Shown here in pieces: positions 1-64,000 of a stretch of 64,000 nt of DNA. Numbering within the stretch: position 1 is the first letter of the stretch; each line of letters begins with the position of its first letter. The notes under the pieces are model-generated. The model saw only the letters and a list, made by a program, of their open reading frames with translations, ran no database searches and was not told the origin of the DNA. A program made the position numbers and the translations under genes. This DNA comes from Candidatus Desulfobacillus denitrificans (lineage in GTDB: Bacteria; Pseudomonadota; Gammaproteobacteria; Burkholderiales; Rhodocyclaceae): positions 1,345,390-1,409,389 of the forward strand of contig AP021857.1 in assembly GCA_017347485.1 (NCBI GenBank). Direction: 5' to 3'.

Positions 1-70
1 CCGCCGCGGCCCATAACAAATCGCGATAGCTGCTAGCGTGCCCGGCGCCTAGGCGTCGGGCGGGCGGGGC
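1..70. other. Intergenic start of window
   Basis: No coding region is supported here. The sequence is GC-rich with a short AT-richer patch around 15-35. No convincing -35/-10 pair is visible, and the promoter of the lig operon may lie here or outside the window. Confidence 0.5.
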
Positions 71-84
71 GGGAGAATTCTCCC
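71..84 (+). promoter_or_regulatory. Palindrome over the ribosome binding site
   Basis: A perfect 14-base palindrome, GGGAGAATTCTCCC, ends one base before the ATG at 86. Its left arm holds the only good Shine-Dalgarno-like GGAG for that gene, so folding would hide it. Whether this is real translational control or chance is inference. Confidence 0.4.
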
Positions 85-85
85 A

Positions 86-775
86 ATGACCACGCGCATT
101 CAGGGCATTTCCTCGATGGCGACGCGCCTGGTGCTGGCCGAACTGGCCGGCGCCTGGCGGGCGCGCGGCGGCGGCGACGTCGCCTTCGAATCGGTCGGCG
201 GCGTCGATGCGGCGAAGCGCATCGCGGCGGGGGAGGCCTTCGACCTGGCGGTGCTCGACGCCGACGCGCTGGAGAAACTCGTCGCAACGGGGCGCATCGT
301 CGCCGGCAGCCAGACGCCGCTGGTACGCTCCGGGGTGGCCATTGCGGTGCCCGCCGGTGCGACGCCGCCGGACGTCTCTTCGGAGGCCGCGCTGCGGCAG
401 GCGGTGCGGGCCGCGCGCACGATCGGCCACTCCACCGGGCCGAGCGGCACGGCGCTGCTCGAGCTGTTCGAGCGCTGGGGCATCCTCGAGGCGCTGCGGC
501 CGCGCATCGTGCAGGCGCCGCCCGGCGTGCCGGTGGGAAAGCTGGTGGCCGGCGGCGAGGCCGCGCTCGGCTTCCAGCAGTTGAGCGAGATGCTGAACGT
601 GCCCGGCATCGCGGTGCTCGGCCCGTTGCCGCCCGGCTGCGAGATCGTCAGCGTCTTCTCGGCCGGCCTCTGCGCCGCCTCGGCCCGGCCCGAGGCCGTG
701 CGCGAACTGATCGCCTTCATGCGTTCGCCGCAGGCTGCGGCGGCCATGCGCCGCCACGGCATGGAGCCGGCGTAA
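86..775 (+). CDS. ModA-like periplasmic-binding-fold protein, no signal peptide
   Basis: A 229-residue protein of the type II periplasmic-binding (ModA/SBP_bac_11-like) fold. Residues 55-90 (a DLAVLDADAL segment, then GVAIAVPAGA) and 115-135 (a STGPSGTALLELFERWGI-type stretch) follow the usual ligand-binding layout. The N-terminus starts directly in the fold with no signal peptide, so it is probably cytosolic. It precedes ligJ by 22 bases and is the first gene of the protocatechuate operon seen here. Relatives of this kind are found beside aromatic-acid genes, but their function is not settled. A sensor or effector-binding role is only a guess. No transporter permease is adjacent. Confidence 0.65.
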   Translation: MTTRIQGISSMATRLVLAELAGAWRARGGGDVAFESVGGVDAAKRIAAGEAFDLAVLDADALEKLVATGRIVAGSQTPLVRSGVAIAVPAGATPPDVSSEAALRQAVRAARTIGHSTGPSGTALLELFERWGILEALRPRIVQAPPGVPVGKLVAGGEAALGFQQLSEMLNVPGIAVLGPLPPGCEIVSVFSAGLCAASARPEAVRELIAFMRSPQAAAAMRRHGMEPA

Positions 776-797
776 GCCACCTACGGGAGCCCAGCAC

Positions 798-1826
798 ATG
801 ATCATCGACATCCACGGCCACTACACCACCGCGCCGAAGGCGCTCGAGGACTGGCGCAACCGCCAGATCGCCGGCATCCGGGCTCCGGCGCAGATGCCGA
901 AGCCGTCCGAGCTGAAGATCGGCGACGACGAGCTGCGCGAGTCCATCGAGAAGAACCAGCTGCGGCAGATGAAAGAGCGCGGCGCCGACCTCACCGTCTT
1001 CTCGCCGCGCGCCAGCTTCATGGCCCACCACATCGGCGACTTCGACGTCAGCGCCACCTGGGCGGCGATCTGCAACGAGCTGTGCTACCGCGTCTCGCGG
1101 CTGTTTCCCGACAACTTCATCGGCGCGGCGATGCTGCCGCAGTCGCCCGGCGTCGACCCGAAAACCTGCGTCCCCGAGCTGGAGAAGTGCGTCAGGGAAT
1201 ACGGCTTCGTCGCCATCAACCTCAATCCCGATCCTTCCGGCGGCCACTGGACCTCGCCGCCGCTCACCGACCGCCACTGGTACCCGATCTACGAGAAGCT
1301 GGTCGAGCACCGCATTCCGGCGATGATCCACGTGTCGACTTCCTGCAACGCCTGCTTCCACACCACCGGCGCGCACTACCTCAACGCCGACACCACGGCG
1401 GTGATGCAACTCATCCAGGGCGACCTGTTCAAGGATTTTCCCGAGCTGAAATTCGTCATTCCGCACGGCGGCGGCGCCGCGCCCTACCACTGGGGCCGCT
1501 ATCGCGGGCTGGCCCAGGAGCTGAAGAAGCCCCTGCTGCGCGACCACCTGCTCGGCAACGTCTTCTTCGACACCTGCGTCTACCACCAGCCGGGCATCGA
1601 CCTGCTGGCGAAGGTGGTCCCGGCGGACAACATTCTCTTCGCCTCGGAGATGTTCGGCGCCGTCAAGGGCGTCGACCCGGAGACCGGCCACAACTTCGAC
1701 GACACCAAGCGCTACATCGAGGCGGCGCCGGGCCTCACGGCCGAGGATCGCCGCAAGATCTACGAGGGCAACGCCCGCCGCGTCTATCCGCGCCTCGATG
1801 CGGCGCTCAAAGCGAAAGGAAAGTGA
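798..1826 (+). CDS. ligJ: 4-oxalomesaconate hydratase
   Basis: Hydrates 4-oxalomesaconate to 4-carboxy-4-hydroxy-2-oxoadipate in the protocatechuate 4,5-cleavage pathway; cytosolic. The 342 residues match the length of Sphingobium LigJ, an amidohydrolase-superfamily enzyme that acts as a hydratase. The metal ligands described for that enzyme are present at the expected positions: His6 and His8 (HGH), His178 and Glu284. A further PHGGG motif lies near residue 222. The ATG at 798 follows a GGGAG at 785-789. The stop is one base from the ligK start, so the two are translationally coupled. Pathway neighbours on both sides make the call secure. Confidence 0.93.
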
Positions 1827-1827
1827 C

Positions 1828-2511
1828 ATGTACGAACTCGGCGTCGTCTACCGCAACATCGCGCGCACCGATTCCGCCACGGCCGATGCGCTGGCCCGCT
1901 ACGGCAGCGCCACGGTGCACGAGGCGATGGGCCGCGTCGGCCTGCTCAAGCCCACCCTGCGGCCGATCTACGCCGGCGCGCAGGTGTCGGGTACGGCCGT
2001 CACCGTGCTGTTGCACCCGGGCGACAACTGGATGATGCACGTCGCCGCCGAGCAGATCCGGCCCGGCGACATCGTCGTCGCCGCGATCAGCGCCGAGTGC
2101 GGCGACGGCTACTTCGGCGATCTTCTGGCGACGAGTTTCATGGCGCGCGGCGCCCGCGCGCTGGTGATCGACGCCGGCGTGCGCGACGTTCGCACACTGA
2201 CGGAAATGAATTTTCCGGTGTGGAGCAAGGGCATCAGCGCCAAGGGCACCATCAAGGCCACGCTCGGCTCGGTGAACATCCCGGTGGTGTGCGCCGGCCA
2301 GCTGGTGACGCCGGGCGACGTCATCGTCGCCGACGACGACGGCGTGGTCTGCGTGCCGCGCGCGCGGGCGGCGAAGACGCTGGAAGCCGCCGCCGCGCGC
2401 GAGGCCAGCGAGGGCGCCAAGCGGGAAAAGCTCGCCGCCGGCGTGCTCGGCCTCGACATGTACGACATGCGCCCGGCGCTGGCCAGGGCCGGACTCAAAT
2501 ACATCGACTGA
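1828..2511 (+). CDS. ligK: 4-carboxy-4-hydroxy-2-oxoadipate aldolase
   Basis: Splits 4-carboxy-4-hydroxy-2-oxoadipate into pyruvate and oxaloacetate, the last step of the pathway; enzymes of this RraA-like class II family also decarboxylate oxaloacetate. The protein has 227 residues from the ATG at 1828, which is preceded by an AAAGGAAAG ribosome site inside the end of ligJ. An in-frame ATG 30 bases upstream lies within ligJ and is less likely. The GDLLAT segment near 97-102 and Arg119-Asp120 correspond to the active-site loop and the Arg-Asp pair of the family. It is followed by a 24-base repeat unit and then a TPP enzyme. Confidence 0.92.
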
Positions 2512-2521
2512 ATCCCGCGCC

Positions 2522-2545
2522 GCCGTCCGGCCGGGACTGACTTTT
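2522..2545 (-). repeat. 24-base AAAAGTCAGT-N9-ACGGC unit
   Basis: Single unit of the dispersed element, read on the minus strand: left block AAAAGTCAGT, nine variable bases CCCGGCCGG, right block ACGGC. It fills much of the 47-base gap between ligK and the next gene. There is no partner unit, so it cannot form the long hairpin seen at 11293. Confidence 0.75.
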
Positions 2546-2558
2546 CGAAAGATCGCCC

Positions 2559-4397
2559 ATGAGCACTCCGACCCAGAATCCCGCCCCGGCCAGGGCCGCC
2601 ATCGGCCCGAGCGAGGCATACGCCGCGGAGCGCGACGCCCACGGCGCGCTGATCCTGCGCAACGCCACCGGCGGCGAAGTGCTCGCCGAATTCCTCATCC
2701 ACTGGGACGTGCCCTATGTGTTCGGCCTCTCCGGTTCGGAGGAGATCGGGCTGTGGGACGCGCTCATCGACCGCGAGGAGCGCATCAAGTACGTCACCTG
2801 CCTGCACGAGCAGATCGCCATGGCCATGGCCGACGGCTATGCGCGCGCCTCGGGCAAGACGCCGCTGGTGGCGCTGCACTCCATCGCCGGCGCCGCCTAC
2901 GCCTTCGGCCAGATGGTGGCGAGCTGCCGCGACCGCGTCCCGGTGGTCGTCGCCTGCGGCCACCAGTCGACGGATTTTCGCGGCCACGACGGCTTTCTCG
3001 AATCGCCCGGCCTGCATGCCTTTCCGCAGCACTACACGCAATGGACCTGGGACGTCATGGACCCGACGACCCTCGCGGCGACGCTGCGCCGCGCCACATT
3101 GCTCGCCGAAGCGCCGCCGGGCGGGCCGACCTTCGTCACGATTTCCAAGGATCTGTTCGAGCGGCGGATCGCCCATACGGAAATCCTGCCGCGCGAGAAA
3201 TCGCGCGTCTCCCGCGCTGTCCTGCCGCCGGACGAGCACGTCGAGGCCATCGTCGCCGGCCTGCTCGCCGCCGAACGGCCGATGATCCTGCTCGGCACCG
3301 AGGCCCGGCGCGAGGAGGTCAGCGGCGAGGTGATGGCCATTGCCGAGGCGGTCGGCGCCCATGTCGCCACCTCCTGGGAGATGGGCATGGTGTATCCGAC
3401 CAACCATCCCAGCTTCGTCGGCTCGGTGCTGGTGCAGGAGCCCGAGCTGCCGCGCCAGGCCGATGCCTTCTGGAGCCTGGGCGGCCACATGTTCAAGCGG
3501 CCGCGCAACGAGGGCGTCATCGTCGATCGTTCGGCGAAGATCTTCCACACCGGGCAGGACTGGACGGAGGTGGCGCGCAACTACCCGGTCGATTCCGCCG
3601 CGCTGGCGAATATCAAGAGCACTGCCGCCGCCGTGCTGGCCGCCCTGCGCACGCAGGACCTCGACACGCCCGCGCTGCGCGCCAAGCGCCAGAGGGTGCT
3701 GGATTTCGCCGCAGCGAGAAGAAGGCGCCTGGCCGAAGCGCAGGCGCAGGATGCGGCGGGCGCGCCCATCGCCCCGAGGCGGTTGTTCGGCGAACTGGAC
3801 AAGGCGATCGCCGGCGACGCCAACCTGGTGCTGGAAGTGGTGACGAGCTTCGACATCGCCCAGGACACCCTGACCATCGACGGCACGCTGCCCTACGAAA
3901 ACCGCCGCCGCGCCTTCGGCACCTCGAGCGGCGTACTGGGCTGGGGCCTGGCGGCCGCCATCGGCGTCGCGCTCGGCCGCCCCGGCCGCGAGACCTGGTG
4001 CGTGGCCGGCGACGGCTGCGCCAACTTCGGCATCCAGGCGCTGTGGACGGCGGCCCGCTATGCGGCGCCGGTCGCCTACGTCATCGTGAACAACGGCCAG
4101 TACCAGGCCAACCGCATGAACATGGTGCGCTATCCCGGGCGGATGTCCGCCACCGGCCGCTATCCGGGCGTCTCGCTTGGCCATCCCGAGATCGATTTCG
4201 TCAGCCTGGCCAAGGGCTACGGCGTCGAGGCCGAGACGGTCGGCGATCCCGCCGAGCTGGCTGCCGCCTTCGCCCGCGCCAAGGCGGCGATGGGAGAGGG
4301 CCGGCCCTATCTCGTGGATGTCCGCGTGAAGACCCGTTTCGGCGGTTTCGATCCCGACTGGCACGGCCGCTTTTCGATTGCCGGACTGCAGCCATGA
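2559..4397 (+). CDS. Thiamine-diphosphate-dependent enzyme, function unknown
   Basis: A 612-residue three-domain enzyme of the acetolactate synthase/benzoylformate decarboxylase family. Visible features are the cofactor-activating Glu84 (LHEQIAMAMADGYAR segment, PYR domain), a central Rossmann-like domain, and the C-terminal diphosphate motif GDG at 484-486 ending in NN at 511-512. A variable segment of about 35 residues precedes the family region. The usual substrates are 2-oxoacids that are decarboxylated or carboligated. It lies in the lig operon and overlaps the next gene by 4 bases. None of the known pathway steps needs such an enzyme, so a side-chain 2-oxoacid aromatic substrate (for example a benzoylformate) is only a guess. 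Confidence 0.75.
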   Translation: MSTPTQNPAPARAAIGPSEAYAAERDAHGALILRNATGGEVLAEFLIHWDVPYVFGLSGSEEIGLWDALIDREERIKYVTCLHEQIAMAMADGYARASGKTPLVALHSIAGAAYAFGQMVASCRDRVPVVVACGHQSTDFRGHDGFLESPGLHAFPQHYTQWTWDVMDPTTLAATLRRATLLAEAPPGGPTFVTISKDLFERRIAHTEILPREKSRVSRAVLPPDEHVEAIVAGLLAAERPMILLGTEARREEVSGEVMAIAEAVGAHVATSWEMGMVYPTNHPSFVGSVLVQEPELPRQADAFWSLGGHMFKRPRNEGVIVDRSAKIFHTGQDWTEVARNYPVDSAALANIKSTAAAVLAALRTQDLDTPALRAKRQRVLDFAAARRRRLAEAQAQDAAGAPIAPRRLFGELDKAIAGDANLVLEVVTSFDIAQDTLTIDGTLPYENRRRAFGTSSGVLGWGLAAAIGVALGRPGRETWCVAGDGCANFGIQALWTAARYAAPVAYVIVNNGQYQANRMNMVRYPGRMSATGRYPGVSLGHPEIDFVSLAKGYGVEAETVGDPAELAAAFARAKAAMGEGRPYLVDVRVKTRFGGFDPDWHGRFSIAGLQP

Positions 4398-5383
4398 CCT
4401 TGCCCGCCGATCCCCTGCAATGGAGCATCGGCCTCGTCGGCTACGGCGAGGTCGGGCGCATTCTCGCCGAGGACTTGCGTGCGCGCGGGGCGGCGCATGT
4501 CGTGGCTCATGACATCAAGCAGGGCGGGCCGGAGGAGGCGCCGCTGCGCGCGCACGCGCAGCGCCACGGCGTGCGGCTGGCCGCCAGCCATGGCGCGCTG
4601 GCGGCGCAGTGCGATCTGCTCCTCTCCGCCGTCACCGCCAGCCAGGCCGTGCCGGTGGCCGAAGCCTGTGCGCCGCGGCTGCGCTCCGGCGCCTGGTTCC
4701 TCGATTTCAATTCGGCCTCGCCCGGCGCCAAGATCGAGGCCGCCGGCGTCGTCGCCGCCGCCGGCGGTCGCTACGTCGAGGGCGCGGTGATGACCTCGAT
4801 CCCGCCCTGCCGCATCCGCGTGCCGCTGCTGGCGGGCGGGCCGCACGCCGCCGAGCTGGTGCCGCTGATCAATTCGCTCGGCTTCGCGGCCCAGGCCGGC
4901 CCGGCGAAGCTCGGCGTCGCCTCCGCCACCAAGATGTGCCGCAGCGTGATGATCAAGGGGCTGGAGGCGATGGTCATCGAGAGCTTCGTCGCGGCGCGCG
5001 CCTGGGACGTCGAGGACGCGGTGCTGGCCTCGCTCGCCGAGACCTTTCCCGGCATCGACTGGGAAAAGCAGGGCGCCTGGTTCTTCCAGCGCGTCATCCA
5101 GCACGGCCGCCGCCGCGCGGAAGAGATGCGCGAAGCGGCGCAGACGGTGCGCGAGGCGGGGCTGCAACCCTGGTCCGCCGCCGGCACCGCCGAGCGCCAG
5201 GCGTGGATGGCGGACCTTGCCGACGCCGGCCTGTTCGGCGACCGCAACGCGCCCCGCAAGGATTGGCGCGCGGACGCCGACCGCATCCTGTCCGTGCGGG
5301 CTTCGCCATTCCCGCCAACGCGGGAATCCACAATCACCGACAACCCCCTGGATTCCCGCTTCCGCGGGGATGAGGATGACTGA
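4394..5383 (+). CDS. NAD(P)-dependent 6-phosphogluconate-dehydrogenase-like oxidoreductase (DUF1932 type)
   Basis: A 329-residue dehydrogenase of the beta-hydroxyacid family: Rossmann motif GYGEVG at 16-21, a DFNSASPG substrate-loop segment near 103-110, and a helical DUF1932-like C-terminal domain. Its substrate is unknown. The ATG overlaps the TPP gene stop (ATGA), so the two are probably made together. From about residue 303 the frame runs through a repeat element, giving a tail that contains PFPPTRE and DSRFRGD. This tail is repeat translation, not part of the fold. The stop falls inside the start region of ligI. Confidence 0.75.
   Translation: MTLPADPLQWSIGLVGYGEVGRILAEDLRARGAAHVVAHDIKQGGPEEAPLRAHAQRHGVRLAASHGALAAQCDLLLSAVTASQAVPVAEACAPRLRSGAWFLDFNSASPGAKIEAAGVVAAAGGRYVEGAVMTSIPPCRIRVPLLAGGPHAAELVPLINSLGFAAQAGPAKLGVASATKMCRSVMIKGLEAMVIESFVAARAWDVEDAVLASLAETFPGIDWEKQGAWFFQRVIQHGRRRAEEMREAAQTVREAGLQPWSAAGTAERQAWMADLADAGLFGDRNAPRKDWRADADRILSVRASPFPPTRESTITDNPLDSRFRGDEDD
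5308..5371. repeat. dRS3-like double repeat ATTCCC-N8-GGGAAT
   Basis: Two hairpins in a row. At 5308-5327 is an exact ATTCCC-N8-GGGAAT unit. At 5352-5371 is a second copy with one mismatch (GGGGAT). The pattern equals the Neisseria dRS3 signature. It is translated as the last 25 or so residues of the upstream dehydrogenase, and the ligI start lies just after it. Confidence 0.8.
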
Positions 5384-6266
5384 CATGGACCCCGGCTGGC
5401 TGCCCTTCCATCCCCATCCGTCGAAGCCCGCCTTCCGGGTGCCGGCCGGCGCCGTCGACGCGCACTGCCACGTCTTCGGCCCGGCGGCGCAGTTTCCCTT
5501 CGCGCCGGAGCGCAAGTACACCCCCTGCGATGCCTCGAAAGACCAGCTCTTCGCCCTGCGCGACCATCTTGGCTTCGCCCGCAATGTCATCGTCCAGGCC
5601 ACCTGCCACGGCGCCGACAATCGCGCCATGGCCGACGCCTGCCGCGCGTCAGGGGGCAGGGCGCGCGGCATCGCCACCGTGCGGCGCGCCGTCACCGACG
5701 CCGATCTGCGGGCGCTGCACGCGGCCGGCGTGCGCGGCGTGCGCTTCAACTTCCTCAAGCGGCTGGTGGACTTCACGCCGAAGGACGAACTGCTGGAGAT
5801 CGCCGGCCGCATCGCGCCGCTCGGCTGGCACGTGGTGGTGTACTTCGAGGCGCAGGACCTGCCGCAGCTGTGGGATTTCTTCACCGCACTGCCGACCACC
5901 GTGGTGGTCGACCACATGGGCCGGCCCGACGTGGCGAAGCCGGTCGGCGGCCCCGAGTTCGAACTGTTCCTGAAACTGCTGCGCGAGCATCCCAACGTCT
6001 GGTCCAAGGTAAGCTGCCCGGAGCGGCTGTCGAAAGCGGGTCCGCCAGGCTACGACGATGTCGTGCCCTTCGCGAAGCGCATCGTCGAGGCTTTCCCCGA
6101 GCGCGTGCTGTGGGGCACCGACTGGCCGCACCCCAACCTGAAGGACCACATGCCCGACGACGGCAGGCTGGTGGATTTCGTTCCGCGCATCGCCGTCACC
6201 CCCGAACTGCAGCGCAAGCTGCTGGTCGACAACCCCATGCGGCTCTACTGGCCGGAGGAAAACTGA
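5376..6266 (+). CDS. ligI: 2-pyrone-4,6-dicarboxylate hydrolase
   Basis: Opens the lactone of 2-pyrone-4,6-dicarboxylate to oxalomesaconate. About 296 residues of the amidohydrolase superfamily. His30 and His32 (DAHCHVFGP) form the N-terminal metal-type motif, and the C-terminal WGTDWPHPN motif carries the catalytic Asp. Start candidates are 5370, 5376 and 5385. I chose 5376, which overlaps the upstream stop and follows GGGGATGAGG, but the region is altered by the repeat and the true start may differ by a few codons. It is followed directly by ligA. Confidence 0.93.
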   Translation: MTDMDPGWLPFHPHPSKPAFRVPAGAVDAHCHVFGPAAQFPFAPERKYTPCDASKDQLFALRDHLGFARNVIVQATCHGADNRAMADACRASGGRARGIATVRRAVTDADLRALHAAGVRGVRFNFLKRLVDFTPKDELLEIAGRIAPLGWHVVVYFEAQDLPQLWDFFTALPTTVVVDHMGRPDVAKPVGGPEFELFLKLLREHPNVWSKVSCPERLSKAGPPGYDDVVPFAKRIVEAFPERVLWGTDWPHPNLKDHMPDDGRLVDFVPRIAVTPELQRKLLVDNPMRLYWPEEN

Positions 6267-10697
<4,431 letters not shown>

Positions 10698-10836
10698 GGC
10701 GGGTTCGACTCGAACTGCGCGGCCCGGGGCATCGCCGTCTCCGGCACTTGCCTCAACGTGCGCGCACCGGCAACCTTTTGCGGGCTGGCACGTCAAATTG
10801 CGTGAACCCCACTCAAAACCGTTAAAGGAGAAGCTC

Positions 10837-11286
10837 ATGTTGATGTTCCGGAAAACCCTGACCGGCTTGTTCGCCCTGTTTCTCGCCGTCATCCTCGCCG
10901 CCTGCGCTTCGGGCGGCGGCACGTACGGGGAGCGCGAGGCGCGCTCCGGCGTCATCGAGCAGATCACCCCCGTGCAGATTGCCGGCAGCCAGGGCGTCGG
11001 CGTCGGCGCGGTGGTCGGCGGCGTGGTCGGCTTCGGCGTCGGCAGCCTGGTCGGCAAGGGCAGCGGGCGCGATGTCGCCCGCGTGCTCGGCACCGTCGGC
11101 GGCGCCTACGCCGGCCACAAGGTCCAGCAGCACTACGCCACGCCGGTGCAGGGCCAGCAGATCGTCGTGCGCACGGACACCGGCGTGCTGGTCACGATCA
11201 CCCAGCCGGCCAATCCGGCCCTCGCCGTCGGCCAGAACGTGAGCATCGAAGGCAGCGGCGAGGACGCCCGCGTCGTGGCCCGCTGA
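10837..11286 (+). CDS. Glycine-zipper outer membrane lipoprotein (SlyB/Pcp-like)
   Basis: A 149-residue lipoprotein. The signal peptide ends in LAAC with the lipidated Cys at 23. The middle (about 48-85) is a glycine zipper, GVGVGAVVGGVVGFGVGS and a second Gly-rich pass, typical of Rick_17kDa/SlyB proteins. The C-terminal half binds no known ligand. The start at 10837 is set by AAAGGAG at 10824-10830; an upstream in-frame GTG at 10798 lacks a site. It is set apart from pobA by 139 bases and followed at once by a perfect palindrome that likely ends its transcript. Confidence 0.85.
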   Translation: MLMFRKTLTGLFALFLAVILAACASGGGTYGEREARSGVIEQITPVQIAGSQGVGVGAVVGGVVGFGVGSLVGKGSGRDVARVLGTVGGAYAGHKVQQHYATPVQGQQIVVRTDTGVLVTITQPANPALAVGQNVSIEGSGEDARVVAR

Positions 11287-11292
11287 ACGTGG

Positions 11293-11340
11293 AAAAGTCA
11301 GTGCCGCCGGCACGGCGCCGTGCCGGCGGCACTGACTTTT
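11293..11340. terminator. 48-base perfect palindrome made of two 24-base units
   Basis: Two AAAAGTCAGT-N9-ACGGC units (variable part GCCGCCGGC) face each other with no spacer, giving a perfect 24-base-pair hairpin that ends in TTTT. It lies 6 bases after the lipoprotein stop and would work as an intrinsic terminator on either strand. A much larger stem than terminators need suggests a mobile or recognition element reused as a terminator. Confidence 0.85.
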
Positions 11341-11632
11341 GACCCGCGACCGCCTCGCCGAGGCGCACCTGCCCGATCGGTTCGTTGCCGCGCGGTTCCC
11401 GGGCGGCGCCGGCGGCGGTCATCTCGCCCCGGCCGGGCGCGCAACCCTGTTCCGCCGCGCACGGCCTGGCGTTGGCCGCAGTGCACTCCAGCGAAAGCGA
11501 CATGTCAGCTAGAACGGTTCGGCATGGCCCATGGTTTGTAGCGTCCACCGATGTCTGATATGTTGGCCAGGCAAACAATAAGAAGAAATTCTGGCGCAAT
11601 TCACGTTCAATGATTTCAGACAGGAGTCCGTG
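11341..11632 (+). other. Leader region of the ALDH-Liv operon
   Basis: About 290 bases with no supported gene. The first two thirds are GC-rich, but the last 100 bases are clearly more AT-rich than the surroundings. A possible weak sigma70 promoter is TTTGTA at 11535-11540, 18 bases, then TATGTT at 11559-11564. GGAG at 11623-11626 is the ribosome site of the next gene. No regulator binding site could be recognised with confidence. Confidence 0.35.
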
Positions 11633-13087
11633 ATGTCCGATTTGTCCATGCTGATCAACGGCCAGAAGGCTGCGGCCGCCAACGGCGCCACGTTCGAGCG
11701 GCGCAATCCGCTGGATGGCAGCGTGGCCACGCGCGCACCGGCGGCCAGCGCCGCGGATGCCGTGGCGGCGGTGCAGGCAGCGGCGGTGGCGTTCAAGACC
11801 TGGAGCCAGAGCGGGCCGAATGAGCGGCGCGCGCTGCTGCTCAAGGCGGCTGACGCGCTGGAGGCCAAGCGGGCGGACTTCATCGCGGCGATGGGCGCGG
11901 AGACCGGCGCCGCCGCGATGTGGGCCGGTTTCAACGTGATGCTGGCCGCAGGCATGCTGCGCGAGGCTGCGGCGCTGACGACCCAGGTGGGGGGCGAGGT
12001 GATCCCCTCGGACGTGCCGGGCTCGCTGGCCATGGGCGTGCGCCAACCGGCCGGCGTCGTGCTGGGCATCGCGCCCTGGAATGCGCCGGTCATCCTTGGC
12101 GTCCGTGCGATTGCCACGCCGCTGGCCTGCGGCAATACCGTGATCCTCAAAGGCTCGGAGAATTGCCCGCGCACGCACCAGCTCATCGTCGAGGCGTTGC
12201 AGGACGCCGGCTTTGCCCCCGGCGTGGTGAACTACATCACGAATGCACCGGCCGATGCGGGCGCCGTGGTTGAAGCCATCGTGGCGCAGCCGGCGGTGCG
12301 CCGCGTGAACTTCACCGGCTCCACGCGGGTGGGCAGGATCATCGCCATGACCTGCGCCAAACACCTCAAGCCGGCGGTGCTGGAACTTGGCGGCAAGGCT
12401 CCCATGGTGGTTCTGGACGATGCGAACATCGACGACGCCGTCGATGGCGCGGTGTTCGGCTGCTTTGCCAACAGCGGCCAGATCTGCATGTCCACCGAGC
12501 GCATCATCGTGGACGCGAAGATCGCCGACGAATTCGTTCGCCGTTTCGCGGCGCGGGCGGCGGCGTTGCCTCTGGGTGACCCACGCAAGCCAGACCCCGT
12601 GGTGCTGGGCTCGGTGATCGGCATGAGCACGGTAGAGCGCTGCAATGAGCTGATTGACGATGCGCTGGCCAAGGGTGCCAGGCTCGTCTGCGGCCAGAAG
12701 GCCACGGATACGCTGATGCCGGCCACCCTTCTCGATCACGTCACCGCGGCCATGAGGATTTACCACGAGGAAACCTTCGGACCGGTCAAGGCCATCGTGC
12801 GTGTGAGCGGTGTGGAAGAGGCCGTGGCCTGCGCCAACGACAACGAATACGGGCTGAGTGCGTCCGTGTTTGGCGGCGACCTCGCGCGCGCTTTCAACGT
12901 GGCGCGCCGCATCGAGTCGGGCATCTGCCATGTCAACGGCCCCACGGTGCACGATGAGGCGCAGATGCCCTTTGGCGGCGTCAAGGGTTCTGGCATGGGC
13001 CGCTTCGGCGGCAAGGCGGGCATTCATGAATTCACGGAGCTGCGCTGGATCACCATGCAGACCGCGCCTCGCCATTATCCGTTCTGA
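11633..13087 (+). CDS. Aldehyde dehydrogenase, vanillin/salicylaldehyde dehydrogenase-like
   Basis: A 484-residue NAD(P) aldehyde dehydrogenase. PWNAPVILGVRAI near 143-155, catalytic base Glu251 (LELGGKAPM), nucleophile Cys285 (NSGQICMSTERI) and the end motif HVNGPTVHDEAQMPFGGVKGSG resemble aromatic aldehyde dehydrogenases such as vanillin dehydrogenase. The product would be an aromatic acid that the lig/pob operon upstream could use after demethylation or hydroxylation; that link is inference. The ATG at 11633 has GGAG six bases upstream; an adjoining GTG at 11630 is the alternative. First gene of a seven-gene plus-strand cassette. Confidence 0.85.
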   Translation: MSDLSMLINGQKAAAANGATFERRNPLDGSVATRAPAASAADAVAAVQAAAVAFKTWSQSGPNERRALLLKAADALEAKRADFIAAMGAETGAAAMWAGFNVMLAAGMLREAAALTTQVGGEVIPSDVPGSLAMGVRQPAGVVLGIAPWNAPVILGVRAIATPLACGNTVILKGSENCPRTHQLIVEALQDAGFAPGVVNYITNAPADAGAVVEAIVAQPAVRRVNFTGSTRVGRIIAMTCAKHLKPAVLELGGKAPMVVLDDANIDDAVDGAVFGCFANSGQICMSTERIIVDAKIADEFVRRFAARAAALPLGDPRKPDPVVLGSVIGMSTVERCNELIDDALAKGARLVCGQKATDTLMPATLLDHVTAAMRIYHEETFGPVKAIVRVSGVEEAVACANDNEYGLSASVFGGDLARAFNVARRIESGICHVNGPTVHDEAQMPFGGVKGSGMGRFGGKAGIHEFTELRWITMQTAPRHYPF

Positions 13088-13157
13088 TGATTTTCGCGCC
13101 CAGCCGGGCGAACCAGCCGCCGGCCGGCGGTGCAATCTTCGTGAAGGAGACAAGAGC

Positions 13158-14381
13158 ATGAGCAATCGCAGACAGTTCATCATCAGGAGTGCGGTGCTGG
13201 GCGGGGCCGCCGCCGTGATGGGTGCGCCGGCCTTGCTGCACGCGCAGGCGGCATCGATCAAGATCGGCTACACGGTGTCCAAGACCGGGCCGAATGCGGG
13301 CGGTGCGACTTCCCAGATCACCCCGGTCTACAAGATGTGGGTGCGCGAGGTCAATGACGCGGGCGGCATCCAGGTTGGAGGACGCCGAATGCCGCTGGAA
13401 GTCATCGAGTACGACGACCGTTCCAGCTCCGAGGAAGCGGTGCGCGCCTACGAGCGGCTGGCCACGCAGGACAAGGTCGATTTCGTGCTGGCGCCCTGGT
13501 CCACCGGGATCAACCTGGCCATTGCGCCGACGCTCAACAAGTACAACTACCCGCATCTGGCGGTGGCGGCCATCACCGACATGGCGCCGCAGCTGGTCAA
13601 GCGCTGGGGCAACATTTTCTTTGTCCAGGGCGGCGGCTCCATGTATGGCGAGGCGCTGATGGACATCCTGGATGTGCAGCGCAAGGCCGGCCTGATCGGC
13701 AGCAACATCGCGATGGTGAGCATTGCCGACGGTTTCGGCGTGGATCTCTCCGGGGGCGCGCGCAAGGCCGCGGCCAAGCACGGCTTCAAGTTCGTGTATG
13801 ACAAGTCCTACCCGGTGGGCACGCAGGACATGTCGCCCCTGATCAACGAGGCCAAGGCGCTGAACCCCGACGTGTTCGTGGCTTTCTCGTACCCGCCCGA
13901 CACGGTGGCGCTGACCGAGCAGGCGCGCGTCTCCTCCTTCAATCCCAAGGTGTTCTTCGTGGGGATCGGAACGGCCTTCCCGATGTTCCTCAAGCGCTTC
14001 GGCGCCAACGTCGAGGGCATCATGGGCGTGGGCGGCACCAATGCGGACGACCCGCGCTTCAAGGAGTTCTACAAGAAGCACGTGGAGCTCGGCGGCGCCG
14101 AGCCCGACCGCTTCACCAACATCAACATCTACTCGAGCCTGCAGATCCTGCAGCAGGCCATCGAGCGGGCGGGAACGCTGGATCGGGCCGCCGTCATCGC
14201 GGAGATCAAGAAGGGCACCTTCGACACCGCCAACGGAGCGATGAAGTTCACGGACCAGCAATGGCGCGACCTGTGGTTCACCGGCCAGTGGCAAAACGGC
14301 CAGTACTACGGCGTGGCGCCTGCCGGCAAGCCGGGCGCGCGCAAGGTGCTGTTGCCCAAGCCGGCCTGGAAGCCGGTCTGA
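13158..14381 (+). CDS. LIV-type ABC transporter substrate-binding protein
   Basis: A 407-residue periplasmic protein of the branched-chain amino acid/amide binding family (Peripla_BP_6). The N-terminus has a twin-arginine-like start (NRRQFI) and a hydrophobic stretch ending in LHAQA near residue 31. The mature part begins SIKIGYTVSKTGPNAGG. In aromatic-degrading betaproteobacteria, binding proteins of this kind often take up aromatic acids rather than amino acids. The neighbouring aromatic ALDH supports that here, as inference. GAAGGAGA is the ribosome site. Confidence 0.88.
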   Translation: MSNRRQFIIRSAVLGGAAAVMGAPALLHAQAASIKIGYTVSKTGPNAGGATSQITPVYKMWVREVNDAGGIQVGGRRMPLEVIEYDDRSSSEEAVRAYERLATQDKVDFVLAPWSTGINLAIAPTLNKYNYPHLAVAAITDMAPQLVKRWGNIFFVQGGGSMYGEALMDILDVQRKAGLIGSNIAMVSIADGFGVDLSGGARKAAAKHGFKFVYDKSYPVGTQDMSPLINEAKALNPDVFVAFSYPPDTVALTEQARVSSFNPKVFFVGIGTAFPMFLKRFGANVEGIMGVGGTNADDPRFKEFYKKHVELGGAEPDRFTNINIYSSLQILQQAIERAGTLDRAAVIAEIKKGTFDTANGAMKFTDQQWRDLWFTGQWQNGQYYGVAPAGKPGARKVLLPKPAWKPV

Positions 14382-14403
14382 GGCAGCGGGCTCGTCGGCG
14401 GGC

Positions 14404-15282
14404 ATGCAGCTGATCGTCGAGCTGTTGCTGTTTGGTCTGACCCTGGGCGGCCTGTACGCCATGGTCGCCATGGGTCTGACCCTGCAGTACGGCGTGGCGC
14501 GCATCATGCATCTGGCCTACGGCGAGTGGCTGATCGCGGCCGCCTTCGGTGCCTATGCGGCATTCACCTATTGGCAGGTCAATCCGCTGATCACGCTGGC
14601 ACTGTCGTTGCCGGTGGGATTTGCGGTGAACTGGCTCGTGTACCAGGTGCTGCTGTCGCCGCTGGTGCGCCGCACCCAGGCCGGACCGGCGCTGGAGGTG
14701 GACAGCCTGCTGGCCACCTTCGGCTTGCTGTTCGTGGTGCAGGGCGTGATGGTGGTGCTGTTCGGCGGCAGCTACCACAGCTACAACTTCGCCGCGGAGG
14801 CGGTGAACATCGGCGGCGCGCTGATTGCTCGCAACCGCCTCATCATGTTCGGCCTCACGGTCCTGGCGGGCCTGTCCATCTACCTGTTTCTCTCCCGCAC
14901 CCGTGCCGGGGCGGCGGTGCGGGCCGTGGCGACGGCGCCGGGCAATGCACCGCTGGTCGGCATCGATGTGCGCAAGGTGTCGGCCATCACCTTTGCCGTG
15001 GGCGGCGCCCTGGTGGCGGCAGGCGGCGTGCTGGCCAGCATGTTTCTGACTTTCAGTGCCTCCATGGGTGTGATCTTCACCATGAAGGCGCTGATCGTCA
15101 TCATCATGGGTGGCGTGGGCAACATGCTGGGCGCCGTGGTGGCCGGCTTGCTGCTGGGCATGGCCGAAACCCTGGTGGCGCGCCTGGTGGACCCGGGCCT
15201 GACGCTGGCGGTCAATTACCTCTTGTTCCTGAGCGTGCTGCTGTGGCGGCCGGCGGGCCTATTTGGCCGCCCTGTGCGATGA
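14404..15282 (+). CDS. LIV-type ABC transporter permease, LivH family
   Basis: A 292-residue inner-membrane permease with about eight hydrophobic segments. The N-terminal LTLGGLYAMVAMGLTLQYGVAR and the GGVGNMLGAVVAGLLLG segment near 240 are the LivH hallmarks; the latter contacts the ATPase. Its stop overlaps the LivM start by 4 bases. It pairs with LivM to form the channel of the importer. Confidence 0.92.
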   Translation: MQLIVELLLFGLTLGGLYAMVAMGLTLQYGVARIMHLAYGEWLIAAAFGAYAAFTYWQVNPLITLALSLPVGFAVNWLVYQVLLSPLVRRTQAGPALEVDSLLATFGLLFVVQGVMVVLFGGSYHSYNFAAEAVNIGGALIARNRLIMFGLTVLAGLSIYLFLSRTRAGAAVRAVATAPGNAPLVGIDVRKVSAITFAVGGALVAAGGVLASMFLTFSASMGVIFTMKALIVIIMGGVGNMLGAVVAGLLLGMAETLVARLVDPGLTLAVNYLLFLSVLLWRPAGLFGRPVR

Positions 15283-16211
15283 AGCTGCCGCAAAAGAAAT
15301 CCCTGTTGCTGGTCTGGGGCATGCTGGCGGCGGCGGCGCTGCTGCCGGTATTGAGCAGCAACGACTACTACCTCGGTCTGGGGATCAATCTGTCGCAATA
15401 CGTGCTCATGGCCACCGCCTGGGCCGTGTTCTCGGGCCCGACGCGTTACGTGTCCCTGGCCAGCGTGGCCTTCTATGGCATCGGCGCCTATGCCGTAGCC
15501 GTGGTGGGCGATGCGCTGCCGCTGCCGGTGGTGTTCCTCATTGCCGTGGCGGCGGGCAGCCTGCTGGCCTTGCTGGTCGGGCTGGCCACGCTGCGCCTGT
15601 CGGGCACCTATTTCGTGATCTTCACCTTCGGTCTGGCCGAGCTGGTGCGCCAGCTGTTCACCTGGTACGAAGTGAACATCACCAAGACCGTGGGCCGTTA
15701 CATCTTTCTGGAGGTGACGCCGCGGCAGATCTATTGGGAATTGCTGGCGCTGCTGGCCTTGCTGTTTGCCCTGAGCTGGTGGATCCAGCGTTCGCGGCTG
15801 GGGCTGGCCCTGCGGGTGATCGGCGAGGACGAGATGGTGGCGCGTCACATCGGCATCGACGTGACGCGCTCCAAGCTGGTGCTGTTCGTGGTCAGTTCGG
15901 CTTTCATCACGTTGACCGGGGCGATCATGGCGCCGCGCTGGACCTATATCGACCCGGCCATCTCCTTCAATGCCGTCATTTCCTTCCAGGTGGTGATCAT
16001 GGCGCTGCTGGGCGGCGCGGGCAGTCTTTTCGGGCCGGTGGCGGGCGCGATTCCCCTGAGCCTGCTGTTCGAGTTCCTGTCCGCGCGCTTTCCCAACCAC
16101 TTCTCCATTCTGCTGGGCGCGGCCTTCATGGTGATCGTGTACTTTGTTCCCAACGGCGTGGCGGCGGCGCTGTCGGCCTGGTGGCGCCGCCGCGGCAAGG
16201 CGGCCGCATGA
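15279..16211 (+). CDS. LIV-type ABC transporter permease, LivM family
   Basis: A 310-residue permease, mostly hydrophobic, with the LivM pattern: YVSLASVAFYGIGAYA near 59-74, LRLSGTYFVIFTFGLAELVRQ near 105-125 and LGGAGSLFGPVAGA near 246-259. The ATG overlaps the LivH stop and its own stop overlaps the LivG start, so the permeases and ATPases are translated in series. Confidence 0.92.
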   Translation: MKLPQKKSLLLVWGMLAAAALLPVLSSNDYYLGLGINLSQYVLMATAWAVFSGPTRYVSLASVAFYGIGAYAVAVVGDALPLPVVFLIAVAAGSLLALLVGLATLRLSGTYFVIFTFGLAELVRQLFTWYEVNITKTVGRYIFLEVTPRQIYWELLALLALLFALSWWIQRSRLGLALRVIGEDEMVARHIGIDVTRSKLVLFVVSSAFITLTGAIMAPRWTYIDPAISFNAVISFQVVIMALLGGAGSLFGPVAGAIPLSLLFEFLSARFPNHFSILLGAAFMVIVYFVPNGVAAALSAWWRRRGKAAA

Positions 16212-16948
16212 ACAGCTCGGCGCCCATGTTGCGGGTTCGCGGGTTGAGCCGCAGCTTCGGGGGTCTGCGCGCGGTGGACCGGCTCGATCTGGAAGTCGGT
16301 CGCGGCGAGATCGTCGGCCTGCTGGGCCCCAACGGTTCGGGCAAAACCACGGCCATGAACCTCATCTCCGGTGCATTGGTGCCGGACGCCGGCGTGGTGG
16401 AATTCGACGGCGAGCCCGTGCAGGGCCTGCCGGCCTTCAAGCTGGCGCGCAAGGGCATGGCCCGCTCGTTTCAGCTCGTGCGCGTGCCGTGCGAGCTCAG
16501 CTGCCTGGAAAACGTGATCAGCGGGCTGGCTTTCGGGCCGCGCGGCATCTGGGGCGAGGCCGCGCGCACCCGGGCGCGCGGCCATCTGGCGCGGGTGGGT
16601 CTGGCCGACAAGGCCGACGTGCCGGCTGGCGAGCTGACCTACATCGATCAGAAGCGGCTGGAGCTGGCGCGCGCGCTGGCCTTGCAGCCCAAGCTGCTGC
16701 TGCTCGACGAGTGGCTGGCGGGCCTGAACCCGACGGAATTGCAGGAGGGCATCGCCCTGGTGCGGGAGATTCGCGACAGCGGGCTGAGCATCCTGATGGT
16801 GGAGCACGTGATGGACGCGATCCGCGCACTGTGTACCCGCTGCGTCGTGATGAGCGCCGGCTGGGTCATCGCGCAGGGGCAGACCGCCGAGGTGCTGGCG
16901 CATCCGGATGTGCTGGCGGCTTACCTGGGAGGGGCGGCCCATGCTTGA
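16208..16948 (+). CDS. LIV-type ABC transporter ATPase, LivG family, altered signature
   Basis: A 246-residue ATPase. Walker A GPNGSGKTT at 40-48 and Walker B LLLLDE near 161-166 are intact. The ABC signature is not: where LivG proteins usually read LSYGQQ, this one reads LTYIDQ (142-147), and the loop after Walker B reads DEWLAGLNP instead of the common DEPAAGLNP. The missing signature glycine may lower ATP hydrolysis at one site of the LivG/LivF dimer. It starts inside the livM end (ATGA overlap). Confidence 0.85.
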   Translation: MNSSAPMLRVRGLSRSFGGLRAVDRLDLEVGRGEIVGLLGPNGSGKTTAMNLISGALVPDAGVVEFDGEPVQGLPAFKLARKGMARSFQLVRVPCELSCLENVISGLAFGPRGIWGEAARTRARGHLARVGLADKADVPAGELTYIDQKRLELARALALQPKLLLLDEWLAGLNPTELQEGIALVREIRDSGLSILMVEHVMDAIRALCTRCVVMSAGWVIAQGQTAEVLAHPDVLAAYLGGAAHA

Positions 16949-17651
16949 AGTCTCGGGGCTGTCGGTCAGCTACGGGCGGCACCTCGCGCTCAGCGGTGCG
17001 GCGCTGTCGGTCGCACGGGGCGAGATCGTTGCCATGCTGGGGGCCAACGGCGCGGGCAAGTCCACGCTGCTCAAGGCGGTGGCGGGGATGGTGGCGGCGC
17101 ATCCGGGGGCGCGCATTGAACTCGACGGCCGCTCCCTGGTGGGGCAGGCGCCGCATCACATTGTTGATCGGGGTCTGGCGCTGGTGCCGGAGGGCCGGGG
17201 CGTGTTCGGCGAGCTCAGCGTCGAGGAGAACCTGGCGCTGGGCGCCTACCCGTCGCGTGCCCGCGCGGCTGAGGCACGCACGCGTGCCTCGGTGCTGGAT
17301 TTGTTTCCACGCCTGGGCGAACGCCTGGGGCAACAGGTGCGCACCATGAGCGGGGGCGAACAGCAGATGGTGGCGATCGGGCGCGCGCTGATGTCCGCGC
17401 CCACCATCTTGCTGCTGGACGAGCCCTCGCTGGGCCTGTCGCCTCTGTTGTCCCATGAATTGTTCCAGGCGCTGCGGCGCATTCGGGACACCGGCCTGGG
17501 CATCTTGCTGGTGGAGCAGAACGCGCGCCTGAGCCTGGAGATCGGGGACCGTGCCTATGTGATGGCCACCGGGGTGGTCAGCGGCGGGGGTTCGGCGGCG
17601 CAGGCGCTCGATGACGATGCGGTACAGCGCGCCTACCTGGGTGCGGTTTGA
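16941..17651 (+). CDS. LIV-type ABC transporter ATPase, LivF family
   Basis: A 236-residue ATPase with Walker A GANGAGKST at 34-42, signature MSGGEQQM near 136-143, and Walker B LLLDEPSLGLSP. All motifs are canonical, unlike the partner LivG. The start at 16941 follows GGGAGGGG and overlaps livG by 8 bases. Valine codons are about 12 GTG, 5 GTC, 3 GTT and 1 GTA by eye, against a near-even GTG:GTC split in ligI, part of the composition shift of this cassette. Confidence 0.9.
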   Translation: MLEVSGLSVSYGRHLALSGAALSVARGEIVAMLGANGAGKSTLLKAVAGMVAAHPGARIELDGRSLVGQAPHHIVDRGLALVPEGRGVFGELSVEENLALGAYPSRARAAEARTRASVLDLFPRLGERLGQQVRTMSGGEQQMVAIGRALMSAPTILLLDEPSLGLSPLLSHELFQALRRIRDTGLGILLVEQNARLSLEIGDRAYVMATGVVSGGGSAAQALDDDAVQRAYLGAV

Positions 17652-17674
17652 TTTCCCGAGCTGAGGAGGCGGCG

Positions 17675-18442
17675 ATGGCTGACATGAAAGACAAGGTCTG
17701 CGTGATCACCGGCGGCGCGGGCAGCCTCGGGCAGGCGTCGGCGCGCGCGCTGCTGGCGCAGGGCGCCTATGTGTTCCTGGTCGATCACAACGAGGACGCC
17801 TTGCGCGGCGCTGCGCAGGCGCTGGGCGGCGATGCGGCGCGGATGGCGTGGGCGGTGGCCGATGTGTCCGATGCGGCCCAGGCGCGCGGCTACCTGGCGC
17901 AGGCACGCGCACGCTGGAATCGCGGCCTGGACTTCCTGTTTTGCAATGCCGGCATCAATGGCGCCATCGCGCCCCTGGCCGAGTACCCCGAAGACGTGTT
18001 CGACGCCGTCATGGCGGTGAATGTGCGCGGCACCTTCCTTGCCCTGAAATACGGCCTGCCGCTGCTCAACGATGGCGCCAGCGTGCTCATCAACGCCAGC
18101 GTGGTGGCGGTGACGGCCGACCCGGGCATCGCCGCCTACGCCACCTCCAAGCACGCGCTGCTGGGGCTGATGCGGGTGGCGGCCAAGGAGGGTGCAGGGC
18201 GCGGCATTCGCGTCAACGCGATTGCGCCGGGACCGATTGCCAACGAATTCCAGGCCGACATCGAGCGGCGCCTGTCCACCGTGGTGGGGCGTGACGCCAC
18301 GGCCATGCTGGACGCCAAGATTCCGCTGGGACGGCACGGGCGGCCGGCCGAGATCGCCGAGATGGTGCTGTTTCTGGCCGGCGCGCGCAGCAGCTTTTCG
18401 ACCGGTGGCGTGTTCATGGCCGACGGCGGCATGCACGTTTAG
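17675..18442 (+). CDS. Short-chain dehydrogenase/reductase
   Basis: A 255-residue classical SDR. Nucleotide motif TGGAGSLG at 12-19, CNAG near 88-91, and the catalytic Ser of NASVVAV with YATSK downstream. C-terminal GGVFMADGGMHV is usual. GAGGAGG at 17663-17669 sets the ATG at 17675; a TTG at 17648 is possible but weaker. It follows livF by 23 bases and ends the plus-strand part of the cassette. The substrate is unknown; an aryl alcohol that would give the ALDH its aldehyde is a reasonable guess. Confidence 0.82.
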   Translation: MADMKDKVCVITGGAGSLGQASARALLAQGAYVFLVDHNEDALRGAAQALGGDAARMAWAVADVSDAAQARGYLAQARARWNRGLDFLFCNAGINGAIAPLAEYPEDVFDAVMAVNVRGTFLALKYGLPLLNDGASVLINASVVAVTADPGIAAYATSKHALLGLMRVAAKEGAGRGIRVNAIAPGPIANEFQADIERRLSTVVGRDATAMLDAKIPLGRHGRPAEIAEMVLFLAGARSSFSTGGVFMADGGMHV

Positions 18443-18503
18443 TTGCGCCCGGTCGGCGGCGAGATCGAAGCGGTGGCGGCTGCCGCGAACCGATCGCGCA
18501 AGG

Positions 18504-19307
18504 TCATTTCGCGCCTTGTTCCTTTTTGATCCAGTCGGCAATCCGCTTCGTCACCTCCGCCTCGATTCCCTGGAACTGGTGATATCCCGAGCTGCAGGGC
18601 GTTGACCGATTGCCGCGGGGCGAGTTGTCGCCGCCTTCGACCGGGATCAGGTCCGCCCTGGCAGCCTTCTTCATCGATGCAACGAGGGGCGGAATGGCAT
18701 CGAACGGCGTGTGCTTGCACTCGTCGATACGGTGATGCACCCACAGGACGGGGACGCCGATTTCGGCCAGGCTCGCATCCGTCACGAGGTGGGTCAGCGA
18801 CGGGTTCGGTGCATGGCTGGTCGTCGCGGAAGTCAGCACGATGCCATTCGGGCCGCGCGGGCCCAGCCGTACGGCGGCGTTCGCCGCCGACAGCGAGCCG
18901 TTGCTGGTGCCGATCGCCCACACCGGCAGGCCGCTTTCGGTGCGCAGGAAGGCAATCACCGCCGCGGCATCCTCCGCATGCTCGGGCGAAGCACGAAAGC
19001 CGCCGTTCAAGTCCCGTCGATCGGAAGGGGCGTCGACCACCGCCACGCTGATGTCGTTGGCCGTGAAGCGATCGAGCGCGCCCGCGCCGGAGAGGAACTG
19101 GTTGTTCCAGTTCATGGTGCCGTTCGGGTAAATGCCGACGTTGCCGCCGCCGCCCTGGAAGAGGACGGCGCTGGCGACGGGGTTGGCAGCCCGGGCGTAG
19201 GCGATTCGCACCGTCACGTCGGGGCGGCTGGACAGATCCCTGACCACGACCTGTCCGTGGGCGATCGAGGCGGCGAAGGCCGCCGCTGCGGCCAGAAAAC
19301 GCAACAT
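18504..19307 (-). CDS. Secreted alpha/beta hydrolase
   Basis: A 267-residue exported protein: signal peptide MLRFLAAAAAFAASIAHG, then a serine-hydrolase fold. Nucleophile Ser135 (GTSNG), Asp195 (HHRIDECK) and His243 (SGYHQFQG) form a plausible triad. AGGGAGGG precedes the ATG. The family is not one I can name; a periplasmic esterase acting on ester-bound aromatics would suit the neighbours, as inference. It converges on the SDR gene and sits just inside the right-hand 24-base-unit palindrome. Confidence 0.7.
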   Translation of the reverse strand: MLRFLAAAAAFAASIAHGQVVVRDLSSRPDVTVRIAYARAANPVASAVLFQGGGGNVGIYPNGTMNWNNQFLSGAGALDRFTANDISVAVVDAPSDRRDLNGGFRASPEHAEDAAAVIAFLRTESGLPVWAIGTSNGSLSAANAAVRLGPRGPNGIVLTSATTSHAPNPSLTHLVTDASLAEIGVPVLWVHHRIDECKHTPFDAIPPLVASMKKAARADLIPVEGGDNSPRGNRSTPCSSGYHQFQGIEAEVTKRIADWIKKEQGAK

Positions 19308-19477
19308 GCTGTCCCTCCCTGATGGAAGCTCCCCGCGGCACGCCGCCGCGTCGCGGAAAAAGAACCGCGTTCGTTGATTTTGACAGAATTTCCGGCTCGA
19401 CAAGTGGTGCTTACCGCCGCCAACTTGAGCGTGCTGGCCGATGGCGAGCATTTGCGACGCCTGGCGACATGAGGAAC

Positions 19478-19525
19478 AGAAGTCAGTCCCCACGGTACGG
19501 CGCCGTGTTGCGGGGACTGACTTTT
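19478..19525. repeat. Imperfect palindrome of two 24-base units
   Basis: Two facing units: AGAAGTCAGT-CCCCACGGT-ACGGC at 19478-19501 and, on the other strand, AAAAGTCAGT-CCCCGCAAC-ACGGC at 19502-19525. The arms differ in the variable part, so the hairpin is imperfect. It lies 4 bases beyond the stop of the minus-strand MaoC gene, whose transcript it may end. With 11293-11340 it brackets the ALDH-Liv-SDR-hydrolase cassette. Confidence 0.8.
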
Positions 19526-19529
19526 GTGG

Positions 19530-19991
19530 TTAGTCGTAGCGCCGCGCGATCATTTCGGCGACGCAGGCAGGCTTGTGCTGGCCTTCGATCTCGATCAGGG
19601 CGTGCCAGGTGAGCTGGATGCCGCCGGGGATGTCTTCCAGCGCGGCGAGGGTGAAGCGCGCGCGGATGCGGTCGCCGGCGCGCACCGGCGCGGCGAAGCG
19701 CACGCGGTTGAGGCCGTAGTTGATGCTCATGCGGCCGCCCTGGACCTCGAGCGTCTCCAGCATCATGTGCGGCAGCAGCGACAGCGTCAGGTAGCCGTGG
19801 GCGATGGTCGCGCCGAAGGGCGACTCGACCTTGGCGCGGGCGGGATCGACGTGGATCCACTGGTGGTCGCCGGTGGCGTCGGCGAAGCGGTCGATGCGCT
19901 CCTGGTCGACGGCCAGCCAGTCGCTGGCGGCGATTTCCCTGCCGACCCACTGGCGGAGTTCTTCCAGGCTCTTGATGGTGATCTTGGGCAT
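19530..19991 (-). CDS. MaoC-like (R)-specific enoyl-CoA hydratase
   Basis: A 153-residue hot-dog fold hydratase with the catalytic Asp42-x4-His47 pair (ATGDHQWIHVD), like the NodN/PhaJ group. It would hydrate a trans-2-enoyl-CoA to the (R)-3-hydroxyacyl-CoA. Last gene of the minus-strand acyl-CoA operon; 41 bases separate it from the ComB-like gene upstream. The stop lies next to the 24-base-unit palindrome. Confidence 0.85.
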   Translation of the reverse strand: MPKITIKSLEELRQWVGREIAASDWLAVDQERIDRFADATGDHQWIHVDPARAKVESPFGATIAHGYLTLSLLPHMMLETLEVQGGRMSINYGLNRVRFAAPVRAGDRIRARFTLAALEDIPGGIQLTWHALIEIEGQHKPACVAEMIARRYD

Positions 19992-20032
19992 GGCTCAATT
20001 GTCCGCGGGAACGCGGAGGGGGCGGTTGGGAT

Positions 20033-20755
20033 TCAATTCTTCGCGGCGAGCAGACGATCGCCGTCGAGCTTCGGCACGACCGCGTAGCGGCTCTTCTGCG
20101 CGGCGAAGTCGACCTCGCGCTCGAGGCGGCGCTCCAGCATCATGCGGCCGACGCGGGCGCGGCGCAGGCATTCGCCGGCGTCGTTCCTCTCGTAGAGCAG
20201 CATGGCGGCGAGGGCGGCGTCGCTGAGATCGTGCGCCAGGGGCTGCCGCGCGAACAGCGAAACGAGGTAGCCGGCGCCGTAGAAGTCCTCGAGGTTGAAG
20301 TTGTCGGCCGAGCCGGAGCAGACGATCAGCACCGTCTCGCCGGCATGCCGTTCGGCGATGCGTGCGACCACCGCCTCGCCGTTGAGCAGGGCGGCGACAT
20401 AGACGTGGTCGGCCCCGCGCGCCTTGTTGACCGCCACCGTGCCGTTGGTGGTGGAATACACCAGCGACTTGCCGGCGAGGTTCTCGGCGAGCAGATGCAG
20501 CGGCGTCGGCGGGACGAAGCCGGGCAGGGTCTCGGCGTTCAATTCGCCGGAGAGCACGCAGTCGCCGGCCGGGTGGCGCGCCGCCTCGGCCCGCGCCGCC
20601 GCGCCGTCGAGCGTCGGGATCACCTCGGCGGCGCCGTGCGCCAGGGCGGTGACGATGCTCGAGGTGGCGAAGAGGATGTCGAGCACGACCACCGTCTTGC
20701 CGGCCAGGCGCTGGGCGTCGAGTTCCTCCTTCTTCAGCAGGACGTGGATTTTCAT
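20033..20755 (-). CDS. 2-phosphosulfolactate phosphatase-like protein (ComB family)
   Basis: A 240-residue ComB-family protein. [17 protein letters not shown] near 26-42 and [18 protein letters not shown] near 112-129 are the family signatures; [21 protein letters not shown] near 160-180 is the metal-site region. In methanogens ComB removes phosphate from 2-phosphosulfolactate during coenzyme M synthesis. The bacterial homologues have no proven substrate. It overlaps the MaoC gene upstream by 4 bases, so it is made with acyl-CoA enzymes, where a sulfolactate role is hard to place. Confidence 0.8.
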
Positions 20756-21213
20756 TTGCGGTGGCTGCGCCGGTGCATCATGCCGTAGCCTTCCATCTGC
20801 ATGACTTCCTCGCCGTTCTGGTTGAGCACTTCCCAGCGGTTGCGCAGCAGGCCGATGTGCGGCTTGCTGTCCAGGGGGCGCGCCTCCAGCACGACGCTGC
20901 GCACGTGCAGCGTGTCGCCGGGGCGCACCGGCTTCAGCCAGCGGATGTTCTCGACGCCGGGCGAGGCGAGGTTGGCGGAGTCGAGCAGGTAGGCGTCGCA
21001 CATCATGCGCATGCACAGGCTGCAGGTGTGCCAGCCGCTGGCGATGAGGCCGCCGAACTGGGAGTGTTTCGCCGCCTCCTCGTCGATATGGAAGGGCTGC
21101 GGGTCGAACTCCCTGGCGAAGCGGACGATGTCCTCCTTGCTCAGGGTGATGCCGCCGTACTCGGCGACGCTGCCGACGGGAAAATCCTCCCAGTAAAGCT
21201 TCTTCTTGCTCAT
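20752..21213 (-). CDS. MaoC-like enoyl-CoA hydratase
   Basis: A 153-residue hot-dog hydratase with Asp37-x4-His42 (FDPQPFHID). A different subfamily from the MaoC gene at 19530: it opens [20 protein letters not shown], as in proteins annotated as MaoC dehydratases next to acyl-CoA dehydrogenases. Two hydratases plus a crotonase in one operon suggests more than one enoyl-CoA intermediate. It overlaps genes on both sides by 4 bases. Confidence 0.85.
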
Positions 21214-21647
21214 CCTTCGGATTCCTCGCTGGGCTTGGCGGGCGGCATCAGGGCGAAGACGCCCGAGGCGCGCAGGATGCGGCGGCTGCCGACGTGCAGG
21301 TAGCAGTTGGCGTAGGCGAGGCGGCTGCCGATGCGCAGGATGTCGACGTGGGCCTCGACCCAGTCGCCCGGATAGGCGCTCTCGATGAAGTCGGTTGCCA
21401 GGCTCACCGTGACGATCGGCTGCGGCGGCGTGCGCGAGTGGTAGAGCACGATGCCGAGCGCGCTGTCGGCCAGCGTGACCAGCATGCCGCCGTGGACGAT
21501 GCCGCGGGTGTTGGTGTGGCGTTCCCCGATGCGCAGGCCGATGACGATGCCGCCTTCCGACTGCTTCCAGTGGAACGGGCCGAGCTGGTTGAGGTAGTGG
21601 CCGAGGTGCGGGATCGGCTCGAAGCCGGCGGGGACGTCGTCGGACAT
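21210..21647 (-). CDS. PaaI-family acyl-CoA thioesterase
   Basis: A 145-residue single hot-dog thioesterase with the [14 protein letters not shown] motif (His52, Asp60). It probably hydrolyses dead-end or aryl/acyl-CoA esters to recycle CoA. The start at 21647 overlaps nothing upstream (2-base gap from the crotonase stop), while its stop overlaps the next start (ATGA). Confidence 0.85.
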
Positions 21648-21649
21648 GC

Positions 21650-22420
21650 TCACTCGAACTTCGAGAAATCCGGCTTGCGCTTCTCGAGGAAGGCGCTGAA
21701 GGCTTCCTTGGCCGCCGGCGAGGCGAGCTGGCGTCTGAAGATCTCGCCCTCGTCCTGCATCGCCTGCGGCACGAGGGCGGCGATGCCCTGCTTCATCAGG
21801 CGCTTGGTCTCGCGCAGCGAGGCGGCCGGCAGGGTGGCGAGTTTTTGCGCGCGCGCCAGCGCGTGGGCGAACACCCCGGCGTCGGGCAGCACGGCGTTGG
21901 CGAGGCCGATCTCGCGGGCCTTGGCGGCATCGAAGGGCTCGCCGAAGAACAGCAGCTCGGCGGCGCGCGGGTGGCCGGCCAGGCGCGGCAGCAGCAGGCT
22001 GGAGGCGGCCTCCGGGCACAGCGCCAGGTTCACGAAGGGCAGCTGGAAGCGCGCGCCTTCGCCGGCATACACCAGGTCGCAGTGCAGCAGCATCGTGGTG
22101 CCGACGCCGACGGCGTTGCCGGTGACGGCGGCAATCAGGGGCTTCGGCGCGGCGGCGATGGCGCGCAGGAAGCGGAACACCGGCCGGTCGGGATCGTCGG
22201 CCGGGCCGTCGAGGAAGTCGGCGAGGTCGTTGCCGGCGGTGAACACCTCGGGCTGGCCGTGGATCAGCACGACGCGCATGGCGTCCTCGCGCGCGACTCG
22301 CTCGAGGGCGTCGGCCATGGCGGCGTACATCGGGCCGGTGAGGGCGTTCTTCTTCTCCGGCCGGCGCATCTCGATGCGCAGGACGCTTGAAGTGAGTTCG
22401 GTGTGGATGTGTTCGCTCAT
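21650..22420 (-). CDS. Enoyl-CoA hydratase/isomerase (crotonase family)
   Basis: A 256-residue crotonase. Oxyanion-hole segments are [10 protein letters not shown] near 61-70 and [23 protein letters not shown] near 98-120. Position 137 in [11 protein letters not shown] offers one catalytic Glu, but the second usual hydratase Glu is less clear, so isomerase or ring-cleaving activity is possible. It sits 4 bases after the acyl-CoA dehydrogenase. Confidence 0.85.
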
Positions 22421-22424
22421 GGCA

Positions 22425-23549
22425 TCACGCGGCGAGCAGGGTGTCGCTGAACAGGCCGAGGTGGTGGTCGGCGTTGCCGAAGGTGAGGTCGATCAGGGTC
22501 AGGCGCTTGAACCAGTGCGAGACGTTGAGCTCGTCCACCACGCCCATGCCGCCGTGCAGCTGCACCGCCTGCTGGCCGACGAAGCGCGCCTGCTGGCCGA
22601 TGTAGGCCTTGGCGGCGGAGATCGCGCGGCGGCGCTCGGCGGCGTCGGGCGAATCGGCCTTCACCGCGGCCATCATCGCCATGGAGCGCGCCTGCTCGGT
22701 GGCGATGACCATGTCCACCATGCGGTGCTGCAGCGCCTGGAAGCGGCCGATGGGCTGGCCGAACTGCTTGCGCGTCTTCAGGTATTCGAGCGTCGCCTCG
22801 TCGAGCGCCGCCATGATGCCGACGGATTCGGCGCACAGCGCGGCGATGCCGTAGTCCAGCGCCCGCTCGACGAGCGGCAGCGCGCCGCCCTCGGGCCCGA
22901 CCAGGGCGTCGGCGCCGACGGCGACGTTGCTCAGCGCGATTTCCGCGGCGCGGCCGCCGTCCTGCGTCATATAGCTGCGCACGGTCACGCCGGGCGCCTT
23001 GGCGTCCACCAGGAACAGCGAGAGGCCCTTGCCGGTGCCGGCCGAGACGAGCAATTTGTCCGAAGCGCCGCCGCCGAGCACCACGCCCTTGCTGCCGGAG
23101 AGCTTCCAGCCGCTGCCGTCGGCCTTCGCCGCCGTGTCCACGCGACTGACTTCGTAGCGGGCGCCGCGCTCGTAGTGGGCGAGGGCCAGCATCAGCTCGC
23201 CGCCGGCGATGGCGGGCAGCAGCTCTTCCTTCTGCGCGGCGCTGCCGGCGTCGCGGATGAGGCCGCCGGCGACGACCACCGTGGAAAGATAGGGCTCGAG
23301 CACCAGGCCGCGGCCGAAGGCCTCCATCACCAGCATCGTGTCGACGGCGTTGCCGTTCAGCCCGCCGACATCCTCGGGGAAGGGCAGGGCGAGCAGGCCG
23401 AGGTCGGCGAACTGTTTCCAGTGGTCGCGGCTGAAGCCGATTTCGGATTTCGCCAGCGCGCGCCGCTGCTCGAAGCCGTAATCCTTGGCGATGTAGCGGG
23501 AGAGGGTGTCGCGCAGGGCGTTCTGTTCGTCGGTGTAGTTGAAGTCCAT
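22425..23549 (-). CDS. Acyl-CoA dehydrogenase, small partner (PimD-like)
   Basis: A 374-residue flavoprotein of the acyl-CoA dehydrogenase family. The N-terminal domain starts MDFNYTDEQNALRDTLSRYI. The C-terminal part has TRKQFGQPIGRFQALQHRMVDM and QLHGGMGVVDELNVSHWFKR. It follows a second ACAD gene by 2 bases. Such tandem pairs form heteromers in pimeloyl-CoA dehydrogenase (PimC/PimD) and steroid side-chain enzymes. The substrate here is inferred from that resemblance only. Confidence 0.85.
   Translation of the reverse strand: MDFNYTDEQNALRDTLSRYIAKDYGFEQRRALAKSEIGFSRDHWKQFADLGLLALPFPEDVGGLNGNAVDTMLVMEAFGRGLVLEPYLSTVVVAGGLIRDAGSAAQKEELLPAIAGGELMLALAHYERGARYEVSRVDTAAKADGSGWKLSGSKGVVLGGGASDKLLVSAGTGKGLSLFLVDAKAPGVTVRSYMTQDGGRAAEIALSNVAVGADALVGPEGGALPLVERALDYGIAALCAESVGIMAALDEATLEYLKTRKQFGQPIGRFQALQHRMVDMVIATEQARSMAMMAAVKADSPDAAERRRAISAAKAYIGQQARFVGQQAVQLHGGMGVVDELNVSHWFKRLTLIDLTFGNADHHLGLFSDTLLAA
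23131..23154 (-). repeat. 24-base unit inside the PimD-like gene
   Basis: Minus-strand CGAAGTCAGT-CGCGTGGAC-ACGGC: two mismatches in the left block, right block exact, spacing exact. It codes for an ordinary-looking stretch near EVSRVDTAA of the acyl-CoA dehydrogenase. It could be a chance match or a unit absorbed into coding sequence. Confidence 0.4.
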
Positions 23550-23551
23550 GA

Positions 23552-24748
<1,197 letters not shown>

Positions 24749-24762
24749 CTTTCGGGTTCCGG

Positions 24763-25416
24763 TTATTTCTTGGTTGCGGCGTAGGCCTCGAAGGCCGCCT
24801 TGCGGTCGGCGTTGACCTTCTGCGCGTGCGGCCGCTCGCCGACCATCTTCAGGTAGGCCTTGGCTTCGGGCAGGAATTCATCGAGGAAATCGCGGCCGTA
24901 GGCCTTTTTCGTCGCCTGCGACAGCAGCGGCAGGTGCACGAAGGCGGCGCAGTCGGCGTGCGTGAAATCCTTGCCGGCGATGAAAGGCGCGAAGCGCGCC
25001 AGGTGGGTCAGGCTGCGCACGCCCTTCTCGAGCTGCTGCTCGACCTCCTTCTTGGTCTCGTCGGAGACGCTGCCGCCGAAGAACACCTCGTAGTAGAGGC
25101 GCCGCGCCGGCAGTTCGATGTGCAGCTCGAGGTGCTCGATCAGTTCGCGGCAGCGGGCGCGCTCGAAGGCGTCCTTCGGGTAGAGCGGCGGCTCGGGGTA
25201 CATGTCCTCGATGTACTCGGTGAGCACCTGCGACTCGGTGAGCACGCCCTTGTCGGTGCGCAGGAAGGGCACCTTGCCCATCGGGGAATCCTTGCGGAAC
25301 GCCTCCTTCTGCGAGGGGTAGGCGAGCTCCTCCTCGAAGGGCACGCCCTTCTCGAGCAGGGACAGCTTGACCTTGTTGTAGTAGTTGCTGACGGCGAAGC
25401 CGCAGAGCTTGAGCAT
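24763..25416 (-). CDS. Glutathione S-transferase family protein
   Basis: A 217-residue cytosolic GST: thioredoxin-like N-domain (LCGFAVSNYYNKVKLSLLEKG, the conserved Val-Pro in GKVPFL near 48-52, ESQVLTEYIED) and a helical C-domain. Fourteen bases separate it from the PimC-like gene. GSTs in aromatic or acyl-CoA clusters can isomerise or detoxify reactive intermediates. The exact reaction is unknown. Confidence 0.82.
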   Translation of the reverse strand: MLKLCGFAVSNYYNKVKLSLLEKGVPFEEELAYPSQKEAFRKDSPMGKVPFLRTDKGVLTESQVLTEYIEDMYPEPPLYPKDAFERARCRELIEHLELHIELPARRLYYEVFFGGSVSDETKKEVEQQLEKGVRSLTHLARFAPFIAGKDFTHADCAAFVHLPLLSQATKKAYGRDFLDEFLPEAKAYLKMVGERPHAQKVNADRKAAFEAYAATKK

Positions 25417-25438
25417 GCTGTACTCCTTTATGTTTGCT

Positions 25439-25530
25439 CCCCTCTCCCGCTTGCGGGAGAGGGGTCGGGGGAGAGGGCAATCGACGCCTGCCCCTCTCCC
25501 CAGCCCTCTCCCCGCGAGCGGGGAGAGGGG
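25439..25530. repeat. CCCTCTCCC hairpin pair
   Basis: Two strong hairpins, at 25439-25464 (arms CCCCTCTCCCGC / GCGGGAGAGGGG) and at about 25504-25529, joined by a purine-rich linker. The same two-hairpin element is at 33733-33826, and a single hairpin at 54801-54824. It lies between the ALDH stop and the GST start and could partly end transcription within the operon. Confidence 0.8.
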
Positions 25531-25531
25531 G

Positions 25532-26962
<1,431 letters not shown>

Positions 26963-27084
26963 GGGGCTTTCCTGGTCATTATTTACAAAACACGAATCGA
27001 ACGATACCATGCTTTTGAAATAAATCGAAATGGCATTCCGCAGAGCGAAACTAACATGAATCATCTCAGCAAGGACGCGCACTT
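26963..27084. promoter_or_regulatory. Divergent promoter region of the acyl-CoA operons
   Basis: 122 bases between divergent starts, much more AT-rich than the flanks. A small inverted repeat ATCGAACGAT lies at 26996-27005 and AT-rich hexamers (TTGAAA, TAAATC) around 27014-27026. It probably holds promoters for both operons and a regulator site. The regulator gene is not next to it. Confidence 0.5.
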
Positions 27085-29169
<2,085 letters not shown>

Positions 29170-29185
29170 ATTCCGGAGATCCGCA

Positions 29186-30364
<1,179 letters not shown>

Positions 30365-30384
30365 AGAACCTCACAAGCACTTTC

Positions 30385-30476
30385 AACACAGAGAGCACAG
30401 AGACACAGAGATCACAGAGAGAAAATCATGACTTTGGCTTTCTCCGTGTTCTCCGTGTCTCTGTGTCCTCTGTGTT
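30385..30476. repeat. AACACAGAG hairpin repeat
   Basis: An AT-richer imperfect inverted repeat. The left arm is built from ACAGAG units (AACACAGAGAGCACAGAG) and the right arm ends TCTGTGTCCTCTGTGTT, with a short central loop. A diverged copy lies at 55321-55408. Such elements are common between genes of several proteobacteria. It may act as a terminator or attenuator after the thiolase gene. Confidence 0.75.
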
Positions 30477-30503
30477 AATGCGGTTAACGACCTAGGGGGG
30501 CAC

Positions 30504-31280
30504 ATGGGTGTCAAGCAATTATTCGAACTGACAGGCAAGGTCGCCCTGATCACCGGCGGCTCGCGCGGGCTCGGCCTGCAGATGGCCGAGGCGCTCGGCG
30601 AGATGGGCGCCAAGGTGGCGATCACGGCGCGCAAGGCCGACGAACTGAAGGAGGCCGAGGCGCACCTGAGGAAGAAAGGCATCGAGGTGCTCACCGTCAC
30701 CAACGACCTCTCGAAGTTCGACCGGATCCCCGCCATGGTGGACGCCGTGCTGGCGAAGTTCGGTACCCTCGACATCCTGGTGAACAACGCCGGCGCCACC
30801 TGGGGCGCGCCGGCCGAGGATTACCCGGACGAGGCCTGGAACAAGGTGATGGACCTCAACATCAACGCCATGTTCTTCCTCAGCCGCGAGGTCGGCAAGC
30901 GCTGCTTCATCCCGAAGAAGGCCGGCAAGATCATCAACATCGCTTCGGTGGCCGGCCTCTCCGGCAGCCCGCAGGGCATGTACACCGTTGCCTACAACAC
31001 CAGCAAGGGCGCGGCGGTGAACTTCACCCGCACGCTGGCCTCGGAGTGGGGCCGCTACAACATCAACGTGAACGCCATCTGCCCGGGCTTCTTCCCCTCG
31101 AAGATGTCGCAGGGTCTGCTCGACCGGATCGGCGACGATATCGTCTCGGCCACGCCGCTCGGCCGGCTGGGCGGCGACGAGGATCTGATGGGCACGGTGG
31201 TGTTCCTCGCTTCCGAGGCCTCGCGCCACGTCACCGGGCAGTACATCGCCGTCGATGGCGGCGCCTGCATCTCGAAATAA
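30504..31280 (+). CDS. Short-chain dehydrogenase/reductase
   Basis: A 258-residue classical [11 protein letters not shown] at 17-24, NNAG near 93-96, catalytic Ser in [10 protein letters not shown], Tyr and Lys in AYNTSKG, and GGACISK end. It is the first gene after the repeat and leads a run that ends in an APH kinase/ACAD pair. In the Pseudomonas levulinate pathway an SDR of this class reduces a 4-keto-acyl-CoA before phosphorylation. A similar role here is inference. Confidence 0.82.
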
Positions 31281-31293
31281 GGAGGCGATTCCC

Positions 31294-32217
31294 ATGCCCG
31301 ACTTCAGCACCCTGCGCATCGACCCGGATGCGGAAAACCCGCACATCGCCCGCCTGCTGCTGAACCGGCCGGAGCGGCTGAACGCCATCAACGAGGCGAT
31401 GCCGGAGGAAATCCGCGCCGCGGTGGCATGGGCGGAAGCCGAGGATTCGGTGCACGTGATCGTCGTCGAAGGCGCCGGCAAGGGCTTCTGCGGCGGCTAC
31501 GACCTCAGCCAGTTCGGCAGCGGCGAGATCGACCATCCCTGCCAGCAGGAGCGCCATCCCTGGGATCCGATGGTCGACTATGCCTATATGAAGCGCAACA
31601 CCGAGGCCTTCATGTCCTTGTGGAAAAGCGCCAAGCCGACCATCGCCAAGGTGCACGGCCATGCCGTCGCCGGCGGCAGCGACATCGCCCTGTGCTGCGA
31701 CCTGCTGGTGATCGCCGAGGATGCGCGCATCGGCTACATGCCGACGCGGGTGTGGGGCTGCCCGACGACGGCGATGTGGACCTACCGGCTCGGCCCGACG
31801 CGCGCCAAGCAGCTGATGTTCACCGGCGACACCATCGACGGGCGCACCGCCGCCGCCTGGGGCCTGGCCAACGAGGCGGTGCCGGCGGATCGGCTGGAAG
31901 CGGCGACGCTGCGCCTGGCGAATCGCATCGCCGGCGTGCCGCGCGGCCATCTGGCGATGCACAAGCTGGTGGTCAACCAGGTCATGCTGAACATGGGCCT
32001 GGAGCAGAGCCAGACCCTGGCGACGGTTTTCGACGGCATCACGCGCCACAACCCGGAGGGATTGTGGTTCCGCCGCTATGCCCAGAGCGAGGGCTTCAAG
32101 GCCGCGGTGAGCTGGCGCGACGGCGGCAGGCCCATCCCCGAGGGGGACGAGGCGCGGGCGCTGATCCGCGAGCTGGAGGCGCGCCGGAAAGGCAGCGGGC
32201 CGCATGGCGAAGGATAG
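31294..32217 (+). CDS. Crotonase-family enoyl-CoA hydratase
   Basis: A 307-residue crotonase, longer than the usual 260. It has an insertion near 75-105 (after [12 protein letters not shown], with [15 protein letters not shown]), as seen in hydratases with larger substrates. [25 protein letters not shown] near 125-149 forms the second oxyanion-hole part. A full AAGGAGG at 31279-31285 sets the ATG at 31294. It overlaps the thioesterase by 14 bases. Confidence 0.85.
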
Positions 32218-32623
32218 GAAATTCTTCGGTCTCGAGATTCCCTTCATCGAGCTGCTGCAGGCGCAGGACGGCCCCCTGGAAAAGGGACGGGCGACGGCCG
32301 CCGTCGAGGTGCGCCGCGAGCTGCACAACAGCTGGGGATATGCCCACGGCGGCGTCGTGATGACCCTGCTCGACGTCACCATGGGCCAGGCGGCGCGCAG
32401 CGGCCTGCCGCAGGGCACCGGCGTGGTGACGATCGACCTGAACGTGAGCTTCGTCAGCGCCGGCCGCGGCCGCCTGACGGTGGAGGCGCGCGTGCTGAGG
32501 AGCGGCGGCTCGATCGTCTTCTGCGAGGGCGAAGTGCGCGACGCCGCGGGCGAACTGGTGGCGAAGGGCATGGCTTCCTTCAAGGTGAAGAAAAAAGTCA
32601 GTCGCGGCGAGACGGCGGGCTGA
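32204..32623 (+). CDS. PaaI-family thioesterase
   Basis: A 139-residue hot-dog thioesterase with [20 protein letters not shown] near 45-64. The fold ends near residue 128 (MASFKV). The last residues, [11 protein letters not shown], are coded by a 24-base repeat unit and are not part of the family. It likely releases free acid from acyl-CoA intermediates. Confidence 0.82.
32593..32616 (+). repeat. 24-base unit at the end of the thioesterase gene
   Basis: AAAAGTCAGT-CGCGGCGAG-ACGGC, both blocks exact. It is read through as the C-terminal tail of the thioesterase and is followed nine bases later by the dRS3-like element at 32626. Confidence 0.75.
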
Positions 32624-32625
32624 CA

Positions 32626-32704
32626 GTCGTCCCCGCGGAAGCGGGGACCCATGGATTCCCGCTCCCCGCTTCAAGCATACGGGGACAAGCTTCGCGGGGA
32701 CGAC
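32626..32704. repeat. GTCGTCCCCGCG element with 12-base terminal inverted repeats
   Basis: A 79-base element that starts GTCGTCCCCGCG and ends CGCGGGGACGAC, a perfect 12-base terminal inverted repeat. Internally it carries GCGGGGACCCATGGATTCCCGC, cut here as GCGGGGA then GGATTCCCGC. The 58039 copy shares the same left end and core. It fills the gap before the reductase gene and no gene is needed to explain it. Confidence 0.75.
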
Positions 32705-32718
32705 GTGAGGGTAACGAT

Positions 32719-33717
32719 ATGAGCGAAACCAACAGGCAGATCCTCCTCGCCAGCCGCCCGAGCGACTGGCCCGAGCCGGCGAACTTCAGGCTGGTCGAGG
32801 CGCCGCTGCCGGCGCTCGGCGACGGCCAGCTGCTGGTGCGCAACCACTGGCTCTCCCTCGATCCCTACATGCGCGGCCGCATGAACGACGCCCAGTCCTA
32901 CGCCGCGCCGCAGAAGCTCGGCGAGGTGATGATCGGCGGCACGGCGGGCGAGGTGGTGGCATCGAAGAATCCGAAGTTCGCCGTTGGCGACAAGGTGGTG
33001 GGCATGCTGGGCTGGCAGCTCTACGGCGTCAGCGACGGCAGCATGCTGATGAAGGTGGATGACCGCCACATTCCGCTTTCGGCCTATCTCGGCACGGTCG
33101 GCATGCCCGGCGTCACCGCCTGGTACGGCCTGATGGACATCTGCCAGCCGAAGGCCGGCGAGACGGTGGTGGTGACGGCCGCCTCGGGCGCGGTCGGCAG
33201 CGTCGTCGGCCAATTGGCGAAGATGAAGGGCTGCCGCGCGGTCGGCATCGCCGGCGGAGCGGAGAAGTGCCGCTACGTCGTCGACGAACTGGGCTTCGAC
33301 GCCTGCGTCGACTACAAGGCCGGCAACCTCTGGAAGGACATCAAGGCGGCGACGCCGGACGGCATCGATTGCCTGTTCGAGAACGTCGGCGGCGAGATCT
33401 TCGACACCCTGCTCGGGCGGATGAACGCCTTCTCGCGCATCGCCCTGTGCGGCCTCATCTCCCAGTACAACGCGGAGCCGCACGCCATGAAGAACATCGG
33501 CTCCGTGCTCATCAACCGGATCAGGATGCAGGGCTTCATCGTCTCCGAGCACATGGAGCGCTGGCCGGTCGCGTTGCAGGAACTGGGGCAGGGCGTCGCC
33601 ACGGGGAAGATCAAATACCGCGAGACCGTGGCGCAGGGCCTGGAGAACGCGCCGCAGGCCTTCATCGGCCTGCTCAAGGGCGCCAACCTCGGCAAGCAAC
33701 TCGTGAAACTGATATGA
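32719..33717 (+). CDS. NADPH-dependent alkenal/one reductase (CurA/PTGR family)
   Basis: A 332-residue zinc-free medium-chain reductase. LSLDPYMRGRMNDAQSY near 46-62 is the family signature, AASGAVGSVVGQLAK near 154-168 binds NADPH, and CGLISQYN near 237-244 is also typical. It reduces the C=C of conjugated enones. In this operon it could saturate an enoyl or enone intermediate. Confidence 0.87.
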   Translation: MSETNRQILLASRPSDWPEPANFRLVEAPLPALGDGQLLVRNHWLSLDPYMRGRMNDAQSYAAPQKLGEVMIGGTAGEVVASKNPKFAVGDKVVGMLGWQLYGVSDGSMLMKVDDRHIPLSAYLGTVGMPGVTAWYGLMDICQPKAGETVVVTAASGAVGSVVGQLAKMKGCRAVGIAGGAEKCRYVVDELGFDACVDYKAGNLWKDIKAATPDGIDCLFENVGGEIFDTLLGRMNAFSRIALCGLISQYNAEPHAMKNIGSVLINRIRMQGFIVSEHMERWPVALQELGQGVATGKIKYRETVAQGLENAPQAFIGLLKGANLGKQLVKLI

Positions 33718-33732
33718 GCATTCTTTACATCT

Positions 33733-33826
33733 CCCCTCTCCCGCTTGCGGGAGAGGGGCAGGGGGAGAGGGCCGGCCGGCCGCTTGCCCCTCTCCCTAGC
33801 CCTCTCCCCGCGCGCGGGGAGAGGGG
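33733..33826. repeat. CCCTCTCCC hairpin pair, second copy
   Basis: Hairpins at 33733-33758 (identical to the 25439 hairpin) and about 33800-33826, with a GC-rich linker. It fills most of the gap between the reductase and the APH kinase gene and may reduce read-through. Confidence 0.8.
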
Positions 33827-33849
33827 ATTAGTGTTGCAAAGGGTATGCA

Positions 33850-34920
33850 ATGAGTGACAAGTTCGTCGGCACCCGCGCCGTCTCGCCGCAGCACGCCTTC
33901 GATACCGGCCGGCTGGCCGACTGGCTGCGCGCCCATGTCGAAGGCTTCGCCGGCGAACTGACGGTGGAGCAGTTCAAGGGCGGCCAGTCCAATCCGACCT
34001 TCCTGCTCAGCGCAGGCAACAGGAAATACGTCATGCGGCGAAAGCCGCCCGGCAAGCTGCTGCCGTCCGCCCATGCCGTCGACCGCGAGTACCGCGTGAT
34101 TTCCGCGCTGGCGAAGACCGACGTGCCTGTGGCGAAGGGCTACGCCCTCTGCGAGGACGATGCGGTCATCGGCACCGCCTTCTACGTCATGGACTACGTC
34201 GAGGGCCGCGTCCTGTGGGACCCGGCCCTGCCGGGCCTGCAGCCTTCCGAGCGCAAGGCGATCTTCGACGAGATGAACCGCGTCATCGCCGCCCTGCACA
34301 GCGTCGACTATGCCGCCGTGGGGCTGGCCGACTACGGCAAGCCGGGCAACTACTTCGCGCGCCAGATCGACCGCTGGAGCAAGCAGTACCGCGCTTCCGA
34401 GACGGAGAAGATCGAGGCCATGGACAACCTCATGGCCTGGCTGCCGGCCAACATCCCGGCCGGCGACGAGACGGCCATCGTGCACGGCGACTACCGCCTC
34501 GACAACGTCATCTTCCACCCGAGCGAGCCGCGCATCCTCGCCGTGCTCGACTGGGAACTGTCCACCCTCGGCCATCCGCTCGCCGACTTCGCCTACCACT
34601 GCATGACCTGGCGCCTGTCGCCCGGCCAGTTCCGCGGCCTCGTCGGCTACGACCTGAAGGCGCTCGGCATCCCGAACGAGCGGGAGTATGTCGCCTTGTA
34701 CTGCCAGCGCACCGGGCGCGCCTCGATCCCGGCCGCCGAGTTCGAGTACTACCTCGCCTTCAACATGTTCCGCCTCACCGCCATCGCTCAGGGCATCATG
34801 GCGCGCGCCCTGCAGGGCAACGCCTCCAGCCAGGAGGCCGTCGAGACCGGCAAGCGCGCCCGCCCGCTCGCCGAGGAAGCCTGGCGCCAGGTGGAAAACA
34901 TCATCGCCGGAAAGATTTGA
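33850..34920 (+). CDS. APH-type kinase of the ACAD10/ACAD11/LvaA group
   Basis: A 356-residue aminoglycoside-phosphotransferase-fold kinase. The catalytic loop [12 protein letters not shown] begins near 210 and the metal-binding LDWELSTLG near 236. Relatives include the kinase half of mammalian ACAD11 and LvaA of Pseudomonas, which phosphorylate the 4-hydroxy group of 4-hydroxyacyl-CoA. The gene directly after encodes the matching ACAD, so a role in 4-hydroxyacyl-CoA use is well supported. Antibiotic resistance is unlikely. Confidence 0.85.
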
Positions 34921-34937
34921 CTGGAGAAGAAACAACC

Positions 34938-36164
<1,227 letters not shown>

Positions 36165-36182
36165 GCCCTGCGCCGGTTTTTT

Positions 36183-36695
36183 TTAACGCAGCCTGAACAC
36201 CACCGGCAGAATGATTTCCCGCGATCCGGTATCGGGCAGGCTGCCCATGGCCAGCGCGGCCTGCACGGCGGCGATGTCGAGCAGCCGGTGGCCGCTGCCG
36301 GCGGCCACCTGCGCATCCAGAATCCTCCCGTCGGCGTCCAGCGTCAGCAGCACGCGCACCTCGCCCTCGAGGCCGCGTGCGACGGCTTCGGGCGGGTAGA
36401 ACAGCACTTCCGACAGCTTGCGTTGCGCGGCAACAGCCTGCCTTGGCCGCGCCGGCCGGCGTCCCGTCGTGTCCACCGCCGTCGGCGGCATGGCCGCGGC
36501 CGGCGGCGTTGCCGCTTCCGCCAAGGTGTCCTTCAGCAGCGGTTGCGCCGGCTTCACGAGGGCGGGCGGCAGCAGGCGCGCGCTGATCGCCGTGCCGCGC
36601 GGACTGACTTTTTCGCCGGGCACGCCCAGGCCGAGCAGGCAAAGATGCAGGACGAGCGAGGCCGCCAGGGCGAGCAGCAAGCGGCGGGAGGGCAT
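36183..36695 (-). CDS. TonB-like protein
   Basis: A 170-residue protein: one N-terminal membrane segment (LLLALAASLVLHLCLLGLG, 6-24), a Pro/Ala linker, and a TonB C-terminal-type domain from about 90 (VLFYPPEAVARGLEGEVRVLLTLDADGRI). It is shorter than typical TonB and lacks the long Pro-Lys spacer; no ExbBD is adjacent, so it may be a partial or specialised transducer. A 24-base repeat unit is translated as EKVSPRGTA-like residues at 28-35, between the membrane segment and the linker. Confidence 0.75.
   Translation of the reverse strand: MPSRRLLLALAASLVLHLCLLGLGVPGEKVSPRGTAISARLLPPALVKPAQPLLKDTLAEAATPPAAAMPPTAVDTTGRRPARPRQAVAAQRKLSEVLFYPPEAVARGLEGEVRVLLTLDADGRILDAQVAAGSGHRLLDIAAVQAALAMGSLPDTGSREIILPVVFRLR
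36589..36612 (-). repeat. 24-base unit inside the TonB-like gene
   Basis: Minus-strand AAAAGTCAGT-CCGCGCGGC-ACGGC, both blocks exact. It is in frame and lies in the low-complexity linker just after the membrane segment, where an insertion would be tolerated. Confidence 0.75.
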
Positions 36696-36750
36696 GGGAG
36701 TTTGGCGCGGATCAAGCCGGTCGATGCGCTATTTTGCTATAAATGCCGCC

Positions 36751-37890
36751 ATGAGATACGGAATCCTCCTGCTGGCGCTGCTGGCCTGCCTGACGAGGCC
36801 GGCGTGGGCTGCCGCGCCCAATCCACCCACGCCCCTCGAATACGGCGTCGCCGTCGAGGCCGGCAACACCTTCGCCGTCAAGAAGTGGCTGGACCAGGGT
36901 CTGGCGCCGGACTACCTGGCCGACCGCATTGGCAGCGGCCTGATGATCGCGGCGTGGACCGGCAACCTGGAGCTGATGCGGCTCTTCCTCGAGCGCGGCG
37001 CCAGCGTGCACCTCGCCAACCGCTTCGACGAGCAGGCCCTGCAGCTGGCGGCCTGGCGCGGCCATGCCGACGCCGTGCGCCTGCTGCTCGAGCACGGCGC
37101 CGCGGTCAATCGCGAGGGCAAGCAATGGGGGGCGCTGCACTACGCCGCCTTCGCCGGCCGCGCGGAGATCGCCCGCCTGCTGATGGAGAAGGGCGCCGAC
37201 GTGAATGCCCGCACGCCGAACGATTCGACGGCGCTGATGCTGGCGGCGCGCGAAGGGCAGCCGGAGCTGGCCCGCGCACTGCTCGATGCCGGCGCCGATA
37301 CAACGCCAACCAACGAGTGGGGCGACAGCGCGCTCGCCTTCGCCATGCGCCACAAGAACTACGGCATCGCCAGGATGGTGTCGAGCGCCGAGGAGTTCGC
37401 CCGCGCGGCGAAGCAGGCCGAGGCCTACGGCGCGGCGCAGAAATCCGTCCCCGCGCCGCCGCAGATCGGCGAGATCGTCGAGAAGATTCGCGCTGCGCAG
37501 GCGGCAGGCAAGCCGACCGCCGATCTGCACAAGGCGCTGCAGGCCGCCCTCGCCCTGCATCGCCACGACAGCGAGGTGCAGACCCTGAAGACACGGAAGG
37601 GCAAGGGCGGCAAGCCCGAACTGCTGGTGATCACCGCCAAGCGCAACGAAGCCGGCCGCGAGCGCGCCGAACTGCTCTACGAGGCGATCAAGGCCGGCGC
37701 CGCCGTCACCACGCCGGCCGAAGTGGCCGGCCGCGCCGATGCCTCCGCCGAGATTTCCGGCATCCTCGAAAAACTGCGGAAAGAGCAGGGAAAGCAGGGC
37801 CGCAAGCGCTCCGCCGCCGAGTTGCGCAAGGAATTGCACGAGGCGGTCGACAGGTTCAAGCAGGAAGCCGCGGCCGAGGCGGCCAGGTGA
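36751..37890 (+). CDS. Exported ankyrin-repeat protein
   Basis: A 379-residue protein with a signal peptide (RYGILLLALLACLTRPAWA). About five ankyrin repeats follow at 25-200, with TALMLAAREGQPELARALLDAGAD and similar units. The C-terminal 150 residues are Lys/Glu/Ala-rich and probably helical. I chose the ATG at 36751; an in-frame ATG at 36724 would precede the signal peptide. Its partner is unknown. Divergent from the TonB-like gene with a 55-base gap that includes TATAAA at 36738-36743. Confidence 0.8.
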   Translation: MRYGILLLALLACLTRPAWAAAPNPPTPLEYGVAVEAGNTFAVKKWLDQGLAPDYLADRIGSGLMIAAWTGNLELMRLFLERGASVHLANRFDEQALQLAAWRGHADAVRLLLEHGAAVNREGKQWGALHYAAFAGRAEIARLLMEKGADVNARTPNDSTALMLAAREGQPELARALLDAGADTTPTNEWGDSALAFAMRHKNYGIARMVSSAEEFARAAKQAEAYGAAQKSVPAPPQIGEIVEKIRAAQAAGKPTADLHKALQAALALHRHDSEVQTLKTRKGKGGKPELLVITAKRNEAGRERAELLYEAIKAGAAVTTPAEVAGRADASAEISGILEKLRKEQGKQGRKRSAAELRKELHEAVDRFKQEAAAEAAR

Positions 37891-37896
37891 GCGGCA

Positions 37897-38571
37897 TCAG
37901 GTCAGCAGCACCGCCACGATGCCGGTGATGAAGATGCCGTCGAAGCTGCCGGCGCCGCCGATCGAGGCGACCGGCTCGCCGAGCTTGCCGATGTCCTTCA
38001 GCCGCAGGATGTCGGCGCCGATCAGCACGCCGAGCGTGCCGCCGATGTAGGCCAGCACCGGCGCCTGCTCCGGATCGAGCGCCACCGCCGCGATCGCCGC
38101 CGCCAGGGGCGCCACCAGCACCGGCATGGCGATGCCGACCCTCGGCACGGAAAAGCTGACCCCGTAGGACACCAGCGTCACCGCCGCCACCGCCGCCAGC
38201 ACCTGCACCAGGTCCGGCTGGCCATGGCGGATCAGATAGAAGCAGAACGTCGTCGGCACGATGCAGCCGCCGACGTTCACCGCGATGAGGGTCTTGCCCG
38301 GGATCACCCGGAAGCGCTGCAGCAGTTTTTCCGGCAGTTCGCGCAGGCGCTTTTCCTGCGCCTCCCGGTCGGTGGGCACGGTGAACAGCGGCAGATTGAG
38401 CATGCTGCCGAACAGCGTCAGCATCAGCAGCAGCGCCGCCGACTCCGGCGCCAGGCCGAGCTTGTGGAATGCCACGCGCAGGATGCCCAGCTGGACGAAG
38501 GCGACCAGGAAGGCGGCGGCGACGGCAAGCAGCAGCAGGCGGGCGGGCGGCACGTTGGGCGCTTTCGGCAA
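37897..38571 (-). CDS. DUF1614-type membrane protein
   Basis: A 224-residue inner-membrane protein with about six hydrophobic segments. GKTLIAVNVGGCIVPTTFCFYL near 92-113 and the C-terminal GGAGSFDGIFITGIVAVLL are typical of the DUF1614 family, whose function is unknown. It converges with the ankyrin gene (6-base gap) and is divergent from the ClpX-like gene. Confidence 0.78.
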   Translation of the reverse strand: MPKAPNVPPARLLLLAVAAAFLVAFVQLGILRVAFHKLGLAPESAALLLMLTLFGSMLNLPLFTVPTDREAQEKRLRELPEKLLQRFRVIPGKTLIAVNVGGCIVPTTFCFYLIRHGQPDLVQVLAAVAAVTLVSYGVSFSVPRVGIAMPVLVAPLAAAIAAVALDPEQAPVLAYIGGTLGVLIGADILRLKDIGKLGEPVASIGGAGSFDGIFITGIVAVLLT

Positions 38572-38675
38572 TCGGGGAAAGGGCAGGACGGTGGGGGCTA
38601 TGCCCGATTGTATGCCAAAGTCCGATCGCGGCCGGGCATAATCCCGCCATGCTGCATTCCCGGGAGGCCGCCTGC

Positions 38676-39683
38676 ATGACGCCGAGCGCCATCGTCAAAT
38701 ACCTCGACCAGTACGTGATCGGCCAGGACGAGGCCAAGAAGATTCTCTCCGTCGCCGTCTATTCGCACTACCGCAAGGTCGGCCAGGCGAAGCGCGATGC
38801 CGTCGAGCTCGCCAAGAGCAACGTCCTGCTGGTCGGCCCGACCGGAACCGGCAAGACCCTGACGTGCGAGACGCTGGCGCGGGCGCTGCAGGTGCCCTTC
38901 GTCACGGCCGACGCGACGTCCCTGGCGCAGACCGAGTTCGTGAACGAGGAGATCGACGCCCTCTTGCAGCGCCTGCTGGAGAAGGCCGGCGGCGAGGCGG
39001 AGCGGGCGCAGCGCGGCATCGTCTTCATCGACGAGGTGGACAAGCTCAAGGCAATCAGCGGCCAGGCGCGCGGCGCCTCCGGCGAGAGCGTGCAGCACGC
39101 CCTGCTGAAGATCATGGAAGGCGCGCCGGTGCGGCTCAAGCACGGCCAGTACATCGACACCACCAACATCCTGTTCATCTGCGGCGGCGCCTTCGTCGGC
39201 CTGGGCAACATCCTCGCCAGGACGCATGCCTTCGGCTTCATCTCCGCCACCGGCGGCGAGGACCCGCGCATCCTCGAGCGGCTCAACGCGCGCGTCAAGC
39301 CGACCGACCTCTTCGAGTTCGGCCTGATTCCCGAATTCGCCGGCCGCCTGCCGATCATCGCCAGCTTTCGCGACCTCGACAAGGAGATGCTGGTGCGCAT
39401 CATGACCGTGCCGCGCAACGCCATCTACCGGCAGTTCCGCGAGATCCTGCAGGGGGAGGGCGTCGAACTGGCGATCGGCGAGGAGGTGTTCGAGCAGATC
39501 GCCGAGTTGGCCATCGAGTACAAGGTCGGCGCGCGCAGCCTGCGCGGCATCTTCGAGGAAATGCTCACGCCGGTGCTCTACGTGGTGCCGGACGACAAGC
39601 GCATCGCCCGGGTGGAGATCGCCTCGCTGTTCGAGCCGCCGCGCTATCGCGACGCGCAGGGCGCCCCGCTGCAGGCCGGCTGA
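38676..39683 (+). CDS. ClpX-like AAA+ unfoldase without zinc domain
   Basis: A 335-residue AAA+ protein that aligns with the ClpX ATPase core but begins at TPSAIVKYLDQYVIGQDEAKK, so the N-terminal C4 zinc domain is absent. Walker A GPTGTGKT is at 54-61, Walker B IVFIDEVDK near 115-123, sensor-2 GARSLRGIFEEML near the end. Loops differ from standard ClpX. The pore-1 loop GYVG reads EFVN (87-90). The RKH loop is short, with RLKH near 153-156. The ClpP-binding IGF loop reads AFGF (185-188). GGAGG at 38662-38666 supports the ATG at 38676; ATG 38649 is the alternative. It is probably not the cell's housekeeping ClpX. Confidence 0.82.
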   Translation: MTPSAIVKYLDQYVIGQDEAKKILSVAVYSHYRKVGQAKRDAVELAKSNVLLVGPTGTGKTLTCETLARALQVPFVTADATSLAQTEFVNEEIDALLQRLLEKAGGEAERAQRGIVFIDEVDKLKAISGQARGASGESVQHALLKIMEGAPVRLKHGQYIDTTNILFICGGAFVGLGNILARTHAFGFISATGGEDPRILERLNARVKPTDLFEFGLIPEFAGRLPIIASFRDLDKEMLVRIMTVPRNAIYRQFREILQGEGVELAIGEEVFEQIAELAIEYKVGARSLRGIFEEMLTPVLYVVPDDKRIARVEIASLFEPPRYRDAQGAPLQAG

Positions 39684-39685
39684 GG

Positions 39686-39711
39686 CATAATCTGGCTCAT
39701 TCCGTGAGCCA
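39686..39711 (+). promoter_or_regulatory. Promoter/operator candidate of the WYL regulator
   Basis: CATAAT at 39686-39691 resembles a -10 box. It is followed at once by a perfect inverted repeat TGGCTCA-TTCCG-TGAGCCA at 39693-39711, ending 11 bases before the regulator ATG. The position fits an operator through which the regulator controls itself. Confidence 0.45.
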
Positions 39712-39722
39712 CAGGGTGAACG

Positions 39723-40706
39723 ATGGACCGCACCGAGCGCTTCTACCGCATCGACCAGCTGCTCAACGAAAGGAAGGTCGTCCCCTTCTCGGTCCTCGAG
39801 GAGAAGCTGGAGGTTTCACGCGCGACGATCAAGCGCGACCTCGAGTACATGCGCAACCGCCTCAACGCCCCCATCGTCTGGGACCGCGAGGCGGGCGGCT
39901 ACAAGTTCGCCGGGCGCGAGGGCGGCGCCGCGCAGTACGAGCTGCCCGGCCTGTGGTTCTCGGCGCAGGAGGTGCACGCGCTGCTGACCATGCAGCACCT
40001 GCTCATGAACCTCGACACCGGCGGCCTGCTCGGGCCGCATATCGCGCCGCTGCTCTCGCGCCTGCGCGCGCTGCTCGGCACCGCCGACGACAGCACGGTG
40101 GAGATCCACAAGCGCATCCGCATCCTCGGCATGGCCTCGCGGCGCCTGGCGCTCGACCACTTCGCCGTGGTCGGCTCGGCCCTGCTGCGCCGCAAACGCC
40201 TGCTCATCGCCCACCACGTGCGTGCGCGCGATGAGACCGTCGAGCGCGAGGTCTCGCCGCAGCGCCTGGTGTACTACCGCGACAACTGGTACCTCGACGC
40301 CTGGTGCCACCTGAGGAACGACCTGCGCAGCTTCGCGGTGGACGCCATCCGCCGCGCCGAGATCATCGAGCAGCCGGCGCGCAACGTGCCGGAGAAGACC
40401 CTCGATTCGGTGCTCGGCGCCGGCTACGGCATCTTCTCCGGCCGCAAGGTGCAGCGGGCGAAGCTGCGCTTCACGCCGGAGCGGGCGCGCTGGGTGTCGA
40501 TGGAGCAGTGGCACCCGAAGCAGAAGGCGCGCTTCGAGAATGACGGTTCCTACCTGCTGGAGATTCCCTACTCGGACAGCCGCGAGCTGGCGATGGACAT
40601 CCTCAAGCAGGGCGCCGGGGTGGAGGTGCTGGCGCCGGCCGCGCTGCGCAAGGACGTGGCGACCCGGCTCAAGGCGGCGCTCGACCGGTACAGGCTCACG
40701 CCCTGA
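39723..40706 (+). CDS. WYL-domain transcriptional regulator
   Basis: A 327-residue regulator: winged helix at 5-60 (SVLEEKLEVSRATIKRDLEYMRN recognition region), then a WYL domain around 150-215 (VYYRDNWYLDAWCHLRNDLRSFAVDAI) and a WCX C-terminal part. WYL proteins sense nucleic acids or small ligands and often control defence or DNA-repair genes. It lies 39 bases after the ClpX-like gene and may be transcribed with it or from its own promoter. Confidence 0.88.
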   Translation: MDRTERFYRIDQLLNERKVVPFSVLEEKLEVSRATIKRDLEYMRNRLNAPIVWDREAGGYKFAGREGGAAQYELPGLWFSAQEVHALLTMQHLLMNLDTGGLLGPHIAPLLSRLRALLGTADDSTVEIHKRIRILGMASRRLALDHFAVVGSALLRRKRLLIAHHVRARDETVEREVSPQRLVYYRDNWYLDAWCHLRNDLRSFAVDAIRRAEIIEQPARNVPEKTLDSVLGAGYGIFSGRKVQRAKLRFTPERARWVSMEQWHPKQKARFENDGSYLLEIPYSDSRELAMDILKQGAGVEVLAPAALRKDVATRLKAALDRYRLTP

Positions 40707-40750
40707 GCCTGCCGCCTCCTATCCTGTGGCGCATGGAAAGGAGGCCGATC

Positions 40751-40819
40751 ATGAATCCCGATTTCGTGGTGTTCTGGGCGACGACGGGCATGTCCGTCGC
40801 GCTGTGGATGTTCGCCTGA
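40751..40819 (+). CDS. Candidate 22-residue membrane peptide
   Basis: ATG at 40751 with an excellent ribosome site, AAAGGAGG at 40737-40744. It encodes MNPDFVVFWATTGMSVALW and three more residues, then TGA. Nearly all of it after residue 5 is a single hydrophobic span. It lies between the WYL regulator and the convergent peroxidase gene. No family is recognised. Strong translation signal plus a membrane-like composition make it worth keeping, but proof needs homologues or expression data. Confidence 0.45.
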   Translation: MNPDFVVFWATTGMSVALWMFA

Positions 40820-40820
40820 A

Positions 40821-41987
40821 TTACTTCCGGTAGCCGTCGTCGAGGGTGCGCAGGAAGACGACGATGTCGTCGACCTCGCGCTCGCTCAGGCCGAGGCGGC
40901 CGAGTTCTTCCTTGTTCACGTTGGCGGCGACTTCCGGCGCCGGCCAGCAGCGTCGCTTGAGCGCCTCGGCCTCGGGCAGGTCCTGCGGGCAGCGCCTGCG
41001 CACGTCGCGGTCGTTGTAGAAGGCGACCGCTCCGCGCAGGGTACGGAAGTAGCCGTTGTGCATGTAGGGCGCGGTGCGGGCGATGTTGCGCAGCGTCGGC
41101 ACCTTGAACTTGCCGTCCTCTTCGGCCTTCTTCACGGCGGCGCCGAGGCCGCGGTCGACGAAGCGCGCGCCGTCCGGGTTGTGCGCCTTGTCCTGGCCGT
41201 AGAAGGGATTCTCCGGATTGCGCGGCACGCCGAGGTTGTCGTAGGTGAAGTCGGTGAACAGCGGCGGCTCGCCCTTGGGACCGCGCTGGCTGGGATGGCA
41301 GGCGGCGCAGTTGCCCTTCTTCTCGTCCTCGTAGAGCTTCAGCCCGCGCAGCTCCTGCTTCGTCAGCTTCGCCTTGCCCGCCAGCCAGGCGTCGTACTTC
41401 GAGCTGAAGGGCTGGAACTCGGCGCTGCGCTCGTAGGCGGCGAGGGCGGCGGCGATGCGCTCGAAGGCCGGGTCGACATCCTTCAGGGCGTCCTTGCCGT
41501 AGAGCCGGTCGAACAGGCCGGCGTAGGGTGCGCGGCGCACCTTGTCCACCACGCTCCGCTTGTCCGGGTTGGCCATCTCCAGCGGGTCGAGGAAGGGCGC
41601 CTTGGCCTGGTCCTCGAGCGTGGCGGCGCGGCCGTCCCAGAACTGGCCGCCGACGTAGTGCTCCTCCTTCGGGTCGAAGTGGAAAGCGGGTGAAAAGGCC
41701 ATGTACATCGGCGAGGGCGAATTGCGGCTGCCGAAGCGCCGCGGGTCGACGCCCTTCGAGGTCGGCCGGGCCGTGTCCGGATCGACGAAGGCGCGCGCCG
41801 GGTCGTGGCAGCTGGCGCAGGACTGGCCGGCCGGCTCGGACAGGCTGGCGTCGAAGAACAGCAGGCGGCCGAGCGCCGCGGCGGCGTCGTCCGGGCGGGC
41901 AAGGGCCGGCGGCGGGACCGCGCAAAGGACCGCGCAAAGGACCGCAAAAAGGGCTGCGGAAAGCCGGAGGATGCGTGTCGTCATCAT
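40821..41987 (-). CDS. Di-haem cytochrome c peroxidase (MauG/CcpA family)
   Basis: A 388-residue periplasmic protein with a signal peptide ending near residue 30 and two c-type haem sites, CASCH at 57-61 and CAACH at 227-231. LRNIARTAPYMHNGYFRTLRGAVAFYN near 300-326 carries the conserved Met/His region. It reduces hydrogen peroxide with electrons from cytochrome c. The signal peptide has a small tandem repeat (LCAVLCAV) from a 12-base direct repeat at about 41914-41950. It converges with the small ORF (1-base gap). Confidence 0.9.
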   Translation of the reverse strand: MMTTRILRLSAALFAVLCAVLCAVPPPALARPDDAAAALGRLLFFDASLSEPAGQSCASCHDPARAFVDPDTARPTSKGVDPRRFGSRNSPSPMYMAFSPAFHFDPKEEHYVGGQFWDGRAATLEDQAKAPFLDPLEMANPDKRSVVDKVRRAPYAGLFDRLYGKDALKDVDPAFERIAAALAAYERSAEFQPFSSKYDAWLAGKAKLTKQELRGLKLYEDEKKGNCAACHPSQRGPKGEPPLFTDFTYDNLGVPRNPENPFYGQDKAHNPDGARFVDRGLGAAVKKAEEDGKFKVPTLRNIARTAPYMHNGYFRTLRGAVAFYNDRDVRRRCPQDLPEAEALKRRCWPAPEVAANVNKEELGRLGLSEREVDDIVVFLRTLDDGYRK

Positions 41988-42045
41988 GATGCCGAGTTTA
42001 CCCGTTTAGAATGGCGCTTTCCGCCGGACCGGCCCGCCGCACATC

Positions 42046-43728
42046 TTGAAAATCGTCGATCGCCACCCCCTGCAGCGCTTCTGGGCCGTCGCCACCCCCT
42101 ACTGGCGCCAGGAGCGGAAATGGCAGGCCTGGGGCATGCTTGCCCTGCTGGTGCTGCTGCTGGTCGGCCAGACACGCTTCGCCGTGCTGTTCAACGAGCA
42201 GACCGGGGAGTTCACCTCGGCCCTCGCCGCGCGCGAGGAGGAGCGCTTCTGGGCCGCCATCCGCTACTGCCTCGGCCTGCTGCTCTTCGCCGTGCCGGTG
42301 TATGCCTTCTACTACTTCGTGCGCGACAAGCTCGGCCTGCTCTGGCGGCGCTGGATGACCGACCGCTTCCTCGACAGCTACTTCGAGCGGCGCCACTACT
42401 ACGAGCTGAACGCCAATGCCGCCATCGACAACCCCGACCAGCGCATCTCGGAAGACATCAACACCTTCACCCAGCGCACGCTGTATTTCCTGCTGATCCT
42501 GATCGGCGCGCTCATGCAGCTCTTCGCCTTCAGCCTCGTGCTGTGGGAGATCTCGCGGGCGCTGGTGTACTTCCTCGTCGTCTACGCCATCTTCGGCACC
42601 GCCGTCACGCTGGCGGTGTTCGGCAAGCCGCTGCTCGGCCTGAACTTCATGCAGCTGAAGCGCGAGGCCGACTTCCGCTTCGGCATGGTGCGCATCCGCG
42701 AGCATGCCGAGTCGATCGCCTTCTATCGCGGCGAGGCGCAGGAATCGCAGCAGGTGCGCCGCCGCTTCGCCGCCGCCTTCGACAACTACAACCGGCTGAT
42801 CCGCAGCCAGCTCTTCCTCAACCTGTTCCAGTACGCCTACGGCCTGCTCACCATCGTCCTGCCCAGCGCCCTCATCGCCGGCGACGTGCTCTCCGGGGAG
42901 CTGGAGGTGGGCGCCGCCGTGCAGGCCGCCGGCGCCTTCGCCGCCGTGCTCTCCGCCATCTCGGTGGTGATCGAGAACTTCGAGGGCCTCAGCCGCTTCG
43001 CCGCCGGCATCGACCGCCTCAACGCCTTCGCGCGCGTGCTGGCGGCCGAGCCGGCCTGCCGCGCCGGTAGCCCGAGCCTGATCGAATCGGTGCCGGGCGA
43101 CCATCTGGCGCTGGAGCAAGTCACGCTGCTGACGCCGGGCGGCGAGCGCACCCTGGTGAAGAACCTTTCCCTCGCCGTCGCCCCCGGCGAGGGGCTGCTC
43201 ATCGTCGGCGAGAGCGGCAGCGGCAAGAGCTCGCTGCTGCGCGCCATCGCCGGGCTGTGGTATTGCGGCAGCGGCCGCGTCGTGCGCCCGCCCGCCGAGG
43301 ACCTGCTGTTCCTGCCGCAGAAGCCCTACATGATCCTCGGCACGCTGCGCAGCCAGCTGCTCTATCCGCAGCAGGAGCGGCCGCTGCCCGACGCCGAGCT
43401 GCTGCGCCTGCTGGAGCGCGTGAACCTGCCCGACGTCGCCGAGCGCTTCGGCGGCCTGGATGCCGAGCGCGACTGGGAAAAGGTGCTCTCCATCGGCGAG
43501 CAGCAGCGCCTCGCCTTCGCCCGCGTGCTGCTGACGCGGCCGCGCTACGCCATCCTCGACGAGGCCACCAGCGCGCTCGACGCCGCCAACGAGGAAAGCC
43601 TCTACCGCCAGCTCGCCGCCACCGAGACCACGCTGGTCAGCGTCGCCCACCGGCCGGCCTTGCACAAGTACCACCGCCAGGTGCTGGAACTGGCCGGCGA
43701 CGGCGACTGGCAGCTGCGGCCGCTCTAA
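42046..43728 (+). CDS. YddA/SbmA-type ABC transporter (fused permease-ATPase)
   Basis: A 560-residue half transporter: about six membrane segments in 1-310 of the ABC_membrane_2 (SbmA/BacA, peroxisomal ABCD) type with the NPDQRISEDINTFT motif near 127-140. An ATPase domain follows with Walker A GESGSGKSS near 388, signature LSIGEQQR near 483, and Walker B AILDEATSALD. Relatives move peptides, acyl-CoAs or cobalamin; the substrate here is unknown. The only start giving the full family N-terminus is TTG at 42046 with no good ribosome site; the next ATG (42136) would cut into the first helix. Starts 58 bases from the divergent peroxidase gene. Confidence 0.85.
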   Translation: MKIVDRHPLQRFWAVATPYWRQERKWQAWGMLALLVLLLVGQTRFAVLFNEQTGEFTSALAAREEERFWAAIRYCLGLLLFAVPVYAFYYFVRDKLGLLWRRWMTDRFLDSYFERRHYYELNANAAIDNPDQRISEDINTFTQRTLYFLLILIGALMQLFAFSLVLWEISRALVYFLVVYAIFGTAVTLAVFGKPLLGLNFMQLKREADFRFGMVRIREHAESIAFYRGEAQESQQVRRRFAAAFDNYNRLIRSQLFLNLFQYAYGLLTIVLPSALIAGDVLSGELEVGAAVQAAGAFAAVLSAISVVIENFEGLSRFAAGIDRLNAFARVLAAEPACRAGSPSLIESVPGDHLALEQVTLLTPGGERTLVKNLSLAVAPGEGLLIVGESGSGKSSLLRAIAGLWYCGSGRVVRPPAEDLLFLPQKPYMILGTLRSQLLYPQQERPLPDAELLRLLERVNLPDVAERFGGLDAERDWEKVLSIGEQQRLAFARVLLTRPRYAILDEATSALDAANEESLYRQLAATETTLVSVAHRPALHKYHRQVLELAGDGDWQLRPL

Positions 43729-43795
43729 TCCCGCTTGGCATCCTCGGAATATCCGGCCAGAATAGGCCGGTCGCTTCCGCGGATCGCCTGTCATC

Positions 43796-46700
43796 ATGAG
43801 CAACTCGCTCGCCTGCGTCGTCGCCGTGTCCATTCTCGCCTTCAGCCTCGCAGTCCGCGCCGCCGAGGACGACGAGGAATCCCTGCCCGTCGAATCGGCA
43901 GCTTCGGCGGAACTGGAACGGCAGGCGGCCTTGCCGCCGCCGGCCGCCGCCAGCCCGCAGGAGCTGTGCGTGTTCCTGCACAAGCGCGGCCTGGCCCACC
44001 TCCGGCTCGGCCTCAACGACAAGGCCCTGGCGGACCTGAAGGAGGCGCTGGCGCTGAAGCTGAAGGGCGCGTCCGATCTCTGGTGCGACCGCTGGCGGCT
44101 GCAGATCGACATCAAGTCGGCGATTTTCGCCAACGCGGACTGGCTGGTGCTGGCCGACTACGCCCAGTCCGTCGCCGGCGAGTACCGGGACGCCAACAAA
44201 TGGCGCTATTCGAGCACGCAGCTCTGGCTGGTCGACGCCTATGTTTTCCTGGGAAGATTGCGGGAGGCCGAGCAGGCCTTCCAGCGCGCCAGCGACCTGT
44301 TGCCGGAACTGCGCCAGAACAAGGCCTGGCCCGTCTACGGCAGCAACCGGCTCGGCCAGCACCATACCTATGCCGCCTGGATGCAGCTGCTGCGCGGCAA
44401 TTTCGTCGAGGCCGAGCGCCACCGTCGGCAGGCGCTGCAGCATGCCCTCGAATATCACGACTACATGCGGACCCATCGTTCCGCCGATAACGTGGATCTG
44501 CGCATGGCCATCGGCAACGTGACGGTGCGCAAGCGCCAGCTCGCCGACGTCCTGGCCGTTCAGGGCAAGACCGGGGAAGCGGAGATCCTGGTGCGCCAGG
44601 CGCTGCAGGAGACGCTCTCGCGCGCCGGGAAGCATACCCAGGGCGTTGCCCGGTTAGTCAACGCCCTGGGCCTGATCAAGCAGCAGCAGGGCCGCGTCGA
44701 AGAGGCCCTGCGCCTGCGCCGGCAGGCCGTATCCCTCCTGGAAGCCTCGGGCGCCCGCGGCTATTCGACCATGCTGGCCGACATGCGCGCCATGGTCGGC
44801 TTCCTGCTCGGCGTGCAGAACCGCTGGGCCGAGTCCCTGGAGGCTTTCCGGCAGCGCGACCAGGGGCTGCGCAGCAACCCGGCCCAGTTCGCCAGGACCG
44901 GTTCCAACAACATCAACTGGGCCATGGCGCTGCTGAAGAACGGGCAGACCGCCGAGTCCGAGCGGATGCTGCGCGCCATGGTCGACTGGAATCTCAAGAA
45001 GCCCTTCGTCGATCCGCTGTATCTGGCCCACCTGCGCGGCTACCACGCGGTGGCGCTGACGGCCGCCGGCCAGGATGCGGCCGCCCTGGCCGAATACCGC
45101 GAAGCCTTCCCGGCCATCCTGCGCCAGGCGGAAACCGACAGCAGCTCGGAAAACGGCGGCTTCGTGCGCCAGTTCCGCCTGCGCCTGATCGCCGAGGGCT
45201 ATCTCGAGCTGCTGACCAGGATGGCGGGCAAAAATGCCGCCGCCGACGGCGAATTGATCGCCGAGGCGTTCAGGGTCGCCGAGGCGGCGCGCGGCTCCAG
45301 CGTGCAGGCCGCCATCGCCAGCAGCGCGGCGCGCGCCAAGCTGCCCGACGCCGCTCTGGCCGAGCTGGCGCGGCGCGAGCAGGACACCGCCAACCAGATC
45401 AGCTCGCTCAACAAGCTGCTGGTGCGCCTCGCCTCGGCGCCCGAAGGGCAGCGCCTCGACAAGGCCATCGCCGACATCCGCGGGGAGGTGCTGCGCCTGG
45501 AGGACAGCCATGCCGGCCTGCGGCGCGAGCTGGCCGAGCGTTATCCCGCCTACGCCGAGCTGGTGGCGCCGAAGGCGCCCTCGCCGGCCGACCTCCAGAA
45601 GGTGCTGCAGCAGGGTGAAGCCGCCGTCGCGCTGTATGTCGCCGAGCGGCAGACCTATGTCTGGACGCTGACTCCGACCCGCGTGTCTTTCCGGGCGGTC
45701 GACCTGTCGAGCGACGAGGCCGGCAAGATGGTCGCCAAGCTGCTCGGCGCCTTCGATCTGAGCGAGGGGCGGCTGCCGGCTTACGATGCCGCGACGGCCC
45801 GCAGCCTCTACCAAACCCTGCTGGCGCCGGACGAAAAACTGTGGGAGGGGGCCGCGCTGCTCAACATCGTCCCGCACGGCGCGCTCGGGCAGCTTCCCTT
45901 CGCCGTGCTGCTGACCGCGGCATCGGACAAGACCGGGCTTGCCGAGCAAGCCTGGCTGGTGAAAAAAATCGCCATCGCCCAGCAGCCCTCCGCCGGCACC
46001 CTGATTTCCTTGCGCGGCAAGGGGCGCGCCGAAACGAAGCGGCGGCCCTTCGTCGGCTTCGGCGATCCGCTGTTCGCCGCCCAGGCCGCCGGCAAGCCCT
46101 CCGCCACCCGCTCGGTTCGCAATCTCGCCGTGGCGCCGGCGCGCGATGCGCCACCGGAAGACCCGACGGCGGTGCAGGCGCTGGGCGCCGCTGCCTCGCC
46201 GGAAGACGGCAAGGCCCTGCTCCTGCGCGGATTCGCCCGCCTGCCGCAGTTGCCCGACACTGCCGAGGAGCTCAACGAGATCGGAAAAATCCTCGGCGCC
46301 GATCCGAAAACCGATGTGCACCTCGGCAGCCAGGCCACCGAAGCCCGGGTCAAGGGAAACGACCTCTCAGGTTATGGCGTGGTGGCCTTTGCTACCCATG
46401 GCCTGGTGCCGGGCGAGCTGCAGGGCCTGGACCAGCCCAGCCTGGCCATGGCCAATCCGGCGCTGAGCGGCGACAAGGATAACGACGGCTTCCTCACCCT
46501 GAGCGAAGTGCTCGGCCTCAAGCTCGACGCCGACTGGGTGGTGCTGTCGGCCTGCAACACCGCCAGCGGCGACGACAGAAACGAAGAAGCCATCTCCGGG
46601 CTCGGGCGGGCCTTCTTCTTCGCCGGCACGCGGCGCCTGCTGCTGACCTACTGGCCGGTGGAAACGGTCTCGGCGCGCCTGCTGACCACCGAGCTGTTCA

Positions 46701-46840
46701 AGCGGCAGAAGGAACAGCCCGGCGAATCCAAGGCCGAGGCCCTGCGGCATTCGATGCTGCGCCTGATGGCCAGCTCGAAGGAATATGCCCACCCCGCCTT
46801 CTGGGCACCCTACGGGCTGGTCGGCGACGCGGCGAAATAG
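43796..46840 (+). CDS. Secreted TPR-CHAT protein (caspase-like)
   Basis: A 1014-residue protein: signal peptide (ACVVAVSILAFSLAVRA), TPR-like helices in about 55-480, a helical linker, and a CHAT peptidase domain in about 680-1010. The caspase-type dyad is visible: His868 (FATHG) and Cys920 (LSACNTASG). The end motif HPAFWAPYGLVG is typical. CHAT proteins are clan CD proteases, several of them activated through their TPR part. It follows the ABC gene by 67 bases, a gap holding the hairpin CCGGCC-AGAATA-GGCCGG at 43753-43770. Its target is unknown. Confidence 0.87.
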   Translation: MSNSLACVVAVSILAFSLAVRAAEDDEESLPVESAASAELERQAALPPPAAASPQELCVFLHKRGLAHLRLGLNDKALADLKEALALKLKGASDLWCDRWRLQIDIKSAIFANADWLVLADYAQSVAGEYRDANKWRYSSTQLWLVDAYVFLGRLREAEQAFQRASDLLPELRQNKAWPVYGSNRLGQHHTYAAWMQLLRGNFVEAERHRRQALQHALEYHDYMRTHRSADNVDLRMAIGNVTVRKRQLADVLAVQGKTGEAEILVRQALQETLSRAGKHTQGVARLVNALGLIKQQQGRVEEALRLRRQAVSLLEASGARGYSTMLADMRAMVGFLLGVQNRWAESLEAFRQRDQGLRSNPAQFARTGSNNINWAMALLKNGQTAESERMLRAMVDWNLKKPFVDPLYLAHLRGYHAVALTAAGQDAAALAEYREAFPAILRQAETDSSSENGGFVRQFRLRLIAEGYLELLTRMAGKNAAADGELIAEAFRVAEAARGSSVQAAIASSAARAKLPDAALAELARREQDTANQISSLNKLLVRLASAPEGQRLDKAIADIRGEVLRLEDSHAGLRRELAERYPAYAELVAPKAPSPADLQKVLQQGEAAVALYVAERQTYVWTLTPTRVSFRAVDLSSDEAGKMVAKLLGAFDLSEGRLPAYDAATARSLYQTLLAPDEKLWEGAALLNIVPHGALGQLPFAVLLTAASDKTGLAEQAWLVKKIAIAQQPSAGTLISLRGKGRAETKRRPFVGFGDPLFAAQAAGKPSATRSVRNLAVAPARDAPPEDPTAVQALGAAASPEDGKALLLRGFARLPQLPDTAEELNEIGKILGADPKTDVHLGSQATEARVKGNDLSGYGVVAFATHGLVPGELQGLDQPSLAMANPALSGDKDNDGFLTLSEVLGLKLDADWVVLSACNTASGDDRNEEAISGLGRAFFFAGTRRLLLTYWPVETVSARLLTTELFKRQKEQPGESKAEALRHSMLRLMASSKEYAHPAFWAPYGLVGDAAK

Positions 46841-46974
46841 GCGATTCAAGCGGCGTTGGTTCGCCCGACTCGGCGCGCTTGCGGGAAGAGGGTGGGGAGG
46901 TGAGGGGCGAACGGCCAGGCGGAGAAAATATCATGACCGCGGAGCGGATCGTCACCGGTCTGCCGCAAGGCATC

Positions 46975-46998
46975 AAAAGTCAGTCTGCGTGGCACGGC
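46975..46998 (+). repeat. 24-base unit between genes
   Basis: AAAAGTCAGT-CTGCGTGGC-ACGGC, both blocks exact, in the 247-base gap between the CHAT gene and the Lrp-type gene (46841-47087). Nothing else was recognised in that gap, which has no supported ORF. Confidence 0.75.
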
Positions 46999-47087
46999 GA
47001 AGCGGTGATTTCGGCCGGAAGCGGCGGCTGGATGCGCAGGAATGTTGCGCGGCAATGTCGCTGCGGCAGTGCGCGCAGGCCCTCCTC

Positions 47088-47561
47088 TCAGCCTGCGATC
47101 CGCGACAAGTCGAGCGCATCGCTGTCCTTGAGCGTTTTCAGGACGAAATCCGAGCGCACCTGCGCAATGTCGGAACGTAGCAACAGGCGCTCGTGCAGGA
47201 ACTCGGAAAAGCTGTCGAGATCGCGCGCCCGCACATGCAGCACATAGTCCGCATCGCCCGAAGTCGAAAACGCCGCCTGGATCTCCGGCTGCTGGCTGAT
47301 CCAGCTGGAAAAATCCATGTCCGTCGTCCTGGCATGGGTTCTCAGGTTCACCCGCATCACCACGCGGACGCCCAGGCCCAGCCGGCTGGCGTTTAGCCGC
47401 GCGCGGTATCCCTCGATGACCCCCGCGGCCTCCAGCGCCAGACGGCGGCGCGAGCATTGCGAAGCCGACAGGTTCACCCGTTCGGACAACTGCGCATTGG
47501 TGAGCGCCCCGTCTTTCTGCAGCGCCTCGAGGATCAGGCGGTCGTAGCGGTCGAAGTTCAT
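47088..47561 (-). CDS. Lrp/AsnC family regulator
   Basis: A 157-residue regulator: winged helix at 5-50 (YDRLILEALQKDGALTNAQLSERVNLSASQCSRR) and a RAM ligand domain at 65-150. Lrp proteins sense amino acids or related small molecules. It is divergent from a TPP enzyme with a 166-base AT-rich gap and probably controls that gene. The start at 47561 was chosen because the fold begins there; an upstream in-frame ATG exists at 47606. Confidence 0.9.
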   Translation of the reverse strand: MNFDRYDRLILEALQKDGALTNAQLSERVNLSASQCSRRRLALEAAGVIEGYRARLNASRLGLGVRVVMRVNLRTHARTTDMDFSSWISQQPEIQAAFSTSGDADYVLHVRARDLDSFSEFLHERLLLRSDIAQVRSDFVLKTLKDSDALDLSRIAG

Positions 47562-47727
47562 CGGGATCCTATCGCGCAGCGCAGGGCTACAAATAGCGAG
47601 GATCATGCATTAAACATCAATATTGCGCAAATAACAAACATATCCGCGAATTATTTGGACAAATTCGCGCACCTCATGCACGTCGGCAGCGCTATTCTGG
47701 AAAAAACGGCTCCCGAGTGTAACCACC
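47562..47727. promoter_or_regulatory. Divergent control region with inverted repeat
   Basis: An AT-rich gap, unlike its flanks. At 47645-47669 is CGCGAATT-9 bases-AATTCGCG, a perfect 8-base inverted repeat, in a run of AT-rich DNA typical of Lrp sites. TTAAACATCAATATTG around 47610-47625 may hold a promoter. It likely serves both genes. Confidence 0.55.
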
Positions 47728-49359
47728 ATGTCCGACGCAACCCCCATTCATGTCCATCAGGCCATCGCCCGGGCCGTTCGCGACCACGGCATTCACACGA
47801 TGTTCGGCCTGATGGGCGATGCCAACCTGTTCATCGCCGACCATTTCGTGCGCGGCTGCGGCGGGCGCTTCGTCCCCGCGGTGCATGAAGGCAGCGCGGT
47901 GCTGATGGCGCTGGCCCACGCGCATGTGCTGGGCGGGATCGGCGTGGCCACCGTCACGCACGGCCCGGCGCTGACCAACTGCGTCACCGCGCTGACCGAG
48001 GGCGCGCGCGGGCAAATCCCGATGGTGCTCTTGGCCGGCGACACGCCGGTCGCCAACCCGCGCCACCTGCAATGCATCGACCAGCGCGCGGTGGTCAATG
48101 CAAGCGGCGCCGGCTTCGAGCAGATGCGATCGCCCGAACTGGCCGCCCGCGACGTCGCCCGCGCCTTTTACCGGGCGCGGGTCGAGCGGCGCCCCATCGT
48201 GCTCAACATGCCGACCGAATTCATGTGGCAGAAAACGGACTATGCGCCCTGCGTGCTGAGCGTCTTCGAGACCCGCGGCGTCGTGCCCGAGGGCGATGCG
48301 CTCGACAAGGCCATCGGCATAATCGCCAGTGCGCGGCGGCCGATGATCCTCGCCGGGGCCGGCGCCCGCGACGCGCGCGCGCAGATCATCCGCCTCGCCG
48401 ATCGGCTGGAGGCGCCGCTCGCCACGACACTCAAGGCCAAGGGACTGTTCCGCGGCCACCCCTACGACATGGACATCTTCGGCACGCTGAGCACGCCGGC
48501 GGCCTGCGAGGCCATCGCCGCATCCGACTGCGTGGTCTGCTTCGGCGCCGGCCTGCACGACTACACCACCGACAAGGGCGCGCTGATGAAGGGCAAGCGG
48601 CTGGTGCAGATCGATACCGACCCGCGCGCCATCGGCCGCAGCGTGCACCCCGATGCAGCCCTGGTCGCCGACGCCGGCCTGACCGCCGAGAACTTCATCC
48701 ACTGGCTCGACGAGGCCGAAATTCCCGCCAGCGGCTTCACCGCCGAGCTCGACAGCCAGACCCTGCGTCGCCACCCGCCGCCGCGCACCGGCCATCCGCG
48801 CGAAGGCTGCGTCAACTTCGTGGCGGCGCTCGAGCGCCTGGAACGGGCCCTGCCGGACGATCGCATTCTCGTCACCGACGGCGGGCGCTTCATGACCGAG
48901 GTGTGGTGCCGGATTTCGGCCCCCGACCCGCGCAGCTTCGTCATGACGGCGAATTTCGGCTCCATCGGCCTCGGGCTGCAGGAAGCCATCGGCGCCTCGA
49001 TCGCCGCGCCGGACCGCCCGGTGGTGCTGTTCTCCGGTGACGGCGGCTTCATGATGGGCGGCCTGGGTGAATTCAACACCGCGGTGCGCCTGAAGCAGGA
49101 TCTGGTGGTGATCCTGTGCAACGACGGCGCTTATGGCGCCGAGCACATCCAGTTCATCGACCGCAACATGGATCCGGGTCTGACGCAGTTCGACTGGCCG
49201 TGTTTTGCCGAGGTCGCGACTTCCCTGGGCGGCCGGGGCATCCTGGTCCGCTCGGACAGCGAGCTTCAGGCCGCCGTCGATGCCATCGGCAGCCGCGACC
49301 GCCCCTTGCTGATCGAACTTCGCCTCGATCCGAACGACGTGCCGCGAATGAAAGCGTAG
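47728..49359 (+). CDS. Thiamine-diphosphate-dependent enzyme (acetolactate-synthase-like)
   Basis: A 543-residue TPP enzyme: Glu54 (VHEGSAVLMA) in the PYR domain, a central domain, and a GDGG motif at 437-440 followed by CND near 465 where most relatives have NN. It belongs to the acetolactate synthase/2-oxoacid decarboxylase superfamily, but is not IlvB and has no small subunit nearby. Control by the divergent Lrp protein suggests a 2-oxoacid or amino-acid-derived substrate, as inference. Distinct from the TPP gene at 2559. Confidence 0.8.
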   Translation: MSDATPIHVHQAIARAVRDHGIHTMFGLMGDANLFIADHFVRGCGGRFVPAVHEGSAVLMALAHAHVLGGIGVATVTHGPALTNCVTALTEGARGQIPMVLLAGDTPVANPRHLQCIDQRAVVNASGAGFEQMRSPELAARDVARAFYRARVERRPIVLNMPTEFMWQKTDYAPCVLSVFETRGVVPEGDALDKAIGIIASARRPMILAGAGARDARAQIIRLADRLEAPLATTLKAKGLFRGHPYDMDIFGTLSTPAACEAIAASDCVVCFGAGLHDYTTDKGALMKGKRLVQIDTDPRAIGRSVHPDAALVADAGLTAENFIHWLDEAEIPASGFTAELDSQTLRRHPPPRTGHPREGCVNFVAALERLERALPDDRILVTDGGRFMTEVWCRISAPDPRSFVMTANFGSIGLGLQEAIGASIAAPDRPVVLFSGDGGFMMGGLGEFNTAVRLKQDLVVILCNDGAYGAEHIQFIDRNMDPGLTQFDWPCFAEVATSLGGRGILVRSDSELQAAVDAIGSRDRPLLIELRLDPNDVPRMKA

Positions 49360-49461
49360 ACGGCGCTGCACGCCGCGCCGCAAGCGCACTTCAGCGGAAC
49401 GCCTGCGATCGGCGCGCGCATTCCTTTCGGAACGGCAGGGCGGGTGCTTCGCGGCGGGCGC

Positions 49462-50190
49462 TCAGCCGTCCTGCGCTTCGAACGGCTGCGCCGCGCAGGC
49501 GTAGAGCCGCTCCAGGATGGTGCGCTCGCGATCGTGGATGGTGGCGAGGAATTGCGCCGGATCGCCCATTTTGCGGAAGGCGCGGTAGCCGTGATCGAGG
49601 AAGGCGTGCAGCTCCGAGAGGCCGGCCAGCCGGGCCGGGGCGCGCATCAGGCGCAGGGCGGCGCTGACGAGGGGCTTGCGGGTGAGGGCGGCGAGGGCTT
49701 CGCCCACTTCGCCGATCAGCTGCAATTGCCGCTCGCGCTCCTGGCGGTGGCCGGCGCGCGGATAGGCGCGGGCGTAGGCGGCGGCGTCGAGCGCGTCCAT
49801 GGCGCCGGCGCGGCGCAGCTCGACGATCAGCGCGGCGTCGAGCTCCTCGGAGAGGGCGTCGACCTCGACGGCCAGGGCGATGGTGCGGATGCCCGAGGCG
49901 GGCAGGGTGGCGGCGAGCGTCGGCAGGATGCGCTCGACCTCGTGGTCGCGCTCGCTGAAGTCCTTCGGGCCGTAGAGGTCGCTGAGGAAGAAGCGCGCGG
50001 CGTCGCGGTAGCGCTCGGAATCGAGCAGGTCGCGGTAGGTGGCGGCCAGCCGCCCGACCTGCCAGGCGCGCAGGCGCAGGCGGTCCTGGCTCATGCGCGG
50101 GTCGGCGTTGGCGGCGGCGCGCAGCGTCTTGGCCGCGACGAGATGGCGGCGCAGCTCGGCGACCCAGCGTTCCTTTTCTTCGCTGCTCAT
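49462..50190 (-). CDS. FFLEELY-motif-like protein, function unknown
   Basis: A 242-residue soluble, mostly helical protein. FFLSDLYGPKDFSERD near 67-82 resembles the FFLEELY motif of a family of unknown function found in betaproteobacteria. No signal peptide, membrane segment or catalytic motif is visible. It is divergent from the ALDH operon (104-base gap) and stands alone; the 102 bases on its other side, up to the TPP gene, hold nothing recognisable. Confidence 0.65.
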   Translation of the reverse strand: MSSEEKERWVAELRRHLVAAKTLRAAANADPRMSQDRLRLRAWQVGRLAATYRDLLDSERYRDAARFFLSDLYGPKDFSERDHEVERILPTLAATLPASGIRTIALAVEVDALSEELDAALIVELRRAGAMDALDAAAYARAYPRAGHRQERERQLQLIGEVGEALAALTRKPLVSAALRLMRAPARLAGLSELHAFLDHGYRAFRKMGDPAQFLATIHDRERTILERLYACAAQPFEAQDG

Positions 50191-50294
50191 GCCGGCATTA
50201 TCGCCTCCGCGGCGGCTGGCCGGCCGCGTTTAGAATCAATTGCCTAACCGGCGCGAAAGGCGCTCGGCTACACTGGTTTCTTCCTACAGGGCGG

Positions 50295-51743
50295 ATGGGG
50301 CGGATGGAGACGACGGCGAAGGGTTCGAACGGGATGGAACTGGCCGGCCACGCCCTGGCGCCGATTCACGCCCGCCTGCGCGAGGCGGCGGCGCGCGACG
50401 CGCATCCCGGCTGGCGCCGGCGCGATGCCTGGCTGGCGGCGCTGGAGCGGCTGGTGCGCGAGAACCAGGCGGAGATCGCCGAGGCGATCCGCGCCGATTT
50501 CGGCAACCGCTCGCGGCACGAGACGCAGCTGCTCGAATTCTTTCCCGCCCTCGAAGGCATCCGCCATGCGCGCCGCCATTTGAAGTCGTGGATGCGCCGG
50601 GAACGGCGCGCCGTGTCGCTGTGGTTCATGCCGGGCCGCGCCCGCGTGCTGCACCAGCCGCTCGGCGTGGTCGGCATCATCGTGCCGTGGAACTATCCGC
50701 TCTACCTGGCCGTCGGGCCGCTGACGGCGGCGCTGGCCGCCGGCAACCGCGTCATGGTGAAGATGTCGGAATACACGCCGGCCGCCTCGGCGCTGTTCGC
50801 CCGCCTGGCGGCGAAATACTTCGCCGAGGACGAGGTGGCGGTGGTGCAGGGCGACGCCGAGATGGCGCAGGCCTTTGCCCGGCTGCCCTTCGGCCATTTG
50901 CTGTTCACCGGCTCGACCCAGGTCGGCTACAGCGTGATGCGCGCCGCCGCCGAGACGCTGACGCCGGTGACCCTCGAATTGGGCGGCAAGTCGCCGGCCA
51001 TCCTCGGCCCCGACTATTCCCTCGAGAAATTCGCCGAGCGCGTGATGGTCGGCAAGACCATGAACGCCGGCCAGACCTGCATCGCGCCCGACTATGTGCT
51101 GGTGCCGGCCGGCCGCGAAGGCGAGTTCGTCGCCGCGGCGCGCAGGGTGGTGGATGCCTGCTATCCGGACATCCTGCGCACGCCGGACTATTCCGCGATC
51201 GTCAGCGAGCGCCACTACCGCCGGCTGGTCGGCCTGATCGAGGATGCGCGCGGGCAGGGCGCCAGCGTGGTGCCGCTCTCGGCCGCGGCGCTGCCCGACG
51301 GGGCGACGCGGCGCATCCCGCCGCTGGCGCTGCTCGGCGCGAACGACGGCATGCTGGCGATGCAGGAGGAGATCTTCGGCCCGCTCCTGCCGGTGCTGCC
51401 CTACCGCGAACTCGACGAGGCGATTCGCTACGTGAATGCGCGGCCGAACCCGCTGGCGCTGTACTACTTCGACCGCGACCGCGATCGCATCGACCGTGTG
51501 CTGGAACAGACCCTCTCCGGCGGCGTCACCATCAACGACACCATCCTGCACATCGCCCAGGACAACCTGCCCTTCGGCGGCGTCGGCGAGAGCGGCAAGG
51601 GCCACTACCACGGCTTCGAGGGTTTCGAGACCTTCTCCAAGAAGAAGGCGGTGTTCTTCCAGTCGCGCCTGAACGGCATCGGCCTGTTCAAGCCGCCCTA
51701 CGGCGCGCTGTTCGAGCGCCTGGTGAAGCTGCTCATCCGCTGA
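50295..51743 (+). CDS. Aldehyde dehydrogenase, coniferyl-aldehyde dehydrogenase type
   Basis: A 482-residue class 3-like ALDH with PWNYPLYLAVGPL near 135-147, Glu228 (LELGGKSPA) and Cys262 (NAGQTCIAPDYV). The C-terminal segment with NLPFGGVGESGKGHYHG and a hydrophobic tail (FERLVKLLIR) matches the coniferyl-aldehyde/fatty-aldehyde dehydrogenase group. Start choices are 50295, 50304 and 50334. It shares a base with the Tat-subunit gene, so it works with a GMC oxidoreductase: alcohol to aldehyde to acid. Confidence 0.85.
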   Translation: MGRMETTAKGSNGMELAGHALAPIHARLREAAARDAHPGWRRRDAWLAALERLVRENQAEIAEAIRADFGNRSRHETQLLEFFPALEGIRHARRHLKSWMRRERRAVSLWFMPGRARVLHQPLGVVGIIVPWNYPLYLAVGPLTAALAAGNRVMVKMSEYTPAASALFARLAAKYFAEDEVAVVQGDAEMAQAFARLPFGHLLFTGSTQVGYSVMRAAAETLTPVTLELGGKSPAILGPDYSLEKFAERVMVGKTMNAGQTCIAPDYVLVPAGREGEFVAAARRVVDACYPDILRTPDYSAIVSERHYRRLVGLIEDARGQGASVVPLSAAALPDGATRRIPPLALLGANDGMLAMQEEIFGPLLPVLPYRELDEAIRYVNARPNPLALYYFDRDRDRIDRVLEQTLSGGVTINDTILHIAQDNLPFGGVGESGKGHYHGFEGFETFSKKKAVFFQSRLNGIGLFKPPYGALFERLVKLLIR

Positions 51744-52267
51744 TGCCGACGCGCCGGCAATTCATCAAGGCAGGCCTCCTCGGCGGCGCCGCGCTGGCGG
51801 CGGCCGGCCTGTTCTGGTCGCGCGGCCTGAAGGAGGCGCCGGGCGGCGCCGTGCCGCCGGGACTGACTTTGTCCCAGCGCAGCATCGTCGCCGCGCTGGC
51901 GCCGGCGATCCTCGCCGGCGCGCTGCCCGCGTCCGGCGAGGCGCGCCGGCTGGCCGTCGCGCGGACGGTGGACGGCGTCGGCGTCGCCATCGCCGGCCTC
52001 TCGGCAGCGGCGCAAAAGGAACTCGGCGAACTGTTCGCGCTGCTCGGCTTCGCGCCGGCGCGCGTGCTGCTGGCGCGGCTGTGGCCGGACTGGGAAGCGG
52101 CCACGCCGGCGCAGGTCGCCGCCTTCCTGCAGGGCTGGCGCTTCAGCCGCTTCGCCCTGCTGCGCAGCGCCTACGCCGGCCTGCACGACCTGGTGCTGGG
52201 CGCCTGGTACGGCAACCCCGATGCCTGGGAGGCCATCGGCTATCCCGGCCCGCCGGAGATGCCATGA
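51743..52267 (+). CDS. Tat-exported small subunit of a GMC-type dehydrogenase
   Basis: A 174-residue protein with a twin-arginine signal (TRRQFIKAGLLGGAALAAAG, Arg4-Arg5). The rest is helical and resembles gluconate 2-dehydrogenase subunit 3, which helps to export or bind the flavin subunit. It overlaps the ALDH (1 base) and the GMC gene (4 bases). A 24-base unit is translated near 36-43, just after the signal region. Confidence 0.75.
   Translation: MPTRRQFIKAGLLGGAALAAAGLFWSRGLKEAPGGAVPPGLTLSQRSIVAALAPAILAGALPASGEARRLAVARTVDGVGVAIAGLSAAAQKELGELFALLGFAPARVLLARLWPDWEAATPAQVAAFLQGWRFSRFALLRSAYAGLHDLVLGAWYGNPDAWEAIGYPGPPEMP
51848..51871 (-). repeat. 24-base unit inside the Tat-subunit gene
   Basis: Minus-strand CAAAGTCAGT-CCCGGCGGC-ACGGC: one mismatch in the left block, right block exact. 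It codes for residues in the variable stretch between the Tat signal and the folded part. Confidence 0.7.
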
Positions 52268-53877
52268 CGATCCGCGATCCGATCCTCGAAGGCATCGGCG
52301 CCGGCTGGCAGGTCATCGACGCCTCGAAACTCGAGGCCGACCGCGAGCTGGAGGCCGATGTCGCCATCGTCGGCAGCGGCGCCGGCGGCGGCATCGCGGC
52401 CGAGATCCTGACGAAGGCGGGGCTGAAGGTCGTCGTCGTCGAGGAAGGGCCGCTGAAATCCTCGACCGATTTCCGCATGCGCGAGTCCGACGCCTATCCG
52501 CAGCTCTATCAGGAATCGGCGGCGCGCAAGACCAAGGACAAGGCCATCAACGTCCTGCAGGGCCGCTGCGTCGGCGGCTCGACGACGGTGAACTGGACGA
52601 GCAGCTTCCGCACGCCGCCGACCACGCTGGCGCACTGGCAGCGCGAGTACGGCCTGAAGGAATTGTCGGTCGAGGCGCTGGCGCCGTGGTTCGACGCCGT
52701 CGAGCGGCGCCTCAACATCCGCTACTGGGACGTCAGCCCGAACGAGAACAACGCCCTGCTGCGCCAGGCCGGCTGGGCGCTGGGCGTGCCGGTGGCGCCG
52801 ATGCGACGCAACGTCAAGGGCTGCTGGAACCTCGGCTACTGCGGCATGGGCTGCCCGACCAACGCCAAGCAGTCGATGCTGGTGACGACGCTGCCGGCGG
52901 CGCTGGCGGGCGGAGCGACCCTGGTCCACCACCTGCGCGCCGAGCGCCTGGCCCTGCGCGGCGGGCGTGCCGAGGCGCTGGAAGGCACGGCGATGCAGGC
53001 GGCGGGCATCCAGCCGCTGCCGTACCGCCTGCGCATCCGGGCGCGGCATTTCGTGCTGGCGGCTGGCGCCATCGGCACGCCGGCGCTGCTGCTGCGAAGC
53101 CATGCGCCCGACCCGCAGCGCCTGCTCGGTCGGCGCACCTTCCTGCACCCGACGACCGTCGCCGCGGCGCTCATGGGCCATGCGGTGAAGGGCTATGCCG
53201 GCGCACCGCAGGCGATCTATTCCGACCACTTCCTCGACAGTGTGCCGGTCGGCGGCCCGATCGGCTACAAGCTGGAAGTGCCGCCGATCCATCCGGTGCT
53301 GTTCGCCACCACGCTGCACGGCTACGGCGAGATGCACCGCAATCTGATGGCCGAGTTCGCCAACACCCATGCCATGCTGGCGCTGCTGCGCGACGGCTTC
53401 CATCCGGACAGCCCGGGCGGCAGCGTGCAGTTGCGCGACGACGGCACGCCGCTGCTCGACTACCCGATCACGGATTTCGTCTGGGACGGCGTGCGCCGCT
53501 CCTGGCTGACGATGGCCGAGCTGCAGTTCGCCGCCGGCGCCAGGCGCGTCTACATCGTGCACGAGCAATGCGGCGGCTACGCCAGCCTGGCGGCGGCGCA
53601 GGCCGGCATCGCGCAGCTGCCGCTCCAGCCGCAGCTGGCGCGCGTCGTCAGCGCCCACGTCATGGGCGGCTGCGGCATGGCGGCGGACGAGCGGCGCGGC
53701 GTCACCGACGTCTGGGGCCGCTATCGCCAGCTCGGCAACGTCACGGTCTGCGACGGCTCGCTGTTCCCGACCAGCATCGGCGCCAATCCGCAGCAGTCGG
53801 TGTACGGCCTCGCGGCGCGCAATGCCAGCCGTCTGGCGGAAGAATTGACCGCACGGCCGGCGCCGGCGTTAGCATAG
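52264..53877 (+). CDS. GMC-family FAD oxidoreductase
   Basis: A 537-residue flavin enzyme: FAD motif GSGAGGG at 37-43, GRCVGGSTTVNW near 100-111, catalytic His near 465 (SAHVMGGCGM) and the C-terminal GANPQQSVYGLAARNA. A cysteine-rich GYCGMGCPTNAKQS segment near 197-210 is shared with long-chain alcohol oxidases and some membrane GMC dehydrogenases. With the Tat subunit and ALDH it probably oxidises primary, perhaps long-chain, alcohols. Sterol or sugar alcohols are alternatives. Confidence 0.87.
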   Translation: MTIRDPILEGIGAGWQVIDASKLEADRELEADVAIVGSGAGGGIAAEILTKAGLKVVVVEEGPLKSSTDFRMRESDAYPQLYQESAARKTKDKAINVLQGRCVGGSTTVNWTSSFRTPPTTLAHWQREYGLKELSVEALAPWFDAVERRLNIRYWDVSPNENNALLRQAGWALGVPVAPMRRNVKGCWNLGYCGMGCPTNAKQSMLVTTLPAALAGGATLVHHLRAERLALRGGRAEALEGTAMQAAGIQPLPYRLRIRARHFVLAAGAIGTPALLLRSHAPDPQRLLGRRTFLHPTTVAAALMGHAVKGYAGAPQAIYSDHFLDSVPVGGPIGYKLEVPPIHPVLFATTLHGYGEMHRNLMAEFANTHAMLALLRDGFHPDSPGGSVQLRDDGTPLLDYPITDFVWDGVRRSWLTMAELQFAAGARRVYIVHEQCGGYASLAAAQAGIAQLPLQPQLARVVSAHVMGGCGMAADERRGVTDVWGRYRQLGNVTVCDGSLFPTSIGANPQQSVYGLAARNASRLAEELTARPAPALA

Positions 53878-53881
53878 CGAC

Positions 53882-54793
53882 ATGGCCGCATCGACCCTCC
53901 ACCGCCTGATGCTCGCGGGCGAGATCGTCCTGTACCTGTTGATCGGGCTGCTCCTGACCGGGCGCTTCGGCTGGGCCTGGCAGCAGGCGCTCGGGCTGGC
54001 CATGCTGCTGATGGTGGCCGGGCGCTGCTTCATCATCGGCGTGACCTTCGCCTTCGCGCGCGCCCACGCCGCGCCGCCGCCGGCGGATTGCCGCATCGGC
54101 TTGCTGCGCGGCATCGCCCTCTACGTGCGCGAGGTGGCGGCCTTCTTCGCCTTGTTCACCCTGATCATGCCCTTCGAGCGACTGTTCATGGCGGCCGACC
54201 GCGTCGGCCGCGCCGAGGGCGGCCGGCTGCCCGTGCTGCTGATCCACGGCTACCAGTGCAACCGCGGCTTCTGGATCGAGCTGCGCGGCCGGCTCGAGCG
54301 CGCCGGCTGGCAGGTGGCGACCGTCAGCCTCGCCCCGGTGTTCAACGACATCGACGGCTACGTCGAGCAGGTGGCGCGCCGCATCGACGAGGTGTGCGCC
54401 GCCGCCGGCACGGAGCAGGTGCTCCTGGTCGGCCACAGCATGGGCGGGCTGGTGTCGCGCGCCTACCTGCGCGCGCGGGGCCCGGCGAAGGTGGCGAAGC
54501 TGATCACGCTCGGCTCGCCGCACCGCGGCAGCCGGCTGGCGGTGATGGGGCCGGGCCGCAACGCCCGCCAGATGATTCCCGGCAGCGCCTGGCTCGCCGG
54601 CCTCAACGCGCCGGGCGCCGTGCCGCTGCCGGCGGCGACGGTGTCGGTCTACAGCTGCCAGGACAATTACGTCATGCCGCAGGACAGCTCGGTGCTGGAG
54701 GGCGCGAAGGGGGTGCCGCTGGCCGGGCTCGGCCACCTCGAGATGGCCTTCTCGCCGGAGATCGCGCGGCGGCTGCTGGCGGAGCTGGGGTAA
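53882..54793 (+). CDS. Membrane-anchored alpha/beta hydrolase (lipase-like)
   Basis: A 303-residue protein with two or three N-terminal membrane segments (about 9-27, 33-55 and 78-98) before a lipase fold. LLIHGYQCNRGFW near 118-130 gives the oxyanion region, GHSMGG at 184-189 holds Ser186, and the final His is in LAGLGHLEMA. A lipase or esterase role on membrane or storage lipid is inferred. It starts 4 bases after the GMC gene. Confidence 0.8.
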   Translation: MAASTLHRLMLAGEIVLYLLIGLLLTGRFGWAWQQALGLAMLLMVAGRCFIIGVTFAFARAHAAPPPADCRIGLLRGIALYVREVAAFFALFTLIMPFERLFMAADRVGRAEGGRLPVLLIHGYQCNRGFWIELRGRLERAGWQVATVSLAPVFNDIDGYVEQVARRIDEVCAAAGTEQVLLVGHSMGGLVSRAYLRARGPAKVAKLITLGSPHRGSRLAVMGPGRNARQMIPGSAWLAGLNAPGAVPLPAATVSVYSCQDNYVMPQDSSVLEGAKGVPLAGLGHLEMAFSPEIARRLLAELG

Positions 54794-54800
54794 TCGACTA

Positions 54801-54824
54801 CCCTCTCCCGCCAGCGGGAGAGGG
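54801..54824. terminator. CCCTCTCCC hairpin between convergent genes
   Basis: Single hairpin CCCTCTCCCGC-CA-GCGGGAGAGGG, a half copy of the paired element at 25439. It lies between the lipase stop and the peroxiredoxin stop, where a two-way terminator is expected; there is no long T run. Confidence 0.6.
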
Positions 54825-54830
54825 GGTGGA

Positions 54831-55292
54831 TCAAAGAAACTTCAGCACTTCCTCGCCGTGGTTGGCGCAGTCGGGGTCGTCGAGCACGTGGGCGATCTTG
54901 CCCTTCCCGTCGATGATGAAAGTCACCCGCTCGTGCATGCCCGCCAGGGCGCGCGCCACGCCGAACAGCCCCGAGCCCGCCACGCCGTAGGCCTTGGCCA
55001 TGGCCCGGTCGGTGTCGGCGAGCAGCGGGAAATTCAGCTTGTACTTCGAGGTGAACTTCCGGTGCGATTCATCGCCCTGCGCCGAGACGCCGAGAATGGC
55101 GGCGCCCCGAGCGGCGATGTCGCGGTTGGCGTCGCGCAGCGAGCAGGCCTGGGCGGTGCAGCCGGGCGTGTCGTCCATCGGGTAGAAATACAGCACCAGC
55201 TTCCTGCCGCGGAAATCCGCCAGCCGGATCACACTGCCGTCGGTGGCGTGGCAGGAAAAGTCCGGGGCGGGATCGCCGGGTTTCGGTTTCAC
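54831..55292 (-). CDS. bcp: Thiol peroxidase, Bcp/PrxQ type
   Basis: A 153-residue peroxiredoxin. Peroxidatic Cys45 and resolving Cys50 sit in PMDDTPGCTAQAC, the pattern of two-Cys PrxQ enzymes. It reduces hydroperoxides, including lipid peroxides, with thioredoxin. It stands alone on the minus strand. Confidence 0.92.
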   Translation of the reverse strand: MKPKPGDPAPDFSCHATDGSVIRLADFRGRKLVLYFYPMDDTPGCTAQACSLRDANRDIAARGAAILGVSAQGDESHRKFTSKYKLNFPLLADTDRAMAKAYGVAGSGLFGVARALAGMHERVTFIIDGKGKIAHVLDDPDCANHGEEVLKFL

Positions 55293-55320
55293 GGGATTAC
55301 CTGTCGGTAAAAAACGCTCT

Positions 55321-55408
55321 CAACGCAGAGATCGCGGAGGCGCGGAGGACGCAGAGAAATTCGAATGGTTTTCTCTGTGATCTCTGCGTCTCCGTGTCCC
55401 CTGCGTTG
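55321..55408. repeat. ACGCAGAG hairpin repeat
   Basis: CAACGCAG at the left end and CTGCGTTG at the right end, with CGGAG/CTCCG units inside. It is a GC-richer relative of the 30385 element. It lies between the fatty acyl-CoA reductase stop and the peroxiredoxin start, both on the minus strand. Confidence 0.7.
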
Positions 55409-55421
55409 AAGGAGGTTGGCC

Positions 55422-57410
55422 TCAGAAATGTATCCCGCGCATCAGCTGGCTGAAGGCGATCTGGTCGGCGGTCGGCTGGGCCGGCGCGCCTTCCTTCTGG
55501 CCGACGGCGGCGGCGGAATCGGGGAACATGCGGAAGCTGGTATTCATGATGATCTGCGCCACCTTCGGCGAGACGGCATGCACCACCTGGCCGAAGATGC
55601 CCAGCCGCGTGGCGATCCTCACCGGCTTGTGGATGATGGCCTCGACCACCAGGTCGGCGGCCTCCTCGGGGGTCAGCGTCGGCACGTTCTGGTAGAGCTT
55701 GGTCGGCGCGATCATCGGCGTCTTCACCAGCGGCATGTTGATGCAGGTGAAGTCGATGCCGCGGTCGGTGAATTCCGAGGCGGCGCAGCGCGAGAAGGCC
55801 TCCAGCGCCGACTTCGAGGCGACGTAGGCCGAGAAGCGCGGCGCGTTGGTGAGCACGCCGATGGAGGAAATGTTGATGATGTGACCCTTCTTCTTCGCCA
55901 GCATGCCGGGCAGGAAGCCCATGGTCAGGCGCACCGCGGCGAAGTAGTTGAGCTGCATGCAGCGCTCGAAGTCGTGGAAGCGGTCGAAGGAATTCTCGAT
56001 GGCGCGGCGGATCGAGCGGCCGGCGTTGTTCACCAGGAAGTCCACGCCGCCGTATTCCTCCGTCACCTGGCGCACGAAGTCGTCGCACTCCTCGTAATTC
56101 GAGATGTCGGCCGAGTAGGCGACGAGCTGCAGGCCGCCGGCCTCGAACTCGCGCTTGGCTTCGGCCAGCTTGTCCTGGTCGCGGGCGACGATGACGGTGA
56201 CGGCGCCGGCCTCCGCCACCTTGCGGGCGACGGCCTTGCCGATGCCGGAGGAGCCGCCGGTGACCAGCACCACCTTGCCCTGAACGCGGCCCCTCAGGGT
56301 GCGGTCGACGAAGAGGTCGGGGTCGAGGTGGCGCTCCCAGTAATCCCACAGGCGCCAGGCGTAGCTTTCCAGCGGCGGCACGGCGATGCCGCTGCCGGCC
56401 AGCGCCTTCTCCGTCTCGCGGCAGTCGAAGCGCGTCGGATAGTTCACGAAGTCGAGGATGTCGTCGGGCAGGCCGAGGTCCTTCATCAGGGCGTTGCGGA
56501 TGCGCCGCACCGGGGTGAGGGCGAGCAGGCTCTTCTTGACGCCCTTCGGGATGAAGCCGAGCAGGGCGGCGTTGATGCGCAGGCCCATGTCCGGCGCGTG
56601 GGCGGCGCGGGTCAGGATCGCCAGCACGTCGCCGACGCGGTGCGGGTGCGGGTCGGTCAGGTGGAAGCACTTGCCGTCCTGCCCCGCGAGGTGGCCGATG
56701 TGGTCGAGGGCATCGACGACGAAGTCGACCGGCACGATGTTGATGCGGCCGCCCTCGATGCCGATGGTCGGCAGCCAGGGCGGCAGCAGCCGGCGCAGCT
56801 TCTGGATGATCTTGAAGAAGTAGTAGGGGCCGTCGATCTTGTCCATCTCGCCGGTGCGCGAGTCGCCGACGACCGAGCCGGGGCGGTAGATGCGCCAGGG
56901 CAGCTTGCACTCCTTGCGCACGATGCCTTCGGACTCGTGCTTGGTGCGGTAGTAGGGATGGTCGAGGTTTTCCGCCTCGTCGAACATGTCCTCGCGGAAG
57001 ATGCCCTCGAACATGCCGGCGGCGGCGATCGAGCTCATGTGGTGGAAGCAGCGCGCAGCGACGGCTTCGGCGAAGGCCAGGGTATGTCGCGTGCCGGCGA
57101 TGTTCACCGCCTCGTCCTCCTCCGCCGAGGCGCCGAGGTCGTAGAGCGCGGCGAGGTGGAAGAAATGGTCGATCTTCCCCTTCAGCCGCTTCTGCTCCGC
57201 CTTGGCCACGCCGAGCAGGGGTTGCTTCAGGTCGCCCACCACCGGAATGGCGCGGCTGCCGTCGGCGTTCCAGAAGGCGTAGAGCGACTCGAGCTTTTCC
57301 AGTTCGGAAGAACGGGTGAGAAAATAAACGGTGCTGTCCGGGCGGGCGAGCAGCTTCCTGACGAGGCGCTTGCCGATGAAACCGGTCGCGCCGGTGACGA
57401 AGTATTCCAT
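55422..57410 (-). CDS. Two-domain fatty acyl-CoA reductase, alcohol-forming
   Basis: A 662-residue fusion of two SDR domains. The N-terminal domain (1-375) is an extended thioester-reductase SDR: TGATGFIG at 6-13, DHFFHLAALYD near 80-90, YYRTKHESE near 163-171. The C-terminal domain (380-662) is a classical SDR: TGGSSGIG near 385-392, NNAGRSIRR, and YVASKSA. Length, domain order and many segments match the Marinobacter enzyme (661 residues) that reduces fatty acyl-CoA to fatty alcohol for wax esters. It faces a phasin gene divergently and lies 3 kb from a wax ester synthase gene. Confidence 0.88.
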   Translation of the reverse strand: MEYFVTGATGFIGKRLVRKLLARPDSTVYFLTRSSELEKLESLYAFWNADGSRAIPVVGDLKQPLLGVAKAEQKRLKGKIDHFFHLAALYDLGASAEEDEAVNIAGTRHTLAFAEAVAARCFHHMSSIAAAGMFEGIFREDMFDEAENLDHPYYRTKHESEGIVRKECKLPWRIYRPGSVVGDSRTGEMDKIDGPYYFFKIIQKLRRLLPPWLPTIGIEGGRINIVPVDFVVDALDHIGHLAGQDGKCFHLTDPHPHRVGDVLAILTRAAHAPDMGLRINAALLGFIPKGVKKSLLALTPVRRIRNALMKDLGLPDDILDFVNYPTRFDCRETEKALAGSGIAVPPLESYAWRLWDYWERHLDPDLFVDRTLRGRVQGKVVLVTGGSSGIGKAVARKVAEAGAVTVIVARDQDKLAEAKREFEAGGLQLVAYSADISNYEECDDFVRQVTEEYGGVDFLVNNAGRSIRRAIENSFDRFHDFERCMQLNYFAAVRLTMGFLPGMLAKKKGHIINISSIGVLTNAPRFSAYVASKSALEAFSRCAASEFTDRGIDFTCINMPLVKTPMIAPTKLYQNVPTLTPEEAADLVVEAIIHKPVRIATRLGIFGQVVHAVSPKVAQIIMNTSFRMFPDSAAAVGQKEGAPAQPTADQIAFSQLMRGIHF

Positions 57411-57589
57411 GCGGGCTTCCTCCTGTTCGGGCCGAATATCATACCGCGAAGCCGCTTGCGCCGAAGCCGCGCGGATCGAACGCGCGCCGCGCGGCACTTT
57501 AGTATGTCTTTCCTAATTTTTCCCGCTAGATTGGCGGCGTAGGGCAGCACCCCGTCAGGACGAACCCACTTTGCACAGGAGGCAGCACC
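57411..57589. promoter_or_regulatory. Divergent region between reductase and phasin genes
   Basis: 179 bases with an AT-rich patch at 57496-57535 (around CTTTAGTATGTCTTTCCTAA). It should hold the promoters of both genes. No clear -35/-10 pair or operator could be assigned. Confidence 0.4.
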
Positions 57590-57997
57590 ATGGTCAAGAA
57601 GCTCAAGACGATTGCCGGCGGCGCCGGCGACAAGCAGTTCGCGCAAACCGTCAAGGATTCCGCCCAGCAGATCTGGCTGGCCGGCCTCGGCGCCTTCGTC
57701 AAGGCCCAGGCCGAAGGCATGAAGGCCTTCAACACCCTCGTCAAGGAAGGCGAGACCCTGCAATCGCGCACCAGCAAGGTGGCCAGCGCCAAGGTGGCCG
57801 AGGCGGCCGCCAAGGCTTCCGGCACTTGGGACAAGCTGGAGCAGGTCTTCGAGGATCGCGTCGCCCGCTCGCTGTCGAGCCTCGGCGTGCCCACCAAGAA
57901 GGACATCGAGACCCTCTCGAAGCGCGTCGCCGAACTCACCGAGGTCGTGCAGAAACTGAGCGGAGAGAAGCCGGCGCCGCGTCGCCGCGCCAAGTAA
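57590..57997 (+). CDS. Phasin-family granule-associated protein
   Basis: A 135-residue helical protein of the PhaF/PhaI phasin type: IWLAGLGAFVKAQAEGMKAFNTLVKEGE near 28-55, and a basic Pro/Arg/Lys tail. Phasins coat polyhydroxyalkanoate granules and related lipid bodies. AGGAGG at 57576-57581 precedes the start. Its position between a fatty acyl-CoA reductase and a patatin suggests a coat for neutral lipid or PHA inclusions. Confidence 0.85.
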   Translation: MVKKLKTIAGGAGDKQFAQTVKDSAQQIWLAGLGAFVKAQAEGMKAFNTLVKEGETLQSRTSKVASAKVAEAAAKASGTWDKLEQVFEDRVARSLSSLGVPTKKDIETLSKRVAELTEVVQKLSGEKPAPRRRAK

Positions 57998-58024
57998 GCG
58001 TCCCCCGCGCAGGAGGGACGAAGC

Positions 58025-59338
58025 ATGGTGCAGGGTGTGTCGTCCCCGCGCAAGCGGGGAGCCGGAGTTGCGCGCAAGCCGCTGGATTCCCGCGTGCGCG
58101 GGAATGGCTGCAAGCCGAAGCCCCGGGTGGGCCTCGCACTTGCCGGCGGCGGTCCGTTGGGCGCCATCTACGAACTCGGCGCGCTGCTGGCGCTGTCCGA
58201 GTCGCTGGAGGGCGTGGATTTCAGCGACCTGGATGTGTATGTCGGCGTCAGCGCCGGCGGCTTCATCGCCGCCGGCCTGGCCAACGGGCTGACGCCCGAG
58301 CGCATGCGCCACATGTTCATCGAGAGCGATACCTCCGAAGAGCCGTTCGAGCCGGAGCAACTGCTCAAGCCGGCCTTCCGCGAATACGCCCTGCGCGCCC
58401 TGTCGGTGCCGCCGCTGCTGCTGGCCTCGATCTGGAACTATCTGGCGAATCCCTGGAGCCAGAGCTTTTTCGAGTCCTTCCAGCGTCTGTCGCGGGCGAT
58501 CCCCACCGGCATTTTCAACATTACCGGCATCGACCGCTTCCTCAGCCGCACCTATTCGGCGGCGGGCCGCAGCAACGATTTCCGCAAGCTCAAGCGCAAG
58601 CTGTATCTGGTCGCCACCGACCTGGATTCGGGCGAATCGGTGGTCTTCGGCTCGCCCGGCAGGGACCATGTGCCGATTTCCACGGCGGTGCAGGCGAGCG
58701 CCGCCCTGCCGGGACTGTTCCCGCCGGTGGAGATTGGCGGGCGCCATTACGTCGATGGCGCGCTGAAGAAGACGCTGCATGCCTCGGTGGCGCTGAAGGA
58801 AGGCGCCGAGCTGGTGCTGTGCGTGAATCCGCTGGTGCCCTTCGATTCGGAGCTGGCGGTGAAGCGCGGCGCCGGCAAGCGGCACAAGCTGGTCGACGGC
58901 GGCCTGCCGGTGGTGCTGGCGCAGACCTTCCGCTCGATCATCCATTCGCGCATGCAGGTCGGCCTGTCGAAATACAAGACAGACTACAGGAACGCCGATG
59001 TCGTGCTGTTCGAGCCGAACAGCGACGATGCCGAAATGTTCTTCACCAACATGTTCAGCTACGCCAGCCGCCGCCGGCTGTGCGAGCACGCCTACCAGAA
59101 GACGCGCATCGAGCTCTATCGCCGCCGCCACGAGCTGGGGCCGATCCTGGCGAAGCACGGCATTCGCATCCGGCTCGACGCGCTGAAGGAAAAACGCTCG
59201 CTGATCCACCACGATGTCGGCGGCCGCGCCGAGAACGAAGACACCCTGCTGGCGGCCAGCCACCGGCTGGGAGACGCGCTCGACGGGCTGAAGGAGTGGC
59301 TGCAGCGCAGACAGGCTGGCGCACGCAGGACGGCATGA
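58025..59338 (+). CDS. Patatin-like phospholipase/acyl hydrolase
   Basis: A 437-residue patatin. Oxyanion GGGPLG at 41-46, nucleophile Ser76 (GVSAGG), Asp244 (VDGALKK). The conserved fold starts near residue 33. Residues 5-29 are coded by a dRS3-like repeat, yet AGGAGGG at 58011-58017 is well placed for the ATG at 58025, so this N-terminal extension is probably made. It follows the phasin by 27 bases and may release fatty acids from stored lipid. Confidence 0.87.
   Translation: MVQGVSSPRKRGAGVARKPLDSRVRGNGCKPKPRVGLALAGGGPLGAIYELGALLALSESLEGVDFSDLDVYVGVSAGGFIAAGLANGLTPERMRHMFIESDTSEEPFEPEQLLKPAFREYALRALSVPPLLLASIWNYLANPWSQSFFESFQRLSRAIPTGIFNITGIDRFLSRTYSAAGRSNDFRKLKRKLYLVATDLDSGESVVFGSPGRDHVPISTAVQASAALPGLFPPVEIGGRHYVDGALKKTLHASVALKEGAELVLCVNPLVPFDSELAVKRGAGKRHKLVDGGLPVVLAQTFRSIIHSRMQVGLSKYKTDYRNADVVLFEPNSDDAEMFFTNMFSYASRRRLCEHAYQKTRIELYRRRHELGPILAKHGIRIRLDALKEKRSLIHHDVGGRAENEDTLLAASHRLGDALDGLKEWLQRRQAGARRTA
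58039..58105. repeat. GTCGTCCCCGCG / dRS3-like repeat in the patatin start
   Basis: Starts GTCGTCCCCGCG (as at 32626) and ends with an exact ATTCCC-N8-GGGAAT unit at 58086-58105. It is in frame and codes for SSPRKRG and PLDSRVRGNG-like residues. Confidence 0.8.
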
Positions 59339-59369
59339 GCGGCCGGCGGGGTGCTATCCTTGCCCCGAC

Positions 59370-60017
59370 ATGGAAAAGAAGCCGAAGCGGCGCACCCGCG
59401 AGCGCATCCTCGAAGCCGGCCTGCGGCTGTTCAACGAGTTCGGCGAGCCGAATGTCACCACCACGGTGATCGCCGACGAGCTGGACATCAGCCCGGGCAA
59501 CCTCTACTACCATTTCCACAGCAAGGACGAGATCGTCAACGCGCTGTTCGCCGATTTCGAGCGGGAGATCGAGCAGACCCTGGCGGTGCCGAGCCGGCGC
59601 GCGCCCAACGTCGAGGACATGTGGCTGTTCCTGCACCTGCTCTTCGAGGCGATCTGGAAATACCGCTTCCTCTACCGCGACCTCGACGACCTGCTCTCGC
59701 GCAACCGCCTGCTGGAGACGCACTTCAAGCAGATCCTCGCCCGCAAGGTGAGGACGGGAACGCTGCTGTGCGAGGGCCTGGTGGCGGCGGGCGAGATGGC
59801 TGCCAGCCCGGTCGAGATCCAGGCCATCGCCACCAACATGGCCTGCCTCGCCACCTACTGGCTGCCCTTCGAGTACGCGCGCGATCCGCGCCGGCGCGAC
59901 GCGGGCAGCGCGCTGGGGCGCGGCGTGTACCAGGTGATGGCGATGCTGGCGCCCTTCCTGCAGGGCAAGTCGCGCCAGTTGTTGCAGCAGCTTTCCAAAG
60001 AGTACGTGAGCCAATAA
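59370..60017 (+). CDS. TetR-family regulator
   Basis: A 215-residue regulator. The helix-turn-helix is at 12-58 (TTVIADELDISPGNLYYHFHSKDEIV), followed by an all-helical ligand domain of the TetR_C type found near fatty-acid genes. It lies 31 bases after the patatin and 10 before the TPR gene, so it is probably in the same transcript and could control the lipid genes around it. Confidence 0.9.
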   Translation: MEKKPKRRTRERILEAGLRLFNEFGEPNVTTTVIADELDISPGNLYYHFHSKDEIVNALFADFEREIEQTLAVPSRRAPNVEDMWLFLHLLFEAIWKYRFLYRDLDDLLSRNRLLETHFKQILARKVRTGTLLCEGLVAAGEMAASPVEIQAIATNMACLATYWLPFEYARDPRRRDAGSALGRGVYQVMAMLAPFLQGKSRQLLQQLSKEYVSQ

Positions 60018-60027
60018 GGAGACCGGG

Positions 60028-60810
60028 ATGGCCAAGGGCGGATGGAACGCGTTTCCCCACGCGGACAAGGCGTATGTTTACGACGGCGCGGCGCTGAAGA
60101 AGCACTGGCAGCGCCTGCATCGCGGCGACCGCGAACCCTTCCCCGAGGACGCGCAGGTGCAGGAAGCCTGGCGGCTCTACCACCGCGGCGAGTTCCAGCA
60201 GGCCTGCGAGCTGGGCCTCTCGCTCGGGATGCCCGGCCACGCCGTCGCCAACAAGGCCGCCACCATCTACGCCACCTACCTCGAGGACAACGAGAAGAAG
60301 AAGCTGGCGCTCTTCGAGGAAGCCGCCGCGCGCGGCGAGGCGCAGATGGCGAAGATGCCGAAATATCCGAACGCCTTCTACTTCCACGCCCTGGCGCTGG
60401 GCCGCTACAGCCAGGGCATCTCGGTGGCGAAGGCGCTGGCGCAGGGTCTCGGCACCCGGGTGCGCGACGCGCTCACGGCGGCGCTGAAGCTCGATCCCGA
60501 CCACGCCGACGCGCACATCGCGCTGGGCGCCTTCCACGCCGAGGTCATCAACAAGGTCGGCGCCATGGTCGGCGGCCTCACCTACGGCGCCAAGAAGGAA
60601 GCCGCCATCGAGCATTACGAGAAGGCGCTCAGGCTCAACCCGGATTCGGCCATCGCCCGAATCGAATACGCCAACGGGCTGGTGATGCTGTTCGGCGAGG
60701 CGAAGATGAGGCAGGCGGAAAAGCTCTATCACGAGGCCGCTGCCTGCAAGCCGGCCGACGCCATGGAGCGGCTCGACGTCGAGCTGGCGAAGAGCGAACT
60801 GGAAGAGTAG
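60028..60810 (+). CDS. TPR-like cytosolic protein
   Basis: A 260-residue protein of helical repeats. TPR-like units are seen at about 45-75, 120-175 and 195-225 (AIEHYEKALRLNPDSAIARIEYANGL). No signal peptide or catalytic site. The start is set by AAGGAGA. Function unknown; a scaffold for the granule or regulator is a guess. Confidence 0.75.
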   Translation: MAKGGWNAFPHADKAYVYDGAALKKHWQRLHRGDREPFPEDAQVQEAWRLYHRGEFQQACELGLSLGMPGHAVANKAATIYATYLEDNEKKKLALFEEAAARGEAQMAKMPKYPNAFYFHALALGRYSQGISVAKALAQGLGTRVRDALTAALKLDPDHADAHIALGAFHAEVINKVGAMVGGLTYGAKKEAAIEHYEKALRLNPDSAIARIEYANGLVMLFGEAKMRQAEKLYHEAAACKPADAMERLDVELAKSELEE

Positions 60811-60818
60811 GCGAGGGG

Positions 60819-60842
60819 AAAAGTCAGTCGCCGGAAGACGGC
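60819..60842 (+). repeat. 24-base unit overlapping the wax synthase stop
   Basis: AAAAGTCAGT-CGCCGGAAG-ACGGC, both blocks exact, between convergent genes. The TCA in its left block supplies the TGA stop of the minus-strand wax ester synthase, and the rest codes for its last five residues. Confidence 0.7.
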
Positions 60843-62434
60843 GGCGCGGTTTCGGCGGCAGGGGGGGCAACGGCCGCTCCGGCAATTGGAGCGGGGGCAG
60901 CGGGTTTCCTGCGCGTGGCGCGCGGCTTGCGTGGCTTGGGCGGTGCGGCTTCCGCCACCGGCCGGCCGGTCATTTTTTCCAGTTCGGCCTCCAGGCGCCC
61001 GCGGATCTCCTCGGGCGCATGCAGTTCCTCCCACGGCCCCAGCAGCAGGGCGTACACCAACTTCTCGAACTCCGGCCGGAAGCGCGCGACGATCCTGTCC
61101 GGATCGGCGACGAAATGCCGGTCGGTGACGAGGCCGAACTGCACGCAGCCGTTGTAGCTGAGGATCGACACGCCCATGCCGATGTCGCCCGACTGCGGCA
61201 CCCAGAACATCTGCTGCGCCAGGCGCGCGCCGGCCATGTAGAGCGGCTGCTGCGGACCGGGCACGTTGGTCATCACCGCCGAGGCCTTGTTGGCGAGGAT
61301 GTCGAGGGCGATGTCCTGCACGAATTTCGGCGCCAGGCCGGTGGCGGCGAGCACGCCCAGCGCCACCGCCGGCTGGTAGGAGCCGCGCAGCTCGGCCATG
61401 CGGCGACGCACCTCGAAGACGCGCTCGAAGGGATTTTCCATGTAGACCGGCAGCAGCAGGGTGACCAGGCCGAAGCGGTTGCCGAGCTTGCCCTCGTCGG
61501 CCTTCGAGCGCAGGTTGACCGGCACCAGGGCGCGCACCTCGACGCCGTCGACCGGGTCGCCCTGCTCGACGAGATAGGCGCGCAGCGCGCCGGCCACCGC
61601 GGAGAGCAGCAGGTCGTTCACCGAACAGCCGATGGCGTGGCCGACGGCCTTGATTTCCGCCAGCGGCATCGGATCGGTCCAGGCCACCGCCTTGGTGCCG
61701 CCCGGCTGGCCCTTGAAGCGGGTCGGCGAGTCGGCCGGCATGATCAGCAGGTTGCCCAGTTCCGCCGCCATGCCGACGCCGCGGCGGCCGTAATCGACGG
61801 CCTGGCCGGGGTTCATGAGCAGCTCGAAGTATTTCAGCCAGGCCTGGGTGCCGAAGTTGATGGCTGCGATCATGCCCTGCGTCACCGGCTCGAAGACGCG
61901 GTTCCAGAAGAAGGGGTCCGGGCCGTCCTCGAGCGGCATTTCCGGCGGCGGTACCGGCCGCTCGGGGGCCTCGGCGCCGGCGTCGGTGAGCGAGAGCATG
62001 ACGCCGATGAGGGCGATGCCGTCGGCGATGCAGTGGTGGATGCGCACCACCAGCGCCGAGCCGCCGCCGTAGTTGTCGACGAGGTGGTAGCTCCACAGCG
62101 GGCGGTTCGGATCGAGCGGCGTGGAGATCAGATCGGCCGCCATCTTCTGCAATTCGTCCTTGTGCCCGCCGGCGGGCAGGGCGGCGTGGTGCAGGTGGCG
62201 GTCGAGGTCGAAGTCGGGGTCGTCCGCCCAGTGGGCGGCGCCCGTGGCGTCGTACTCGACCCTTTGCCGGAAGCGGCGGTAGGGCAGCAGGCGCGCTTCC
62301 AGCGTGCGCCGCAGGCGGGCGTAGTCCATCGGGCCGTCGAAGATCATGACGCCGACGATCATCATCAGGTTCGTCGGCCGGTCCATGCGCAGCCAGGCGG
62401 TATCGACGGGGGAGATGCGCTCGCGCTTGCTCAT
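60824..62434 (-). CDS. Wax ester synthase/diacylglycerol acyltransferase (WS/DGAT)
   Basis: A 536-residue acyltransferase. The catalytic HHxxxDG motif is His133-His134-x3-Asp138-Gly139. LLLSAVAGALRAYL near 255-268 and TNVPGPQQPLYMAGA near 385-400 are further family segments. It joins acyl-CoA to a fatty alcohol (wax ester) or diacylglycerol (triacylglycerol). The C-terminal 60 residues are Pro/Ala/Lys-rich and unlike the family core. The start at 62434 fits the family N-terminus (RISPVDTAWLRMD). Confidence 0.9.
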   Translation of the reverse strand: MSKRERISPVDTAWLRMDRPTNLMMIVGVMIFDGPMDYARLRRTLEARLLPYRRFRQRVEYDATGAAHWADDPDFDLDRHLHHAALPAGGHKDELQKMAADLISTPLDPNRPLWSYHLVDNYGGGSALVVRIHHCIADGIALIGVMLSLTDAGAEAPERPVPPPEMPLEDGPDPFFWNRVFEPVTQGMIAAINFGTQAWLKYFELLMNPGQAVDYGRRGVGMAAELGNLLIMPADSPTRFKGQPGGTKAVAWTDPMPLAEIKAVGHAIGCSVNDLLLSAVAGALRAYLVEQGDPVDGVEVRALVPVNLRSKADEGKLGNRFGLVTLLLPVYMENPFERVFEVRRRMAELRGSYQPAVALGVLAATGLAPKFVQDIALDILANKASAVMTNVPGPQQPLYMAGARLAQQMFWVPQSGDIGMGVSILSYNGCVQFGLVTDRHFVADPDRIVARFRPEFEKLVYALLLGPWEELHAPEEIRGRLEAELEKMTGRPVAEAAPPKPRKPRATRRKPAAPAPIAGAAVAPPAAETAPPSSGD

Positions 62435-62543
62435 GGGGCCTGGGTTCGCTCGGGAAGTCGGGACGGCTCGCTTATAATACCGGAGCTTGGCGGCGGAAGT
62501 GGGCTGCCGAATATGGACCGGTTTCCTTACCGGATAGCGGCCT
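62435..62543 (-). promoter_or_regulatory. Promoter region of the wax ester synthase gene
   Basis: 109 bases between two minus-strand genes. A hairpin CCGGT-TTCCTT-ACCGG at 62518-62533 could mark the end of the HD-GYP gene, without a T run. A TATTAT-like -10 (minus strand) lies at 62474-62479; its -35 is poor. Confidence 0.4.
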
Positions 62544-64000
62544 CTACTTCGGTAGCTGATAGTCCCTTTCCCGAAACAGGCGCAAACAGGCCTCTGCAAT
62601 TAGAGGATTGTAGAATTTGCCGCTGTTGCGCTCGATTTCTTCCAGCGCCTTGTCGATGCCCAGCGCTGGCCGGTAGGGCCGGTGCGAGGCCATCGATTCG
62701 ACGACGTCGGCGACGGCGAGAATGCGCGCCTCCAGGATGATCTCGTCGCCCTTCAGGTGCTGCGGGTAGCCGCTGCCATCGAGGCGCTCGTGATGCTGCA
62801 GGATCGTCTGGGGCAGCGGCCAGGGAAATTCAACGCCCTTGAGGATGTCGTAGCCGCTGCGTGCGTGGGTCTTGATGATTTCGAATTCGATGTCGGTGAG
62901 GCGGCCGGGCTTGCTGAGGATTTCCGCCGGCACGCTGATCTTGCCGATATCATGCACGTAGCCGGTCATGCGCAAGCCGGTCACGGATTCCTCGGGCAGG
63001 TTCAGCTCGGCGCCGATCGCGGCGGCCAGTTCGCCGACGCGTCGTTCGTGGCCGGACGTGTAGGGGTCACGCAGTTCGACCATAGCGGACACGGCTTCGA
63101 CCGTGGCCATCATGGCCTGTTCGAGTCGGCGCGTGTAACGCTCGATTGCTTCCTGCGCCTTCTTGCGTTCGCCGATGTCCTGCGCCACGCCGAGGATTAG
63201 GGGTCGGTTGTCGAGGATCACGCGGATGGCGCGCGCCCCGATATCGACCGGATCGCCCTGCTTGCCCAACCCGATGAAGTTGCGCTCCGCGGAGGGCAAT
63301 TCGCCGGAGATCACCATGCGCATCATCTCGGCAACGCCGTCACGGTCTTCTTCGCCAATCAGCGGCAGCACTTCATGGCCATCCAATTCGCCCGGAGCGT
63401 AGCCCAGAATCTCGCAGGCGCGCGGATTGGCGAAAACGAAGCGGCCATTGTCTATCATGAAGATCGCCGCGATGTTCTGCTCGACAACACTGCGGAACAG
63501 CCTTTCGTTCTCGCGTACCGCGGCCTCGGCCTGTGCGCGTAGCGCCTCGCGGTCAAAGTTCTCGATGGCGAAGGAGATATCGTTGGCCATCTCCTTGAGC
63601 AGGGCGCAGGCCGGCGCATCGAAGATGTTGGTTCGCTCGGCATACAGGCTGAGCGCTCCTACAACCAGGTTGCGGCGCATGAGCGGGAGCGCGGCCGAAG
63701 CGCGGATGCCGAATTGCTGCGCCAGTTCGTGCCAGGGTGTCGTGGCCGGATCGGCGGTGAAATCCTGGCAGAAATAGGGATGTCCCTCGCGCAGGGCGAT
63801 CGCTGTCGGCCCGCGCCCCCCCGCAAGGGACGGGTCCAGGCTTACCTGCAAGCCATGGATATAGTCGTCGAGGCGGCCGGCGCTTTTTTCCAGGACGAGG
63901 GTGCGGGTTTCTTCGTCGATGAGACCTATCCAGGCACCAATGTAGCCGCCGGTCTCCACGCAAATGTGGCAAATCCGTTCGAACAGCGCGTCGCGGGTGC
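62544..64000 (-). CDS. GAF-PAS-HD-GYP cyclic-di-GMP phosphodiesterase, 5' end missing
   Basis: The frame is open to the window edge, so the start is outside. The visible 485 residues hold a GAF domain (RDALFERICHI to about 140), a PAS domain with FANPRACEILGYAPGELDG near 180-200, and an HD-GYP domain with HDIGK and HHERLDGSGYP. The last of these hydrolyses cyclic di-GMP in this family. It is a sensor linked to cell signalling or lifestyle change. Its link to the wax synthase gene downstream is only position. Confidence 0.9.
   Translation of the reverse strand, partial: TRDALFERICHICVETGGYIGAWIGLIDEETRTLVLEKSAGRLDDYIHGLQVSLDPSLAGGRGPTAIALREGHPYFCQDFTADPATTPWHELAQQFGIRASAALPLMRRNLVVGALSLYAERTNIFDAPACALLKEMANDISFAIENFDREALRAQAEAAVRENERLFRSVVEQNIAAIFMIDNGRFVFANPRACEILGYAPGELDGHEVLPLIGEEDRDGVAEMMRMVISGELPSAERNFIGLGKQGDPVDIGARAIRVILDNRPLILGVAQDIGERKKAQEAIERYTRRLEQAMMATVEAVSAMVELRDPYTSGHERRVGELAAAIGAELNLPEESVTGLRMTGYVHDIGKISVPAEILSKPGRLTDIEFEIIKTHARSGYDILKGVEFPWPLPQTILQHHERLDGSGYPQHLKGDEIILEARILAVADVVESMASHRPYRPALGIDKALEEIERNSGKFYNPLIAEACLRLFRERDYQLPK

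Follow-up and report, generated by a model that had tools for sequence, protein, structure and literature searches.

X2, a ClpX paralogue without the zinc domain and with rewritten loops in Candidatus Desulfobacillus denitrificans and related betaproteobacteria

The X2 gene, its surroundings and the canonical clpX

We analysed a stretch of 64,000 nucleotides (the window) from the genome of Candidatus Desulfobacillus denitrificans. An open reading frame in this window, which contains no stop inside its translation, encodes a ClpX-like AAA+ unfoldase that we call X2. The features of the gene are as follows; the promoter and ribosome-binding elements are candidates proposed from the sequence, and the loops were placed by alignment.

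38638-38643, + strand: candidate -10 element CATAAT of a short leader
38662-38667, + strand: ribosome-binding-like GGGAGG, 8 nt 5' of the ATG at 38676
38676-39683, + strand: X2 gene, ClpX-like AAA+ unfoldase of 335 amino acids without the C4 zinc domain
38835-38858, + strand: Walker A, GPTGTGKT
38934-38951, + strand: pore-1 loop, EFVNEE (canonical GYVGED)
39021-39035, + strand: Walker B, VFIDE
39051-39080, + strand: pore-2 loop, shortened by 3 residues and with other residues in place of the RDV in RDVSGE
39123-39158, + strand: RKH hairpin, shortened and without the RKH motif
39231-39242, + strand: FGFI tip, equivalent of the IGF loop at the ClpP-docking position
39345-39347, + strand: arginine finger, equivalent of R307
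39534-39536, + strand: sensor-2 arginine, equivalent of R370
39624-39641, + strand: C-terminal subfamily motif SLFEPP

Translation from the ATG at 38676 starts directly at the conserved TPSxIV beginning, and an alternative longer reading frame from the ATG at 38469 overlaps the divergent DUF1614 gene. The same GGGCATAATCCC as at the candidate -10 element was observed upstream of X2 in a congener (locus L120). A strict sigma32 heat-shock pattern gave no match in the 68 upstream regions of X2 genes.

In the window, 39 nt separate X2 from a WYL regulator gene 3' of it, the DUF1614 gene is divergent from X2, and an earlier sequence-only reading had looked to a conserved link with these neighbours. 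This link was not borne out. The WYL gene adjoined X2 only in the window, in L011 and L120 from the same genus, and in L012. Gene calling and clustering over 68 loci, in three of which the rough caller gave no X2 call, showed no neighbour that the family as a whole has kept, and synteny was only local, among near relatives. Furthermore, the congener G010 has no X2 and retains a WYL gene 95% identical to that of the window, with no X2 remnant beside it; a WYL partnership was accordingly rejected beyond the closest relatives. X2 was likely lost in G010, because it occupies one and the same place in the window's genome (G000) and in G073, which is more distant.

Several other genes of the surroundings were recorded. 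An ankyrin-repeat protein with an apparent signal peptide (judged by eye) is encoded at 36820-37890, two genes from X2. A MauG-type di-haem cytochrome c peroxidase (40821-41987, - strand) lies between the WYL gene and an SbmA/BacA-related ABC transporter (42046-43728), the latter being found near X2 also in L012 and L120. After the transporter, 43796-46840 encodes a TPR protein of 1014 amino acids with a C-terminal CHAT (caspase-like) domain.

The window's own genome, a single contig of 3.15 Mb, carries a canonical clpX elsewhere, at G000:C1:1753822-1754814 in the gene order tig (trigger factor)-clpP-clpX-lon; a standard clpX beside clpP was what the sequence-only reading had proposed to look for. 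Its product of 421 amino acids contains CSFC...CDEC, GYVG, RKH and IGF, and shares about 48% identity with X2. Since this canonical clpX and its clpP are present, X2 is not the only clpX of the genome and is therefore a paralogue, as had been proposed.

The genome contains one clpP, and X2 is not in an operon with it. One full ClpP was likewise found in 20 of the 22 X2-bearing genomes examined and in all 22 X2-lacking control genomes. The two exceptions were G106, with an extra divergent full ClpP, and G032, with a fragmented gene; the other weak ClpP matches scored far below true ClpP. A dedicated second ClpP for X2 was thus ruled out. The second ClpP of G106 (G106:C30:1568-2077) is full-length and scored 188 bits, compared with about 300.

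Conserved motor and altered loops of X2

The ClpX-related core that had been claimed for the protein was confirmed by model searches. X2 matched the NCBIfam ClpX model NF003745 with an E value of 1e-108 and 363.8 bits, above the cut-off of 359, and its best PDB sequence matches were all ClpX (E about 1e-80). The score against TIGR00382 was 331.9 bits, below the cut-off of 370.75. HslU, a related AAA+ unfoldase, was matched at an E value of about 1e-52, and TIGR00390 gave 176.9 bits, under its cut-off of 362.45; the window's genome has its own hslU. An AlphaFold2 model built from 61 family members had a pLDDT of 87.9 and a pTM of 0.85, and the folds nearest to it were all ClpX structures, mostly with a TM score of about 0.8.

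For comparison we collected 68 X2 sequences, all betaproteobacterial, and a set of 72 canonical ClpX proteins; 67 of the former and the 72 latter were aligned and are described here in E. coli ClpX numbering. The catalytic residues were invariant: K125 and T126 of Walker A, D184 and E185 of Walker B, the arginine finger and the sensor-2 arginine were each present in 67 of 67 X2 sequences. The N-terminal C4 zinc domain was found in none of the 68 X2 proteins and in 72 of the 72 canonical ones, so that the claimed absence of the N-domain proved real. At the other end of the protein, the SLF motif (S in 67 of 67, L in 64, F in 65) is ordered in the model with a pLDDT of about 95; this conserved feature was missing from the sequence-only reading. 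Altogether, 14 alignment positions were fixed to different states in X2 and in canonical ClpX.

The substrate-handling and ClpP-docking loops had been described as changed, and indeed the changes are fixed across the whole subfamily. The pore-1 loop reads TEFVNEE in the window, whereas it was AGYVGED in 72 of 72 canonical sequences, and the GYVG signature of ClpX is absent from X2. The replacement of GYVG by EFVN is thus real in the window. It does not amount to a loss of the gripping aromatic, because the aromatic (Y in 54, F in 13) and the following V (66 of 67) are kept and the change affects the flanking glycines. Among paralogues without C4 (68 of 68), EFVN was not uniformly shared as had been envisaged; the loop is mostly T/S-[K/R/E/Q]-[Y/F]-V-[N/G]-x-E. 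In pore 2, a change that had escaped that reading, most X2 sequences are 3 residues shorter and R200-D201-V202 is no longer fixed.

The shortened RKH loop was also confirmed; most members lack about 10 residues of it. The segment 218-240 has 13 residues in 56 of the 67 X2 sequences (19 in a subgroup) and 23 in all 72 canonical ones; no X2 sequence has the RKH motif, K229 and H230 being deleted in 67 of 67. In E. coli ClpX, a mutant in which RKH was changed to AAA does not support degradation of ssrA substrates (PMC7112951).

The docking segment 255-290 is exactly 31 residues long in every one of the 67 X2 sequences, compared with 34-35 in 66 of the 72 canonical ones. The altered tip had been read as AFGF; the alteration stands, although the window reads F-G-F-I at this position. 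Across the family, [F/Y]G[F/Y] in 66 of 67 sequences, with LGF in the remaining one, takes the place of the [L/I/V]-G-F tripeptide that marks ClpX, and in the canonical set the tip consists of M or an aliphatic residue followed by G and by F (70 of 72) or Y. Furthermore, the hydrophobic contact of the loop is shifted from 274 to 271: position 271 is hydrophobic in 67 of 67 X2 and 2 of 72 canonical sequences, and position 274, whose change had gone unrecorded, in 0 of 67 and 66 of 72, respectively. In the E. coli ClpXP complex, I268, F270 and V274 pack into the ClpP clefts; I268L, F270L and V274A cause severe ClpP-binding defects, and changes in loop length lower the affinity for ClpP (PMC7112951). 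X2 is changed at 268, at 274 and in length, and therefore its docking to ClpP may be lost; by this comparison, the contact of X2 with ClpP could not be quite identical to that in E. coli. The length and pattern of the loop are uniform and show no decay, which argues for selection on the loop to dock something.

Distribution and selection of the subfamily

X2 and its relatives share 55-85% identity, and canonical ClpX proteins are 46-53% identical to X2, the two sets lying clearly apart. X2 was detected in 28 of 121 genomes of the window's family and in 36 of 399 genomes of its order. Named contigs with X2 come from Rhodocyclales, Accumulibacter, Sulfuritalea, Dechloromonas and Gallionella MAGs, which makes Burkholderiales, as defined by GTDB, the most likely order. 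Two overlapping samples of the class, with 369 and 229 genomes, contained no X2 from outside the order; the window's own genome was the only one that matched at subfamily level. Consistently, the X2 family profile scored 602 bits for the window and 372 for the best protein outside the order. Because X2 is patchy and probably lost in G010, it is dispensable on an evolutionary time scale. One genus outside the family, g80, has eleven genomes (L192-L201) in which a low-complexity stretch rich in Ala and Pro precedes X2 in frame.

No X2 member was found in phage and plasmid records, where every match was under 60%, or among the best 80 loci of viral contigs, where matches were at 45% or less. These viral proteins (IMG/VR, L244-L323) are ClpX-like and some have a shortened RKH loop. 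Unlike X2, 78 of the 80 keep C4 and nearly all have GYVG and an aliphatic-G-F/I tip. A phage or plasmid origin of X2 was rejected on these grounds. Viral ClpX proteins with C4 often combine a much shortened RKH loop with an I-G-I tip, as in L246, L258 and L261; here the loops were rewritten by a route of their own.

A tree of 73 sequences placed all X2 rows in one clade, with an SH-aLRT support of 100. The X2 stem was 1.67 changes per column long, and its joining point to canonical ClpX is unsure in this quick tree with a long branch. The dN/dS ratio was 0.02-0.07 in six closely related X2 pairs, all drawn from members other than the window's own; X2 is under purifying selection. We propose to define the subfamily by a single clade, the lack of C4 and RKH, the docking segment of 31 residues and the SLF C-terminus, all of which were observed. 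Taken together, these findings make a separate X2 subfamily, derived from ClpX, almost certain, and X2 is most likely a genuine, functional ClpX paralogue subfamily, neither a pseudogene nor the housekeeping ClpX.

Possible function of X2 and comparison with known systems

In comparison with canonical ClpX, X2 retains the AAA+ core, Walker A and B, arginine finger, sensor 2, the pore-1 aromatic and a docking loop with G-F/Y. It differs in having no C4 and no RKH, altered pores, a shorter and re-patterned docking loop and the SLF C-terminus, at 46-53% identity. From this anatomy we give roughly even weight to the proposal that X2 is an active, adaptor-free and ssrA-blind unfoldase, which acts on a private substrate and docks a ring partner, most likely the single ClpP, through its re-engineered loop. 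The fold and the catalytic residues suggest that X2 would assemble as a ClpX-type hexamer and hydrolyse ATP, and the kept aromatic of pore 1 would thread proteins through the pore. Lacking the zinc domain, it would presumably receive no clients from SspB-type adaptors; judging from the E. coli mutants, the missing RKH motif and the changed pore 2 would prevent recognition of ssrA-type tails. If neither adaptors nor ssrA tails are used, X2 would therefore bind only a few kinds of degron, reading them directly where its charged pore opens, and would supplement ClpX for one or few clients. A special substrate, as suggested earlier, would fit the anatomy; against the proposal stand the lack of a conserved neighbour that points to a client, the patchy occurrence of the gene and the changed docking positions. 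The conserved [F/Y]-G-[F/Y]-[I/L/V] loop would still dock a ring partner; since X2 genomes as a rule have one ClpP, that shared ClpP is the likeliest partner, probably through an altered and perhaps less tight contact.

Alternatively, X2 rings may have left ClpP altogether, a role without ClpP having also been raised by the sequence-only reading. The FGFI loop would then dock another partner or nothing, and the rings may unfold one dedicated client, partly or fully, and thereby switch it on or take it apart. The loop length and positions 268 and 274, on which the binding of ClpP by E. coli ClpX depends (PMC7112951), are all changed, X2 has neither a dedicated ClpP nor an operon with clpP, and mitochondrial ClpX, a functional precedent only, acts on ALAS as a remodelling unfoldase (PMC7077987). 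However, the docking loop is undecayed, its length is more uniform than in canonical ClpX, and G269 and F/Y270 are kept, which points to a docking partner. We hold this alternative only tentatively and consider it somewhat improbable; if true, X2 would be a ClpP-free, ClpX-derived bacterial machine with its own partner code.

That X2 subunits join canonical ClpX in hetero-hexamers, and there adjust how specific it is or how firmly it holds ClpP, appears unlikely. The shared fold, the identity of about 48% to the genome's own ClpX and the fully kept catalytic interface residues are compatible with mixed rings, but the 14 differently fixed positions and the long independent stem stand against them. 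A housekeeping ClpX of a diverged lineage or a decaying copy, to which the score just above one NCBIfam cut-off might point, is very improbable: the second, canonical clpX with its clpP refutes a housekeeping role, and purifying selection, the score under the TIGR00382 cut-off and the dispersed loci also oppose this explanation.

As reported in PMC3916325, the ClpX2 of Azotobacter vinelandii (Martinez-Noel 2011) is a second, specialised ClpX linked to nitrogen fixation, and it shares 76% identity with azo2070 of Azoarcus, a clpX adjoining the clpP azo2071; on this account it is therefore of the canonical type. X2 is neither canonical in type nor linked to nif. Many diazotrophs belong to the same order, but the window's genome has no nifD, and nifD was present in 13 of 28 X2-bearing and 35 of 93 X2-lacking genomes of the family (P 0.51) and in 8 of 36 and 49 of 363 genomes of the order (P 0.21). 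A nitrogen-fixation link was thus rejected, and we regard the assignment of X2 to the Azotobacter type as highly doubtful.

No paper on the X2 subfamily was found in a literature search that covered mostly papers outside subscription. Going by its published description, ClpX3 of Myxococcus xanthus (MXAN_2743) appears to be the closest described protein. It is 43.5% identical to E. coli ClpX, its N-terminal domain and RKH motif are missing, and its gene is isolated from clpP; ClpX3 is dispensable, although growth of the deletion mutant is impaired at 36 °C (PMC11423568). The lack of the N-domain and of RKH is thus common to both proteins, known for ClpX3 from that description only, and ClpX3 belongs to another phylum.

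Users of the annotation 'ClpX' should be aware that, in X2-bearing genomes, it also takes in a second protein. The loops of ClpX are among the best dissected of any AAA+ machine, mostly through mutants of the E. coli protein. On these loops, X2 amounts to an experiment of nature, in which the adaptor domain and RKH were removed and the docking loop was rewritten, with the motor kept under strong selection. X2 would reveal if docking to ClpP is open to re-coding or to being given up, and for which client a private unfoldase is required.
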